Notes under the pieces: generated by a model
Database searches by the model: none
The model's input: only the letters and a program-made list of their open reading frames with translations
Told to the model about the DNA's origin: nothing
Source of the DNA: Vreelandella piezotolerans
Lineage (GTDB): Bacteria > Pseudomonadota > Gammaproteobacteria > Pseudomonadales > Halomonadaceae
Assembly: GCF_012427705.1 (NCBI RefSeq)
Contig: NZ_CP048602.1
Location: 372,001-436,000, forward strand
Direction: 5' to 3'
DNA length: 64,000 nt
Position numbers and translations under genes: made by a program
Shown: one piece after another, positions 1-64,000 of the stretch
Position numbering within the stretch: the stretch's first letter is position 1
Layout of the letters: the number at the start of each line of letters is the position of its first letter

Positions 1-2348
1 GCATCACGCTGACCCGTAAAACCCGTAGCCGTATCAAGACCGGCGAGCGTGGTAAAACGATCGAAGTGCAGGTGCGTAAGAAGAAAACGTACGTCAAGCG
101 TGAGGAAGAAGAGAAGCCGAAGGCGCCCGAACCCAAGCACTCGGGGCCGCGTCAGTTAGTCGGTGACATGGCCGAAGCGGAAGCCGAGCGCAAAGCGCGT
201 GATGCTCGCGCTGCAGAAGAGAAAGCCGCTGCGGCGAAAGCCCAGGCAGCCGAAGATGCCGCTCGTAAAGAGGCGGAAGAGCAAGCCAAGGCCAAAGCCA
301 CTGATGTGCCGGACATCGAGGTGCCTGAGCTAGACATCGAAGACACGTCGACAGGTGACGATCTACCGCCTGCGCCGCCTAAGGAGGGTCGTACCGACCG
401 TCGTACTGCACCGCCGAAAAAGGCTGCAGCGAAGAAGAAAGGTCGTGACGACGACGATGATCGCGGTGATCGCGAAGAGCGCAAGCGTGGCGGCGGCAAA
501 AAAGTGAAGCGTGCCGAGCGCCGTGGCGGACGTCGCGGTGGGGCGAGCCAAAATGGCAACGGCAAGCACGGCTTCCAGAAGCCGACGCAGCCGATCGTCC
601 GTGAAGTCTCGATCCCTGAGTCGATCAGCGTTGCTGAGCTGGCCGACAAGATGTCGATCAAGGCCAACGAAGTGATCAAGGCCATGTTCACCATGGGCGC
701 AGCTGTGACCATCAACCAGACCATCGATCAAGATACGGCGGCGATCGTGGTGGAAGAGATGGGCCACAAGGTCAAACTGGTGAAGGATGACGCACTGGAA
801 ACGGAAATGCTGGAAGGCATCTCTTACGAAGGTGAAGAGATCACCCGCTCACCGGTCGTCACCGTCATGGGTCACGTCGACCACGGTAAGACCTCACTGC
901 TGGACTACATCCGTCGTGCGAAAGTCGCCACTGGCGAAGCTGGCGGTATTACCCAGCACATCGGTGCCTACCATGTGGAAGATGACCACGGCGGCGTGAC
1001 CTTCCTGGATACCCCCGGTCACGCGGCGTTTACCGCCATGCGTGCTCGCGGTGCGAAAGCCACCGACGTGGTCATCCTGGTGGTGGCGGCCGACGATGGC
1101 GTCATGCCGCAAACCATCGAGGCCGTCGAGCACTCGAAAGCCGCTGGCGTACCGATGGTCGTAGCCGTGAACAAGATCGATAAGCCCCAGGCCGATCCTG
1201 ATCGTGTCAAGAACGAGCTTTCTCAGCACGGCGTGATCTCGGAAGAGTGGGGGGGCGATACGCAGTTCGTTCACGTCTCGGCGAAAAGTGGTGAAGGCAT
1301 CGAAGACCTGCTGGAAGCGATTCAGCTCGTGTCCGAGGTTCTCGAACTCAAAGCCGTACCGTCTGCGCCAGGTAAAGGGGTCGTCGTCGAGTCACGCTTG
1401 GACAAAGGCCGCGGTCCCGTGGCGACCGTGCTGGTACAAAACGGTACGCTCAAGAAGGGCGACATCGTCCTGGCGGGCCTGCACTACGGTCGCGTTCGCG
1501 CGCTGACCAACGAGCTAGGCAAGCAGGTCGATACCGCTGGCCCCGCCATGCCGGTAGAGATCCAAGGTCTCGACGGCACACCAGATGCTGGTGACGACTT
1601 CATGGTCGTGGCCGACGAGAAGAAAGCCCGCGAAGTGGCCAACTTCCGTCAGGGTAAATACCGCGAAGTACGCCTGGCGCGTCAGCAGAAGGCCAAGCTG
1701 GAGAACATGTTCAGCCAGATGGGCCAAGACGAAGTGGCCAAGGTCAACATCGTCCTCAAAGCCGACGTACAGGGCTCGCTGGAAGCGATCAAAGGCGCCT
1801 TGGAAGAGCTCTCCACCGAAGAAGTACAGGTGGCCGTGGTCTCCTCCGGTGTGGGTGGTATCACCGGTACCGACGCCAACTTGGCGCTGGCCTCGGAAGC
1901 CATCGTGGTCGGCTTCAACGTCCGTGCTGATGCCGCAGCCCGTGAGATCATCGAGCGTGAAGGTTTGGATCTGCGCTACTACAGCGTCATCTACCACCTG
2001 ATCGACGAAGTCAAACAGGCCATGAGCGGTATGCTTGCCCCCGAGTGGAAAGAAGAAATCGTGGGTGTGGCCGAAGTACGCGACGTGTTCCGCGCGCCGA
2101 AGATCGGTGCGGTGGCTGGCTGTATGGTCGTCGAAGGCACCGTTTCGCGCAGCAAGCGCATCCGCGTTCTGCGTGACAACGTGGTCATCTACGAAGGCGA
2201 GCTCGAATCGCTGCGCCGCTTCAAAGACGACGTGCAAGAAGTGCGTAACGGCATGGAGTGTGGCATCGGCGTGAAGAACTACAACGATGTCCAGGTCGGC
2301 GACAAGATCGAAGTCTTTGACCAAGTGAAGGTCGAGCGCAGCCTGTAA
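1..2348 (+). CDS. infB: Translation initiation factor IF-2 (5' end outside window)
   Basis: IF-2 is a GTPase that places initiator tRNA on the 30S subunit. The frame is open from base 3 and reads [19 protein letters not shown] before [10 protein letters not shown], which is the normal IF-2 N-terminal region. The GTG at 66 is therefore internal and the gene starts upstream of the window. About 781 residues are visible. A charged Ala/Glu/Lys-rich linker is followed by the G domain with [13 protein letters not shown] (P loop), DTPGHAAF and NKID, then the C-terminal domains. It is followed 19 bases later by rbfA and then truB, the usual infB operon order. Confidence 0.97.
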
Positions 2349-2367
2349 GGCCGCGCGAGGAGCAATC

Positions 2368-2778
2368 ATGCGCGAATTCAAGCGTACCGACCGAGTAGCC
2401 GACCAGCTCCAAAAGGAGCTGGCGGTACTGATCCAACGCGAAGTGAAAGATCCGCGCTTGGGCATGGTCACGGTGAGCGGGGCCACCGTTAGTCGTGACC
2501 TTGGCTACGCCGATATCTACGTGACGCTGCTGGGGGAGCAAGATCCCGAGCGTATCAAGGAGAACCTGCAGGTGCTCAAGCGTGCCTCAGGGTTTCTGAG
2601 AAGCCAAATCGCCAAGCGTATTCAACTCCGGCACGTGCCGGAGCTGCGTTTTCACTTCGATGAAAGCGTGGTGCGCGGCCAGCACCTCTCGTCGCTAATC
2701 GACGAAGCGGTCTCTTCTGACCGCGCACGTCAAGCCGATGACGAAGATGGCAACGAGCCAGGTGAGGGGGCGCGCTAA
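2368..2778 (+). CDS. rbfA: 30S ribosome-binding factor A
   Basis: A small KH-fold protein that assists late maturation of the 30S subunit and the 16S 5' end. The 136-aa product begins MREFKRTDRVADQLQKEL and contains the family stretch VKDPRLGMVTVSG; length is normal. A GAGGAG-like ribosome site precedes the ATG. The stop overlaps the truB start by one base (TAATG), so translation of the two is probably coupled. It lies in the infB-rbfA-truB operon. Confidence 0.96.
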   Translation: MREFKRTDRVADQLQKELAVLIQREVKDPRLGMVTVSGATVSRDLGYADIYVTLLGEQDPERIKENLQVLKRASGFLRSQIAKRIQLRHVPELRFHFDESVVRGQHLSSLIDEAVSSDRARQADDEDGNEPGEGAR

Positions 2779-3698
2779 TGGCCCGTCGCCGTCGCGGATT
2801 ACCGGTCAATGGCGTGGTGCTGCTGGATAAGCCGAAAGGCCTCTCCAGCAACCACGCGCTGCAGCGCGTGCGTCGTCTGTTCGAGGCGCAAAAAGCCGGA
2901 CATACCGGCACGCTGGACCCCATGGCAACAGGGCTTCTGCCTATCTGCCTGGGGGAGGCCACCAAGTTCTCCGCGCACCTGCTGGAAGCCGACAAGATGT
3001 ATCGCACCCGGGTAGAGCTGGGGGTGATCACCGACACCGGCGATGCCGAGGGCAACGTCATCGAGCGGCGTGAGGTGCCAAGCCTCACCGGCGAGGATGT
3101 GGAGGCCGTGCTGGTCCGCTTTCGTGGCGAGATCGAACAGGTGCCGCCCATGTATTCGGCGTTGAAGCACCAGGGCAAAAAGCTCTACGAGCTGGCGCGT
3201 GAGGGCAAACAGGTTGAACGTGCAGCGCGGCGGGTTAGCGTGTATGATGCGCGCCTGCTGGCGTTCGAAGGCACGGCGTTCGAGCTGGAAGTCAGCTGTA
3301 GCAAAGGCACGTACATCCGCACGTTGGCGGAAGACATCGGTCACGCCCTGGGCTGTGGTGCCCACATCAGTCAGCTACGGCGGCTCAAAACCGGGCCGTT
3401 CGATGGCGACGCGATGTGGACACTGGAGGCGTTGGAAGCACTGGCTAGCCAAGCCGACCGCGAAGCCGAACTCATGCCCGTGGATGTGCTGGTCGATCAT
3501 CTGCCATCGCTGAGCGTCGATGACACCTCGTTTGGCCGACTGGCCCACGGACAGTCAGCCGAGCTCACCGTCGATGAATTGGCACCCGATGCGTTGGCAC
3601 GACTTTATCACGCCGAGACGTTTATCGGCCTTGGCGTTGTAAAAGGGCCACAGGAAGTGGCCCCCAAGCGGCTGTTAAGCACGGTCGCTCGTTCGTAA
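2778..3698 (+). CDS. truB: tRNA pseudouridine-55 synthase
   Basis: Makes the universal pseudouridine 55 in the T loop of tRNA. The 306-aa protein has the catalytic motif GHTGTLDPMATGLLP, with the nucleophilic Asp at residue 47, and the later CSKGTYIRTLAEDIG motif. A C-terminal PUA-like segment follows. The start shares one base with the rbfA stop. It is the last gene before the rpsO leader. Confidence 0.97.
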   Translation: MARRRRGLPVNGVVLLDKPKGLSSNHALQRVRRLFEAQKAGHTGTLDPMATGLLPICLGEATKFSAHLLEADKMYRTRVELGVITDTGDAEGNVIERREVPSLTGEDVEAVLVRFRGEIEQVPPMYSALKHQGKKLYELAREGKQVERAARRVSVYDARLLAFEGTAFELEVSCSKGTYIRTLAEDIGHALGCGAHISQLRRLKTGPFDGDAMWTLEALEALASQADREAELMPVDVLVDHLPSLSVDDTSFGRLAHGQSAELTVDELAPDALARLYHAETFIGLGVVKGPQEVAPKRLLSTVARS

Positions 3699-3815
3699 TA
3701 TCGCGGTAAAACGTTGCAAGGATGTGGCGATTTGCGCGAAAATGGTCGCCTGAGACTGCAAATATGCGTGGTCTCACCCATTCATTTTTAGGCATATTGC
3801 TTACTGGAGAGACAG

Positions 3816-4085
3816 ATGGCATTAACCGCTGAGAAAAAGGCCGAGATCGTCAACGAATACGGCCGCGGCGATAACGATACCGGTTCCCCTGAAGTTCAGG
3901 TTGCACTGCTGAGCGCCAACATCAACGGCCTGCAGGATCACTTCAAGACCAACAAGCAGGATCACCACTCTCGTCGTGGTCTGATCCGCATGGTAAACCA
4001 GCGTCGTAAGCTGCTGGACTACCTGAAGCGTAAAGATTTCGAACGCTATCAGTCTCTGATTCAGCGTCTGGGTCTGCGCCGCTAA
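3816..4085 (+). CDS. rpsO: 30S ribosomal protein S15
   Basis: Primary-binding ribosomal protein of the 30S platform. The 89-aa length and the sequence [15 protein letters not shown]...HHSRRGL...[10 protein letters not shown] are standard. A GGAGAG ribosome site precedes the ATG. A strong hairpin terminator follows, so rpsO can be made separately from pnp, as in other gammaproteobacteria. The 117-base region upstream presumably holds its own promoter and an autoregulatory leader, which I could not resolve. Confidence 0.97.
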
Positions 4086-4108
4086 GTTTTTAACGGCCAT
4101 GATTCGAA

Positions 4109-4141
4109 ACGGGCAGCTCCTTGTGAGCTGCCCGTTTTTTT
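4109..4141 (+). terminator. Rho-independent terminator after rpsO
   Basis: GGGCAGCTC pairs with GAGCTGCCC across a short loop and is followed by a run of seven T. It sits 24 bases after the rpsO stop and would limit read-through into pnp. Confidence 0.9.
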
Positions 4142-4240
4142 GTTTCTGGTAGCCGTACGGCGCCTCAACGCCTAGAATGGTGGCGAGTCAAACGACCCAA
4201 GCGAAAAGACAAGTAGCTATTAATGTTAAAGGAAGTAGCC

Positions 4241-6388
4241 GTGAATCCGGTCAAAAAAACGTTCCAATACGGTCGCAGCACCGTCACCCTCGAAACTGGG
4301 CGTATCGCTCGCCAAGCCACTGGTGCCGTGATGGTCACCATGGACGACACCGTCGTCCTGTGTACGGTGGTGGCGAAGAAAGACGTCAACCCAGGCCAGC
4401 CCTTCTTTCCGCTCTCGGTACACTACCAAGAGAAAACCTACGCCGTGGGTAAAATCCCCGGTGGCTTCTTCAAGCGTGAAGGCCGCCCGACGGAGAAAGA
4501 GACCCTCACGTCGCGTTTGATCGACCGCCCGATTCGCCCGCTGTTTCCGAAAGGCTTCATGAACGAAGTGCAGGTGATCTGTACCGTTCTATCCACCGAC
4601 CGTAATCACGATCCGGACATCGCGGCCATGCTCGGCACCTCGGCGGCGCTGAGCATCTCAGGCGTTCCGTTCAATGGCCCGATTGGTGCCGCCCGTGTTG
4701 GCTTCAACGAAGAGCAAGGCTACTTCCTGAATCCCACCGTCGAAGAGCTGACCACCTCCGAGCTGGACATGGTGGTGGCCGGTACCGAAAACGCCGTGCT
4801 GATGGTGGAGTCCGAAGCGCAAGAACTGCTCGAAGACGAAATGCTGGGTGCCGTACTGTTTGGCCACCAGGAGATGCAGGTCGCGATCGACGCCATTAAA
4901 GAATTGACTGCCGAGGCCGGTAAGCCGCGCTGGGAGTGGCAGGCGCCGGCAGAAAACGTTGCCTTGAAAACGGCCATGGCCGACGCCTTTGAAGCCAAAG
5001 TGGGTGAGGCGTACCGCATCACCGATAAAATGCAGCGCCAAGATGCACTCGCAGCGCTGAAAGACGCGGCCGTCGAACAGTTAGCGGCCGCGGAAGGCGA
5101 AGAGGAAGCGGAAGGCAAGTTCAGCAAGGATGACGTGAAAGGCGCGTTCGCAGCGCTTGAGAAGCGTGTGGTGCGCTCCCGCGTGGTCAAGGGCGAGCCG
5201 CGCATCGATGGCCGCGACAACGTTACCGTACGTCCGCTGAACATCGACGTCGGCGTGCTGCCGAAAACTCACGGCTCGGCCATCTTCACCCGTGGTGAGA
5301 CCCAGGCCATTGCGGTCGCAACACTCGGCACGCTGCGTGATTCGCAGCTCATCGAGTCGCTGGAAGGCGAGCGTAAAGACCGCTTCATGCTGCACTACAA
5401 CTTCCCTCCCTACTCGGTGGGTGAAGCTGGCTTCATGGGTGGCCCAAAGCGCCGTGAAATCGGCCACGGCCGTTTGGCGCGTCGCGGTGTCCAAGCGATG
5501 CTGCCGTCTGAAGAAGAGTTCCCCTACACCATCCGTGTGGTGTCGGAAATCACCGAATCCAATGGCTCTAGCTCCATGGCGTCCGTGTGCGGCTCCTCGC
5601 TGGCGTTGATGGATGCGGGCGTTCCGTTGAAAGCCCCGGTGGCGGGTATTGCCATGGGCCTCGTCAAAGACGAAGACGGCTACGCGGTGCTGACCGATAT
5701 CCTGGGTGACGAAGACCACCTGGGTGACATGGACTTCAAAGTGGCCGGTTCTGAAGAGGGCGTCACTGCCCTGCAGATGGACATCAAGATCGAGGGCATC
5801 AACGAAGAGATCATGGAGACTGCGCTGCAACAGGCCCACGATGCGCGCATCGGTATCCTGGCGCAGATGAACGCCGTGATCAGCCAGAGCCGTAACGAGG
5901 TGTCGGAAAACGCCCCCTCCATGGCGACGATCAAAATCGATCCGGACAAGATTCGCGACGTCATCGGCAAGGGCGGCGCCACCATTCGCAAGATTTGCGA
6001 AGACACCGGCGCATCGATCGATCTTGATGACGATGGCACCGTTCGCATCTACGCCGAAGACAAAGCCGCTGCCAAGAAAGCGATCGATACCGTACTGGCG
6101 ATCACCGCCGAAGCGGAAATCGGCAAGCTGTACAAAGGCAAGGTCGTACGTATCGCCGACTTTGGTGCGTTCGTGAACATCATGCCGGGAACCGATGGCC
6201 TGGTGCACATCTCGCAAATCGTCCAGGAGCGCGTCAATAACGTGCGCGACTTCCTGAACGAAGGCGACGATGTCATCGTGAAGGTGTTGGATATCGACAA
6301 CCGCAACCGCGTGAAGCTCTCGATCAAAGAGATCACCGAAGAAGAGAAAGCAGCGTTTGAAGCTGCCGAGGCGGACGTCGCTAGCTAA
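4241..6388 (+). CDS. pnp: Polyribonucleotide nucleotidyltransferase (PNPase)
   Basis: Phosphorolytic 3'-5' exoribonuclease of the RNA degradosome. Two RNase PH domains lie in residues ~1-550, followed by a KH domain ([16 protein letters not shown]) and an S1 domain ([15 protein letters not shown]) at the C terminus. I place the start at GTG 4241, which gives [18 protein letters not shown] and 715 aa, because AAAGGAAG lies at the right distance upstream and family members start here. An ATG six codons earlier (4223) has no ribosome site. Gene order rpsO-pnp is conserved. Confidence 0.96.
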
Positions 6389-6409
6389 CGAGCGCTCAGC
6401 GTAGGATTT

Positions 6410-6450
6410 ACCGCCCCCGCAGCCCTTGGCTGTGGGGGCGGTGTCGTTTT
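6410..6450 (+). terminator. Terminator after pnp
   Basis: A GC-rich hairpin (ACCGCCCCCGCAG pairing with CTGTGGGGGCGGT) is followed by GTCGTTTT. It lies 22 bases after the pnp stop. Confidence 0.85.
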
Positions 6451-6477
6451 GATAGGTCAGGAATGTGAGGACATAGC

Positions 6478-7647
6478 ATGGAGCAGCAGGAATCGCCGCG
6501 TTGGTGGGCGGTGGTGGCCGTGATGATCGGCATTTTTTTGTTGGTGACCGCAGAGCAACTACCTATCGGTTTGCTCTCTCAGGTGGCAGAGTCGATGGGC
6601 GTGACCCCAGGTATGGCAGGGTTGATGGTGACGGTGCCCGGCGTCGTGGCGGCGTTTTCAGCGCCGCTGCTGCCGGTGGCGGTAGGGCGTCTCGATCGCC
6701 GTATCATGCTGACGCTGATGATGGCAGTGATGGTGCTGGGCAGCGTGCTCTCCGCCATGGCCAGCAACTTTGCCCTACTGTTGGCGGCGCGAGTGTTGGT
6801 GGGTATCAGTATCGGCGGTTTTTGGGCCATTGCGGGCAGTATTGCGCCACGTCTGGTGCCTAGCGATCAGGTATCGCGGGCCATGACCATCATTTTTGGC
6901 GGCGTGGCGGCGGCCTCGGTGCTTGGCGTACCGTTGGGCACGCTGCTGGGTGATATCAGTAACTGGCGCGTGGCCTTTGGTGCCTTGGGGGGCTTGAGTT
7001 TGCTCACGGCGTTGGCGCTTTGGCGCTGGCTACCGCCACTGCCGCCCCGAGAGCCGGTGCGGCTTCGGGTGCTGGCCCAACAGCTAAAGAACCGTGGCGT
7101 GCGGGTAGCCGTGTTGACCACGGGCTTTGTTGTGGTGGGTCACTTTGCGGCCTACACCTTCATTAGTCCCATTTTGCAAGAGATCAGCGGGGTCGCGCAG
7201 CGCCATGTCGGAAGCCTGCTGCTGCTGTACGGTGCGTCGGGGATTTTGGGCAATATCGTTGCAGGGATGTTTGCTGGCCGTCACCCGTACCGTGCGGTGC
7301 TCGCGATTCCTAGCGTACTGCTGGTGGTCGTGGCGATCTTCCCGGTGGTAGGCGTAGAGCCGACCAGTGGCGTGCTGCTGTTAATGCTGTGGGGTGCTGT
7401 ATTTGGCAGCGTATCAGTGAGTATTCAGACATGGATTCTACGCACGGCGCCCAATACGGAAGCCGCCACGGCGTTAATGGCGTTCGTCTTCAACATGTCG
7501 ATTGGCCTGGGGGCCATGGTCGGGGGGCAAGTGGTCGATGGCACCAGCCTACCGGTGGCGATGTGGGTCGCCTCGGGGCTGTTCCTCATGGGCGTACTGT
7601 TGGTATGGCGCACGCCGTCGCGCATCGTTGGTGAAAAGCGCCGCTAA
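6478..7647 (+). CDS. MFS transporter, DHA1-type efflux permease
   Basis: A 389-aa polytopic membrane protein with about 12 hydrophobic segments, the size of 12-TM major facilitator drug/H+ or sugar/nucleoside exporters. It starts MEQQESPRWWAVVAVMIG and has a loop 2-3 basic motif (VGRLDRRIM). The pattern RVLVGISIGGFWAIAGSIA resembles the AraJ/NepI branch of DHA1 antiporters. The substrate cannot be read from the sequence. It stands alone between the pnp terminator and a convergent thiolase gene. Confidence 0.8.
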   Translation: MEQQESPRWWAVVAVMIGIFLLVTAEQLPIGLLSQVAESMGVTPGMAGLMVTVPGVVAAFSAPLLPVAVGRLDRRIMLTLMMAVMVLGSVLSAMASNFALLLAARVLVGISIGGFWAIAGSIAPRLVPSDQVSRAMTIIFGGVAAASVLGVPLGTLLGDISNWRVAFGALGGLSLLTALALWRWLPPLPPREPVRLRVLAQQLKNRGVRVAVLTTGFVVVGHFAAYTFISPILQEISGVAQRHVGSLLLLYGASGILGNIVAGMFAGRHPYRAVLAIPSVLLVVVAIFPVVGVEPTSGVLLLMLWGAVFGSVSVSIQTWILRTAPNTEAATALMAFVFNMSIGLGAMVGGQVVDGTSLPVAMWVASGLFLMGVLLVWRTPSRIVGEKRR

Positions 7648-7659
7648 TACATGATGGGT

Positions 7660-7690
7660 AAAAGCCCCCGCCATGGCGGGGGCACACTTT
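7660..7690 (-). terminator. Terminator of the thiolase gene, between convergent genes
   Basis: The perfect inverted repeat GCCCCCGCC/GGCGGGGGC is at 7664-7683. On the minus strand it is followed by a short T run, so it serves mainly the thiolase transcript. It may also slow transcription from the MFS gene. Confidence 0.75.
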
Positions 7691-7708
7691 AGCGGGGCAC
7701 AGCGGGCG

Positions 7709-8887
7709 TTATGGGCGCTCGATGGCCAGTGCAACCCCTTGGCCACCGCCAATACATAGCGTCGCCAAGCCTTTTTTGGCATCGCGAGCGATCATTTCAT
7801 GGAGCAGTGTCACCAGCACGCGGCAGCCCGACGCACCAATGGGGTGACCTAGCGCGATGGCGCCGCCGTTGACGTTCACCTTCGACGTGTCCCAGCCCAG
7901 CTCTTTATTGACCGACAGCGCTTGAGCAGCGAAGGCTTCGTTGGCTTCGACGAGGTCCAGGTCATCCAGGCTCCAGCCCGCTTTTTCCAGGCAGCGACGG
8001 GTGGCGGGGGCCGGTCCGATCCCCATGATGGCCGGGTCGACGCCTGCGTTGGAGTAGGCGGCAATGCGGGCTAGGGGCTCCAGGCCAAGCTCTTTGGCTT
8101 TTTCCGCCGAGCAGAGCATAACCACGGCCGCGCCGTCGTTCAGCGACGAGGCGTTACCCGCCGTCACGGTGCCCTCTTTCTTGAAGGCAGGACGCATCCC
8201 GGCCAGCTTGTCTGCCGTGACTTCACGAGGGTTTTCGTCGGTATCGAAGACCACCGGGTCGCCTTTACGCTGCGGCACCTCGACCGGGACAATCTGGCTT
8301 TTGAATTTGCCCTCTTTGATGGCGGCGGCAGCTTTTTGCTGGGAAGCGGCGGCAAATTCGTCCATGGCTTCTCGCGTGATGCCATATTTCTCTGCCAGGT
8401 TCTCGGCCGTGATGCCCATGTGGTAGTTATTGAACGCATCCCACAAGCCATCATGCACCATGGAGTCGATAGCCTTCCAGTCGCCCATGCGCTGGCCGTT
8501 GCGCGAGTTCGGCAGAATATGGGGAGAGGCGGACATGTTCTCCTGACCACCGGCCAGCACGATCTCGGCATCGCCGCAGCGGATGGCTTGAGTCGCCAGG
8601 TGCAGCGCTTTGAGGCCAGAGCCACACACTTTGTTGATCGTCATGGCCGGTACGGTGTCTGGCAGGCCTGCCTTGATGGCTGCTTGGCGCGCCGGGTTTT
8701 GGCCAACGCCTGCGGTCAGCACCTGACCCAGCAGCACTTCGTCGATCTGCTCGGGCGCGACGCCGGTGGAAGCGATAATGTCTTTGATGACCAGCGCACC
8801 CAAATCGCTGGCGGGAATCCCTGCGAGTGATCCCCCGAAACTACCTACAGCGGTGCGGCGAGCCGCCACAATGACCACGTCTTGCAT
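7709..8887 (-). CDS. phaA: Acetyl-CoA C-acetyltransferase (beta-ketothiolase)
   Basis: Condenses two acetyl-CoA to acetoacetyl-CoA, or runs in reverse. It supplies polyhydroxybutyrate synthesis or acetoacetate breakdown. At 392 aa it matches biosynthetic thiolases exactly. Catalytic residues fall at the classic positions: Cys88 in NKVCGSG, His348 in GHPIGASG and Cys378 in CIGGGQG. A purine-rich ribosome site precedes ATG 8887. It is monocistronic with its own terminator. In Pseudomonas, pgi follows panD, so this gene and the MFS gene replace that neighbour. Assignment to PHB rather than fatty-acid catabolism is inference. Confidence 0.92.
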
Positions 8888-9042
8888 ACAATGACTCCTT
8901 GAGTGAGTGTCGCATTGTGCCTATGGCAGATAGGCGTGCCGCCTATCCATAGTTGTTAGTGGTGTGACTTTGTGTCGTGTCAGGCTTGGCTATCAGCATA
9001 GGGGAAGGTTGTGCATTGCGGCAATACGCTTTTAGCGCCAAT

Positions 9043-9072
9043 AAAAAAACGGGCCGATCAACGGCCCGTTCT
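9043..9072 (-). terminator. Terminator after panD
   Basis: On the minus strand AACGGGCCG-TTGAT-CGGCCCGTT is followed by a run of seven T. It closes the pan gene cluster. Confidence 0.9.
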
Positions 9073-9088
9073 TAGCGCGTCAGTTGGC

Positions 9089-9469
9089 TTACGCCAGCTG
9101 TACCGGAATGGCGTTACTGGTATGGCTGACGTGGTTGCCTTCTTGTAGATACACCAGCGCGGGCTGGTGGTTGTCGAGCTCGGCCTCTGAGTAATGGGCG
9201 TAGCTGCAGATGATGATGCGATGTCCCGGCGCGGCCAAGTGGGCCGCGGCGCCGTTGATCGAAATCAAGCGCGAGCCCTCTTCGCCACGAATGGCGTAGG
9301 TAGTGAAGCGCTCGCCGTTCTCGACATTGTAAATCTGGATCTGTTCGTTTTCGCGGATACCGGCCATGTCCAGCAGGTCGCCGTCGATGGCGCACGAGCC
9401 TTCGTAATTGAGAACGGCGTGGGTAACGCGGGCCATGTGCAGCTTGGCTTTGAGCATGATGGTGTGCAT
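9089..9469 (-). CDS. panD: Aspartate 1-decarboxylase (pyruvoyl enzyme)
   Basis: Makes beta-alanine for pantothenate from L-aspartate. The proenzyme self-cleaves at Gly24-Ser25, seen here in NYEGSCAID, to form the pyruvoyl group on Ser25. The start [19 protein letters not shown] is typical and the length of 126 aa is normal. It is the last gene of the pcnB-folK-panB-panC-panD run. Confidence 0.97.
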
Positions 9470-9502
9470 GGGAACTCCTGAGTAACGAGCAAGCCTTGCA
9501 GG

Positions 9503-10384
9503 CTAGCGACGAGCAGCGCTGGGTAGCTGCACGCTGAGATTGTCGATGAGACGCGCAGGGCCAAGCTTGGCAGCGGCCAGTAGCACGGCGTGGCGCGTGG
9601 TATCGGTGACAGGGCCGAGGGTGGCATCCCGTAGTTCGAGGTAATCTGGCGTAAAGCCGGCATCATACAGCGCCGCTTTGCCCCGTTGTAGTACCTTTTC
9701 GATGGATTCACCTTGCGCCAGTGCGTCGCGCAGTTCGCACAGCGTTTTGTAGAGCGTTGGCGCCGTGGCGCGCTCCTGGGCGCTGAGATAGCCGTTGCGC
9801 GACGAGAGCGCCAATCCATCATCGGCGCGTACGATCGGCACGCCAATGATCTCGATGGGCATGTGCAGATCAGCCACCAGCTTACGAATTACCGCAAGCT
9901 GCTGATAATCCTTTTCACCAAAGCAGGCAATGTCCGGCTGCACGAGGTTGAACAACATGCTGACCACGGTGGAGACGCCGTCAAAGTGGCCGGGGCGCGA
10001 GCCGCCGCAGAGCCCTTCGCCGACCACGGGCACGTGAACGCGGGTCTGGGCCTCCAAGCCGTTGGGATAAAGGGCGCTCACCGTAGGCGCAAACAGCAGG
10101 TCACACCCTGCTTCGGTGAGGTGGTGCTGGTCGGCGTCGAACGTCCGTGGATAAGCGTCCAGATCTTCGCCGGGGCCGAACTGCATCGGGTTGACGAACA
10201 GGCTAGCGACGACCACGTCGGCGTGCTGGCGGGCGGTGGCGACCAGCGCTAGATGGCCCGCGTGAAGATTGCCCATGGTCGGCACCAGCGCAATACGCTG
10301 GCCCTTTTGGCGAGCGTCACGCAGCGTGGCGCGAAGCTCGGATATATCTCGCAAAGTGCGCATAGAGAAGTCGCTGTCGCTCAC
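9503..10384 (-). CDS. panC: Pantothenate synthetase
   Basis: Joins pantoate and beta-alanine with ATP through a pantoyl adenylate. Motifs are [10 protein letters not shown] (HIGH-like nucleotide site), [18 protein letters not shown] and FGEKDYQQL. The ORF opens at GTG 10384. An ATG at 10363 (MRTLRDI) is closer to the usual family N terminus. Neither has a clear ribosome site, and panB ends only 14 bases upstream, so translation is probably coupled. The start is unresolved, giving 293 or 286 aa. Confidence 0.95.
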
Positions 10385-10398
10385 TGAAAAACGGTTAC

Positions 10399-11190
10399 TT
10401 AAAAACAGTGCTCTGGGGCGGGGAAGGCGCGGCGCTTGACGGCGTCATGGTACTGCTCGAAGGCGCCCTGGATGGAGCTGGCCTCCGCCATGAAGTTTTT
10501 CACGAAGCGCGGCGTACGGCCGTGCGTGACCCCCAGCACGTCGTGCATGACGAGAATCTGTCCGTCGGTGTCTGGGCCTGCGCCGATCCCAATGACCGGT
10601 ACGTCTAGCGCTTCGGTCACCGCTTTGCCCAAACTAGCGGGCACGCACTCCAGCAAAATCACCGAGGCGCCGGCGTCCACTAGCACTTTGGCATCGTGAA
10701 TGATTTGCTCGGCTTGCGCCGCTTCGCGGCCTTGTACCTTATAGCCGCCCAGTTGATAGACGGTTTGCGGCGTCAGACCCAGGTGGGCACACACCGGCAC
10801 GCCTCGGCGAGTCAGTTCGCGAATGCCATCGGCCATCCATGCTTCGCCCTCTACCTTGACCAATTCCGCACCTGCTCGCATCAGCGCTGCGCCATCTTCC
10901 AAGAGGCGCTCCGTGGTGGCATTGCTCATGAACGGTAGGTCGACCATCAGCAGGCTGTGGCCTTTGCCGCGTGCAGCACAGCGGGTGTGGTAACAAATGT
11001 CATCGATGGTCACGGGCAAGGTGCTGCTGTGCCCCTGTAACACCATCCCAAGGGAGTCGCCTACCAGTAGGACATCGATACCCGCCGCGCTAGCAGCATG
11101 GGCAAAGGAGGCATCGTAAGCAGTCAGGCAGCTGAACGTTTCACCGGCGCGTTTATACGCCTGCAGGGTGCTCAGGGTGACGGTTTTCAT
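10399..11190 (-). CDS. panB: 3-methyl-2-oxobutanoate hydroxymethyltransferase
   Basis: First pantothenate step: adds a hydroxymethyl group from methylenetetrahydrofolate to ketoisovalerate, giving ketopantoate. The 263-aa product begins [19 protein letters not shown] and has [14 protein letters not shown] (metal and substrate site) and VIGIGAG near the C terminus. It lies between folK and panC. About 155 bases separate it from folK, enough for a separate promoter, though I could not pick one out. Confidence 0.96.
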
Positions 11191-11346
11191 GGCGTGCTCT
11201 CATTCAAACGTGATGGGGCCGATGCGGCGAGTGCGCTCGAGGCGCCTGCGCTCTGCTCGGCCATTATTATCGCAGCGTCCCTGCCTGCGCGATGTGGCGT
11301 AACCGGCAATTGTTACCTGATTGGGGGCGTGGTGTCGAGATTTGTG

Positions 11347-11874
11347 TCAGATGGTAGCAGTGGCGGTGACATCGGTAGCACTTAAGTGCCGAATATCGCT
11401 CGTATTGAGGCGCGATAGCCACGTTTCGAGCGGTTGCTGGTGCAGCGTGATGGGCTGCTGAAGCGCCGTGGCGACCTCTGCCAGCGGTACGAGTACGAAA
11501 GCGCGGGCGTGCATCTGCTCATGAGGTACGGTCAAGCGGGGGTGCTGCAGGGTATGTTTTCCGTAAAGCAGCACATCTAGGTCTAGCGTACGTGGCCCCC
11601 AGTGGCGTAGCCGCCGACGCCGATGGCGCTGCTCCAGCGCCTGTAGCTGGTCGAGGAGCGCCAGCGGCGACAGGTGGGTCTCTAGGCAGGCGACGGCATT
11701 GATGAAGTCCGGCTGATCTTGTGGGCCGATGGGCGCCGTGGCGTAGAGCGATGACTTGGCCACTCGTCGCGATAGTGGCAAGGTGTCCAATTCCTGGAGC
11801 GCCCGCTCCACCTGCTCGATGGGGGTCTCTAAATTGCTGCCGAGGCCGATATAGCAACGCACGGCGCTATTCAC
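11347..11874 (-). CDS. folK: 2-amino-4-hydroxy-6-hydroxymethyldihydropteridine pyrophosphokinase
   Basis: Folate pathway enzyme that transfers pyrophosphate from ATP to hydroxymethyldihydropterin. The HPPK signature HWGPRTLDLDVLLYG is present and the N terminus CYIGLGSNLE is typical. I start it at GTG 11874 (MNSAVRCYIG, 176 aa). GGAGGG lies just upstream there, and the longer open frame only overlaps pcnB. The chosen start overlaps the pcnB stop by eight bases, which suggests translational coupling, as in Pseudomonas. Confidence 0.93.
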   Translation of the reverse strand: MNSAVRCYIGLGSNLETPIEQVERALQELDTLPLSRRVAKSSLYATAPIGPQDQPDFINAVACLETHLSPLALLDQLQALEQRHRRRRLRHWGPRTLDLDVLLYGKHTLQHPRLTVPHEQMHARAFVLVPLAEVATALQQPITLHQQPLETWLSRLNTSDIRHLSATDVTATATI

Positions 11875-13255
11875 TGTTGGCCCTCCGCGATTTGCGGCGT
11901 TTTTTACGACGGCGGTCGCCTTGGCTGGCCGGATCGCTGCCGACCTTCTGCAGGAGTCGGCGCTGCTCGTGATCGTCGCCTTTCTGGAACGACTCCCACC
12001 AGTCACCCAAGCCGCGGGGAATTTCGCCCGCCTGCTCGCGTAGCATCAGTAGATCGAAGGCAGCGCGAAAGCGCGGATGCTCTCGGGTTTGGAACGCGCG
12101 CTTGCCCCGTCGCATTGGCAGCCGTGCCTGAAGCTCCCAAATTTCGCGCATGGGAATCCCAAAACGCTTGGGAATGGAGGTGTGCTGGAGCTGGCGCGAT
12201 ACGACCTGCTGAGCCGCGGTTTGCAGGGCGGGCACGGCAGGCATGCCCTCACGCTCGAGCTCGGCCTGGCGGTGAACGACCGGCGCCCATAGAAACGCTG
12301 CCAGCAAAAACGCGGGCGTGACGGGGCGGTCTTCGGCGATACGCTTGTCGGTATTGGCGAGTGCCTGCTCAATGAGCTCCTCTGCCCAAGCGGCGTCGGC
12401 CATGGCCTCTTCGGCTTCCGGGAAGAGCATGCCAAACAGGTTGTAGTGGCTCAACAGGCGGAAAGTGATCAGCCCGTGGCCCGACATGAAGAGTTTGAGC
12501 ACCTCATCGAACAGGCGAGCCGGCGGAATTTGCAGCAGCAGAGGCGCAAGATCGTACATGGGCGCTTCGGTGGCGGGCTCGACAGTGAAGTCGAGCTTGG
12601 CCGCAAAGCGCACCGCGCGCAGCATCCGTACCGGATCTTCACGGTAGCGGGTGGCGGGGTCGCCGATCAGGCGCAGCGTGCGCGATTCGATATCTCGCGC
12701 TCCGTTGGCAAAGTCGTGGATCGTGAAGTCGGCAATATTGTAGTAGAGCGCATTGACGGTGAAGTCGCGGCGCAGTGCGTCCTCTTCGATATTGCCCCAT
12801 ACGTTGTCCCGCAGCAGCAAGCCATCGTCCGATTGGTGGGCGATATGGTCGCCGTGCTCGTCCTGAGGTTTGCCGCGGAACGTCGTTACCTCGATGACTT
12901 CGCGGCCAAAGCGTACATGCACGATGCGAAAGCGGCGGCCAATCAGGCGTGAGTTGCGAAATAGATCGCGCACCTGCTCGGGTGTAGCGTTGGTGGCCAC
13001 ATCGAAGTCTTTCGGCATTTTGCCCAGCAGCGCGTCGCGAATGCAGCCACCCACGAGATAGGCATCGAACCCGGCGCCGTTGAGACGATAAAGCACCTTG
13101 AGCGCGGCTTCACTGATTTGCTGGCGAGAAACGGGATGCTCGGAGCGCGGAATAATACGAGGGCTGGGCGCATCTGAGGCGCTCTCAGGGGAATCGAGCA
13201 GGGATTTCAAGTGCTCTCCCGGACTGTGTAATAAACGGGTAAATCCTTTAAACAT
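11867..13255 (-). CDS. pcnB: Poly(A) polymerase I
   Basis: Adds 3' poly(A) tails that mark RNA for decay. The nucleotidyltransferase motif DAYLVGGCIRDALLG followed by PKDFDVATNA supplies the catalytic carboxylates. The head domain, RNA-binding region and a basic tail (RRRKKRRKSRR) follow. The best start is ATG 13255 (MFKGFTRLLHSPGEH, 462 aa), because the 34 extra residues of the longer frame look unlike protein. No strong ribosome site is visible. It lies downstream of the CrcZ-like RNA, exactly as in Pseudomonas. Confidence 0.92.
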   Translation of the reverse strand: MFKGFTRLLHSPGEHLKSLLDSPESASDAPSPRIIPRSEHPVSRQQISEAALKVLYRLNGAGFDAYLVGGCIRDALLGKMPKDFDVATNATPEQVRDLFRNSRLIGRRFRIVHVRFGREVIEVTTFRGKPQDEHGDHIAHQSDDGLLLRDNVWGNIEEDALRRDFTVNALYYNIADFTIHDFANGARDIESRTLRLIGDPATRYREDPVRMLRAVRFAAKLDFTVEPATEAPMYDLAPLLLQIPPARLFDEVLKLFMSGHGLITFRLLSHYNLFGMLFPEAEEAMADAAWAEELIEQALANTDKRIAEDRPVTPAFLLAAFLWAPVVHRQAELEREGMPAVPALQTAAQQVVSRQLQHTSIPKRFGIPMREIWELQARLPMRRGKRAFQTREHPRFRAAFDLLMLREQAGEIPRGLGDWWESFQKGDDHEQRRLLQKVGSDPASQGDRRRKKRRKSRRANSE

Positions 13256-13412
13256 GCGGCGATGTCGACTCGCAGTGTATCGAAAACGGTTTCGAAAAAC
13301 GTGACCGTATGGAGGACGGTAAAGGGTTGAGTGTATCCGACCCCCTGGGGCTTGCAAAGAGCGGTTTGCAATGAGCCGTCGAACCTGACGTCAATGTCAC
13401 CCGTAAACGCGG

Positions 13413-13438
13413 AAAGGGGAGGCTACGTGAGCCTCCCC
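13413..13438 (-). terminator. Terminator of the CrcZ-like RNA
   Basis: On the minus strand GGGGAGGC pairs with GCCTCCCC across a 7-base loop and is followed by TTTCC. The T run is short but the stem is strong. It would end transcripts that start near 13898 before they reach pcnB. Confidence 0.7.
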
Positions 13439-13898
13439 TATAAAGCAGACAATCAGCATCCATGCTGCTGTTTTTATTCATGATGGCACATCGCCCTGAA
13501 TACGCACCGCAGTCGGCAGGCGTAAAGAACCACTCTGATTCCGACCGCCTCGTATTCAAAACAATAATCCAACCGCGAACTTTTCTCTCCCGGCGAGTTG
13601 TTATTGGCTCCGGGGGTGTACACCTATGCTGCTATTGTTGTTGTTCGGGTGCAGACCTTGTGTACGTCGCGTCCTTATTTGGGCACTTGCTGTGTATTGT
13701 TATTGTTTGCTGCGCGTTTGCTTGGCTCCGCTAGGTAACCCTGTGCTGCGCGTGCAAGTCATGAGACTCAAGCCAGTTGTTCTTGTTCGTGCCGTTATCT
13801 CTACCTGGCCTTGTTGTTTTTGTTTTGGCTCAGGTCGGGGCGGTGTCATGTTGTTTTTATTAGTGACTGACCGCGCTGCCCAGTTTTTTCTTCTTGCC
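13413..13898 (-). ncRNA. crcZ: CrcZ-like regulatory RNA with repeated CA motifs
   Basis: No protein gene fits this interval between cbrB and pcnB. The minus strand is studded with A-rich AAnAAnAA (CA) motifs, the binding sites of the Hfq-Crc repressor complex. They lie at 13598-13605 (AATAACAA), 13634-13645, 13695-13706, 13776-13786, 13811-13826 and 13851-13861. A sigma-54 promoter lies just upstream and a hairpin terminator downstream, which predicts an RNA of roughly 480 nt. Pseudomonas CrcZ has the same position, promoter class and motif repeats; it titrates Hfq-Crc and relieves catabolite repression. Function here is inferred from that parallel. Confidence 0.82.
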
Positions 13899-13907
13899 TA
13901 GTAATAT

Positions 13908-13923
13908 TGCACTTGCCGTGCCA
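13908..13923 (-). promoter_or_regulatory. Sigma-54 promoter of the CrcZ-like RNA
   Basis: The minus strand reads TGGCACGGCAAGTGCA, against the sigma-54 consensus TGGCAC-N5-TTGCA. There is one mismatch and the GG-to-GC spacing is exact. The predicted start is about 13898. CbrB, encoded immediately upstream, is a sigma-54 activator with a GAFTGA motif. Confidence 0.85.
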
Positions 13924-13996
13924 CTCATTTAATACTTTATGAATTTCAGTAGTTTGGCGATTTTCGAGTGGGTCAGGGAACTATTGGGAAGGGAAA

Positions 13997-14063
13997 GTGT
14001 TACCCGTTTTGGCGGCAATTTTGCGCAGCGTTGTGTGGGAAGGTAACAGTGCTCGGGTAACGA
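13997..14063 (-). promoter_or_regulatory. Putative CbrB upstream activator sites
   Basis: Three half-sites of type TGTTACC/GGTAACA lie 100-160 bases upstream of the predicted RNA start: GTGTTACCC at 13998-14006, GGTAACAG at 14042-14049 and GGGTAACG at 14055-14062. Their spacing and orientation suit an NtrC-type enhancer. The AT-rich stretch 13925-13975 between enhancer and promoter could bind IHF. Assignment to CbrB is inference. Confidence 0.6.
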
Positions 14064-14120
14064 ATTCCGGATATTTCTTAATCAAATCAATCTATTGGAC
14101 GTTGGTATTACGCCAAACGT

Positions 14121-15491
14121 CTACCGGCGTGCGGTCTTTTTCCGAGGGATCCCCAGTCTTTGGCGTCGTTCCCATAAGTTCTTGCGGCTAATGCCGAGTT
14201 TTTGCGCCAGTTCGGTTTCGCTCATTTGATCCTGATGTTCCAACACGAAGTGCTGAAAATAGTCTTCCAACGACAGGTCCTCCTCATCGACGGGGGCAAC
14301 TGCCTGGCTAGGCGAGGAGCTGGTGGCAGGTGGCTGGGAGCGGTGGGTAACTGGACCAAGTCCCAAATCGTCAGGGTGAATCAGGTGGCCTTCGGCAAGA
14401 ATTACGCCGCGCTCCAGCGCATTTTCCAGCTCGCGCACGTTACCGGGCCAGGGATAGTCGCGTAGGTCTTGGCGGGCCGCTCTGGAGAGCCGTAGCCCTG
14501 GGCGTTCGTGGCGTTTGCAGGCCTTTTCCAACAGGATATCGGCGATTTTGAGTACGTCGTCTTCGCGCTCGCGCAGCGGTGGCAGGGCAATCTGCATCAC
14601 GTTCAATCGATAGTACAAATCAAGCCGGAACTCGCCGCTTTTGGAAAGCGCGCGCAGATCACGATGAGTGGCGGCAATCAAGCGAACGTCCACATGGCGG
14701 GTTTCCACGGAGCCAATTTTGCGGATCTCGCCCTCTTGCAGTACGCGTAGCAGCCTCGCTTGGGCATCCAGGGGCAGCTCGCCAATTTCATCGAGAAAGA
14801 GCGTACCGCCGTCGGCAGCTTCGACCAAGCCGGTGCGTGCAGCGCTGGCACCGGTAAAGGCACCTTTTTCGTGACCAAACAACTCGGATTCGATCAGCGT
14901 TTCGGGGATCGCCGCGCAGTTGACGCAAATCAGCGGCGCTTTGGCACGCTTGCTCTGTTGGTGAATGGCGCGTGCGACTAGCTCTTTGCCGGTGCCAGAC
15001 TCGCCTTGAATCAGCACGGTGACGTCCGCAGGGGCGGTTTTACGAATACGCGTATACACCTCTTGCATGGCAGTGCAGTCACCGATCATGGTTTGGCGGC
15101 CTCCGCCCTCATCGGTGACATCTGGCGGCGTACCCTGCTGCATCGACTGCTTGTGCAAAATTCGCTCGACGGTTTCCAGAAGCTCAGTGTGGTCGAAGGG
15201 CTTGGCGACATAGTCGACCGCGCCCTGCTTGAGGGCATCGACCGCCGAACGCATGCTGGCGTAGCTCGTCATGATCAAAACGGGAGCGGGGGCGGCGAGT
15301 TCGATGAGCGTTGTACCCGGCTCTCCAGGCAGGCGCAGGTCGCTGATGATGAGATCAAAGTCGCTGAGCGGCTGAGCGCGGGCCTCTTCGGCGCTGGCCG
15401 CTTCGCTGACGTGATAGTCATGGCGCTCCAGTAGGCGCTTTAGCGCGCTGCGAATAATCGCTTCATCTTCAACAATCAGTATCCTGGGCAT
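14121..15491 (-). CDS. cbrB: Sigma-54-dependent response regulator CbrB
   Basis: NtrC-family activator paired with the CbrA sensor. A receiver domain ([20 protein letters not shown], phospho-acceptor Asp51 in ISDLRLPG) is followed by an AAA+ domain with [14 protein letters not shown] (sigma-54 contact) and [11 protein letters not shown] Fis-type helix-turn-helix ([21 protein letters not shown]) closes the protein. I start at ATG 15491 (457 aa); an ATG at 15506 is also possible. It overlaps the end of cbrA. In Pseudomonas, CbrB controls carbon/nitrogen balance mostly through CrcZ, whose counterpart follows here. Confidence 0.95.
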
Positions 15492-18414
15492 GGGGCAAGT
15501 GATCATCCTGTTGGTAAAGCGGTAGCCAAAGCGTGATGGCCGTGCCGCGAGGCTTTCCGGGAGGGGGCGACGCCACCTCTATTTTGCCGTGGTGCTCATT
15601 GATGATTTGATACGCCAACGATAGCCCAAGTCCAGTACCTTCACCCGCCGGTTTAGTGGTGGTGAACGGTTCGAACAGGCGGTGTTTGACGCTGGGATCA
15701 ATTCCATGGCCATCATCGACGACTCGCCACCAGGCGTGGCTGGCCTGGGTGCCTGCCTCTATGTGCACCGTTCCCTCGGGAGAGCAAGCATCTTTGGCAT
15801 TGCTCAGTAAATTTACCATGACTTGCGTAAGGCGCTGAGCATCGCCGCGCACCACAATGTCATTTTGGCAGCGGTTGGTAAAGGTGACATCCTCCCCTGA
15901 GCGGGCTAAATGGATCAAGTGCAGGGCGTCGTCGCTGACCGCGGTGAGCGACACCCGGGCGGCGGGAAGCGGTCGCTCCGGTCGTCCGCCATGGGCAAAA
16001 CCGACGAGGGAATTGACGATTTTAGTCACCCGCTGAGTGAGCTGCTGGATCTGGTCGGCGGTTTCCAAAAGCGCCGGGTCGTCGGTGTCGTAGCGCAGAT
16101 TTTGCGCCAGCGATGAAATGCCGGTGATCGGGTTGCCAATCTCGTGGGCGACCCCGGCGGCAAGCTGGCCAATGGAGGCGAGTCGCGCGGCGTGCACCAG
16201 CTCCTCCTCCAGCCACTTCATCTCGGTGTGATCCTCCACCAGAATGACGCTGCCGCCGCGACTGTCGTGGCCGCTAAGCACCGCTTTGTGCAGCGTCAAA
16301 AAGTAGTCTTTACCGTGCAGCGTGACCGCCTGTTTGTACAGCGGCGTTTGGCTGGCAGTCAGCACGCTGCCCAGCAGCGTGGGCCAGGGCGGCGGCAGGC
16401 TGTCTCGCCGAGAGCCGATGACGCTATCGCCGCTGATACCCGAGAGCAGCGAGAGCGCTTGGTTCCACATCAGAAGCTCGTCGTCGTCGCCCAGCACGCA
16501 CAGTCCCACCGGCAGGTAGGCCAGGGTCTGGCGGTGGTGGCGGCGAAGGCCATCCAGTTCGCGGGCAAGCCCGGTCAGTCGCGAACGGTAGGCTTCCAAG
16601 CGGCTTTCGACGAAATGGATGTCGTCAGTCACGGGGGCGTCATCGTGGCGGTAGGGCAGATAGCGGTCGACGATGTCCCGCGCCACCGAGGGGCCCATCA
16701 GGCCCGACAGGTTGGCCTGAATGCGGTCGCGTAAACGGCGCAGGGCATAGGGGCGTCGCTCTTGCGAGGTCAGGTTGAGCGCTTTCAACGCGCGGTCCAC
16801 TTCTCGGCTCGCGGCTTCGTCGCCCAGCGCTTGGGCCAGGTGGGCGGGGAAATCTCCCGCGGTGGCGGCTTCCAGCGGCAGACGTTTGGAGCGGATGACC
16901 GCATCCACCGAGCAAGCTTCCGCCGCCGAGCGCTCGCCCTCCGAAATGCGCGTAAATAGCGATACCACGATCAGCAGCACGATATTCACCGCCAGCGAGA
17001 TGAGGGTGGCGTTGTACCAGGGGGGGGCATCGGCGGGCATCAACAAGCTGAACGGCAGCGCGGGGAGGGCGATATCGAACAGCAGTGGCAGCCACAGCCC
17101 CCACAGCCAGACGCCGATACCGCCCATGAGACCGGCAATCATGCCCTTGCGGTTGGCACCGGGCCAATAGAGCAGCGCCAGCAGGCCCGGTAAACACTGC
17201 GCCATGCCGACGAACGCGGCCAACCCTAGGTTCGTGAGCGAGTGATAGCGCCCGACGCTTTCGGCAAACAGCCAGCCACCGACAATGACGGCCCCGACCA
17301 GTGCCCGGCGTAGCCACAGCAGCCAGCCGTAGAGGTCACTACGCGCCTCTGGCGGACGGGCGACCAGTACGATGTGATTCAACACCATGCCAGAGAGCGC
17401 GAGCGCAATCATCATCATCGTGCCGCTGGCGGCCGCCAGGCCCCCTATGAACGCCAGCGCGCCGACCCACCAATGCTCGGTCATTAGGTACGCCGCATAG
17501 GCGGCAAGCGGCACGCTCTCGTTGGCCGACTGCGCGGCCCATAAAATGAGCGGCACCGGTAGCGCCATCAGTAGCAAAAAGAGCGGCAAGGTCCAGCTCG
17601 CCTGCAGTAAGGTGTGGCGAGAGAGGCTTTCGGCAAAGGTGATTTGGAAGAGGTGCGGCATCATGAAGGCCGCCGCGAAAAACAGCAGCAGAAACGTGCG
17701 CCACTGGGGGGCTTCGAGCTGAGGCGTAGCCGCTTGGAGCGCCGCACCGGGGCCTTCCAGCCAGCGCTGTAAATCCTGTGGTCCATCAAACACCCACCAG
17801 AGTGCAATGGCACCGAGCCCGAGCATGGCCAGCAGTTTGACCACCGATTCGAAGGCGATCACGCTGAGCAGCGTGTCGTGGCGGTGCCGATGGTGATGGC
17901 GCGCGCCAAACAGCACGGCGCAGCCTGCAATGACCCCACAAAACAGCAGCGCGACGGCGGCGCTATAGCGGCTGCCGGTGAGCAGCTGCACGGCATCGCT
18001 CAAGGTTTGCACCTGTATGCCCAGCAGCGGCAGTACGGCAAGCAGACTCAATAGCGTCACCAGCGTGCCTGCCCAGCGGGAGCGGTAGCGAAAGGCGAAC
18101 AGATCTGCCAGCGAGGAGAGTTGGTAGGTGCGGGTGATGCGCTGAATCGGTACCAGCAGCACGGGGGCAAGCAAAAAGGCCCCCGCTGGCCCCAGGTAGT
18201 AAGCGAGGTAGCCGAATCCAGCATTCGCGGCTAATTCGATGCTGCCGTAGATGGCCCAGGCACTGGCGTATACGCCAAGCGCCAAGGTGTACACCATCGG
18301 GTGGCGAGTAATGCGCACCGGTACCCAGCCCCGCTCGACGGCCAAACCGCAGCCAAACAGCAGCCCGAGATAGCCAAGCCCCAGTAATACGACGCTTATT
18401 AACTCAGCGTTCAT
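15469..18414 (-). CDS. cbrA: Transporter-fused sensor histidine kinase CbrA
   Basis: A 981-aa sensor kinase. Residues ~1-500 form a sodium/solute symporter (SLC5-like) domain with about 13 membrane segments. A linker and PAS-like region follow (~600-720), then the HisKA domain with [15 protein letters not shown] (phospho-acceptor His757) and an HATPase domain with [10 protein letters not shown] and [12 protein letters not shown]. This architecture is specific to CbrA. The start overlaps the preceding 58-aa ORF by 11 bases in another frame. It phosphorylates CbrB; the signal it senses is unsettled in the literature, histidine being one proposed substrate. Confidence 0.95.
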
Positions 18415-18580
18415 CCAGTTTCCTTTTCTGCTCGAGCCAGAGCGTCAGAGCTATCAACACTCCCCAGATGGCAAACGGGCGGTACCAGGCAACGCTCGGG
18501 TCAGCCCAGCCATCCATGAACAGCGGGGAAAGCAGATACCCGCCAAAGACGAGAAATAGCATGATGCGGTAGACGTACAT
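18404..18580 (-). CDS. cbrX: Small membrane protein upstream of cbrA (CbrX-like)
   Basis: A 58-aa ORF starting MYVYRIMLFLVFGGYLL and ending [10 protein letters not shown]. Two hydrophobic segments (~5-21 and ~35-50) suggest a small inner-membrane protein. It starts one base after the gluQ stop and overlaps the cbrA start by 11 bases, so cbrA translation is probably coupled to it. Pseudomonas has a small ORF in the same place, reported as cbrX. Identity rests on position and size, not on a sequence comparison. Confidence 0.8.
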   Translation of the reverse strand: MYVYRIMLFLVFGGYLLSPLFMDGWADPSVAWYRPFAIWGVLIALTLWLEQKRKLDER

Positions 18581-18581
18581 C

Positions 18582-19481
18582 TTACGGCTCCGGTGGGGCA
18601 GAGCGGTGGGGCTGCGGTGCCAAATGTGCCACTGACCAGTGATCGATGGCCCATCGTAACTGGACCTCGGGGGGCTCCTCGACGAGCGCTGGCGGTGGCG
18701 CCTGATCGAGCAGCTGCAGCGCTTGAAACAGCTGGCGACGAATCCCGCGGCTCTCCTCGGCCAGGGCAGGGGCGAGGTTTTGCTTGGAGAGCTTTTGGCC
18801 GCCCGCCGTGACCACCAGCGGCAGATGCAGATAGCGCGGCGTAGGCACCTGTAGCGCTGCTTGTAACTGCTGCTGCCAAGGCGTGTTATCCAGCAAGTCG
18901 ACTCCCCGTACGATGTCGCTGATGCCCTGATGGGCGTCGTCCACGACCACCGCGAGCTGATAGGCCCATAATTGATCTTTGCGCTTCAACACGACATCGC
19001 CCAGGTCGGCGGGGTCGAAGTGCTGCTCGCCGAACAGTCGGTCGTTCCAACCGACGGGGCGTTGGGCGAGGTCGCTTCGCAACCGCCAGGCGACTGGCTG
19101 GCTGGCATCGCACACGCCGTCTCGGCACCAGCCGGGGTAGATGTCGAAGGCCTGCCACTGCTTGCGTGAGCAGCTGCAGGGGTACGCCAGCCCCCGATCG
19201 ATGAGCTGCTCAAGCGCGTGTTGATAGGCGTCATGACGCTGGCGTTGCCACATGACGTCCTCATCCCATGTCAGGCCAAAAGCCTCCAGCTGGCGCAAAA
19301 TGGTGCTGTCCGTGCCCTCGGGGCAGCGCGGCGGGTCGATGTCTTCGATACGTACCAGCCACTGGCCCCCCGCAGCGCGGGCATCCAAATAGCTGCCGAG
19401 CGCGGCCACCAGCGAGCCAAGATGCAGGGGCCCGGAGGGGGTAGGGGCGAAGCGTCCTCGGTAGTGAGCGGTGGCAGTCAT
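18582..19481 (-). CDS. gluQ: Glutamyl-Q tRNA(Asp) synthetase
   Basis: A truncated GluRS-like enzyme that loads glutamate onto queuosine in tRNA-Asp. The HIGH-type motif is [14 protein letters not shown], the KMSKS-type motif is KLSKQN, and the cysteine cluster PCSCSRKQW...YPGWC forms the zinc site. No anticodon-binding domain is present, as expected. ATG 19481 ([14 protein letters not shown], 299 aa) is preferred; the 22 extra upstream residues are not conserved-looking. It follows dksA, with a terminator between them. Confidence 0.94.
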
Positions 19482-19535
19482 GGCAATCCGTGCGTGAAAA
19501 CGGTAAAGCAGTAAGTAGAGAACAAGATGACAAAC

Positions 19536-19562
19536 AAAAACGGGCACCTCAAGGGTGCCCGC
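19536..19562 (-). terminator. Terminator between dksA and gluQ
   Basis: On the minus strand CGGGCACC-CTTGA-GGTGCCCG is followed by TTTTTG. It should make gluQ expression depend on read-through from dksA or on an internal promoter. A similar dksA-gluQ terminator is known in enteric bacteria. Confidence 0.88.
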
Positions 19563-19593
19563 TGTCGACCATCTTAGCAGGATGGCAGGGTGC

Positions 19594-20031
19594 TCAACCG
19601 CCCAGCTGTTTCTCTTTTAGCTCGGCCAAGGTTTTGCAGTCGACGCACAGTGTGGCCGTGGGCCGTGCTTCCAGGCGGCGAATACCGATTTCCACGCCGC
19701 AGGCTTCGCAAAAACCGTAGTCGTCATCATCGATCTTTTCGATGGTTTCGTTGATTTTCTTCAGCAGCTTGCGCTCGCGGTCCCGGGTACGCAGTTCCAG
19801 GCTAAAGCCCTCTTCCTGCGTGGCGCGGTCAGCGGGGTCGGCATAGTTGTTAGCATCTTCCTGCAGGTGGCGTACGGTACGATCCACCTCTTCCATGAGG
19901 TCCTGTTTCCAGTCCAGAAGCAGCTGGCGGAAGTGCGCGAGCTGCTTCTCGTTCATATACTCTTCACCCGGTGCCGGCTCATACGGTGTGAAGGACTTGG
20001 ACGCTTCCGGTTTCTTTTCCGCTACTGGCAT
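19594..20031 (-). CDS. dksA: RNA polymerase-binding transcription factor DksA
   Basis: Binds the RNA polymerase secondary channel and works with ppGpp on rRNA and amino-acid promoters. The coiled-coil tip motif [10 protein letters not shown] and the zinc finger CEAC...CVDC are present. Start ATG 20031 ([14 protein letters not shown], 145 aa) has AAGGGG upstream; the longer open frame extends into non-coding leader. First gene of the dksA-gluQ-cbrXAB block. Confidence 0.96.
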
Positions 20032-20217
20032 GGGAGTGCCCCTTACGTATGTGACTGCTGATCGACCATGAGCGTGTGCCACGATCTCACGCCAAAGGGA
20101 TGCTTGTTTAGCTGAAAATTGCGCGCGATGCAAGCATAATAGTGCGCTTTCGACCATGGTCCCACATCTTGTACGACCTGCGTCATGGTTTAACTACTGC
20201 TAGGTGAAGGAGCCGTT

Positions 20218-21378
20218 ATGGCCTGGAATTCGCGTGTCGATCACGTTGCGCCTTTTCGCGTAATGCACTTATTGGAAATGGCTCAGGCGCGTGAAGCGGC
20301 AGGCCATGACGTGATTCACCTGGAAGTGGGCGAACCTGATTTCGCAACGCCCGCCCCGATCGTCGCCGCCGGGCAGCAGGCGCTGGCCAGCGGCAGAACA
20401 CGCTACACCCCCGCCGCCGGTTTAGCGTCGCTGCGCGAGGCCATTGCCGGGCACTACGCCGAGCACTTCAACGCCACGGTTGACCCCGCCCGTATTCTGG
20501 TCACCCCCGGTGCGTCTGGCGCACTGCTGCTGGCCAGCCAGCTGCTTGTCGAAAATGGTGATCGAGTGCTAATGGCTGACCCAAACTATCCGTGTAACCG
20601 CCACTTCATGGCGCTGGCAGGGGCCGAGGTCGACGCCGTGTCGGTAGGGCGTGATAGCGGCTGGCAGCTCACCGCACCGCTGATCGAGCAGCACTGGCAG
20701 GCCAACACGCGTATAGCCATGCTGGCAAGCCCCTCCAACCCGACCGGGCATACGCTGGATGCCCCGGCGCTCGCCAAGGTGATCGACACCGTGGCTGCCA
20801 AGGGTGGCGACGTCATCGTCGACGAGATCTACCAGGGGCTGAATTACGATGACGCGCCGCTGTCGGCCACGTCATTGTCAGATGACGCTTTTGTGGTGAA
20901 CAGCTTCTCCAAGTACTTCGGCATGACCGGCTGGCGCTTGGGTTGGCTGGTGGCGCCAGAGCAGGCCGTCGAGCCGCTGACCCGGCTGGCGCAAAACGTC
21001 TTTCTCGCCGCACCGACGCCCTCCCAGCACGCGGCGCTGGCGGCGTTTACTCCCGAGTGCCGGGATATTCTGGAAACCCGTCGCGCTACTCTCAAACAGC
21101 GTCGCCAAGTACTACTGGATGGCTTGGCCGAGCTAGGGTTAGCGCCGGATTTGCCGCCTCAGGGGGCGTTCTATCTCTGGCTGGATATCTCCCGCTACAG
21201 CCGTGACAGCCAAGCCTTCTGCGAGCGCCTGCTCGTGGAGGAGAATGTCGCCATCACCCCGGGGATCGATTTTGCCGTACAGGGCGGCGAGCATCATGTG
21301 CGCATCGCCTTCACTAACGACGTGGCACGGCTGCAGGAGGCCGTAGTGCGCATTGCGCGCTTCGTGAGCCGCTTATGA
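20218..21378 (+). CDS. Class I/II PLP-dependent aminotransferase
   Basis: Fold-type I aminotransferase of 386 aa. Motifs are NPTGHTLDAP, DEIYQGLNY and SFSKYFGMTGWRLGW, whose Lys carries pyridoxal phosphate. A terminal Arg (HVRIAFTN) would bind the substrate carboxylate. Specificity cannot be told; relatives act on aspartate, alanine or aromatic amino acids. AAGGAG precedes ATG 20218. The stop overlaps the sfsA start by four bases (ATGA), so the two form an operon. Confidence 0.9.
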   Translation: MAWNSRVDHVAPFRVMHLLEMAQAREAAGHDVIHLEVGEPDFATPAPIVAAGQQALASGRTRYTPAAGLASLREAIAGHYAEHFNATVDPARILVTPGASGALLLASQLLVENGDRVLMADPNYPCNRHFMALAGAEVDAVSVGRDSGWQLTAPLIEQHWQANTRIAMLASPSNPTGHTLDAPALAKVIDTVAAKGGDVIVDEIYQGLNYDDAPLSATSLSDDAFVVNSFSKYFGMTGWRLGWLVAPEQAVEPLTRLAQNVFLAAPTPSQHAALAAFTPECRDILETRRATLKQRRQVLLDGLAELGLAPDLPPQGAFYLWLDISRYSRDSQAFCERLLVEENVAITPGIDFAVQGGEHHVRIAFTNDVARLQEAVVRIARFVSRL

Positions 21379-22103
21379 TGACCTATCCCGCACTGGTGTC
21401 CGGCACGCTGCTGCGGCGCCATAAGCGCTTTCTAGCCGATGTACGCCTGGACAGCGGGGAGGACGTGGTGGCCCACTGCCCGAATACGGGCTCGATGAAG
21501 GCGGTCAACGTACCCGGCTGCCGGGTATGGCTCTCGTCTAGCGACAACCCCAAACGCAAGCTGGCCTGGACCTGGGAGTGGATTGCACTGCCTCAGCCTG
21601 AGGGGGGGACGGCGCTGGCATCGGTGCATACGGGGCGCGCTAACCGCTGGGTTGAAAGTGCCATCACGGCGGGGGATATCCCGCCGCTGTCGGGCTATCA
21701 AACGTTAAAGCGTGAAGTGAAGGTCGGCGAAGCGCGGCTCGATTTTCGTTTGGATGACCCTGAGAAGGGCGCCGCCTACGTGGAGGTCAAACAGGTCACG
21801 CTGAAAGAGGCGGATGGGCACGGCTACTTTCCCGACTCCGTGAGCGCACGGGGCACCAAACATTTAGCCACGCTGGCGGCGCTTGCCCAGCAGGGCGAGC
21901 GGGCGGTGCTGCTATTCTGCGTGGCGCACGAGGGGATTGCGGACGTGGCACCGGCGGCGCATATCGACGCCACCTACGCGGCGGCGCTCAGTGATGCGGT
22001 GCAAGCGGGGGTCGAAGTACTGGCGTATGGCGTGACGGTGACGTGGCAGCAAAGCGTACCGATAGCGGCCCGCCTGACGCGGGCACTACCGGTACGGGTT
22101 TAG
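21375..22103 (+). CDS. sfsA: Sugar fermentation stimulation protein SfsA
   Basis: SfsA family, 242 aa, with CPNTGSMKAVNVPG, YVEVKQVTLKE and FPDSVSARGTKHL, motifs of a nuclease-like fold. The role is poorly defined; in E. coli overexpression affects maltose genes. The start ATG 21375 overlaps the upstream stop; ATG 21378 is an alternative one codon later. Its stop overlaps that of the convergent DUF4426 gene by four bases. Confidence 0.93.
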   Translation: MMTYPALVSGTLLRRHKRFLADVRLDSGEDVVAHCPNTGSMKAVNVPGCRVWLSSSDNPKRKLAWTWEWIALPQPEGGTALASVHTGRANRWVESAITAGDIPPLSGYQTLKREVKVGEARLDFRLDDPEKGAAYVEVKQVTLKEADGHGYFPDSVSARGTKHLATLAALAQQGERAVLLFCVAHEGIADVAPAAHIDATYAAALSDAVQAGVEVLAYGVTVTWQQSVPIAARLTRALPVRV

Positions 22104-22561
22104 CGCTCGATATAGAAACGCTGAATGAAGCTCACCGGCTCTGGATTCTCATTGCGGTCGTAGCGCACGTCGAGGTTGAATCGCATCGGTTCGTCGTGGC
22201 GCAGCGTGAACGTGGCAAGATGGTAGGTGGCATCGCCATCGTGCACGGTGCGAAAGCTGAGCGGTTCGCGGGTGTCGGTCAAGTCGCTCACGTAGCCGCC
22301 CACGCTGGCATTTACCGGCCGCGTGGTGCCATCCGGCTGGCGCTCGCGCACGCTGACGTTGACCAGGCCGTGCCCGATACTGCGCTGGATGCTGTTTGCC
22401 TGCGCTACTTCCGGAGTAAGAAAGCGCGTTTCGATGGCGTTGTAGTGGATCTCGTAGTCGCCCACTTGTACTATTTGCTCGGCCGCTGCCTGGGTGGCGC
22501 CGAGCAGAGTGCCCAGTAGCACCATCAGCAGTGGAAAGCGTCGCAGTGTCGCGATAGCCAT
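22100..22561 (-). CDS. Periplasmic DUF4426 protein
   Basis: A 153-aa protein with a signal peptide (LLMVLLGTLLGATQAAAEQ, cleavage likely after AAA, ~residue 27). A beta-rich DUF4426 domain with repeated motifs such as YEIHYNAIETRFLTPEVA follows. Members often sit next to metW/metX or yggT in gammaproteobacteria, as here, but no function is established. A GGAGA ribosome site precedes the start. Confidence 0.8.
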   Translation of the reverse strand: MAIATLRRFPLLMVLLGTLLGATQAAAEQIVQVGDYEIHYNAIETRFLTPEVAQANSIQRSIGHGLVNVSVRERQPDGTTRPVNASVGGYVSDLTDTREPLSFRTVHDGDATYHLATFTLRHDEPMRFNLDVRYDRNENPEPVSFIQRFYIER

Positions 22562-22597
22562 AGCGTGTCTCCTCTCATGAGTGAGATAAGTGCGGTA

Positions 22598-23194
22598 TCA
22601 GGCGCGTCGGCGCACCCGGAAAATGGCGATTTCACCAAACAGGTTAGGCCACCACTTCGAGGTCCAGTGCCCCTTGTGGTCGCCCACCCCCACGGCGCGG
22701 TCGACGATCACCAACCCTTTCTCTTTACATAGGTGCTCGAAGTCGTTGAACGTCGAGAGGTGAATGTTGGGGGTGTCGTACCACGCGTGGGGCAGCGATT
22801 TCGATACCGGCATATAGCCGCGCAGCCCCAGGTGAATGCGGTGACGCCAGTAGGCGAAGTTGGGGAAGGTGATGATTCCCTCTTCGGCGACCCGCAGCAT
22901 TTCATCGAGCATCTTATCCGGGCGGCGCAGCGCCTGCAGCGCCTGGGTCATGATCACCTGATCGTAGCTATTGTCGCAGAAGCTACCCAGGCCGTCGTCC
23001 AGGTTATGCTCGATGACGTTGACGCCGCGCGCCACGCACTGGGTGATGCCGTCCGGGTCGATCTCCAACCCGTAACCCGTCACGCCTTTCTCTTTAGCCA
23101 ACCGCTCTAGCAGAACGCCGTCGCCGCAGGCGAGGTCAAGGACGTGTGCGTCTTGGGGAACCCAGTCGTAAATCAGTTCGAGATCTGTGCGCAT
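22598..23194 (-). CDS. metW: MetW, methionine biosynthesis methyltransferase-like protein
   Basis: A 198-aa SAM-methyltransferase fold protein with motif I VLDLACGDGVLLERL. It contains the family stretch FPNFAYWRHRIHLGLRGYMPVSK. It is always paired with metX in proteobacteria and is thought to be needed for full MetX activity. Its ATG overlaps the metX stop by one base, so the pair is translationally coupled. Confidence 0.95.
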   Translation of the reverse strand: MRTDLELIYDWVPQDAHVLDLACGDGVLLERLAKEKGVTGYGLEIDPDGITQCVARGVNVIEHNLDDGLGSFCDNSYDQVIMTQALQALRRPDKMLDEMLRVAEEGIITFPNFAYWRHRIHLGLRGYMPVSKSLPHAWYDTPNIHLSTFNDFEHLCKEKGLVIVDRAVGVGDHKGHWTSKWWPNLFGEIAIFRVRRRA

Positions 23195-24399
23195 TAGCGT
23201 GTTTCCTCCGCGTCGGCGGCATCGAGGTGCTGCTCTCGAGCGACGCGGCCCATGAAGGCACTGAACAGCGCTTGATAGCGCGGCTCGGGCAGTAAGAAGG
23301 CATCGTGCCCGTGGGGCGACTCGATATTGGCGTAGCTGACTGATTTACCCGCGCGGGTAAGGGCGTCCACTAGCTCTCGAGAGCGCGACGGCGGGAAGCG
23401 CCAATCGGTGGTAAAGCTGACGATCAAAAAAGGACACTGCGCCGGAGCCAGGGCGCAGGCGAGATCGCCGTCGCAGCTGGCCGCCGGGTCGAAGTAGTCC
23501 AGCGCTTTGGTCATCAGCAGGTAGGTGTTGGCATCGAAGGCGGTCGAGAAAGTGTCGCCCTGGTAGCGCAAGTACGACTCCACCTGAAACTCGACGTCGA
23601 AGCCAAAGTTCAAGTCGTCGCTGCGCAGGTCACGGCCAAACTTGCTGCCCATGGCGTCTTCGGAAAGATAGGTGATATGACCTACCATGCGGGCCAGTTT
23701 CAGTCCTCGCTTGGGCACGGTGTCGTGCTCGGCGTACCAGCCGTCGAAGAACTCGGGATCCGAGCGAATCGCCTGCCGGGCGACCTCGTTGAAGGCGATG
23801 TTTTGCGCCGACAGGCGGGGTGTGGCGGCGATGACGACGGCATTGGCAACGCGTTCGGGGTAAGTGATCGTCCACTGCAGCACCTGCATACCGCCCAAAC
23901 TGCCCCCCACGGCCGCGGCCCAGCGCTCGATGCCCAAGTGGTCGGCGAGTCGTGCTTGGCTAGTGACCCAGTCACTCACCGTCACTACGGGGAAGTCGGG
24001 TCCCCACTGACGGCCGGTATCCGGGTTATGGCTTACCGGGCCGGTACTGCCGTGGCAGCCGCCCAGGTTGTTCAGCGACACCACGAAAAAGCGGTTGGTA
24101 TCGATGGATTTGCCTGGACCGATATGGGCATCCCACCAGCCGGGTTTGCGGTCTTCGGCGGTGTGGTAGCCTGCCGCGTGGTGGTGCCCCGATAGCGCGT
24201 GGCAAATCAGCACCGCATTCGAGCGTTCGGCGTTCAGCGTGCCGTAGGTCTCATAGATCAGTTCGTACTCCGATAGCGTCTTGCCGCAGGCAAGCGGCAG
24301 CGGCGTATCGAATTTCACCACCTGGGGCGTTACGAGGCCAACGGAGTCCGCTGGCCGGTCGTCATAAGCAAGAGTGTCTGAATCAGGCATCGAAAGCAC
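23194..24399 (-). CDS. metX: Homoserine O-acyltransferase
   Basis: Alpha/beta-hydrolase enzyme that acylates homoserine for methionine synthesis. The nucleophile is Ser167 in GGSLGGMQ; the catalytic His is in [11 protein letters not shown]. At 401 aa it is normal. ATG 24390 ([11 protein letters not shown]) is a possible alternative start. MetX proteins paired with MetW in gammaproteobacteria often use succinyl-CoA rather than acetyl-CoA, so the donor is left open. Operon metX-metW. Confidence 0.95.
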
Positions 24400-24464
24400 T
24401 AGTCCTGCAAAAATAGGTCACTGCCAAAAGTGAGCTCGGGGCGTTAGTCGAGTCGATAGGGCCG

Positions 24465-25058
24465 TTATAGCCCTACGAGGGCACCCGAGATGCCTGCTGC
24501 GCGAATCAGCGAACCCACGACGATGCCGTCCACCAGGTTGATGGCGATGAAGACCACGATCGGCGAGAGATCGATCATGCCCAGCGGCGGGATCACCTTC
24601 CTCACCGGTGCCATGATCGGCTCGACCAGTTGCATCACCAGCAGCGCGCCGGGGTGGCTCGCGTTCGGGGCGACCCAGCTCAGGATGATCATCACGATCA
24701 TGGCAAAGAAATAGATCTTCAAAATGGCGTTGGCCAGCGCGGCCACTCCAGCAATCAGTAGCCCTGCAATGGGCGGCATGCCCACGCCAATCACCATGAA
24801 GATGGCGACCATGCTGACGACTTTCAGCACGAAACCGGCCGCCAGAGTGGCAAGGTCAAAGCGACCGGCGACTGGCCCTAAAAAGCCTTGGAATAGCCCG
24901 ACGACAGGCTGAGTGATTTTGACCACCGACTGGCTGAGCGGGTTGTAGTAATCCGCCCGCGATGCTTGCAGCAAAAAACGCAGCATCAACAGAAACAGAT
25001 AAATATTGATCAGCGAGTTCACCAGCATTAACCCGGCGCTGCCTAATTGACTTCCCAT
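24465..25058 (-). CDS. YggT family membrane protein
   Basis: A 197-aa inner-membrane protein with two YggT repeats, each containing paired hydrophobic helices (LINIYLFLLMLRFLLQ and LKIYFFAMIVMIILSW). ATG 25058 has GAGGAGAAG at the right distance; the longer frame adds 13 unconvincing residues. The neighbour proC upstream and the yggS-proC-yggT order are conserved. YggT relatives have been linked to osmotic stress and to cell division or plastid organisation, but no biochemical role is firm. Confidence 0.9.
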   Translation of the reverse strand: MGSQLGSAGLMLVNSLINIYLFLLMLRFLLQASRADYYNPLSQSVVKITQPVVGLFQGFLGPVAGRFDLATLAAGFVLKVVSMVAIFMVIGVGMPPIAGLLIAGVAALANAILKIYFFAMIVMIILSWVAPNASHPGALLVMQLVEPIMAPVRKVIPPLGMIDLSPIVVFIAINLVDGIVVGSLIRAAGISGALVGL

Positions 25059-25118
25059 TGCGGCTTCTCCTCGAAAATAGCGTTTGGCATCGTTCACGGC
25101 CTATTGGCGGCGTGCGAC

Positions 25119-25946
25119 TCAGGCGTTACCGCTTAACTCTTTGGACATGGCGTCGGCGCGCTCGGCGCAGGCGTTCATAGCGTCGGCGATGATCGTGCGC
25201 AGATGCGCCTCTTCCATATGATGAATGGCACGCTCGGTGGTGCCGCCCGGTGACATGACGTTCTGTTTCAGCGTGGCCGGGTCTTTGTCACTGCGCTGGG
25301 CCATGGTGGAGGCGCCCAAGGCGGTTTGAATGGCCAAGCGGCGAGCGGTATCGGCAGGCAGACCGAGCTTCACGGCGGCCTCTTCCATGGCTTCGAACAT
25401 CAAAAAGAAATAGGCCGGTGCGCTGCCGGACACGGCGGTCACGGCATCCAGCAGGCGCTCTTCGTCGACCCATTCGACGATCCCAACGGCTTCCATCAGC
25501 TGCGTGGCCAGCGTGCGCTGGGCGTCACTGACCGCCGCGTTGGCGTAGAGGCCGCTGGCGCCGATGCCGACCAGCGACGGGGTGTTGGGCATGCAGCGCA
25601 CCAGGGCGTTGCCGCCACCCAGCCACTGATCGATGGTGTCTGCATCCAGCCCCGCCGCAATGGACATCACCAGCGGCGCCTGTTGCTGGACGCTGTCACG
25701 CAGCGCTTCGCAAACGCCGCGCATGATCTGCGGTTTGACCGCCAGAACGACCACGTCCGCCCCGCTGACGGCGGCGCTATTGTCGGTGTGGGTATGAATG
25801 CCCAGGCGCGCTTTCAGCGGAGCCAGTTCGCTGTCGTTGGGGGCCGTGGCGGTGATATCGCTGGGTGAGACACCGCTTTCGATCAGGCCGCCGATAATGG
25901 CGCTGGCCATGTTGCCCGCGCCAATGAAGGTGATCTTGCTCGCCAT
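25119..25946 (-). CDS. proC: Pyrroline-5-carboxylate reductase
   Basis: Last step of proline synthesis, reducing pyrroline-5-carboxylate with NAD(P)H. The N-terminal Rossmann motif FIGAGNMASAIIGGL and the C-terminal family signature MSPGGTTERAIHHMEE are present; 275 aa is normal. Proline is also a compatible solute, which suits a halophile. It lies between yggS and yggT. Confidence 0.96.
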   Translation of the reverse strand: MASKITFIGAGNMASAIIGGLIESGVSPSDITATAPNDSELAPLKARLGIHTHTDNSAAVSGADVVVLAVKPQIMRGVCEALRDSVQQQAPLVMSIAAGLDADTIDQWLGGGNALVRCMPNTPSLVGIGASGLYANAAVSDAQRTLATQLMEAVGIVEWVDEERLLDAVTAVSGSAPAYFFLMFEAMEEAAVKLGLPADTARRLAIQTALGASTMAQRSDKDPATLKQNVMSPGGTTERAIHHMEEAHLRTIIADAMNACAERADAMSKELSGNA

Positions 25947-26018
25947 GGGGGTATCCTTTTTCGCAAATGGCTGCGTCGTGCAGCGTGTGTAGTAAGCCGT
26001 GTGTGGTTCGAGCCGCCG

Positions 26019-26717
26019 TTAGCCCCGGGCGCCAAAAATGGCGGTGCCTAAACGTACCAGCGTGGCGCCCTCTAAAACAGCCGCTTCCAAATCGTCACTC
26101 ATGCCCATCGATAGCGTATCCAGCGGCGCATCGGGCAGTGCCGCTTTGAGCTCATCCAATAGCTGGCGCAGCGCTGCCAGCGGCTGGCGCTGTGCCTCTA
26201 GCGTCGCCGCTGGGGCGGGAATCGCCATCAGCCCGCGCAGGGCTAAGCCGGGTAGCGCGGCAATGTCTCGAGCCAAAGCCAAGGCATCTTCCGGCAGCAC
26301 GCCGGACTTCGTGGCCTCGCGGCTAATGTTGACCTGCAGGCAGACGTTCAGCGGCGGTAGCGCTGCTGGGCGCTGTTCGCTCAAACGTTTGGCAATTTTC
26401 AAACGATCCACGCTGTGTACCCAGGCAAACTGCTCGGCCACGGCACGGGTCTTGTTCGATTGCAGCGGGCCGATGAAGTGCCACACGATGCCGTCAAGAT
26501 CCTTGAGCGCCGCCTGTTTATCCAGCGCTTCTTGCAGGTAGTTTTCACCAAACTCGCGCTGGCCGTGCTGCCACGCTTCGCGCAGCATGTCGGCGGGCTT
26601 GGTCTTGCTCACCGCTAACAGAGTAGCGCTGGTGGGCGAGCGCCCTGCTTCTTCAAGCGCTCGTCGCAGGCGTTCACGCGCAGAGGCCAGTGACTCGGAG
26701 AGCGCGTTGTCTGTCAT
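26019..26717 (-). CDS. yggS: PLP homeostasis protein YggS/PipY
   Basis: A PLP-binding TIM-barrel protein that buffers vitamin B6 and amino-acid pools. The PLP lysine is in LLAVSKTKP; FGENYLQEA and HFIGPLQSNK are family motifs. I start at ATG 26717 (MTDNALSES, 232 aa); the open frame upstream runs into the divergent pilT leader. Order yggS-proC-yggT, divergent from pilT, matches Pseudomonas. Confidence 0.94.
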   Translation of the reverse strand: MTDNALSESLASARERLRRALEEAGRSPTSATLLAVSKTKPADMLREAWQHGQREFGENYLQEALDKQAALKDLDGIVWHFIGPLQSNKTRAVAEQFAWVHSVDRLKIAKRLSEQRPAALPPLNVCLQVNISREATKSGVLPEDALALARDIAALPGLALRGLMAIPAPAATLEAQRQPLAALRQLLDELKAALPDAPLDTLSMGMSDDLEAAVLEGATLVRLGTAIFGARG

Positions 26718-26750
26718 ACTCAAGCACCTTACCGCAGCTGGGAAAGAGAG

Positions 26751-27794
26751 ATGGATATTACAGAACTGCTGGCATTCTCGGCAAAGCAGAATGCGTCCGA
26801 CCTGCACCTTTCGGCGGGATTGCCGCCCATGATACGTGTTGATGGCGATATTCGTCGGCTTAATGTACCCGCCATGGAGAACGACGACGTGCGGCGGCTG
26901 ATCTACGACATCATGAACGATCGGCAGCGCCGTGACTACGAAGAGCACCTAGAAGCGGACTTTTCCTTCGAAGTGCCGGGCGTGGCGCGCTTTAGGGTCA
27001 ATGCCTTCAACCAGGCACGCGGGGCAGGGGCCGTCTTTCGTACCATTCCCAACAAGGTGCTTTCCATGGACGCCTTGGGCATGGGAGAGGTGTTCCAACG
27101 CCTGTCGATGCTGCCCAGGGGCTTGGTGCTAGTGACTGGGCCGACGGGGTCGGGCAAAAGCACGACCCTGGCGGCAATGATCGACTACATCAACGATCAC
27201 CGCTTCGAGCATATCCTGACCATCGAAGACCCGGTGGAGTTTGTGCACACCAGCAAGCGCTGCCTGATCAACCAGCGGGAGGTTCATCGCGATACCCATA
27301 GCTTTTCGGGGGCGTTACGTAGCGCGCTGCGCGAAGATCCGGACGTGATTTTGGTCGGCGAGCTTCGTGATCTCGAAACGATCCGCCTGGCGCTGACCGC
27401 GGCTGAAACGGGACACTTGGTATTTGGGACGCTGCACACCACCTCTGCGGCGAAAACCATTGACAGGATCATCGATGTGTTTCCCGGCGATGAGAAATCC
27501 ATGGTGCGCTCGATGCTCTCCGAATCGCTCCAGGCGGTCGTTTCGCAAACGTTGCTGAAACGCCAGGGTGGCGGACGCGTGGCAGCCCACGAGATCCTGA
27601 TCGCCACGTCGGCGGTTCGTAATCTGATCCGTGAAGATAAAGTGGCACAGATCTACTCGGCCATTCAGACTGGCGGCGCCCTGGGGATGCAGACACTCAA
27701 TGCGTCGCTCGCCAAGTTGGTCAAGGAGGGCGTGGTGAGTATGGACGACGCCCAGGCACGCGCAAAAGGCACGCTGACGTTAAAAGACGAGTAA
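26751..27794 (+). CDS. pilT: Type IV pilus retraction ATPase PilT
   Basis: Hexameric ATPase that depolymerises type IV pili and drives twitching. It has an N-terminal PAS-like domain, Walker A GPTGSGKSTT, the Asp box TIEDPVEFVH, Walker B VILVGELRD and the AIRNLIRE-like motif AVRNLIRED. Length 347 aa. It is divergent from yggS with 33 bases between starts. pilU, which often follows, is absent here. Confidence 0.96.
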   Translation: MDITELLAFSAKQNASDLHLSAGLPPMIRVDGDIRRLNVPAMENDDVRRLIYDIMNDRQRRDYEEHLEADFSFEVPGVARFRVNAFNQARGAGAVFRTIPNKVLSMDALGMGEVFQRLSMLPRGLVLVTGPTGSGKSTTLAAMIDYINDHRFEHILTIEDPVEFVHTSKRCLINQREVHRDTHSFSGALRSALREDPDVILVGELRDLETIRLALTAAETGHLVFGTLHTTSAAKTIDRIIDVFPGDEKSMVRSMLSESLQAVVSQTLLKRQGGGRVAAHEILIATSAVRNLIREDKVAQIYSAIQTGGALGMQTLNASLAKLVKEGVVSMDDAQARAKGTLTLKDE

Positions 27795-27860
27795 CCGCAG
27801 CGGGAGGGTAGTGCGATAGGTGAGCTACCCAGCGGTGCACCGATAAATGTGTAGGCGCCG

Positions 27861-29006
27861 CTAGGGAGCGTAAATGCCGCCGAGCACCCTCGGGCCGCTA
27901 GCGCCAGTCACGGAAGGCAAATTGCCGGGTAACCCGTGAAGCCGCTGATGGGCGAGCCAGGCAAAGGCTCCTGCTTCGATCCAATCTTCCGGCCAGCCCA
28001 GCGTGGCGGGGGAGAGCAGCGTCACCTTGGGTAGATGCGCTGCTAACCTTTCCATCAAATAGGCATTATGAGCACCGCCGCCACCCACCAGCAGCGTGGC
28101 GCTGGACTGGCTTAGCGGCAGTTGGGCCACCCCTTGCGCAACGCTCACCGCCGTCAGTTCGGCCAGCGTTGCCTGGACGTCGCTTGGAGCTTCGTTGCCG
28201 GTGAGGTGGTCGTTCAACCACGCTAAGTGAAATAGCTCGCGTCCAGTACTGCGTGGCGGCGGCTGGTGAAAAAAGGGTTCTTTAAGCAGGCGGGCGAGCA
28301 GCGATTGGTCGACCTGACCGCTGGCCGCCCACGTGCCGTTCTCATCGAATCGTCCAGTGTGATGCTTGGCAAACCAGGCATCGAGCAGCACGTTAGCCGG
28401 TCCAGTATCGAAGCCCACCACGGCGCGCTCTTGATCCTGGGGGAGCCAGGTGAGATTGGCAAAGCCGCCCAGGTTGAGCACGAGCTTTTCGCCTGGCCGC
28501 TGCCCAAATAGCGCTTGGTGGAAAGCGGGTGCTAAAGGCGCTGCTTGTCCACCAGCGGCGAGATCCCGTCGGCGAAAGTCGGCGACGACCGTGCATCCCG
28601 TCAATTCGGCTAGCAGGCTTGGGTTATCCAGCTGCAGCGTATAGGCCGGGCCGCCCTGATGGCCTTGGGGCGCGTGCTCTATCGTCTGACCGTGGCTGCC
28701 AATCGCCGTAATCTGAGCCGCGGCGAGCCCTTGGTTCGTTAATAGTGCCGTGACGGCCTGGGCCTGGAGGCGGCAAAAAGCATCCTCGGCGGCGGCCAGC
28801 TCGGCAAAGCTCGCGGAGGGTGTGTGGCATAGGTGCAAGAGCTGCGTATGCAGCCTATCGGGCATGGCAACGGCGGCCGTGGCTATGAGTATAGGCGGCG
28901 TGCCGGGAGTGAGTGACACCAAGGCGGCATCGATGCCGTCCAAGCTGGTGCCTGACATGAGCCCGATATAGTAGGCCGTCGATGTGGCGGTAGAGGTTTT
29001 CATCAT
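27861..29006 (-). CDS. anmK: Anhydro-N-acetylmuramic acid kinase
   Basis: Recycles cell-wall sugar by converting anhydroMurNAc to MurNAc-6-phosphate. It has IGLMSGTSLDGIDAAL at the N terminus, SHGQTIEH and LLVGGGGAHN; 381 aa. Convergent with pilT and divergent from tyrS, an arrangement (anmK-tyrS) common in gammaproteobacteria. ATG 29003 is an equal alternative start. Confidence 0.95.
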   Translation of the reverse strand: MMKTSTATSTAYYIGLMSGTSLDGIDAALVSLTPGTPPILIATAAVAMPDRLHTQLLHLCHTPSASFAELAAAEDAFCRLQAQAVTALLTNQGLAAAQITAIGSHGQTIEHAPQGHQGGPAYTLQLDNPSLLAELTGCTVVADFRRRDLAAGGQAAPLAPAFHQALFGQRPGEKLVLNLGGFANLTWLPQDQERAVVGFDTGPANVLLDAWFAKHHTGRFDENGTWAASGQVDQSLLARLLKEPFFHQPPPRSTGRELFHLAWLNDHLTGNEAPSDVQATLAELTAVSVAQGVAQLPLSQSSATLLVGGGGAHNAYLMERLAAHLPKVTLLSPATLGWPEDWIEAGAFAWLAHQRLHGLPGNLPSVTGASGPRVLGGIYAP

Positions 29007-29119
29007 GCGTGTCGTCCAAAACGGGAGGAAGGCTCAACCAAGGCGGTGGAGCGTGATAACATCGCCCACTATCGATCATTTAAACGCCTTTAACGGCACA
29101 TAGTACATGGAGAGAGGCA

Positions 29120-30319
29120 ATGAGTGAGGTGGATCAGGCGTTAGCGCTGCTGTCGCGGGGGACGCATGAAATCCTGGTAGAAGACGAGCTGCGCAAAAAG
29201 CTCGCGTCCGGTCGTAAACTGCGTATCAAGGCAGGGTTCGATCCGACGGCACCTGATCTGCACCTGGGGCACAGCGTACTGCTGACCAAAATGCGCCAGT
29301 TCCAAGAGCTTGGCCACACCGTCATCTTTTTGATTGGTGACTTCACTGGCCGCATTGGCGATCCGACCGGTAAAAACGTCACTCGTAAGCCATTGACGGA
29401 AGCGGATGTCAAAGCGAACGCGGAAACCTACAAAGAGCAGGTGTTCAAGATCCTCGATCCGGAAAAGACCGAGGTGCGCTTCAACGCCGAATGGTTTGGC
29501 GAGCTAAGTGCCGCCAAGATGATCGAGCTGGCCGCGCAAAGCACCGTCGCCCGGATGCTGGAGCGCGACGACTTTGAAAAGCGCTATAAAGCCAACCAAT
29601 CCATCGCCATTCATGAATTCCTCTATCCGCTCGTACAGGGGTACGACTCGGTCGCACTGGAGGCCGACGTGGAGTTGGGCGGTACCGACCAGAAATTCAA
29701 TCTGCTCATGGGGCGCGAGATTCAGAAGCACTTCGGGCAAGAGCCCCAGGTGGTCATTACCATGCCGCTGCTGGAAGGTTTGGACGGCGTGCAGAAAATG
29801 TCAAAGTCGCTTGGCAACTACGTCGGCGTGGATGAAGCACCGGGCTCCATGTTCAATAAACTGGTCTCCATGCCCGACAGCTTGATGTGGCGTTACTTCG
29901 AACTGCTCTCGCTCAAATCGAACGAAGAGCTCGACGCGCTAAAGCAAAGTGTCGAGCAGGGCGCCAACCCGCGCGATGTGAAAATGGAACTGGCCCGCGA
30001 GCTGATCGCCCGCTATCACGGCGACGAGGCAGCGGCCAATGCGCACAAGTCGGCGGGTAACCAGCTGGCCGATGGTGAGCTGCCGGAAGATCTGCCGGAA
30101 GTGAAGGTAGACTTCGAAGACAGCGAGCAAGCGCCCATCGCCGCTGTTCTGAATCGCTCCGGCCTGACAAAGAACAGTGCCCAGGCCAAGGACATGCTGA
30201 AAAATGGCAGCGTCAAGGTCGATGGCGAGGTCGTTGCTCAGGACACCATGCTGGCCACCGGTAAGGTGTACGTCATCCAGGCAGGCAAGAAGCGTTACGC
30301 CCGTGTGACGCTGATGTGA
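29120..30319 (+). CDS. tyrS: Tyrosyl-tRNA synthetase
   Basis: Class I synthetase of 399 aa. The HIGH-type motif is [10 protein letters not shown] and the second motif is a true KMSKS ([11 protein letters not shown]), which places it nearer the TyrZ branch than E. coli TyrS. A C-terminal S4 RNA-binding domain ([19 protein letters not shown]) ends the protein. The SD GAGAGG lies before ATG 29120. The rRNA promoters begin about 30 bases after its stop. Confidence 0.96.
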
Positions 30320-30348
30320 ACGTTTTGAAAACTTTTTCACATTAGCCC

Positions 30349-30377
30349 TTGCCAACCCGGCATCGAATCCGTAAAGT
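30349..30377 (+). promoter_or_regulatory. Upstream rRNA promoter
   Basis: TTGCCA at 30349-30354 and TAAAGT at 30372-30377 are separated by 17 bases. An A/T-rich stretch just upstream could act as an UP element. Confidence 0.55.
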
Positions 30378-30506
30378 ACGCATCCGCTGACGGGGACGCT
30401 CAGCGTTACCAGCGGTGATGAGGTTGAAAAACCTCTTGTTTGTCAGGAAGTTAGAGCTCTGTGGTAGGTTGGTCAGATCGCTCGCTTCGCCCGCTGAAAA
30501 CAGCGG

Positions 30507-30534
30507 TTGACAAACGCCACGGAATGCGTAGAAT
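30507..30534 (+). promoter_or_regulatory. Main rRNA promoter
   Basis: A perfect -35 TTGACA (30507-30512) and -10 TAGAAT (30529-30534) with 16-base spacing are followed by a GC-rich discriminator typical of stringently controlled rRNA promoters. DksA, encoded in this window, would act at such promoters. Confidence 0.8.
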
Positions 30535-30599
30535 ACGCCTTCCTCGCTGAGGCAACACGGGTCAGGTCATCGAGCCCGCCGCAGCGACATTACGAAAGT

Positions 30600-30650
30600 T
30601 GCTCTTTAACAATTTGATCAGGTAATTCATGTGGGCGCTTGCCGATGAGG
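30600..30650 (+). promoter_or_regulatory. rRNA leader: boxA antitermination site and 16S processing stem, left arm
   Basis: TGCTCTTTAACAA at 30600-30612 is a boxA for the Nus antitermination complex. GATCAGGTAATTCATGTG and GCGCTTGCCG (30616-30642) are complementary to 32337-32366 after the 16S, forming the RNase III stem that frees pre-16S. Confidence 0.85.
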
Positions 30651-30785
30651 GTGACAAATCACCCATTATCAAGGCAAGCGACTCGTCAAACAGGCTTCGG
30701 CCTAATGAATGAATTCGTTTGACCCTTGAGCCAAGTTTGGTTCGCTTCTGTTGCTTCGGCGACAGGCAAGAACCGCATCGATCTT

Positions 30786-32318
<1,533 letters not shown>

Positions 32319-32612
32319 ACCGATGACTCATCCTCGCGGTAAGCGCTCACAATGAATTACCTGATCAGAATACTGTTGTTACGCAGTGATAAGCGTTTTC
32401 TTCACATTAAAAAAAGAAAAAAGGTCTTTCTTTTTCTTTTGAAGTGAAAAAAAGCATCCGCTTATCACTGCGCATAGCAGTCGCTCTTTAACAATGTATA
32501 TCATGCTGACATGAACGTTTTATAACGTTCATACGTAATTGTTAAGTGATACGTCTCAAGCGTATCCGGCAATCGTTATCATTGCGAGACACCAGACCCC
32601 TTCGGGTTATAG
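32319..32612 (+). other. 16S-23S spacer without tRNA genes
   Basis: The spacer is only ~294 bases and contains no tRNA-Ile, tRNA-Ala or tRNA-Glu. It holds the right arm of the 16S stem (32337-32366), a long inverted repeat (ACGCAGTGATAAGCG at 32381-32395 against CGCTTATCACTGCG at 32459-32472, with an A/T-rich inner stem), a second boxA (32482-32494) and the left arm of the 23S stem (to ~32616). Confidence 0.85.
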
Positions 32613-35503
<2,891 letters not shown>

Positions 35504-35656
35504 ATAACACCCAAGGGGTCTGGTCGCCGTGATAACGACCGAGTGGACAGCCACTCGAAAAACCGGATACGCATCCGCCCGCCAAGACGCTGGCGGACAA
35601 GAGACGATCACTTACCGCGTCAACGACGCACTCAGCATGATATGCATGACCCGTTA

Positions 35657-35774
35657 CGCCTGACGACCATAGCACGCGTGAACCACCTGATCCCATGCCG
35701 AACTCAGAAGTGAAACCGCTTAGCGCCGATGGTAGTGTGGGGTCTCCCCATGCGAGAGTAGGTCATCGTCAGGC
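35657..35774 (+). rRNA. rrf: 5S ribosomal RNA
   Basis: About 118 nt, beginning CGCCTGACGACC and ending GGTCATCGTCAGGC, complementary ends as in Pseudomonas 5S. It contains CATGCCGAACTCAGAAGTGA and GATGGTAGTGTGGGG. Ends are accurate to one or two bases. Confidence 0.95.
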
Positions 35775-35784
35775 ACTTATTACG

Positions 35785-35815
35785 AAACCCCGGCCATCTG
35801 GTCGGGGTTTTGTCG
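35785..35815 (+). terminator. First terminator after 5S
   Basis: AACCCCGGCC-ATCT-GGTCGGGGTT followed by TTG. It lies 11 bases after the 5S end. Confidence 0.88.
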
Positions 35816-35949
35816 TTAAGGGGTCTCTCCCTGGACCCGTTTGTCGGGAACGAACGGGAACCGCTTCAGCGGGCCCGAAGGGCGAGTCTCAGGATGAGAC
35901 GAGTAAAGTCGCGGAGCGCCGCCCGCCGGGTGGCCGGCCCGAACATAAT

Positions 35950-36055
35950 CAGGCACTTATACCGCAAAGAACCCAGCCAATCGGCTGGGTTTTTTGTTGC
36001 GCGCTCGATAAGCGCGCCATTATTCAGGCCCTGAGTACGCTGTGCTCGGGGTTTT
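35950..36055 (+). terminator. Two further terminators downstream of the rRNA operon
   Basis: AACCCAGCC-AATC-GGCTGGGTT plus six T ends at 35998. CCTGAGTAC-GCT-GTGCTCGG plus six T ends near 36054. The sequence just before the second hairpin, TCAGGCACTTATAC at 35950-35963, repeats the end of the 5S gene and its trailer (35769-35782). This suggests a lost second 5S copy. The rest of the 36056-36180 gap shows nothing recognisable. Confidence 0.75.
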
Positions 36056-36243
36056 TTGCTATGCGTTTGAAACACTGCAAACGACTCGATCAACGATAGC
36101 CCATGCACAAAGCTTCCTTGAAACGGCTGTTTTAATAAATTAAATAACAAGGAGTTACTGCTTTGTAGTGGCGAGTGTACCGCACGACAACTAGTATGGT
36201 GTGGTACCTATCATTAAAGCAGCATCTCAGGAGGAGACGCGAT

Positions 36244-36432
36244 ATGAGTACCCCGTTGATGAAGAAGCTAGCGGTTGCCCTACTGATGGCCATGATGGTG
36301 GGCGGCTTAGCAGCCTGTGATAACCAGGGCCCTGCAGAAGAAGCAGGTGAGAGCATCGATGAAAGCATGGAAGATGCGGGTGAAAGCCTGGAGGAGATGG
36401 GCGAAAATATCGAAGAGTCGGCAGAGGAGTAA
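36244..36432 (+). CDS. Small acidic lipoprotein
   Basis: A 62-aa protein, MSTPLMKKLAVALLMAMM, with lipobox LAAC (Cys25). The mature part is 37 residues, almost all Glu/Asp/Ser/Gly/Met in heptad-like repeats (ESIDESMEDAGESLEEMGENI) that suggest a short amphipathic helix. GGAGGAG precedes ATG 36244. In size and layout it resembles entericidin-like small lipoproteins, but the acidic tail differs. A bidirectional terminator follows. Confidence 0.8.
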   Translation: MSTPLMKKLAVALLMAMMVGGLAACDNQGPAEEAGESIDESMEDAGESLEEMGENIEESAEE

Positions 36433-36473
36433 GTAAAAGGCTCTTTGCAGTATAGCGATACACCACCGATACA

Positions 36474-36505
36474 AAAACAGCCGCTGATAAGCGGCTGTTT
36501 TAGGT
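36474..36505. terminator. Bidirectional terminator
   Basis: AAAAACAGCCGCT-GATA-AGCGGCTGTTTT has A and T runs on both sides and separates the lipoprotein gene from the convergent Tim44-like gene. Confidence 0.88.
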
Positions 36506-36553
36506 TTTGAGGCTTAAAATTTTAGGCTTGGGAAGTGGTCAGGCGAGTTGTCA

Positions 36554-37402
36554 TTATGCACCTGGGTTTTGCTCGATACCCTGTAAGTACCAAGGCGCTT
36601 GGTCGCGCATGCTGCGAGTCAGGTGCCAGGTTTCGTTGAACTCGGTTTGTTCACCGTTTTCGTCCAAGATACCGTGGAAAATCACGGTCGCTTCAGCATA
36701 CCCCTCATACTCGTTAACATCCCCAAGTTCGGCAAATAGTTTCACCACCTCGGTCTGATTGTTAGCAGGCTGTTCGGCACGCTCTTGACGCAGCAGGTTA
36801 TAAAGTTCAGGGGTCACATACTCCTGTATTTTACTGAAATCGTTATTATCCCAAGCGCGTTGGAGTGTCATAAAGTGCTCTTTCGCACCTCCTAGGAAGC
36901 GCTCTTTATCAAACCAGGCGGGGGTACTCTGCAAACCGCTTGCTAAGCTCCCAGGGGTTGCTTTGAAGTGGCTGGTCGATGCATGCGGCATCTCTTGACG
37001 CTCACGCTGATAGCCATGCGTCACGGATGCGGGTCGACGCTGCCGCATGAAGGCTCGGAAGGCGACAATAGCCAGCACGGCAACGCCCGCCATGACAAGC
37101 AGGTCCATTAAGCGTAGCTCGTCGAACGCCCCGCCGAAAAACAGCGCCGCCAGCAAGCCGCCCGCCAGCAAACCACCCATCATGCCCCCCATGCCGCCGC
37201 GGCGGGCAGCACTCGCGGCGCCTGCCTGTTGCTGGGTGCCTTGAGCCTGTTGTTGTGCGGGCGTGCTGGCTGGACGATCAGCGGAGCGTGACACGCTACC
37301 CATACTGCTGCCACCGCCTAGGCGGCGTGCCTCTGCGTGTTCGATGGCGGCGCTAACGCCCATAACGCTCACCAATAGCATCACAAAGAATTGCCTTAAC
37401 AT
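36554..37402 (-). CDS. Tim44-like domain protein
   Basis: A 282-aa protein with an N-terminal signal (~20 residues), a Gln/Ala/Gly-rich stretch and two hydrophobic segments (GGMMGGLLAGGLLAALFFGGAF and LLVMAGVAVLAIVAF). A C-terminal Tim44-like domain (~150-282) carries FLGGAKEHFMTLQRAWDNND and WHLTRSMRDQAPWYLQGIEQ. Bacterial members are membrane-anchored proteins of uncertain role. The gene is alone. Confidence 0.85.
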   Translation of the reverse strand: MLRQFFVMLLVSVMGVSAAIEHAEARRLGGGSSMGSVSRSADRPASTPAQQQAQGTQQQAGAASAARRGGMGGMMGGLLAGGLLAALFFGGAFDELRLMDLLVMAGVAVLAIVAFRAFMRQRRPASVTHGYQRERQEMPHASTSHFKATPGSLASGLQSTPAWFDKERFLGGAKEHFMTLQRAWDNNDFSKIQEYVTPELYNLLRQERAEQPANNQTEVVKLFAELGDVNEYEGYAEATVIFHGILDENGEQTEFNETWHLTRSMRDQAPWYLQGIEQNPGA

Positions 37403-37544
37403 GTTGATTCTCCAATAAGGATGCAGGGAATGCCAAATGCTTCGGTGCGAAGCAGATAGAAAAGGTTGGGCTGTCAGTTTACCGTGTAATACCTCGCCTA
37501 GGTGATGGTAAGCGCTGTTATAAAGACAAAAAAAGGAGCGAAAA

Positions 37545-38120
37545 GTGCGTTTAGATCAGTCTCGAAGCGTCCTATTGATGATCGATTTTCAAGCCGGTTT
37601 GCTGCCCGTCATCGAGGGTGGCGAGGCGGCGATTAAAGAGGCTGCTTGGCTTGCCGGTATTGCCGGTGCTTTGCAGGTGCCGGTATGGCTAACCGAGCAG
37701 TATCCTGAGCGGCTGGGTGGCACTACACCGACGCTGTTGGAGGGCTTGGGAACGCACGAGCTGTGGCAAAAGCGGCATTTTAGTGCGACAGAAGAGGAGT
37801 CGTTTAGTCAGGCGCTGGCCGCGCTTGGACGCAAGCAGGTGATCGTGTGCGGTACCGAAGCGCACATCTGCGTACTGCAGAGCGCGCTGGGGCTGTTGGA
37901 GGCGGGGTATCAAGTATTTTGGCTGAGTGAAGCCACCGCCAGTCGCCGGTCGGATGAGGCGCGCCTTGCTCGTCAGCGTGCGTGTGCCAATGGGGCGGTG
38001 GCGGTGTCCGCGGATATGGTGGCCTATGAGTGGCTCCACCGCTGTGATACGGCCACTTTTAAAGAGATTCATCGCCGGTTTTTAAAGCCAAGGTCGGCTC
38101 AAGCGGTCACCTTTTATTGA
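37545..38120 (+). CDS. Isochorismatase-family cysteine hydrolase
   Basis: A 191-aa member of the isochorismatase-like hydrolases. The catalytic triad is Asp14 (LMIDFQAG), Lys77 (WQKRHFS) and Cys109 (GTEAHICVLQ). It starts at GTG 37545 behind AAAGGAG. Substrate is unknown; small members are often nicotinamidase-like or YcaC-like. It is convergent with yaaA with two bases between stops. Confidence 0.88.
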   Translation: MRLDQSRSVLLMIDFQAGLLPVIEGGEAAIKEAAWLAGIAGALQVPVWLTEQYPERLGGTTPTLLEGLGTHELWQKRHFSATEEESFSQALAALGRKQVIVCGTEAHICVLQSALGLLEAGYQVFWLSEATASRRSDEARLARQRACANGAVAVSADMVAYEWLHRCDTATFKEIHRRFLKPRSAQAVTFY

Positions 38121-38122
38121 TC

Positions 38123-38902
38123 TTAACGATCCGTTTCGCGACGGGTGAACACGAGCGTATCGCCTTCGGAGGCGGCGGAATCGAAACGGTAGCCTGCCAC
38201 ATCGAAGTCTTTGAGCGCTTCGGGGTCATTGATCTGCTGTCGAATGATCCAAGCGCTCATCAACCCGCGCGCTTTTTTCGCATAGAAACTGATGATTTTG
38301 AACGTGCCGTTTTTCTCATCCTTGAAGACGGGAGTGATCACTCGGGCATCCAGCTTCTTAGCTTCGATGGCTTTGAAGTATTCGTTGGAGGCTAGGTTCA
38401 CAAGCACTTTCGACCCACTCTCGGCAATCGCACTGTTCAGCGCAGGTGTCAGGAGGGGCTTCCAATAAGCGTAAAGATCCTTGCCCGCATCGTTGGGCAG
38501 TTTGGTACCCATTTCCAAGCGGTAGGCCTGGATCAAGTCCAGCGGACGCAGCAAACCATAGAGACCCGATAAAATACGCAAATGCTGCTGGGCAAACTGA
38601 TTGTCCGCATCGCTGAAGGTCTCGGCTTCCAGACCCGCGTAGACGTCTCCCTGAAACGCCTGCACGGCAGGTTTGGCGTTGTCCAGCGAGAAAGGGGGCT
38701 GCCACTCGGCAAAGCGAGCCGCGTTCAGGCCTGCTAGCTTGTCACTGATGCCCATTAGGTCGCTGATTTTCTGAGGGGAGTAGCCGCGTAGAATATCGAT
38801 CAGCGGCTGGCTGTGTTCGAGGAAATCCGGTTGTGTGACGTTTTGGGTCGTCGGAGGTGTTTCAAAATCCAGCGTTTTGGCGGGGGAAATGACGCTCAGC
38901 AT
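38123..38902 (-). CDS. yaaA: Peroxide stress protein YaaA
   Basis: DUF328 family, which lowers free intracellular iron under peroxide stress and binds DNA in vitro. Start ATG 38902 gives [16 protein letters not shown], the usual N terminus, with AAGGAG upstream; 259 aa. Family motifs [22 protein letters not shown] and [11 protein letters not shown] are intact. Confidence 0.94.
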
Positions 38903-39015
38903 GGCGTGCTCCTTGTGCCGTGACAAAAGGGGGCCGCGGAACGCGGCCACAATATGGATAGTGAGATTATATCAAGCCTTGGCGGCAGCCGAGGCTATCG
39001 ACACGATAGGAGCCG

Positions 39016-40047
39016 TTAGGGGCAGGGGTTCGGCATGCGGCGGTGGATATCGTCGATGGCAGTCAACACATCGTCGTCGAGCTTCAGGCCCTCGCTGGCG
39101 AGGTTGCTCTCCAACTGCTCCATGGTCGTGGCACCAATGATGTTGCTGGTCAGGAAGCTGCGCGAATTGACGAATGCCAGCGCCATTTGCGCGGGGTCGA
39201 GCCCATGCGCGTTGGCCAGATCGACGTAGGCTTGTGTCGCGGCGTCGGCTTCGGGCGACGTATAGCGTTTGAAGCGCTCATAGAGCGTCAAGCGGCCTTT
39301 TGGCGGCTGGGCGCCGTTGAGATACTTACCGGACAGCACGCCAAACCCCAGCGGCGAGTAGGCCAGTAACCCGACGTCTTCGCGATGGGCAATTTCTGCC
39401 AAGCCTACTTCGAACGAGCGGTTCAACAGATTGTAAGGGTTTTGTATGGAGGCAACGCGGGGCAGGCCCAGTTGATCAGAGAGCTGAAGCATCCGCATGA
39501 CGCCCCAGGGCGTTTCATTGGAGAGACCGATGGCGCGAATCTTCCCAGCATCGACCAGCTCTTTCAGAGCGGAAAGCGTCTCTTCCAGCGGGGTGGCGTC
39601 TTCCTGCTCCGCGTGGGTGTAGCCGAGTTTGCCAAAAAAGTTGGTGTGACGATCAGGCCAGTGCAATTGGTACAGATCGACATAGTCCGTTTGCAGGCGC
39701 TCAAGGCTGGTGTCGATAGCTTGGTGGAGATGGTTGCGGCTCATCTTAGGGCCGCCGCGAATGTGTTCTAAACCTGGGCCTGCCGCTTTGGTGGCAATGA
39801 TCACATCGTCGCGAGCACCGCGAGCGTTTAGCCAACTGCCGATATAGGCTTCCGTCCGGCCTTGCGTCTCTGCCTTTGGCGGAACCGGGTACATTTCTGC
39901 CGTGTCGATAAAGTTGATACCGAACGCGACCGCGCGGTCGAGCTGCTCATGAGCCTCGGCTTCGCTGTTCTGTTCACCAAAGGTCATCGTGCCTAGACAG
40001 AGTCGGCTGACCTCCATCCCGGTTCTCCCCAGTGGGCGCGTTTGCAT
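39016..40047 (-). CDS. tas: NADP-dependent aldo/keto reductase Tas
   Basis: AKR-family enzyme of 343 aa that aligns along its length with E. coli Tas: LCLGTMTFGEQNSEAEAHEQ, DTAEMYPVPPKAETQGRTE, IQNPYNLLNRSFEVGLAE and GLDPAQMALAFV. Catalytic Asp, Tyr and Lys lie in the DTAEMY and TKAAG segments. The physiological substrate is unknown. About 250 bases without a gene follow upstream (40048-40296). Confidence 0.92.
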   Translation of the reverse strand: MQTRPLGRTGMEVSRLCLGTMTFGEQNSEAEAHEQLDRAVAFGINFIDTAEMYPVPPKAETQGRTEAYIGSWLNARGARDDVIIATKAAGPGLEHIRGGPKMSRNHLHQAIDTSLERLQTDYVDLYQLHWPDRHTNFFGKLGYTHAEQEDATPLEETLSALKELVDAGKIRAIGLSNETPWGVMRMLQLSDQLGLPRVASIQNPYNLLNRSFEVGLAEIAHREDVGLLAYSPLGFGVLSGKYLNGAQPPKGRLTLYERFKRYTSPEADAATQAYVDLANAHGLDPAQMALAFVNSRSFLTSNIIGATTMEQLESNLASEGLKLDDDVLTAIDDIHRRMPNPCP

Positions 40048-40296
40048 GCTTGTCTCCTCGCTTAGGCAAAAACGTGGCTGGAAAATGAGCGATGCCTATC
40101 GACGTTACCAGCCTGTGGGAGGCATGTTAGCGAGGCTCTACAAAAGCAGCAAATCAAGAGGGTTGAGTCAGGACGACGGCAGGCGTATGCTTGCCAGCCC
40201 ATTGACCGGCCAAGCGCCGGTTTATCGTATGGTTAGCCATCGTGGAAGGTGAGATGGTTAGCCGAAGGTCTCAACAGATAGGCAGGGTGGTTTGCC

Positions 40297-40791
40297 ATGC
40301 CGCAGGCATCATCGTTGTTTACCCGGTTGGAGTTTCGTCTCGCCGAGCAGCTGTTTCACACCCGTTGGTTACTTCCGCGTTCACCGCGCACGCAGCGTCT
40401 CACCATGCGACTGTTCAAGCGGTGTGCCGAAGCGGGGCACCCGGATGCACAGTCGATCTATGGGCACATGTTGTTCCACCGCAGCTTGTCGCCACAGGAT
40501 AAAGCGCGTGGCGCGCGCTACGTACTGGAAGCGGCCCAGGCAGGCGATGTAAAGTCACAGTATCAGGTGGCACAAATTCATGAGCACGGCTGTGTGCAGT
40601 ATCCTCGCCGTGAGGATTATGCGGTGACGTGGTACGCCCGTGCAGCGCAGGCAGGCCACTATCTGGCAGCGGATCGCCTGGCGCGTGCCTACCGCTTGGG
40701 CGAGCTAGGCTTAGCCGTGGATCATGAACAAGCCGACTACTGGCAGCGTATGGCCGAGCGGCAGCCTGCGGCGGAAATGGCCGCCGCCTGA
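40297..40791 (+). CDS. Sel1-like repeat protein
   Basis: A 164-aa alpha-helical protein with three Sel1/TPR-like repeats (CAEAGHPDAQSIYGHMLF, AAQAGDVKSQYQVAQIHE and AAQAGHYLAADRLARAY). Such repeats hold protein complexes together. No signal peptide. Start chosen at ATG 40297 because no better ribosome site is seen. Followed 38 bases later by the exonuclease gene. Confidence 0.85.
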   Translation: MPQASSLFTRLEFRLAEQLFHTRWLLPRSPRTQRLTMRLFKRCAEAGHPDAQSIYGHMLFHRSLSPQDKARGARYVLEAAQAGDVKSQYQVAQIHEHGCVQYPRREDYAVTWYARAAQAGHYLAADRLARAYRLGELGLAVDHEQADYWQRMAERQPAAEMAAA

Positions 40792-40829
40792 GCCCCGTAC
40801 CCGGTGGCGATATAGAAAAGAGGAAATCA

Positions 40830-41336
40830 GTGTCCGAGACGCTACCTACAGTGCTAGATATTGAAGCGTCCGGATTCGGGCGCGGCAGCTATCCGATCGA
40901 GGTGGGCATCGCCCGCGCCGACGGTAGCTGCTGCGCGTTTCTTATTCAGCCGTTGGATGAGTGGGTGCATTGGGACCCCAAAGCAGAGCTTCTGCATGGC
41001 ATCTCTCGCGAGCGGCTGATGAAAGAGGGCTACCCAGTGCGCCAAGTGGCCCAGTGGCTCAACGACGAGCTGCGGGAGCTAGGTAAGGCGTACAGCGATA
41101 GCTGGGGCTACGATAATACGTGGCTATCGTTGCTGTTCCACCATGCTGGTATGTTGCCCCGTTTTCGCCTGGAAGCGCTACGCATTCTGCTTAGTGAAGA
41201 GCAGCAGGCGTTGTGGAGTGATACCAAAGAGGCCGTCGTGGCAGAGCGAGGCATCCACCGCCATCGTGCCGGAGAAGATGCCCGTTTGCTCCAGCTTACC
41301 TATCAGCGCACTCGCACGCTGACCCTCAAAGCCTAA
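40830..41336 (+). CDS. DEDD-family 3'-5' exonuclease
   Basis: A 168-aa DnaQ-like fold. ExoI is DIEASGFG near residue 9, ExoII is in WGYDNTWL, and ExoIII is HRAGEDARLL, with the His-x4-Asp of the DEDDh class. Starts at GTG 40830 behind AGAGGAAA. The substrate (RNA or DNA) is not evident; there is no fused domain. Confidence 0.85.
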   Translation: MSETLPTVLDIEASGFGRGSYPIEVGIARADGSCCAFLIQPLDEWVHWDPKAELLHGISRERLMKEGYPVRQVAQWLNDELRELGKAYSDSWGYDNTWLSLLFHHAGMLPRFRLEALRILLSEEQQALWSDTKEAVVAERGIHRHRAGEDARLLQLTYQRTRTLTLKA

Positions 41337-41349
41337 CCGCGTCTCGACG

Positions 41350-41895
41350 TTAATCCAACTGGGCTTCAAGGGCATCCAATAGAAGATCGGGCGTCGAAGC
41401 ATCAAGCAGCATGTCACGGGTCGTTTGGGCCAGAAAGCCGTGGCTAACCGTGCTATCCAAAAAGGCTAGCAGGGGCGCGTAAAAGCCTTCGGTATCTAGC
41501 AGCCCCATTGGTTTGTCATGGAGCCCCAAATAGCCCCAGGTCCAGATTTCGAATAGCTCCTCGAACGTACCAATACCGCCCGGTAGAGCAATGAAGGCAT
41601 CGGCATTCGCTGCCATAGTGGCTTTACGCTCGTGCATATTGGGCACGCGAATCAGTTCCGTTAAGCCAAAGTGCGCCTGTTCACGCTCGACCAAGTGATC
41701 CGGCATCACGCCGATCACTTGACCTCCTGCTTCCAGCGCCGCATTGGCCAACTCTCCCATGAGCCCAACGCGTGCGCCGCCATATACCAATGTATGCCCG
41801 CGCTGCCCAAGGCTCGTGCCGAGGGTGTGCGCGGCTTGGCGAAAGGCCGGGCTGTTACCTTCCCGAGAACCAAGGTAAACACAAATACGTGACAT
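41350..41895 (-). CDS. LOG family protein (TIGR00730)
   Basis: A 181-aa Rossmann-like protein with VYGGARVGLMGELANAAL and the signature PGGIGTFEELFE. Related enzymes cleave cytokinin riboside monophosphates or other nucleoside monophosphates. The role in bacteria like this one is not known. It is convergent with the exonuclease gene. Confidence 0.92.
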   Translation of the reverse strand: MSRICVYLGSREGNSPAFRQAAHTLGTSLGQRGHTLVYGGARVGLMGELANAALEAGGQVIGVMPDHLVEREQAHFGLTELIRVPNMHERKATMAANADAFIALPGGIGTFEELFEIWTWGYLGLHDKPMGLLDTEGFYAPLLAFLDSTVSHGFLAQTTRDMLLDASTPDLLLDALEAQLD

Positions 41896-41954
41896 CGTCA
41901 GGGCGTCCTTATCGCAGAGAGATCTGATGACAGCGGTTCAATTCGCACGCGGCG

Positions 41955-42476
41955 CTAGGCCAAGCAGCGCTGAACGTCATAGTGCTCGTCCATCCACTGG
42001 CCGATGACATTGTGGCCGCATAGGTGGTGAGCGTACTGGGTGTGTAGGCAGCGCACCTGCTGCCAATTACTGATACCGCCCACGCCGCGCTCGGTGAGTA
42101 CATCGGTGTAGCCCAAGCGACCCACCTCTTCGCGCTGAGCCTCGCTCATCGAGCGCCAGCGGGCGTCGACGTAGTCGCGGTGGCTTTGCTGATAAGCGGC
42201 GAGAAATGCCGGCTCTTCCTGCAAGCGCTGCTCTAGAGACTTGATCACGCCCACGGCTTCGATGCGCGAGATCTCGATTTTCAGCAGGTCCGAGCAGAGC
42301 CAGTAAAGCGTGGGGAAAGGTTTGCCATCCACGATCGGCGCCATACGCAGTACGAGTGGCGTGCCTTGGGCGTCAGTGGCTGCAACGGCTTCGATACCGC
42401 GAGGCGCGCGCCCGAGCTGTTGAGTAATGATCGCCAGCTGGCGCTCGTCGGGGGCTTGGTCGGTACGAATTACCAT
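41955..42476 (-). CDS. DUF501 protein
   Basis: A 173-aa protein of the DUF501 family, with the C-terminal histidine/cysteine motif CLHTQYAHHLCGHNVIG. The function is unknown. It may form an operon with the upstream 100-aa gene (12 bases apart) and possibly the thioesterase. Confidence 0.8.
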   Translation of the reverse strand: MVIRTDQAPDERQLAIITQQLGRAPRGIEAVAATDAQGTPLVLRMAPIVDGKPFPTLYWLCSDLLKIEISRIEAVGVIKSLEQRLQEEPAFLAAYQQSHRDYVDARWRSMSEAQREEVGRLGYTDVLTERGVGGISNWQQVRCLHTQYAHHLCGHNVIGQWMDEHYDVQRCLA

Positions 42477-42488
42477 TGTGTAGCAGTC

Positions 42489-42791
42489 TCACTTTCGGTC
42501 GTCTTGAACAAATTTAGTCGAGCGGCCAACGGCGCGGAAAAAGCAGCGGTTGAGCTGTTCAGGAGAGGCGACGTAGCGCCACTTCTCTTCGCAATACTCG
42601 GCGGCGCGCGCCATCAGCACGTCGTAGAGTCGATTGAACGGGGCATCATAATCGTAGGGGTCCGCGCCGAACAAGCGGATATGCGGGTAATCGGCGAAGC
42701 GCTCCATGAAGTAGCGTTCTAGGTCGGCTTCCACGGCGCGATGCTGCGCCGTGTTATCAGGATCTATCCAGAGATTGTAGCGGATGGCCAT
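42489..42791 (-). CDS. Hypothetical protein
   Basis: A 100-aa soluble acidic protein, MAIRYNLWIDPDNTAQHRA, not recognised. It contains many aromatic residues and no signal peptide. GGAGTC lies before the start. It sits between DUF501 and a thioesterase in the same direction. Confidence 0.75.
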   Translation of the reverse strand: MAIRYNLWIDPDNTAQHRAVEADLERYFMERFADYPHIRLFGADPYDYDAPFNRLYDVLMARAAEYCEEKWRYVASPEQLNRCFFRAVGRSTKFVQDDRK

Positions 42792-42831
42792 GGTGACTCC
42801 TGGAAGGCCCCGCCATGTTAGGCGGGCAAAA

Positions 42832-43239
42832 TTAAGCGGAAGCGGGCGCCGTTTCTAAATGCGCCGATAAAGCCTCGCGAAGAGCACCCTCGATGGGAAC
42901 GGCTCGCTTCTCCTGATGATCGTACTGCACCATCACCGTATGGCCCAGATTGGTTAGCGTACCATGCTGCCGGGCTTCCTGGGTGACGGTAAACGAGCTA
43001 TTGCCCAGCCGGGTCAAGTAGGTACGAATTTCGATGTCGTGGCCGTAAAACAGTTCAGCGCGATAGTCCACTTCCATACGTGCCATGATCAGTCGCCACT
43101 GTTTAGGATTCAGGTCGGGCGTGAACAACTTGAAGAGATCGTTACGCGCCAGCTCGAACCATGCGGGGAGGCGTGTGTTGTTGATATGGCCCAACGCATC
43201 GGTATCGTAAAAGGCGGGTTCTATGGTGCGAGTAAACAT
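42832..43239 (-). CDS. Acyl-CoA thioesterase, hot-dog fold
   Basis: A 135-aa 4HBT-type thioesterase. The catalytic Asp is in YDTDALGHINN and the helix AWFELARNDLF follows, as in FadM/YbgC-like enzymes. The acyl substrate is undetermined. Confidence 0.9.
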   Translation of the reverse strand: MFTRTIEPAFYDTDALGHINNTRLPAWFELARNDLFKLFTPDLNPKQWRLIMARMEVDYRAELFYGHDIEIRTYLTRLGNSSFTVTQEARQHGTLTNLGHTVMVQYDHQEKRAVPIEGALREALSAHLETAPASA

Positions 43240-43305
43240 GACGCGATCCTTGTTATTAGTGTGTAAAGTGAGCCCGACCCAGCATTAACCCAAGCGAGCG
43301 CTTGG

Positions 43306-44112
43306 TCAAGTGTTGCGGCGCTGATACCAAGCCGTCAACTGCATCCAGCCAAGCAGCCATAGCGTGGCGGCGAGAAACCCCGCCAGCGTTCCCCAAAAAA
43401 GCCCTAGCGAGCTGTAAGTATACGAAACGCATAGGGTGTAGCTCAGCAGCGAGCCAAGGCCGGCGGGATAGTGCTTGATGACCGTCGCCACGGGCGCGTG
43501 GCCGTGCCCCACGTGAAGGATCAGTAAAAACGGCAGCATCGTTACCGGAAACGCCGCCAGCGTGCCGGCCCATTCGGGCGGCAGCCAGTGGGCAGTGCGC
43601 GTAATGGCAAACACGATGAGCGTCGCTAGCCCAGCCCGTGCCGCCAAAGCGGGCCACGAAAAGGCGCGTCTAGCGCTACTCTTCACATCCGGTATGGCGC
43701 GAAACAGCCAGCTGAAGACGCCAATGGCGCACAGTGTGACCAGCGTGCCGGTAAGGCGTGTGAAGCTGAATTGGGCGAGCAGCGTACTCACCGCAAGCCA
43801 AGCCGCAAAGCCTCCTAGCAGACCGCCCATCACCCCTTTGAGGCCGGTCTGGCGGCCTGCGACGAGATAACCCGCGCCCAGCGCCATGGTGGCGGTAAAC
43901 CCTGCTAAGGTATGCACGGCGCTTTGAGTGGCAAAGGTGGGCGATATCTCCAAGCCGATAAAAAACAGCGCCAGGGCCGTACCGAGCGGATAGCCCGATA
44001 GTAGCCCAGCAATGCGAGGGCTAGCCCGTACGGCGATGGTGCCCAACCCCAGCACCATGCTGACGGAGAGGCCAAACTTGGCCAGTTGCCAAGTGAGTGG
44101 AACGTCTAACAT
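43306..44112 (-). CDS. Multi-spanning inner-membrane protein with internal repeat
   Basis: A 268-aa protein of about eight membrane segments. The two halves look duplicated: SGYPLGTALALFFIGLE in the first and AAFPVTMLPFLLILHVG in the second occupy matching places. This inverted or direct repeat is typical of small transporters. I do not recognise the family. It is divergent from the HNH gene. Confidence 0.75.
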   Translation of the reverse strand: MLDVPLTWQLAKFGLSVSMVLGLGTIAVRASPRIAGLLSGYPLGTALALFFIGLEISPTFATQSAVHTLAGFTATMALGAGYLVAGRQTGLKGVMGGLLGGFAAWLAVSTLLAQFSFTRLTGTLVTLCAIGVFSWLFRAIPDVKSSARRAFSWPALAARAGLATLIVFAITRTAHWLPPEWAGTLAAFPVTMLPFLLILHVGHGHAPVATVIKHYPAGLGSLLSYTLCVSYTYSSLGLFWGTLAGFLAATLWLLGWMQLTAWYQRRNT

Positions 44113-44218
44113 GCGGCGTTTTCCTTTCGTTATTATATCGATGTGAACATAGCGCTAGCGTGATCGGCGCAGTGGGTATGTACCACCGTGACATTATTTG
44201 TCTGGGAGGCTCGTTGCC

Positions 44219-44578
44219 GTGACCCATTCATCAGATTCAGGCGCCCATGCGCTCTCCCCGCCGCCCAAACCCGATGGCTGTGAACTGTGCCAGCGTGCAT
44301 CGGCCTTGACCAAACATCATCTCATTCCGCGCACGCTGCACAACAAGCCGCGTTATCAAAAGCGTCATACACGCGAAGAGCGACTCACGGCCATCGTGTG
44401 GCTTTGCCACCCTTGCCATAAGCATATCCACCGACTGTATAGCGAGCGTGAGCTAGCCGATCGTTTTGCCAACCTGGAGGCGCTGAAGGGCGATGCCGAT
44501 ATTCGTGCTTTCGTGGAGTGGCTGGCCACCAAGCCTGCTGGCTTCAAGCCCAAATCGCCCGTGCGCAAGCGGCGCTAG
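44219..44578 (+). CDS. HNH endonuclease family protein
   Basis: A 119-aa HNH-type protein. The zinc pairs are CELC and CHPC, with the catalytic HH in LTKHHLIPRTLH and a final His in HKHIHRLY. GTG 44219 is preferred over TTG 44198 because GGGAGG lies nine bases upstream. Stand-alone chromosomal HNH proteins like this are common and their targets are unknown. Confidence 0.82.
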   Translation: MTHSSDSGAHALSPPPKPDGCELCQRASALTKHHLIPRTLHNKPRYQKRHTREERLTAIVWLCHPCHKHIHRLYSERELADRFANLEALKGDADIRAFVEWLATKPAGFKPKSPVRKRR

Positions 44579-44579
44579 G

Positions 44580-45011
44580 CTAGACCAGTCTAAGCCCCTG
44601 CTGGTCGCGCCAAGCGGCTTCTAGTGCCTCCGCAAGCGGTTCGACGAGGTGGCTAGGCAGCGCAGTGCGGGCGGCGTCGAGTGACTCGAACGAGCGGTTG
44701 CGCAGCCAACAGTAGGCCCAGGCGCAGGCTTCCTCGTCGCTTTGCGGGGTAGGCCTAGCAGGCATTTGATTGAGCAGAAAGACGGCCGTCCGCGGTGCCC
44801 AGAGAGGCATCTCGCCCTGCGTGTCTTGGCTCCACTGCTCCAGCGTGGCCCCGTTTGGCGTGGCATCGGGGGTGCCCAGTTTGGCGACCCGGGCGGTCTC
44901 CGCCAGAATCAGCGCGAGCTGGTCGGCGTCTGCCTGACCCAGCGAGCGCCACTGCCGCAACAGCGCCGACAGGCCTGCGCGCATCTTGGTATAAAAGTCA
45001 TCTTGCGGCAT
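44580..45011 (-). CDS. Hypothetical protein
   Basis: A 143-aa soluble, Ala/Leu-rich protein (MPQDDFYTKMRAGLSALL), not recognised. It ends one base from the convergent HNH gene and is divergent from the patB/malY gene. Confidence 0.7.
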   Translation of the reverse strand: MPQDDFYTKMRAGLSALLRQWRSLGQADADQLALILAETARVAKLGTPDATPNGATLEQWSQDTQGEMPLWAPRTAVFLLNQMPARPTPQSDEEACAWAYCWLRNRSFESLDAARTALPSHLVEPLAEALEAAWRDQQGLRLV

Positions 45012-45050
45012 GCTCAGTGTCTACTCCCGTAGAAATAAGTGAGATCTGTT

Positions 45051-46214
45051 ATGGCGTTCGATTTTGCCACGCCCGTGGAAAGGCGCGCTCCCGAAGGACA
45101 GTATGCCTCGCAGAAGTGGCACCGCTACGCGGCGGACGTGCTGCCGCTGTGGGTCGCCGATATGGACTTTCACTCGCCGCCCGCGGTGATCGACGCGCTC
45201 CAGCGACGGGTCGCTCACGGCGTTTACGGCTACGGCGAAGTGCCCACCACGCTGAGTGAGGCGCTGTGTCAATGGAGCGCTCATCACTATGCGTGGTCCA
45301 TTGAACCCGAATGGCAGCAGTGGCTGCCGGGCGTGGTGCCTGCACTGCACTTTGCCGCCATGGCCTTGACGCAGCCTGGCGAGGGTGTGCTCACCATCGC
45401 GCCGATCTACCCGCCTTTTCTGGCCGTGGCCGAACGCACCGGGCGGCTAGCGCAACGGGCGATGTTAGCGGAGCCTGCTGCCCCTGGCGAGCCTTGGCGG
45501 CTGGATATCGAGGCGCTGGAAGCGGCCATCACCCCGCAGACTCGGCTGCTGCTCTGGTGTCATCCGCATAACCCGACCGGGCGCGTATGGACGCTCCAGG
45601 AACTCGAACAGCTCGCTGCTCTGGTCGAGCGCCACGATTTATGGGTGGTCTCCGACGAGCTGCACTGTGATTTGCTGCTGGACGAAGGCGCTCGCCACCG
45701 CCCCCTGGCGGCGCTATTTCCGGAGCTGGCCAAACGCACGATCACGCTGTGGGCACCTTCGAAAACCTTCAATCTTGCCGGGCTCACCAGCGCCTGCGCG
45801 ATCATTCCCGATCCGGCACTACGCCGCCGATTTGCCGAGGCTACCAAAGGCTTTTTGCCGGACGGCAACGTGTTGGGCCTGGTTGCAGCCGAGGCGGCCT
45901 ATCGCGAGGGCGAGCCCTGGCGTCAGGCGCTATTGGACGTGTTGCGTAGCCACCGTGCCACGCTCGAGGCGCGTGTGGCCACGTGGTCCGGCGTATCGAT
46001 GAGTGCGCCGTCGTCGACCTATTTGGCGTGGCTAGACATGCGTGAGGCAGGCTTGGGTGACTCCCCGGCGCGCACGCTCTTGCAGCAAGCAGGGGTAGCG
46101 CTCTCTGAGGGGGCGGCGTTTGGCTGCCCCGGCTTCGTGCGGCTCAATTTCGGCACCACCGCTTCCCAACTGGAAGCGGCGTTATCACGGATGGATACGC
46201 TGCTAAAAGCGTAA
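45051..46214 (+). CDS. patB: PatB/MalY-type cystathionine beta-lyase
   Basis: PLP enzyme that cleaves C-S bonds of cystathionine or cysteine conjugates. 387 aa from ATG 45051 (MAFDFATPVERR), which matches the family N terminus; a GTG at 45039 is in frame. Motifs are LWVADMDFHSPP, NPTGRVWT, SDELHCDLL and APSKTFNLAGL with the PLP Lys. It would give homocysteine, linking to MetX/MetW earlier in the window, but a detoxifying role is equally possible. Confidence 0.88.
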   Translation: MAFDFATPVERRAPEGQYASQKWHRYAADVLPLWVADMDFHSPPAVIDALQRRVAHGVYGYGEVPTTLSEALCQWSAHHYAWSIEPEWQQWLPGVVPALHFAAMALTQPGEGVLTIAPIYPPFLAVAERTGRLAQRAMLAEPAAPGEPWRLDIEALEAAITPQTRLLLWCHPHNPTGRVWTLQELEQLAALVERHDLWVVSDELHCDLLLDEGARHRPLAALFPELAKRTITLWAPSKTFNLAGLTSACAIIPDPALRRRFAEATKGFLPDGNVLGLVAAEAAYREGEPWRQALLDVLRSHRATLEARVATWSGVSMSAPSSTYLAWLDMREAGLGDSPARTLLQQAGVALSEGAAFGCPGFVRLNFGTTASQLEAALSRMDTLLKA

Positions 46215-46235
46215 CGTTGCCTTCGTCAGGCGATA

Positions 46236-47180
46236 TCAATAGAGCAGGGCGAACAGCTTGCGGCGGTAAGTGACCGTGAGAGGATGGTCAGCCCCTAGCG
46301 CATCGAAGACCTGCAGCAGCGTTTTGCGGGCCGCGTCGTCGTTATAGGCGCGGTCCTGCTTCATCAATGCCAGCAGAGCATCGAGGCCTACATCGTACTG
46401 ACCATCGGCCACGTGACGCAGCGCCCGCTGGTACTGCGCTTCGCTGTCGGTCCGATCACCCAGCGCGGCGATCTCCTCCGCTGAGAGCGCCTGTTCGCTG
46501 AACTCGATGCTGGCGCGCACGCCACGGGCCGGCGCCGCATCGCGCTCCTCTGGCGGCAGGTTATCCAGCACGCTACGCGCTTCGTCGCCGCGCCCCTCCG
46601 CCACTAGCGTTTTGGCAAAACCAATGTGGTACGCGTAATGCTCTGGGTATTGCCCCATCAGCGTTTGATAAATTTCCCGCGCGCCTGCTGCATCGCCCGC
46701 GCTCAAGGCTTCCTCTGCTTGCTCTTCGGGACTGGGCGGGGCGTCACCGGGGGCAGGGAAGTAGCGGTTGAGCCACTCACGAACTTCTTTCTCTGGCAGG
46801 GCACCCTGGAAGCTATCCACCAGGCCGCCCTGGCTCACTAGCTTCACGTCTGGTACCGAACGCACACCCAACTGGCCTGCGATTTCTGGATTCGCCTCGA
46901 CATCCAGCGTCGCCAGCAAAAACGCGCCGCCATACTCAATGGCCAGCTTTTCGAGTACCGGCATGAGGTTTTTGCACGGCTCGCACCAGGGCGCCCAGCA
47001 ATCCAGCAGTACCGGCACCTGCATCGAGGCTTCCAACACTTGCTGAATGTTGCCCGCATTGAGTTCAATGATGACCTCCTCGCGCGTTACGCTAGGGCGC
47101 TCGCCGCCAGTAGGCGTGCTATTGCTTGCGACAGGATCGGCAGTCAACGGGTTGCCGGTACGGGGATCGATAATCGACAT
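46236..47180 (-). CDS. cnoX: CnoX/YbbN chaperedoxin
   Basis: A thioredoxin-fold domain (residues ~40-140) fused to TPR repeats (~150-314). E. coli CnoX protects proteins from hypochlorite damage and hands them to GroEL. The active site here is WAPWCEPCK, a complete Cys pair, unlike E. coli where both are lost, so it may be redox-active. 314 aa. Confidence 0.92.
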   Translation of the reverse strand: MSIIDPRTGNPLTADPVASNSTPTGGERPSVTREEVIIELNAGNIQQVLEASMQVPVLLDCWAPWCEPCKNLMPVLEKLAIEYGGAFLLATLDVEANPEIAGQLGVRSVPDVKLVSQGGLVDSFQGALPEKEVREWLNRYFPAPGDAPPSPEEQAEEALSAGDAAGAREIYQTLMGQYPEHYAYHIGFAKTLVAEGRGDEARSVLDNLPPEERDAAPARGVRASIEFSEQALSAEEIAALGDRTDSEAQYQRALRHVADGQYDVGLDALLALMKQDRAYNDDAARKTLLQVFDALGADHPLTVTYRRKLFALLY

Positions 47181-47260
47181 GGGTAAACTCTGCTTCGCAT
47201 GAAAAAGGTTACCTCATGATATGCAGGCACCCGCCCAGGGATTCAAGGAAATGAAAGGAA

Positions 47261-47656
47261 ATAAAGCGCTGAGTCCGACGCGCTCTACCACCAATGCTAG
47301 ACGTGACGCACACAAAAAAGCCGACTCTCGAAAGAATCGGCTTTTTCTATGTTGGGTAGCGGGGTCCGGATGTGAACCGATGACCTTCCTGGGGTGATAA
47401 AGCGCTGAGCCCGACGCGCTCTACCACCAATGCTAGGCGTGATGCACACAAAAAAGCCGACTCTCGAAAGAATCGGCTTTTTCTATGTTGGGTAGTGGGG
47501 TCCGGATGTGAACCGATGACCTTCCTGGGGTGATAAAGCGCTGAGCCCGACGCGCTCTACCACCAATGCTAGGCGTGATGCACACAAAAAAGCCGACTCT
47601 CGAAAGAATCGGCTTTTTCTATGTTTGGTAGCGGGGACCGGATTTGAACCGATGAC
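47261..47656 (-). repeat. Tandem 136-bp units: tRNA 3'-half remnant plus terminator
   Basis: Three copies start at 47261, 47397 and 47533. Read on the minus strand, each has a tRNA-like T arm and acceptor 3' strand (47353-47385, 47489-47521, 47625-47656) followed by a hairpin terminator (47314-47347, 47450-47483, 47586-47619). Each also has a D-arm-like TAGC...GGTAGAGC. The first two have a changed T loop (TTCACAT) and end ACCC, so they are decayed. The third keeps TTCAAAT and ends CCCCGCTACCA. None forms a complete tRNA. Confidence 0.85.
47625..47656 (-). other. Probable left attachment site (tRNA 3' end)
   Basis: 31 bases matching a tRNA 3' end with CCA, interrupted toward the 5' side at 47657, where the sequence becomes unrelated to the other two units. 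Tyrosine-recombinase elements usually leave such a fragment at one border. The partner copy should lie beyond the right edge of the window. Confidence 0.55.
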
Positions 47657-47676
47657 GGTTATGAGACTGATGATAT

Positions 47677-47697
47677 AAGGACATTTATTTTGTCCTT
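47677..47697. repeat. Perfect palindrome next to the recombinase
   Basis: AAGGACA and TGTCCTT flank a 7-base A/T spacer. Two 7-bp arms around a 7-bp centre is the geometry of a tyrosine-recombinase core site. A short hairpin without a T run is the other reading. Confidence 0.5.
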
Positions 47698-47774
47698 AAA
47701 TGGCAAAAAATGGCTTTAAACCTTATGATAGAGCGGTTTTCGGCAAATGCCGCTTCTGGACGTGAGGGACATTA

Positions 47775-50700
47775 ATGTCACAAGAGGTCGTAGGAAATTG
47801 TCACAATGAGCAGCTTGAGGCAGTGACCGTCAGTCTCGGGAAGCGGTTTCGAAAGCTGGTTGCGTGGTCGAATGATGAGGACTTGCTGGATGTGCTGCAG
47901 GTTATTTATCACGCCCTTGGCTTGAGTCCCCGTAATGATGCTATCGCCAATCTAGTTCGAGAGTGCTCACACCCCGAGTCTATCGAGATTCTCGCTTCCT
48001 GGGCAGGTGATCCGCTTGTCGATGAGCTGCAACGGTTTGTCGATCGTTTTAATGCTGACCATCAAATCTCACGGGAATATCCTGTAGAGGCGCATGCTGG
48101 TGATGTGGAGCAGAATAAACGCCAGTTTCAGGAAGGTGGAGTCACAAACAAAACCTTCTTGATCACGATGACCACCAACCCCCAGGCTCAAGCAAGTAAC
48201 GACGCGCTCTTGTTTTGGCGTCGCCTGCTGCGTTTGTGGCTGGTCGTTCATGCGCTGCATCGTATTGCGCACCAAAAATGTATCGCGGACCGCCATATAA
48301 GCGACGCGGCACGATTTATTACGATCGGGCCCTACGATGAAAAGTGGCAGATGATAGATGCGCTCTTGCGGCGGTGTCGAAGCTTTGTCGGGGAGCACGA
48401 GCCGACGTTGGAACGTGTTAACGATGCGCTCATTTTTGCTATCAATGAAATACGCCTGGATTACTCTAATAACCGAGCGGTTAATCGTTTCTTTAATTCC
48501 GTTACCCGTATTGCCCGTGGCGAAGTAGCGCCTATAAATAATGAAGCGACGGCACCGTTATTGCGTATTGAGCGGTTTGTGCCGCCTGCCGTCTCGGTGG
48601 TCCATCATGTTAATGAAGAGGGAGAAGACACCCAGTACCAGTTTTATGCCTATCGACACGAGGCAAGGGCGGATCTCGATCCAGAAGAAGATGAAGGCAC
48701 CTATGTTGCCACGGTGGATCCTTCAGAGAGTAATGCTGAGCAGCAGTTGGCGAGCCGTAGCTATTTTGTGCAAACGGCGGAAGCGTCGCATTTTTTGCCG
48801 TGGAGTTGGGAAAAGCTGTTACCGCCTGAACAAGAGGTTCTGCTGGACTGGATAGACCAGGGTTTATTCTCTCTTGATTCCGTAGACCAATTGGGTGCCG
48901 TAATGGTGTGGCTGTCAGTTCGGTTTTCGCGCACCCTTTATTTCGCCGAGCAATTTCGAATCGATGATACCCCGGGCGACGAATGGACATTGGCACAAGA
49001 TTTTTCCTCTATCGCTCGAACATCTCCTCGGCGGGCGAATGCGTGGCAGGGCAGAGGGGAATCGCTGGTATATATCTATCCGCTAGAAGAGGTACTCTCC
49101 ATTGAGTTGCCCACCCAAGTAGCCAGTGTTCTCCAGCAGAGGGCGAGTCAACAAAATACCTCGCCGATTATGCTACGCAACCTATGGGAAGGTGCTATCC
49201 CGCTGGAGCGCTGGTTTTACCAGCAGGCACAATCACATTTCCCACGCGTTACGAGTGCTAAGCTGGCACATGTTTGGGGTCAGGTTGTGTTTGATCGCAC
49301 TCAAGATCCGCATTTGGCGCGACTGCTAAGTGCCCACCCCAATGCAGGGTTGCCTGGGGCTTCCAGCTATGCAACATGGGATATCACTGCGATCGAAAAA
49401 GGGTTGTCTCTTGGCCTGGCCGCGTCTGCCCCTTTCCCGCCAAGCGTCAATCTTATCGGTAGCCGACTTTCGCCAATAACGTCGTTATTGCGTGACGAGA
49501 TAGCGCAAGCGAGGAGCGTGGTTGAAAAGAGCGCCGAAGCAGGGCTCGTCCACTACCATAATGCGCTGGCTCAATACTGTGTAATGGGGCTCTACGCTGC
49601 AACAGGCGGTCGGTTTCTTCGGGACCCGTTCGAATCCCTGCAGCATTTTAATCTCTCAGCACGCTGTTTGTACCTGAACGACAAAATGGACCAGGGACGT
49701 CGAAGCAGCCGTGTCGTGCCATTACCCCATCAGGCCGTCGAACTCGTGCATTGCTATATTTCGCACTTGCAGTCGCTAGCGATAGCCTTGGATGATGTGA
49801 ACCCGATGCTGGCCGAGGCAGTATACAAAGTGTTGGCAGGCGACGGCCTATCGACCCTTCCGTTTTTCTTCTTGCTCGATGAGAGCTTGTCATGGCATTC
49901 CACGTCGACCATGGATTTACCCAGTGTTCCCTTATTTCAATGGCCACTGCCCAGCAATGTGTTTCGTCATCGCTATGCCCAACAATTACGTTACTTAGGC
50001 GTGCCCGCAGAGGTAGTAGATGGTTGGATGGGACATGCGGAGCGAAGCGTGGCTAGCTATGGGGATTTCTCGCCGCGCTGCTGGCAACATGATGCAGACG
50101 CCTATGCTCGCGAGGTCGATACTGCTTTTGATGGCCTGGGCTTCTTACCGCCAACTGCGCCGACGATATTACCTGGGGTCTCTGTTCAATGCCTGAGGGG
50201 TGTTGGTGAAGCTCAAAAAGCACCAGTGCCGCGGCCCTTCGGGCAACGCCTGCGAGAAAAAGAGCGCCGCCGCACTATCAAGCGAGAACACGAGGGGGCC
50301 AGTAAGGATATTGACGTTTACTTGGGGGGTGGACCCCTGTCAGATATCCAACAAGCAGACGTTGATACGTTGGTCCAGCGGATGTTGCATCGAAATAATT
50401 CCGTCATCCACCCGTATGCGTCACTTCGTTTATCGGTTTTGTTACGGCGCTTGGAAGAGGAAGGCAGCCGATATCAATATTCGATAAACAAACGCGTCGC
50501 TGAAGCCGCTGCAGAGAAATCACTCATCACGGCGCTAGCCGTCAAGGCCGTTTCGTTACTACCGAGCTTTGAGCAGTGGGCAGAGAATCTTCGCAAAACA
50601 GGACTTAAAGCACAGTTTTCCAAACTCGGCGCGCTGAGCGTCGGCGCCCTGTTGCTATGCTTGGAAAAACGCATCAGCTACCCACGCATGCTGCTTGATG

Positions 50701-53174
50701 TGGCTCAAGGGCGTAACTATCGACTCATCCAGCATCAACGGGACTATTTGCTCGAGTATAGTGAAAGCCTGGACATGGCGGACTACCGTGCCCCCGCTCA
50801 GCGTCACCGGGTTAGCTATAAAACCGCGTCTTTGTTGGCGGCCGGTCAAGGCCTTCAAAAAGAGGTCGACCTCAGCCAAGTCAAGCTCCCAGGTAATATC
50901 ACCTCTCCCCCAGAAGCACTGAAAGCACACCAGCCAACGTTACCGGAGGCAAGTGTTCAAACGGTATTGACCACGCTGAGTGAGCTGATGTGCCAAGCTA
51001 ATTTACTGACGCTGCCCGGTTTGGTCTCAGGTGCGTTAGCAGGCCGCGTCCCTTCTACAAGCCTGCCGCTAGTCGATGAGCTGCGCATTCGTGATGGGAA
51101 TAGGTTTGCGTTCCCTACCCCCCATGATACCCAACACGATATGGAGGTGAATTTATCGACCGGTGTGACGCCTAGTTGGCGGGATATGAGTAAAGTCGAG
51201 CAGCAAAAAAGTGCGAATCGTCTTTATACAGAAGTACTGGAGGTTCTAAAAGGATATACAAAGCGCCAATCGCGGCGGACGGCCTCACAGCTCGATAAGC
51301 TAACCAACCGATACGAAGGAGAGGTGAGCGCCTGCGTAATGCTGTTAGTTCGGTGGATAAGCTTTCTAATGCGGCGAGGCAAAGTCGGGAAGCAAAACGA
51401 CTATGCGCAAAGCTCGTTAACGCGCTATTTCTCGTCATTAAAGACGGCATTTGCCGAGTTCGGCTACCAGACAAACCTAGTCGATCACGACGAAGAGGAG
51501 GTGACAGCGCTGTATGCCAAGATGTTGACATTCGTCGAGTTGGCGTCGCAAGACGTGACATATTTTAGCCACCGACTGCGCGATTTTCATGCCTGGGCTG
51601 AAACGTTAGGGGTGGCGAGCCCTGACTGGCAGGAGCTATCAGTCTCGGACGATCGGCGCAGCGTGCGCCCAGGCATGCTAGTACAAAGTGAGTATCTTGC
51701 GTGCCAGTCAGTGCTACTTGCGAAATGGAGACACCACAGCGATGAAACGTTCCTGCTACTGGGATTTGTGCTGCTGCTCACCTTTCGGTTTGGTCTGCGG
51801 GCGCAGGAGGCCATTGGCTTGCAACGCAGTGATTGGTGTGAGCATCAAAACACCCGCTGGGTCCTGATTCGCGACAATGCCCAGCGTAAGCTGAAAAGCG
51901 ATTCGAGCCGACGTGCCGTGCCTCTGCTTTTTGCGCTGGATGGTAGCGAAGAAAATATCATCGAACAGGTGTTCAGTCGTTTTACCTCATTGGCAGGTAA
52001 TGACGTAAAACGGCCAATCTTGTGTGAGCTTTATGAAAGCCAGGCACGGCTCATCTCTTGGTCGCGGCAGGTCAGTCCGGTGTTAATACAGTTGCTTCGC
52101 CAGGGGACATCAAGTGACGGGCTAACACTGCACCATTGTCGCCACGCCTTTTATAACACCTTGGCACCGGCTCTATTCGGTATTAACACAGCGCTAACCC
52201 AATCGATATGTAAGGGTGTCGATGCGCGAGCGATACGCCAACAAGTATTAGGAGCTAATCACACGGTATCGCGTCGCAGCGGCATGGCGTCGGCGAGGCT
52301 GATGGGGCATCGGCACCCGCGTATTGGTTTGTTGAATTACAGTCATTGTTTATTCGATTGGGCGGATCAACTAACGCCCGTTTGTCATCAACGGGCAAGG
52401 AAAATTGCCGGTGTTCTACACACGGGCAACCTGCGACGACTTAAAGCCCCGGCGCTTGAGCAGGTCGATATCACCGTGCCCTATGCTGAGTTGACCTTCA
52501 CGGCCTTATGGAAAATGCTGCGGTTTGTCGGGTTGGGCATGAGCTATGAGCGTGCTGGTCAGCGGGTCAATATCAGCCCAGAAAACATTGAGACGATCGC
52601 AAAAGGCGTTCGGCAAGCTGAGTCACATATGCGGTTCAAGGTGAAAAACAATAATGATAGGTGGGTCAATGGCGAAACCTATCCATATATCTTCTTGAGA
52701 AGCCTGGGCGAAAAAGCATGGCGTCGCTTCTTTGAGCATATTGAGAAGATAAAGGAAAGTGATTTGGCCGTTAAAGGCGAGTGTATGGGCCTCAATGAAT
52801 TGCCTTTTTTAATTAGCAAAAATCGCCAGCTATTAATGAGCCACGAGACTCACCTGCGGTTCTTTATGAAGGTATTGGCACTTTTTGGGGTGCCAAAGCA
52901 AAATGTACAAGTGGTGTCAAGGAATATGCCAGACGAGATGGTTTATGCATTGAAAGATAATGGTTTGCATGCAGACGACGAAATCGATGGCTTCCAGCTC
53001 GACCCGTTTCCCATCGTGGTAGAGGGTGTCTTGGACCGTCGTCAACAATACGCCGCCCTTCGCCTCAAAAGGTCGCCGGTTGGCACTGTGCGCAATAGCC
53101 ATGAACTCGCCGTTGCAGTCTTGGCATGTGGCCTGTTCGGTGGACTATCTTCTCCTGCGCTGGGAGATTGTTAG
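47775..53174 (+). CDS. Giant protein with two tyrosine-recombinase domains
   Basis: 1799 aa, against 300-450 for ordinary tyrosine recombinases. Domain 1 has Arg613 (ATGGRFLRD), SNVFRHRYAQQL (Arg731, His732; the first His is Asn728), WMGH (His754) and Tyr762. Domain 2 has Arg1342 (FGLRAQEAIGL), Lys in QRKLKSDSSRRAVPL, LHHCRH (His1453, Arg1456, His1457), LMGH (His1512) and Tyr1522. A ~50-residue stretch separates the HxxR and GH boxes of domain 2. The N-terminal ~550 residues and the 250-residue tail are unrecognised. GAGGG precedes ATG 47775. It is probably the island's integrase. Confidence 0.85.
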   Translation: MSQEVVGNCHNEQLEAVTVSLGKRFRKLVAWSNDEDLLDVLQVIYHALGLSPRNDAIANLVRECSHPESIEILASWAGDPLVDELQRFVDRFNADHQISREYPVEAHAGDVEQNKRQFQEGGVTNKTFLITMTTNPQAQASNDALLFWRRLLRLWLVVHALHRIAHQKCIADRHISDAARFITIGPYDEKWQMIDALLRRCRSFVGEHEPTLERVNDALIFAINEIRLDYSNNRAVNRFFNSVTRIARGEVAPINNEATAPLLRIERFVPPAVSVVHHVNEEGEDTQYQFYAYRHEARADLDPEEDEGTYVATVDPSESNAEQQLASRSYFVQTAEASHFLPWSWEKLLPPEQEVLLDWIDQGLFSLDSVDQLGAVMVWLSVRFSRTLYFAEQFRIDDTPGDEWTLAQDFSSIARTSPRRANAWQGRGESLVYIYPLEEVLSIELPTQVASVLQQRASQQNTSPIMLRNLWEGAIPLERWFYQQAQSHFPRVTSAKLAHVWGQVVFDRTQDPHLARLLSAHPNAGLPGASSYATWDITAIEKGLSLGLAASAPFPPSVNLIGSRLSPITSLLRDEIAQARSVVEKSAEAGLVHYHNALAQYCVMGLYAATGGRFLRDPFESLQHFNLSARCLYLNDKMDQGRRSSRVVPLPHQAVELVHCYISHLQSLAIALDDVNPMLAEAVYKVLAGDGLSTLPFFFLLDESLSWHSTSTMDLPSVPLFQWPLPSNVFRHRYAQQLRYLGVPAEVVDGWMGHAERSVASYGDFSPRCWQHDADAYAREVDTAFDGLGFLPPTAPTILPGVSVQCLRGVGEAQKAPVPRPFGQRLREKERRRTIKREHEGASKDIDVYLGGGPLSDIQQADVDTLVQRMLHRNNSVIHPYASLRLSVLLRRLEEEGSRYQYSINKRVAEAAAEKSLITALAVKAVSLLPSFEQWAENLRKTGLKAQFSKLGALSVGALLLCLEKRISYPRMLLDVAQGRNYRLIQHQRDYLLEYSESLDMADYRAPAQRHRVSYKTASLLAAGQGLQKEVDLSQVKLPGNITSPPEALKAHQPTLPEASVQTVLTTLSELMCQANLLTLPGLVSGALAGRVPSTSLPLVDELRIRDGNRFAFPTPHDTQHDMEVNLSTGVTPSWRDMSKVEQQKSANRLYTEVLEVLKGYTKRQSRRTASQLDKLTNRYEGEVSACVMLLVRWISFLMRRGKVGKQNDYAQSSLTRYFSSLKTAFAEFGYQTNLVDHDEEEVTALYAKMLTFVELASQDVTYFSHRLRDFHAWAETLGVASPDWQELSVSDDRRSVRPGMLVQSEYLACQSVLLAKWRHHSDETFLLLGFVLLLTFRFGLRAQEAIGLQRSDWCEHQNTRWVLIRDNAQRKLKSDSSRRAVPLLFALDGSEENIIEQVFSRFTSLAGNDVKRPILCELYESQARLISWSRQVSPVLIQLLRQGTSSDGLTLHHCRHAFYNTLAPALFGINTALTQSICKGVDARAIRQQVLGANHTVSRRSGMASARLMGHRHPRIGLLNYSHCLFDWADQLTPVCHQRARKIAGVLHTGNLRRLKAPALEQVDITVPYAELTFTALWKMLRFVGLGMSYERAGQRVNISPENIETIAKGVRQAESHMRFKVKNNNDRWVNGETYPYIFLRSLGEKAWRRFFEHIEKIKESDLAVKGECMGLNELPFLISKNRQLLMSHETHLRFFMKVLALFGVPKQNVQVVSRNMPDEMVYALKDNGLHADDEIDGFQLDPFPIVVEGVLDRRQQYAALRLKRSPVGTVRNSHELAVAVLACGLFGGLSSPALGDC

Positions 53175-53605
53175 CGATCCACTGCCTTATTTACTCAAGC
53201 CAGTTGGTGCCGATCGCATGAATGAGCATTTTGGTATTAGCGGCCATAAGGCGCTGTTAGCTCAACTTGACTACGAGCTTTTGAAGTTGGCTTTTTAGTG
53301 ATACGGCTGTGCTGAACATGCCGGAATCGCGCTAGATTGCCGGATTACGAAATGCTTCATCCGTATTGCTTGTGGTACGTATTGATTCTGCTGGCAATAT
53401 GCCTTCCTCCTACAAAACCAGCGGCATACAGGCAAAGCAAGCTTGTATTGCAGTCCGTTATGTATAGTTCAGCACAATCGCAAAAATGGTTTACGGTTAC
53501 ATTCTCTGTAAGGGCTAGGCCAGCGCAACGATCTAAAGTCTGCTTGAAAGCGACAAGGCCAGTTACCTTCAAGGTGGCTACGCTTGCATCTTGCCACCGA
53601 GATAC
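53175..53605. other. Gap with a possible shifted C-terminal extension
   Basis: An open frame shifted relative to the recombinase (53026-53298) continues past its stop and reads SDPLPYLLKPVGADRMNEHF...LLKLAF. This could be the true end of the recombinase after a frameshift, or a small following gene. 53299-53605 shows nothing recognisable. Confidence 0.35.
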
Positions 53606-53673
53606 TGAAGTGGACCCCGAAATTTGGACAGGTGCCTAAGCTCTGATTCATCATCTCCACAAGGAGGAGAGTC

Positions 53674-53958
53674 ATGAGCAAGAAACGCAAGCAGTACAGC
53701 GCATCATTCAAGTCTAAAGTCGCCCTGGCCGCCCTCAAAGGTGACGAGACCACCTCCGAGATTGCTGCCCGGTTCCAGATCCATCCCACCATGGTCAGCA
53801 CCTGGAAGCGTGAACTGCTGGAGAACGCTCCTGAGCTCTTCGAGGGCAAGAAGAAGACCGCCAAACAGACCGACGAGCCCAGCGCTGATGAACTCTATCG
53901 CGAGATTGGCCGGCTGACGGTGGAACGTGATTTTTTGTCGCGCAAGCTCGATCAGTAA
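53674..53958 (+). CDS. IS3-family transposase OrfA
   Basis: 94 aa: MSKKRKQYSASFKSKVALAA with a helix-turn-helix (TTSEIAARFQIHPTMVSTWKR) and a C-terminal leucine-zipper-like helix. It ends just after a TTTTTTG slip site (53934-53940), where a -1 frameshift would join it to OrfB. Confidence 0.93.
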   Translation: MSKKRKQYSASFKSKVALAALKGDETTSEIAARFQIHPTMVSTWKRELLENAPELFEGKKKTAKQTDEPSADELYREIGRLTVERDFLSRKLDQ

Positions 53959-53972
53959 GCCGTCAGCGCCGG

Positions 53973-54806
53973 TTGGCGATGATCGAGCGAGCGGATCCCC
54001 ACATCAGCATTTCGCGCCAATGTGAGCTGCTCAAACTGAGCCGCTCATCAGTGTATTACGTCCCTCGTGAGCCACGTCAGGAGGATCTGGAACTAATGTA
54101 TCTGATTGACCAGCAGCACCTGGAAACGCCGTACTATGGCGCCCGCAAGATGCGGGTTCACTTGCAGCACCAAGGCTACCGGGTCAACCGGAAGCGGGTG
54201 CAACGGCTGATGCGCACCATGGGTATCCAGGCCGTGTATTCGCGCCCCAGAACCAGTATTCCCGGCGATGGGCACAAGATTTACCCGTACTTGCTCAAGG
54301 GGCTGGCGATCGATCGTCCCAACCAGGCGTGGGCGACTGATATTTCGTATATTCCGCTGGCTCGGGGCTTCATGTACCTGGTCGCCATCATCGACTGGTA
54401 CAGCCGCAAAGTGCTGTCCTGGCGGGTCTCCAACACCATGGACACGAACTTCTGCATTGATGCCCTGGAGGAGGCTCTACAGCGCCACGGGACGCCGGAG
54501 ATCTTCAATACCGATCAAGGCGCCCAATTCACTAGCGACGCTTTTACAGCGGTACTGAAGGAGCACAGCATCCGGATCAGCATGGACGGCAAGGGCTGCT
54601 ACCATGACAACATCTTTGTGGAACGGCTCTGGCGCAGCGTGAAGCACGAGTGCGTCTACCTCACCGCCTTCGAGGACGGACAGCACCTGAAACAGGCGCT
54701 CAACCGCTACTTCCGGCATTACAATCAGAACCGATACCACCAAACCCTTGAGTACCAAACACCCGATGAGGTGTACTACGGACACCCCCTATCCTTGGCA
54801 GCCTGA
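53973..54806 (+). CDS. IS3-family transposase OrfB (DDE)
   Basis: 277 aa as a separate ORF (TTG start), but the frame is open upstream to the TTTTTTG slip site and reads ARSVSRQRRLAMIERADP, so OrfAB is likely made by -1 frameshift. The DDE residues are in WATDISYIPL, FNTDQGAQFTS and FVERLWRSVKHE. Intact, so possibly active. Confidence 0.93.
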   Translation: MAMIERADPHISISRQCELLKLSRSSVYYVPREPRQEDLELMYLIDQQHLETPYYGARKMRVHLQHQGYRVNRKRVQRLMRTMGIQAVYSRPRTSIPGDGHKIYPYLLKGLAIDRPNQAWATDISYIPLARGFMYLVAIIDWYSRKVLSWRVSNTMDTNFCIDALEEALQRHGTPEIFNTDQGAQFTSDAFTAVLKEHSIRISMDGKGCYHDNIFVERLWRSVKHECVYLTAFEDGQHLKQALNRYFRHYNQNRYHQTLEYQTPDEVYYGHPLSLAA

Positions 54807-54915
54807 GCCAAGGGAAACAACCGGATCAGAGCTTAAGGACACGATCAGGTTGTCCAACGGAATGGGTCCACCTCAATACCGCGAACGTGCATAGGTGGGG
54901 ATTGGGAATGACGCA

Positions 54916-54948
54916 CAAAAAAATACCGCCTTATGAGCAAGGCGGTAT
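54916..54948 (-). terminator. Terminator after the YegP gene
   Basis: On the minus strand ATACCGCCTT-GCTCAT-AAGGCGGTAT is followed by seven T. Confidence 0.88.
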
Positions 54949-54978
54949 CAACAATCACTCCTTATTGGTTGGAACGGC

Positions 54979-55314
54979 CTAGGTCAAGTCTTCCTCTGGT
55001 GCTGAAGGCCCGTTCGTCTTAACAGACGAGATCCCTGCATCCCTTGCACCCGCAGAGGAGTACATCTGACTTACCCCAATAATTTGGCCATTAGAGGCCT
55101 TGAGAGCAAAATAAGGGCTTCCATTAGTCGATGTCTTTCGATCGTAAAACCGGTCATCTGGACTATGCTGTCGAACCGATCCGACACCGTTCTGGGCACC
55201 AGTTTTGTTCTGATATCCCTCGCTTTGCAGAATGATTTCCCCGTTTCCCGCTTTAAGGCGGAAATAGTACTCTGCGCTGCGATCACTGCGGAAAATTTGG
55301 TACTTAGCTGACAT
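54979..55314 (-). CDS. YegP-type DUF1508 protein
   Basis: 111 aa with two tandem DUF1508 repeats (YYFRLKAGNGEIILQSEGYQ and YFALKASNGQIIGVSQMYSS). ATG 55314 has AAAGGAGG upstream. It begins one base after the stop of the 57-aa gene. DUF1508 proteins are widespread small proteins of unknown role; they recur on plasmids and islands. Confidence 0.88.
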   Translation of the reverse strand: MSAKYQIFRSDRSAEYYFRLKAGNGEIILQSEGYQNKTGAQNGVGSVRQHSPDDRFYDRKTSTNGSPYFALKASNGQIIGVSQMYSSAGARDAGISSVKTNGPSAPEEDLT

Positions 55315-55315
55315 A

Positions 55316-55489
55316 TCAACGAGCCTCCTTTCGAACGCCTTTAAACGGAAGATCATCGGATTTCACATCCATGAAACGTCCTGTCTCTGCATCACGCTTT
55401 ACCCATCTGCCAGAGCTCATCTGAGTTTGAGATCGTTGGCGCACTGCGCCTACTCGCTTATTGTCGCCATATGGACGATTGACTGCCAT
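55316..55489 (-). CDS. Small basic protein paired with YegP
   Basis: 57 aa, MAVNRPYGDNKRVGAVRQRS, ending FMDVKSDDLPFKGVRKEAR. It is strongly basic with no membrane segment. It has AGAGAGG upstream and is directly coupled to the DUF1508 gene. I recall similar small proteins in this position elsewhere, but no function. Confidence 0.75.
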   Translation of the reverse strand: MAVNRPYGDNKRVGAVRQRSQTQMSSGRWVKRDAETGRFMDVKSDDLPFKGVRKEAR

Positions 55490-55781
55490 GACTGTATACC
55501 TCTCTAAACCAGTCGTTTACAAGTTCGCCATGGAGCAGTAGAATTCTCGCCGGTCAAAGCTGCAATCTACTGCCAATGGCGGTGGAAGTGCGCTATCAAA
55601 CCCGATCAGCACATTGTTGTTCGGGTTTTTTAGTGCACGCCAATTATGGTAATCAAAATGATGCATACAGTCAATGCGACTATCATCATCAAAATGATTT
55701 GATGGCTGGCCTTGCGCATCCTATATTCAACCAAGTGGGAAAGCAGGCCGCTCGGCTTTACGTATATCGGGGAGAGAGGAT
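55490..55781. promoter_or_regulatory. Divergent intergenic region with two operator-like repeats
   Basis: Two copies of ATCAAAATGAT, itself an imperfect palindrome (ATCA-AAA-TGAT), lie at 55652-55662 and 55688-55698, 36 bp apart. They lie between the divergent small-protein/YegP and WYL genes. A terminator-like hairpin (ACCCGA/TCGGGT then TTTTT) is at 55599-55632. The WYL protein is the likely binder; this is inference. Confidence 0.5.
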
Positions 55782-56666
55782 ATGAGGAGGACGCCATTTG
55801 AAGGAGTCTCAGGTCAACAGCTGGAAAGGTTGGCTCACATCGAATTTCTGGTTTACTTTACTGGAAAGGTCACTCGGAAAGACATTATGTCCAGGTTTGG
55901 TGTGAGCTCGGCGGCAGCTACCCGCGACTTGGGCACCTACATCGATGAAGCGCCAGTTAACATAGTGTATGACCCAAGACAGAAGCATTACGTAGCGACC
56001 AACCAATTCCAGTGCTTACTGCCTCTCTCTGCAGAGAAGTGCCTCTCCACGCTAACAAGTGGTTTCGGTGACGTTATGGAGAGCCGTGAGGTTTTTCGCT
56101 GCGCTTACAGCATAGCCCTTGAAAAACCCGACCTAGATATTACTGCTACATTCTCACGGGCCATTTCGTTGTCTAGGCCAGTTGAAATCGAGTATGTTTC
56201 GACATCGAGTGGATCTTCAACCCGAATAATCTGCCCGCATTCGTTAATGAATAATGGGTTGAGATGGCACGTCCGTGCCTATGACAGGAAAAGAAAAAAA
56301 TTCTCGGATTTTGTGATTAATCGCGTGTTATCCATTGAGCTATTGTACCAAGAAATCTTTGAGAAAAATGAAAGCATTGATGAGGACGCTGAGTGGATGG
56401 AACAAGTCGAGTTAATCATCCAGCCTCATCCGCGGTTACCTAGGAATAAACAGAGAGCAGTAGAAGAAGAATTCAGAATGCAGGGTGGCGTCCTCTTAAA
56501 AGAGGTTAAAAAAGCCCAAGTAGGTTATCTTCTCAATAGTTGGAATGTTGACTCGACGGTTGATGCGGACCTGAAAGGCCATCACGTTTTACTGCACTTG
56601 AAGAATGCTGAAGATATCAAGAAAATGAATATTGAAAGTTTTCTATTGGCGCCAAGCCTGGACTAG
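55782..56666 (+). CDS. WYL-domain transcription regulator of BrxR/CapW type
   Basis: 294 aa. An N-terminal winged helix-turn-helix (LERLAHIEFLVYFTGKVTRK...SSAAATRDLGTY, ~15-65) is followed by a WYL domain (~125-205; VEIEYVSTSSG, ICPHSLMNNGLRWHVRAYD, FVINRV) and a C-terminal WCX-like segment. This architecture is that of BrxR/CapW repressors that control BREX, CBASS and other defence islands. GGGGAGAGAGG lies before ATG 55782. No recognised defence operon follows. Confidence 0.82.
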   Translation: MRRTPFEGVSGQQLERLAHIEFLVYFTGKVTRKDIMSRFGVSSAAATRDLGTYIDEAPVNIVYDPRQKHYVATNQFQCLLPLSAEKCLSTLTSGFGDVMESREVFRCAYSIALEKPDLDITATFSRAISLSRPVEIEYVSTSSGSSTRIICPHSLMNNGLRWHVRAYDRKRKKFSDFVINRVLSIELLYQEIFEKNESIDEDAEWMEQVELIIQPHPRLPRNKQRAVEEEFRMQGGVLLKEVKKAQVGYLLNSWNVDSTVDADLKGHHVLLHLKNAEDIKKMNIESFLLAPSLD

Positions 56667-57163
56667 GCAGAGGGTGGTCGAGACGTTAGTGACTTACATA
56701 TCGAATAGTTTCGTATAAAGATATCAGCCTAAGTATTGCTGTTGATAAAGTATTTTTATCGATTGAGGACGCAGCGGGATTCTCTTAACGCTGTCTTTTG
56801 GGGCTGGCGTTTGGCCTTTTAGTGCTGCCAGTATTCAGTCTGATCTCAATTTTTAGTCTTTTGAACAAGGTTATATGCCATCATAGTCTTGGCATTGATG
56901 CCAGCTCGGTGCTGTGGCCTTATTACAAGCTATTTTTCGCTCCTAAGGTTTTTGCCTCCTTGGCTAATTTATAAGTGGTCGTTTGATGAAACCTTAACCT
57001 CTCCTGCCAGTGAATTTATTACCTCTGATTGCCAGCCCCCTATTTTTTGGGCAATGTACATGTTTTTCGGAAAACGGTTGGCTCGTTTGTTGCTAAAAAT
57101 TGGAAATTCTCAATCTTTTTCTTCGAATTAAAGTGTCTACTGGCAACTAGATCCAGTACGATT
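56667..57163. other. AT-rich gap, no supported gene
   Basis: An 80-residue open frame at 56889-57131 has no ribosome site and an unconvincing composition. I see no RNA gene, repeat or clear promoter. Confidence 0.5.
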
Positions 57164-58003
57164 TTATTGGATAAGTTTAAACCCTTCAGTATCCAATAAC
57201 GTTCTATCTATTTCCAGCGTTTTGAGCGTATACGATGATTTTTGACTCTTGGTCTCGGTTGTTTTTCTTGCTGTGAACCGAACAGGTAGGCGTTTAAAAG
57301 CTGCTTCGCTAATAGTCGAAAGCAGGTCGGGGTGGGCAACTTTGAATTTTCGGATGCCTCCGGTTTTTGTTGAATTTTCTTGTATTAATAATATGTATAT
57401 TTCATTCCGGCTATATGAATACCCATCGGCTAAACCAGCTCCGTCAGTTGTAGTCGACGTTGAAGTCTGTTTTTCAGGTTTAATAAACTCATTGTTGACG
57501 CATAGTAATGGATCGCTCTCTGGAGTGTCGAGAAGGCTAAATCCATCAGCGATTTTAGAGCTGCTCCATTTGGTTAAAAAGAGCTCTTGTCGTTCTTCTA
57601 ATTTCTGAGCTGTTTCCCTACCTATCCAAGATACGGCTTGCTGCTCTTGGAAAAGGTCCCCGTCGGGAAGCATCTTTTGAACAATATAAATAGCTAGTGA
57701 ACGTGCTTTTTGAATTATTTCTAATGCGATTTTTTTATCCAGTGTGGCTTCTAAATAGAAAACTATGCCTGCGTTTTTGGGCGTGTGCTCTTTTGTGAAT
57801 ATGACATAATCATGTTGAATGGATGTGTCATATTCTGTCCCGATTTCGTTGTTGATAGTTGAAGAAATGTAGCTGGCAAGCTTTTTTATAGCAGGGTCAT
57901 TGATTTTGTCTTCATCATATTCCATGTATTCGTCATACACGTTTTTAATGGCGGCAGAGTTGGCAGCAAGGATGAATATTTGATTGTCTTTTAGTGGTTT
58001 CAC
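57164..58003 (-). CDS. Hypothetical protein, AT-rich orphan
   Basis: 279 aa, MKPLKDNQIFILAANSAAIK. It is soluble and Lys/Glu/Thr-rich, with low GC compared with the rest of the window, which marks it as acquired. It has no recognised motif. It has a Ser/Thr linker (TSTSTTTDG) near residue 185 separating two predicted globular parts. It is the largest cargo gene near the WYL regulator and might be its partner, but nothing in the sequence shows this. Confidence 0.75.
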   Translation of the reverse strand: MKPLKDNQIFILAANSAAIKNVYDEYMEYDEDKINDPAIKKLASYISSTINNEIGTEYDTSIQHDYVIFTKEHTPKNAGIVFYLEATLDKKIALEIIQKARSLAIYIVQKMLPDGDLFQEQQAVSWIGRETAQKLEERQELFLTKWSSSKIADGFSLLDTPESDPLLCVNNEFIKPEKQTSTSTTTDGAGLADGYSYSRNEIYILLIQENSTKTGGIRKFKVAHPDLLSTISEAAFKRLPVRFTARKTTETKSQKSSYTLKTLEIDRTLLDTEGFKLIQ

Positions 58004-58474
58004 GACGTCTCCCCGGTTTTGATATATGTATTGCCATTAAATTTATTAAACATTAGATGTATTGTGTAGATATTTTATATTAACTTATCCTAAGATGGCT
58101 AGTGTTTTTTTTAAAATTTTTTAGCATTGTTTTAGTAGTAGCGGGGAAGGGTAAGTGAAGTCAATTATTTATCCCTAATGGTAAAGCTGGTTAACCGGAG
58201 TAATAAGAGCAGTTTGTTATTGGTCATTTATTTATCGTTGACTAGGGCTAAGAAGAGGTAGGTGACTCAGAGGCGGATTCCAGGTCCCCGATCTGATATT
58301 GCCTTGCTGGAAATTTTTTTGATGACACTGGAAATTAGCGTGACGGTCCGGAATGTCGGATTGGCATAGGAAACCCTGTCATGGGTTCTACATAGTGGGC
58401 CTATTGTAGAAGTGAGCACCTCCAACCTCTAATCCCGGATGAACCTTCAATATAAGGTGAAAATAAGCGTCAGT
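58004..58474. other. Gap, nothing recognisable
   Basis: About 470 AT-rich bases upstream of the 279-aa gene and downstream of the DUF2384-like gene. It probably includes the promoter of the former. No gene or repeat is seen. Confidence 0.5.
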
Positions 58475-58798
58475 TTACGCATACCCGCCCTCGCGAACAT
58501 GGGCGAGGTAAGCCATCAAATCGTGAGCTCTGCCTTGCATCATCAACTGCTCGGCTGTCAGGCCCCCCAATGCAGGAATCGCATATGTTTGACACCAAGC
58601 CCAGGCAGCGGTTCTAGAGCCCGCCCAAGGTTCGATAAGGTCTAATACTTCCCGCGTCAAGTCTTCTTGATTTTGTCTTTCGTTGTGACCATCACGGTAG
58701 AGAGCCCAGGCGAGCCCTGATCCAAACAGCAGTAGGGCGGCGATCAGAATGCCGATAGGGAGAAGGATAGCCAAAACATCAGAGGGTAAAGACAGCAT
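58475..58798 (-). CDS. Membrane-anchored protein with DUF2384-like C terminus
   Basis: 107 aa. One N-terminal membrane helix (VLAILLPIGILIAALLLFGSGLA, ~8-30), a charged linker, then IPALGGLTAEQLMMQGRAHDLMAYL...GGYA. The last part matches the toxin-binding pattern of Xre/MbcA/ParS antitoxins (PALGG-x-TP-x-EL-x6-GR-x5-YL-x4-G). Those antitoxins are soluble with an Xre domain, so a membrane anchor in its place is unusual. No RES-type toxin gene is adjacent. GAGGAG precedes the ATG. Confidence 0.65.
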   Translation of the reverse strand: MLSLPSDVLAILLPIGILIAALLLFGSGLAWALYRDGHNERQNQEDLTREVLDLIEPWAGSRTAAWAWCQTYAIPALGGLTAEQLMMQGRAHDLMAYLAHVREGGYA

Positions 58799-58939
58799 AT
58801 ATGGACTCCTCTTCGTTGTTTAGGGAGCGCTTCATGACTCGCATTGCTCATTTGCAAGCCCCATTACCAATGGGGGCATCGAAGTTGTAAGGTCAAAGTT
58901 TCCAAGCTGACAACCGCCCTATGCTTGTCGCCGATCGCT

Positions 58940-59164
58940 TCAGCTATCTATAAATTTATCATATTTCCATAGCAGTGTGGTTGAGACGAGTTTCAATCTA
59001 GACGTCTCGCCATCAGCCGGACTGCCCAGATGCTCAAGCTCTTCGGGAGAAGGGGGAGCTAGTGCATCAGCGTGGGCAGTATATGGCGTGAGCCTGGCTA
59101 CTAGCTCGGCTTCAGAAAAAGGAAGAGTGTGCTTATCCTTACGCTGTTCATGGGGTTGCGTCAT
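58940..59164 (-). CDS. Small protein with LPFSE...LTP-AHAD-LA motif, copy 1
   Basis: 74 aa, MTQPHEQRKDKHTLPFSEAE, continuing LVARLTPYTAHADALAPPS. It shares this core with the 45-aa gene at 62534. AGAGG lies nine bases before ATG 59164. The family is not recognised; size and charge suggest an antitoxin-like or regulatory peptide. It follows the 164-aa gene by 49 bases. Confidence 0.65.
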   Translation of the reverse strand: MTQPHEQRKDKHTLPFSEAELVARLTPYTAHADALAPPSPEELEHLGSPADGETSRLKLVSTTLLWKYDKFIDS

Positions 59165-59213
59165 GATGTCTAGCCTCTGTTGATGGTTCACACAAGATGA
59201 AGAGCGATGGATA

Positions 59214-59708
59214 TCAGGCCCCTTTTTTTGGTGGCTTTTGGGACACAGCATCTGCATCTGTCTGTTCCCTGCCTACTTCGGGGATATTACGCCAAGTGGA
59301 TATGTCATCTGATTCCTCAACATTTATATCGCACTGATCAAGCAGTAGCTCTAGTCGGTAAGGCCGATTCGTAGATGCTTTTGGGTGAGGTGTATGGTTG
59401 TCGGTTACGATCAGCGCCTCTTGAAGCCATGCATCGACTGCATCACAGACGGCATTATTTTCTTCTGGAGCTACGAGGATAACGCTATTTCCGGAACGGT
59501 GCAGAAAAAAGTCAACAGGTATATTGAGTGCGACCCCTCCCCTAAGATATGCCACTATCTCCCCACTCATAGCCGCCATATAAGCGTCATCGCTTTGTAA
59601 ACACTCAAGTGCTTCACGGAACGTTTCCAGTGGCTGAGGAAACCGGTCACGTAGGTCGAAGGCTCGAAACGCGAAAATCTGTTGGCCTAATTCGTCCGGT
59701 GTTCTCAT
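59214..59708 (-). CDS. Hypothetical protein
   Basis: 164-aa acidic, soluble protein (MRTPDELGQQIFAFRAFDLR), not recognised. GGAGG precedes the ATG. Likely first gene of a minus-strand group with the 74-aa motif protein and the DUF2384-like protein. Confidence 0.7.
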   Translation of the reverse strand: MRTPDELGQQIFAFRAFDLRDRFPQPLETFREALECLQSDDAYMAAMSGEIVAYLRGGVALNIPVDFFLHRSGNSVILVAPEENNAVCDAVDAWLQEALIVTDNHTPHPKASTNRPYRLELLLDQCDINVEESDDISTWRNIPEVGREQTDADAVSQKPPKKGA

Positions 59709-59842
59709 TGTTACCTCCGGTTAACATTCGGCACGAGTTTCAACGATGCTAGCACCCTAAATCATGTATAGACTGAAGGTTATTAGCACTGGGTTATAGT
59801 ACATAAGCCGCCCAACACCAGCTAACCAATATCATATGTTAC

Positions 59843-60136
59843 ATGCCGTTGGCGCTGTGCAAGGGTGGTGCATTTCAGGAAGCCACGATGGAAATCGCTG
59901 AGAAGGACGGCACTGGTAGTAACGGAATTGTGGCTGAGATCTGCCTACCGCAGGATGTGTAAACCGATCCTGTCGCTTTCATCAGAACTGTCAGGGACGG
60001 TTTGCTTGGTCGCGTTATCAAGCAAGTGATCAGTACTCTTTCAACTGACCGAGGCCTATTCATTCGGCTCGTAGAGACAGACTCTGGCAATTTGCATCAC
60101 TTCTACAAGCTAAAAGCCCTAGGAGGAACGCAGTGA
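59843..60136 (+). pseudogene. Broken small gene
   Basis: The frame MPLALCKGGAFQEATMEIAE...EICLPQDV is interrupted by TAA at 59960-59962, then continues TDPVAFIRTVRDGLLG...FYKLKALGGTQ to a stop at 60136. The protein-like second half suggests a nonsense mutation in a ~97-residue protein of unknown family. Confidence 0.45.
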
Positions 60137-60351
60137 GGCAGTGCTCGATATGAGGAACGCTGGTGTTGTGTGCTAGGTAAGGGGCGTGGCCGACATGTAA
60201 ATCAATAAAGCGCACATAATGTCGTAAAGCAATTTTTCAGCTTAACTGGTTAGCTAAGAATCTAAAAATAGGCGATTGAAAGAAATTGGGTTGATATCAT
60301 AAAGATCACCCTTGATAATTAGTAATTAAATTTAAAAGTGGAGTGAATTAA

Positions 60352-60732
60352 ATGGCCTCAGTGCTAAACGATTACATCAAAAAAGAACAGATGCTTAAAC
60401 AGTTGCAGGAGGAACTGCAAGCTCTGGAGAGCAATAGCGAGCTCAAGAAAGAACTTGAATTCAAAGAAAAATTACAAGCTTTGATGGCTGAGCACGGGAA
60501 AAAAGCACGTGATGTGTGTGAGATTCTTGAACCCTCATACCGTAATGCGCCAGCCAAAGGAGCCAGCAGCGGTACAAGTGGTCGTAAAAAGCGTGCGTTA
60601 AAGGTCTACAAAAATCCCCATACGGGCGAGGTGGTCGAAACACGAGGGGGAAACCACAAAGTTATTCAAGAATGGAAAGCGAAATATGGCAACGAGGAAG
60701 TGGTTAACTGGATCGTAGAAGAGCGCTCATAA
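60352..60732 (+). CDS. mvaT: MvaT/MvaU-family H-NS-like silencer
   Basis: 126 aa. An N-terminal coiled coil (EEQMLKQLQEEL-type, residues ~10-60; KKELEFKEKLQALMAEHGKK) is followed by a basic linker and the C-terminal DNA-binding domain YKNPHTGEVVETRGGNHKVI. It silences AT-rich acquired DNA in Pseudomonas. It is encoded on the island it may repress. A GGAGTG ribosome site precedes the ATG. It could be the only copy or an extra one; the rest of the genome is not visible. Confidence 0.92.
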   Translation: MASVLNDYIKKEQMLKQLQEELQALESNSELKKELEFKEKLQALMAEHGKKARDVCEILEPSYRNAPAKGASSGTSGRKKRALKVYKNPHTGEVVETRGGNHKVIQEWKAKYGNEEVVNWIVEERS

Positions 60733-61134
60733 GCCAATGTCGGCATACCGTGGGAGTGGCTATCAATGCGCATGCTGCTCCCTTCTAAATCCAGTGAATA
60801 GAACGCCGAGCCACGGTTAGGCCGATAGCACCCCTGAGCGGTCATTTGCTGATTTAGCTCTCGATGCAATTTCCTGGCAGGGTTTTTAATAGAAATGCTT
60901 GCATTGTCAAATAGGGCTCTTTAATTTGTTGAGAATCAATTGCTTATTAGAATCCTTGCAAATGCTGGTGATAATGGTCTTGCACTTGCGCATCTATCTG
61001 GTAAGGCTCATCGCGCAGGCGAGTTTTATTTCCATATCTTACAGGTGTAAGGTCAGGATGGTGGTTCCAGGAAAAACACATGCACACCAATAAGCTGTTA
61101 TGACGGTGGTATCGTCAGCAACCAGGAGATGAAA
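60733..61134. other. Gap after mvaT
   Basis: Only short open frames (such as LANAGDNGLALAHLSGKAHR near 60960-61050) without ribosome sites. Probably degraded coding sequence; nothing is assignable. Confidence 0.4.
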
Positions 61135-61353
61135 ATGCCAAAATTCATTATTAACCAGAATCAGCAGGCCAATGGGGATCATGAGGTTCATAATGCGACC
61201 ACGGGTTGCTCATATATGCCGAATCCTGAGAATCAAATAGATCTGGGTTATCACGGTTCATGTCATGAGGCTGTTGCTGAGGCCAAGCGGCGCTGGCCGA
61301 ACAATAGAATCAACGGTTGCTACTATTGCGCTAATGCATGTCATACAAGCTAG
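61135..61353 (+). CDS. Small cysteine/histidine protein
   Basis: 72 aa, MPKFIINQNQQANGDHEVHN, with HEVH, LGYHGSCHEAVAEAKRR and a C-terminal NGCYYCANACHTS. Conserved Cys/His pairs suggest a metal site. AGGAG sits six bases before ATG 61135; an ATG at 61129 is too close to it. I have seen similar small proteins on accessory DNA, with no known function. Confidence 0.75.
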   Translation: MPKFIINQNQQANGDHEVHNATTGCSYMPNPENQIDLGYHGSCHEAVAEAKRRWPNNRINGCYYCANACHTS

Positions 61354-61446
61354 CACTCGCTATACAAAGCAATTAACGCCGGACGCTTGCCCCTTGCTCT
61401 GCTTTTTGTGGACATTTTAGCTCTTAAAAATAAATTGAGAAAGCCC

Positions 61447-61677
61447 ATGAAAAATTCAAATTTGCTAAACGAAGAAAAGAAAGATTGTGTGCCTTATGGC
61501 AGTGATGTGTCTGCAGGAACATATCAATGTGCAGACTGCGGGCGCGAATATTCTAATCAATCGAAAACTTCACTACCACCATGCCCCGATTATTCAAGTA
61601 AGCCCCATCCTAAAAAATGTTGGAAGATATTGTCAGGACAAGGCGATGCGCCAGAAGATCCTTATCCAAATCAATAG
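61447..61677 (+). CDS. Small zinc-ribbon protein
   Basis: 76 aa, MKNSNLLNEEKKDCVPYGSD, with AGTYQCADCGREYS...LPPCPDYSS, a one-ribbon zinc site (CxxC and a later Cys). Starts at ATG 61447. It lies 93 bases after the previous small protein and in the same direction. Confidence 0.7.
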   Translation: MKNSNLLNEEKKDCVPYGSDVSAGTYQCADCGREYSNQSKTSLPPCPDYSSKPHPKKCWKILSGQGDAPEDPYPNQ

Positions 61678-61689
61678 TCCTGAAATCAA

Positions 61690-62056
61690 CTAATAAGTGC
61701 AGCACCCGCGGTTTCTAGTGCTCCCAAGTATTCACCTAAGAACACCTGGGCTGGGGTTCGGTATCCCAGCCGTTTTTTGGTCTATCGTTTAGCTTATTGA
61801 CTACCCTTCGTAGCTCTGTGTCAGACACACTTCTGAAATCAGTCCCTTTCGGGAAATATTGGCGAATCAGGCCATTAGTATTTTCATTGGTGCCACGCTG
61901 GCATGAGCGGTACGGCTCACAAAAATAGATCTTGGCCGAGACGGCCTTGGCAACCTGTCGATGTTCGGCGAATTCCGACCCGTTATCCAAGGTGATGGTC
62001 TGTGCTGCGCCTCGGCGTGGTTCTACTGCGTGCTGGGTGAACGGGGGGATCGACAT
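61690..62056 (-). pseudogene. IS30-family transposase fragment
   Basis: Contains the C-terminal half of an IS30 DDE domain: TLDNGSEFAEH, YFCEPYRSCQRGTNENTNGL and RQYFPKGTDFRSV. A one-base deletion near 61780 shifts the ending (NDRPKNGWDT instead of RLGYRTPAQVFLG, which is readable in the other frame). The N-terminal half is missing. Confidence 0.88.
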
Positions 62057-62179
62057 GTTAATAAATAAGCGGGGGCCAATTTACGGTTAAACGCCTAAAA
62101 CACGTTTGCGAAAGTCATCCATGGCGTGTGGCAATATTGCCTGCGACACTAAGCTATCGAGCATGCGAAGAAGGCCTTT

Positions 62180-62413
62180 ATGACGACAGTGCCTATTTTT
62201 AAACACGGCAAGCAACAGGCGACCTGCTTACCTAGTGAAATGGCCTATGACGGTATTCGCGAACTCGAAATTTCGCAGATTAGGGACACCATTATGTTGC
62301 GTCCCGTCTGTCCGTCGTAGGCGTCATTTCCTGAGCTTTCCAAGGCTGACGCCGATTTTCTTCTAGATCGTCCCGAGGTGTTTGATGTTGAAACATTTAG
62401 CCCACGAAAGTAG
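62180..62413 (+). pseudogene. VapB-type antitoxin with a nonsense mutation
   Basis: MTTVPIFKHGKQQATCLPSE...IRELEISQIRDTIMLRPVCPS, then TAG at 62318-62320, then ASFPELSKADADFLLDRPEV to a stop at 62413. The stop replaces the tryptophan of the conserved PSW motif (TGG to TAG). No VapC toxin follows, so it is an orphan remnant. Confidence 0.75.
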
Positions 62414-62533
62414 CCGTCATGTCTAGTGAAATGCCCCCATAGGCAAGCGGGATTTCGCTGTATGGCGCGCTGACGTAAGCGTATGCTGGAAAAACCACGA
62501 TCAAAATTTGGAAGGGATAGGAGGTAGACAAGG

Positions 62534-62671
62534 ATGAAATTGACCGATATGAAACAGCGCAAGCTGAGGCTTCCTTTTTCTGAGTCCGACCTATTGCGAG
62601 GGCTCACGCCACACCGGGCACATGCTGACGAGCTGGCAACCCCATCCAGTAATGAGCTGAATCCGCAGTAA
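62534..62671 (+). CDS. Small protein with LPFSE...LTP-AHAD-LA motif, copy 2
   Basis: 45 aa, MKLTDMKQRKLRLPFSESDL, then LRGLTPHRAHADELATPSSN. A strong ribosome site (AGGAGG) lies upstream. It shares its core with the 74-aa gene at 58940. After the TAA the frame stays open for 34 codons (RFDVWLFIETLWIEIRG), so the original protein may have been longer. Confidence 0.6.
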   Translation: MKLTDMKQRKLRLPFSESDLLRGLTPHRAHADELATPSSNELNPQ

Positions 62672-62822
62672 CGTTTTGATGTGTGGCTATTTATAGAAAC
62701 GTTGTGGATAGAGATTCGTGGCAGGGAAGTATGCGATTCCATAGTCGCCACCATGCTACGAAATTCTGCTGCCTAAAATCATAACGAGCAATGGCGGCTA
62801 CTAACGATGTACTCGCCAATTA

Positions 62823-62966
62823 TCACGAGAGACGATTCAAGAGCCAAGAGAGGGCGAGATCAGAAAGTGACGACTTGCCGTGATGCTCACGATGTTGGCT
62901 CCAAATCATGCACAGGGACACGATGGCTAAGCTCATCAGCATGGATGCCAGCATAAATTCATTCAT
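62823..62966 (-). CDS. Small single-pass membrane protein
   Basis: 47 aa: MNEFMLASMLMSLAIVSLCM then IWSQHREHHGKSSLSDLALS. One hydrophobic helix and a basic, His-rich tail. GAGGTA precedes the ATG at good distance. Family unknown. Confidence 0.5.
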   Translation of the reverse strand: MNEFMLASMLMSLAIVSLCMIWSQHREHHGKSSLSDLALSWLLNRLS

Positions 62967-63009
62967 AATCTACCTCGCGGCTTGGAATTGGCGGCTCGGA
63001 GCTTTTCAG

Positions 63010-63455
63010 TTTCTGTTATCGCTCACGCTAACGTTTCCTTTGGCATAGTAACGCTCGCAAGCTCTTGAGTCGGACGAAAACTGCCGCGAAGTAGGCCATA
63101 GGTATGCAAGCTTTGTAGTCACTGAGTATCGTTGATATCTGTCTTGCGCCCTAGGACTTTCTTCCCTTCATTGGCGTTGACAACACTTCAGACCCGCGTT
63201 CTTCCAAGAACTCGTAAACAAGAATACAGTACACGCCGGTAGATTCCATCGGGATGGTCATTATTCCCGCTTCCGATATCCACTCGGCTAACCAACGCAA
63301 ATCGCTTGTGAATGTATCAAAACGTCGAACTGGTTGTCGGTTCCGGTCAGCTGGGATCGCCACAACATGGGAACGTGAACCAATGTCTATTGCTGTGGCA
63401 TCAGGGTGGACGACTTGTCCCGTCCACGAGGAGAACGGAAGGATTGACGACCCAT
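63010..63455 (-). pseudogene. IS110-family transposase fragment
   Basis: The N-terminal DEDD region is split over frames: MGRQSFRSPRG, then (shifted) HPDATAIDIGSRSHVVAIPA, ESTGVYCILVYEFLEERG and, after another shift and a TGA, LHTYGLLRGSFRPTQELAS. At least two frameshifts and one nonsense codon. Confidence 0.85.
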
Positions 63456-63476
63456 AATGGATCTCCTCAGCAACCG

Positions 63477-63590
63477 TTAAGTATGGAAGTGCTGGAAGAA
63501 AATTAGATGCCGCCAGGTCTTGTCGGCAAAGTCATGGGCCGCACAGGCCTTGCCGCACTCCGACCAGGAGTAAAGACTACCTCTCTCGGT
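63477..63590 (-). pseudogene. ISL3-family transposase fragment
   Basis: Reads SWSECGKACAAHDFADKTWR then HLIFFQHFHT, the N-terminal zinc region of ISL3 transposases. It is joined in frame to the IS3 remnant at about 63590, a recombination or insertion junction. Confidence 0.65.
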
Positions 63591-64000
63591 TCTGCTCCAG
63601 CAGATTGAGCGATACAGGCAAGCCGTGATTGCTGTCGACGGTGACTTTGAATTTGCGTGCCGCCTTCGGCACCAGAGACTGGCGCTGCATAATAGCTCCA
63701 ATCGTTTTAACGTCATAACGCTCGCCCTGAGATGCCAGTTCGGCCTGAACGCGACGAACACTATAGCGCTGCTCGCTGAGTTTTAGTTCAGTCGTTGCCG
63801 AGACTGAGCGGTAAGGCTGGGGTTGTGGTGCATCTGCTGCCCAGCGGTAAAACCCTCTTCGCGACACGCCGAGCACAATCGCCATCCGCAGGACCGCAAA
63901 CCGGTGACTTTGCTTATGCATGAAGCGGTAACGCGCTATTTTTAGTCTTCGCGGAGTAGTTGGCCGCTTTTTTAAGATGGCTAGCTCCTCTGTCTGCTCC
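63591..64000 (-). pseudogene. IS3-family transposase remnant, cut by window edge
   Basis: OrfB N-terminal region MHKQSHRFAVLRMAIVLGVS and YSVRRVQAELASQGERYDVK, RKFKVTVDSNHGLPVSLNLL, followed by loss of the DDE domain. Upstream, EQTEELAILKK is the end of OrfA with the usual AAAAAAG slip site near 63970. The rest lies outside the window. Confidence 0.82.

What the first reader, a model, noticed from the sequence alone, without database searches (positions are those of the whole stretch)
47775..53174. 1799-aa protein with two complete tyrosine-recombinase catalytic domains
Two sets of R...HxxR...GH...Y motifs are seen about 730 residues apart in one unbroken frame. Domain 2 has all catalytic residues; domain 1 lacks only the first His. 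Ordinary integrases have one domain and a quarter of this length. A fused pair could bind both partners of a synapse, or one copy could be regulatory. A large unknown N-terminal region precedes them.
Basis: partly seen in the sequence, partly recalled or inferred. Interest (0 to 1): 0.85.

Follow-up and report, generated by a model that had tools for sequence, protein, structure and literature searches.

The report
Three-domain recombinase of tRNA-fMet islands
A single very large bacterial protein contains what look like three DNA cut-and-rejoin (tyrosine recombinase) units in one chain; it sits at one end of genomic islands inserted in the initiator-tRNA gene, while an ordinary integrase sits at the other end, so it appears to be a one-chain version of multi-recombinase mobile-element machinery.

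Summary
The 1799-aa frame is real and belongs to a family: 19 further homologues of 1790-1848 aa. Both reported domains are supported by conserved residues and predicted fold. The model of the "unknown" N-terminal half shows a third recombinase/topoisomerase-IB-like fold (~339-529), so the chain probably carries three: A (degenerate), B (His->Asn; Tyr in 25 of 28) and C (intact in 28 of 28). In related genomes A+B and C are two adjacent genes. In most relatives with a readable junction (23 of 27) the gene starts within 200 bp of the left end of an island inserted in the initiator tRNA-Met gene. Here the island is ~97 kb, bounded by 31-bp direct repeats; a relative has the empty site. The right end carries an ordinary arm-domain integrase next to the intact tRNA. 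So this is not a lone integrase. My best reading is a one-chain left-end recombinase that works with the right-end integrase, comparable to SE, GInt and Tsy elements but fused. No activity was tested. Which enzyme integrates the island is unresolved: the left terminus tracks the ordinary integrase as well as it tracks this protein.

The parts
47626..47656 (-). attL: displaced 3' end (31 nt) of the initiator tRNA-Met gene, exact direct repeat of the 3' end of the intact gene at G000:C1:516949-517025 (outside the window)
   Evidence: intact tRNA called by ARAGORN (L189)
47657..47673 (+). conserved left terminus of the island, GGTTATGAGACTGATGA
   Evidence: 11 of 82 genomes of the genus at <=1 mismatch; its first nine bases found at the left junction of 27 of 36 loci
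47677..47697 (.). palindrome AAGGACA-N7-TGTCCTT between terminus and gene; possible recombinase or regulator binding site (inference)
   Evidence: similar GGACA..TGTCC at the same place in several relatives
47775..53174 (+). three-domain tyrosine-recombinase-fold protein, 1799 aa
48789..49361 (+). domain A, residues ~339-529: degenerate recombinase/topoisomerase-IB-like fold (R386, TxxK493-496, H521; Y532 just after)
49452..50141 (+). domain B, residues ~560-789 (R613, K637, N728xxR731, H754, Y762)
51327..51650 (+). core-binding-like segment before domain C, residues ~1185-1292
   Evidence: several alignments, e.g. to IntI, lambda Int and Tn1549 Int, start at model residue ~340
51654..52361 (+). 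domain C, residues ~1294-1529, complete catalytic set (R1342, K1374, H1453xxR1456, H1512, Y1522)
57164..58003 (-). partner gene (family f2, ~290 aa, unknown function); in relatives mostly directly after and convergent with the recombinase gene
   Evidence: 24 of 36 loci; no Pfam or NCBIfam match above cut-off
53973..54806 (+). transposase gene (IS3-type by my recognition, no family call) of an insertion that lies between recombinase and partner gene here; three aligned relatives have only a short gap at this spot

Best explanation
The protein is a single-chain assembly of three tyrosine-recombinase-like folds. It serves as the left-end recombinase of genomic islands inserted in the initiator tRNA-Met gene. 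Shown: family, conserved catalytic residues, position, island, direct repeats, empty site, and the ordinary integrase at the opposite end; predicted: the folds. Inferred: it binds the left terminus just upstream of its own gene; domain C cleaves; domain B cleaves or assists; domain A and the N-terminal region bind DNA or hold the synapse; [quoted passage not shown] This would be as in SE, GInt and Tsy elements, which need more than one recombinase protein. Fusion would fix the ratio of subunits that such systems encode in separate genes.
For: Full-length family. Three folds. Two-gene relatives match A+B (hhalign 99.7%) and C (99.85%). N and C halves evolve together (Mantel r 0.96, n=28). Catalytic residues and purifying selection. 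Left junction within 200 bp of the gene in 23 of the 27 loci where it was found (36 examined), at exactly 118 bp in 13. In 82 genus genomes: terminus 11, fused gene 13, both 10 (Fisher p 1.4e-9). An integrase like the right-end one in 18 of 18 fused-gene genomes searched at E<=1e-30, on the same contig and facing the fused gene in 8. Several recombinases acting together is published for SE (PMC10214605: abstract, sections 3 part 1 and 13, and passages read), GInt (PMC5385486: passages read) and Tsy (PMC10293859: abstract and passages read; both YRec and TnsF catalysis required).
Against: The right-end integrase is of a kind that usually suffices alone (established knowledge). The left terminus tracks that integrase as well as it tracks the fused gene: all 11 terminus genomes have a >=77% identical integrase (16 of 82 do), and G398 has terminus and integrase but no fused gene. 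The 18-of-18 count has no matched baseline: at the stricter E<=1e-100, 26 of 82 genus genomes have such an integrase. Integrase and fused protein do not evolve in step (91% against 39% identity for L021/L172; r 0.63, n=9). No clear inverted copy of the terminus was found downstream of the gene. No activity data.
Confidence: 0.5

Rival explanations
1. The ordinary right-end integrase alone moves the island. The fused protein is a conserved passenger at the left end with another job, for example stabilising the island, resolving multimers, blocking or recruiting further islands in the tRNA, or defence.
For: 466-aa integrase with arm, SAM-like and catalytic domains; an intact tRNA-Met lies within 1.5 kb (mostly ~0.6-0.9 kb) in 26 of 40 integrase loci examined. 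G398 has the left terminus and the integrase without the fused gene. In L172, L168, L155, L152 and G042 the fused gene lies 0.7-27 kb from the terminus.
Against: The constant spacing of 118 bp from the junction in distant genera, selection on the catalytic residues, and the co-occurrence with such an integrase suggest coupling.
Confidence: 0.33
2. The fused gene is the recombinase of its own SE-like element, nested next to the left end of the tRNA islands, with a right end of its own inside the island.
For: Same kind of content as SE/GInt (three recombinase folds); recombinase and f2 are the only block shared by most loci; three copies without a recognisable tRNA remnant at the left (L140, L151, L166).
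Against: No clear inverted copy of the terminus downstream of the gene: 4 of 36 loci beat the best of 20 shuffles, at unrelated distances, where about 2 are expected. The terminus occurs without the gene in G398.
Confidence: 0.12
3. Relic: a once active fused recombinase now decaying at islands.
For: 8 of 36 loci lack a full-length frame, several of them because the contig begins or ends in the gene; in two frames in G184, in pieces on two contigs in G129.
Against: 28 of 36 loci with a full-length frame, conserved residues, dN/dS 0.06-0.22 in 7 of 8 pairs.
Confidence: 0.05

Closest known systems
Two-gene relatives (unnamed) in the same taxonomic family, e.g. L025, L028 (169-187 aa + 794-875 aa + 1026-1137 aa)
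   Same: Homologous A+B and C; L025 and L039 sit in the same tRNA-Met, L025 next to ybbN
   Different: Separate genes; no Tyr at the aligned domain-B position in 8 of 8; an extra small gene in front; a different left terminus in the two cases read
Strand-biased circularizing integrative elements (SE; IntA, Tfp, IntB, Srap)
   Same: Three recombinase-fold units, one of them degenerate; large recombinase; gammaproteobacterial; site-specific
   Different: Four separate genes in one operon in SE (545, 614, 671, 161 aa in pAQU1; I assigned them by order and by the neighbouring gene); no sequence match found, but the test had no power (the ordinary-integrase control also failed)
GInt islands (GinA, GinB, GinC, GinD)
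   Same: Three recombinase-type proteins, one lacking a catalytic residue; large islands with cargo
   Different: Separate genes at one end; the word tRNA does not occur in the main text; here the units are fused and a further integrase sits at the other end
Tsy elements (YRec + TnsF)
   Same: Two recombinase-family proteins with different roles, both catalytic activities required (PMC10293859)
   Different: comM target, separate proteins, plus HTH and GIY-YIG genes
Gamma-Mobile-Trio (GmtY, GmtZ, GmtX)
   Same: Island with cargo; an ordinary recombinase (GmtY, 441 aa) followed in L173 by a 908-aa ORF with a recombinase-like motif (I take it for GmtZ)
   Different: No GMT family match to this protein; separate genes; the GMT paper itself was not held
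Ordinary tRNA-targeting island integrases (PF12167 + PF00589)
   Same: Direct repeats at a tRNA 3' end
   Different: One catalytic domain, ~450 aa; here that role seems to belong to the right-end gene

Membership tests
Tyrosine recombinase superfamily | Catalytic fold | tested here: met
Tyrosine recombinase superfamily | R-K-H-R-H/W-Y catalytic residues | tested here: met
   Domain C 28 of 28; domain B with His->Asn and Tyr 25 of 28; domain A not: TxxK in place of HxxR, H521 23 of 28
SE | Separate intA-tfp-intB-srap operon at the left end | tested here: not met
   One recombinase gene at the left end; f2 convergent
SE | Homology to Tfp/IntB/Srap | tested here: inconclusive
   No match, but the positive control failed too
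SE | Imperfect inverted repeats at both ends | tested here: inconclusive
   No clear inverted copy of the left terminus within 9 kb downstream of the gene; the island's right end is the tRNA itself
SE | Strand-biased circle with a 6-bp spacer, no empty site | not testable with these tools
   Needs DNA from cells
GInt | ginABCD operon | tested here: not met
   Layout differs; GinABCD sequences were not compared
GMT | Match to GMT family models | tested here: not met
   No NCBIfam model at E<=10 for the protein, none named GMT at E<=1 for the right-end integrase; NF040693 (GmtY) has 441 positions
Tn554 / RIT / Tsy | TnpABC, RitABC, or YRec+TnsF genes and their known targets | tested here: inconclusive
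   Gene layout and target differ from the descriptions read; sequences not compared
tRNA-integrated genomic island | Direct repeats, intact tRNA at one end, empty site in a relative | tested here: met
   31-bp repeat; G160 empty site with both flanks collinear

The most novel reading that the evidence does not exclude
A single-chain three-recombinase protein at one end and an ordinary integrase at the other form a four-domain heteromeric machine that moves large islands through tRNA-fMet, with catalysis by domain C, assisted by B, and A as a built-in architectural subunit. It would be a natural one-chain recombinase trio with its unfused two-gene stage still present in related bacteria (and, by conjecture, SE/GInt as the fully separate stage).
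Probability: 0.3. Interest if true: 0.8.

Novelty: new variant of a known kind. Interest (0 to 1): 0.64.

Why it matters
Elements that use several tyrosine recombinases (SE, GInt, Tn554, Tsy, GMT) can carry resistance and defence genes, but the role and ratio of their subunits are unclear, partly because complementation from separate copies failed for intA and intB (PMC10214605, discussion). A natural fusion with fixed order and ratio is a tractable object for structure and biochemistry, and a series of fused and two-gene relatives lets each domain be tested. It also names the recombinase genes of a tRNA-fMet island hotspot found in several genera of mostly marine bacteria.

Tried and rejected
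Phage origin: no match in 50,697 phage records and no confirmed relative in viral contigs. Plasmid origin: no full-length match; 3 of 72,556 records match short parts. GMT membership: rejected on family models. The ORF after gmtY in L173 against the two half-profiles: no match, with a single-sequence template only. Sequence links among domains A, B and C: none, so their kinship rests on fold and motifs; A against its two-gene counterpart is weak (73.7%, E 3e-5), B and C against theirs strong (99.7%, 99.8%). Comparison with SE proteins: uninformative because the control failed. Search for an inverted terminus marking an own right end: 36 loci, 20 letter shuffles each; 4 loci (L138, L146, L156, L160; 3-4 mismatches in 17) beat all their shuffles, at 0.4, 1.4, 4.7 and 2.7 kb, so no consistent site. 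Solved-structure sequence search with profiles: nothing below E 0.28. f2 against Srap, GmtX and the small two-gene protein: no match. A fold that is not listed or 112 is not excluded; residues 1-330, 800-1180 and 1540-1799 were barely tested. Library searches on fused recombinases gave nothing on point except PMC10293859.

Full report
OBSERVATION. The frame 47775-53174 (+) encodes 1799 aa without interruption. It occurs once in its genome (one contig, 3.95 Mb; window = G000:C1:372001-436000). A protein search over 5.8 billion sequences returned 20 proteins at E<=0.001, the window's own included, all 1790-1848 aa long, the others 35-81% identical to it and aligned over 97-100% of it (only the 7,999 candidates sharing most words were scored, and only proteins of 0.55-1.75 times its length). 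The 1.8-kilo-residue architecture is therefore a family, not an accident. A scan of one genome per species gave 35 named loci, in Vreelandella/Halomonas, Marinobacter, Marinospirillum, Denitrificimonas, Thalassolituus, Parathalassolituus, Zhongshania, Spongiibacter, Neomelitea, a Motiliproteus MAG and other MAGs. Names given by sources, where any, are mostly 'hypothetical protein', with 'Site-specific integrase' and 'DNA breaking-rejoining enzyme' once each.

CATALYTIC RESIDUES. Of the 36 loci (35 plus the window) 28 have a full-length frame; the other 8 are truncated, split or cut by contig ends (L145, L157, L161, L162, L167, L169, L170, L171) and were left out of the counts. Among the 28: domain C (R1342, K1374, H1453, R1456, G1511, H1512, Y1522) 28 of 28; domain B R613, K637, N728, R731, G753, H754 28 of 28 and Y762 25 of 28, with Trp in L152, L160 and L166. 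In the separate set of 20 proteins R613 is Cys in one. PF00589 matches 10 of 28 C-halves and 5 of 28 N-halves at E<=0.01, the window's own halves not among them.

UNFUSED RELATIVES. In a sample of 201 genomes of the same family, 26 have a match, and many of the weaker ones are two adjacent genes instead of one. I took eight such loci: a 169-187-aa gene, a 794-875-aa gene and a 1026-1137-aa gene (starts not refined). The middle protein aligns with residues ~326-792 of the fused one (hhalign 99.7%, E 1.5e-26), i.e. A and B; the last aligns with the C region (99.85%, E 8e-31). Domain C residues are conserved in 8 of 8. The aligned domain-B Tyr position is Phe, Trp or Ser in 8 of 8; three of them (L028, L037, L038) have a Tyr three residues further on. 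So domain B seems to have lost its nucleophile in the two-gene form and in three fused loci, while C never has: C is the likely essential nuclease (inference). The two halves of the fused protein have diverged in step (Mantel r 0.96, 28 sequences). dN/dS is 0.06-0.22 in all six segments of 7 of 8 pairs and lowest in C in 5 of 8; the near-identical pair L143/L144 gives unreliable ratios up to 0.77.

POSITION. The gene begins 118 bp after a junction at which a 31-nt 3' fragment of an initiator-tRNA-Met gene (47626-47656) is followed by GGTTATGAGACTGATGA (47657-47673). The intact tRNA lies at G000:C1:516949-517025 and repeats the same 31 nt, so the island spans about 97.3 kb. In G160 the gene ybbN (my name for the thioredoxin-domain gene), an intact tRNA-Met and the right-hand flank are contiguous: an empty site. 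Over all 36 loci the GGTTATGAG junction was found in 27, of which 24 carry a recognisable tRNA-Met remnant (not L140, L151, L166). It lies within 200 bp of the gene in 23 of 27 and at exactly 118 bp in 13; in L152, L155, L168 and L172 it lies 0.7-6.8 kb away. In the remaining nine it was not found; several of those contigs begin in the gene, and in G042 (same contig as L149, by length) the junction is ~27 kb away. Two-gene islands can sit in the same tRNA but continue GGTTATGAGCCGGATTG (two cases read).

THE OTHER END. In G000 the right end carries a 466-aa integrase with arm-binding (PF12167), SAM-like and catalytic (PF00589, E 1e-22) domains, and a 330-aa HD/TraI_2 protein. The integrase has homologues at the right ends of the islands in G154, G184 and G042, the HD protein in G154 and G184. 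I examined 40 of the 60 integrase loci fetched: an intact tRNA-Met lies within 1.5 kb in 26; in two more the neighbour is the left terminus of the next island, i.e. tandem islands; in 12 neither was seen (one with too little sequence, one with a tRNA-Arg); the HD protein is next to it in 25. All 18 fused-gene genomes searched have such an integrase at E<=1e-30 (best identity 49-91%), in 8 on the same contig facing the fused gene (contigs matched by length), 6 of these 8 with a tRNA-Met beside it. In 82 genomes of the genus: terminus (<=1 mismatch) 11; fused gene (E<=1e-50) 13; integrase at >=77% identity 16 (a partial 74% match in G387 not counted; 26 at E<=1e-100); terminus and fused 10; terminus and integrase 11; fused and integrase 12. 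The terminus is thus tied to the integrase at least as tightly as to the fused protein, and G398 has terminus and integrase without it. This is the main reason for my moderate confidence in the mechanism.

PARTNER AND CARGO. A ~290-aa protein of unknown function (f2) is present in 24 of 36 loci, mostly the next gene and convergent; in the window it is 57164-58003 (-), separated by a transposase insertion, a DUF1508 gene and a WYL regulator. Of ten proteins from the right part of the island, eight match defence-library models at E<=1e-5 (among them HmaC/DUF499, Orf5/HEC-06, AbiU, PbeA/PLD-type helicase, NERD helicase). Such models include general helicases (the RecB-like protein matches too), so complete systems are not claimed.

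MECHANISM. Best reading: the fused protein binds the left terminus and the tRNA site and, with the right-end integrase, forms the recombining complex; domain C cuts, B cuts or assists, A and the N-terminal region hold DNA or subunits. [quoted passage not shown] I read the abstract, sections 3 (part 1) and 13 and passages of PMC10214605, passages of PMC5385486, the abstract and passages of PMC10293859, and passages of PMC8138268. The rival that the integrase acts alone is nearly as likely.

NOVELTY. I found no description of two or three tyrosine-recombinase domains in one bacterial chain in the held open-access library (listings); subscription papers and preprint servers were not searchable, and the GMT paper was not held. 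The kind of machinery is known; the one-chain form and the division over both island ends appear new.

Noticed in passing
window 47261-47668: Three 136-bp tandem units, each a tRNA-like fragment plus a hairpin terminator; the last is cut by the island. G047 has a similar array (L025 from 1526). They look like scars of earlier tRNA duplications or insertions.
   Followed up: partly
left junctions of L138-L172: The tRNA remnant before GGTTATGAG is truncated at different points (13 to 36 nt kept) while GGTTATGAG itself stays intact in different genera; no explanation.
   Followed up: partly
G398:C1:321386-334178: A ~13-kb stretch with the left terminus and the right-end integrase but no fused gene: a natural test case for the passenger rival.
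   Followed up: no
G000:C1:501699-511188: Three large genes inside the island; the middle one is UvrD-like with a PDDEXK domain (RecB-like) and the set looks like recBCD (the RecC and RecD labels are from memory).
   Followed up: no
G000:C1:456510-457766 and 472528-473784: Two 418-aa genes with the same start sequence, probably one insertion sequence in two copies.
   Followed up: no
plasmid records: 223 of 227 matching plasmid records are Acinetobacter and encode distant relatives of the two-gene C protein, in the listed rows often named site-specific integrase; their neighbours were not examined.
   Followed up: no
L169 9883-16241: A ~6.4-kb remnant in Spongiibacter pelagi: left junction, fused gene ending at residue 1010, two genes I take for an IS21-type pair, then an intact tRNA-Met.
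   Followed up: partly
window 54979-56666: A DUF1508 gene and a WYL regulator lie between the recombinase and f2 in four Vreelandella/Halomonas loci, this one included.
   Followed up: no
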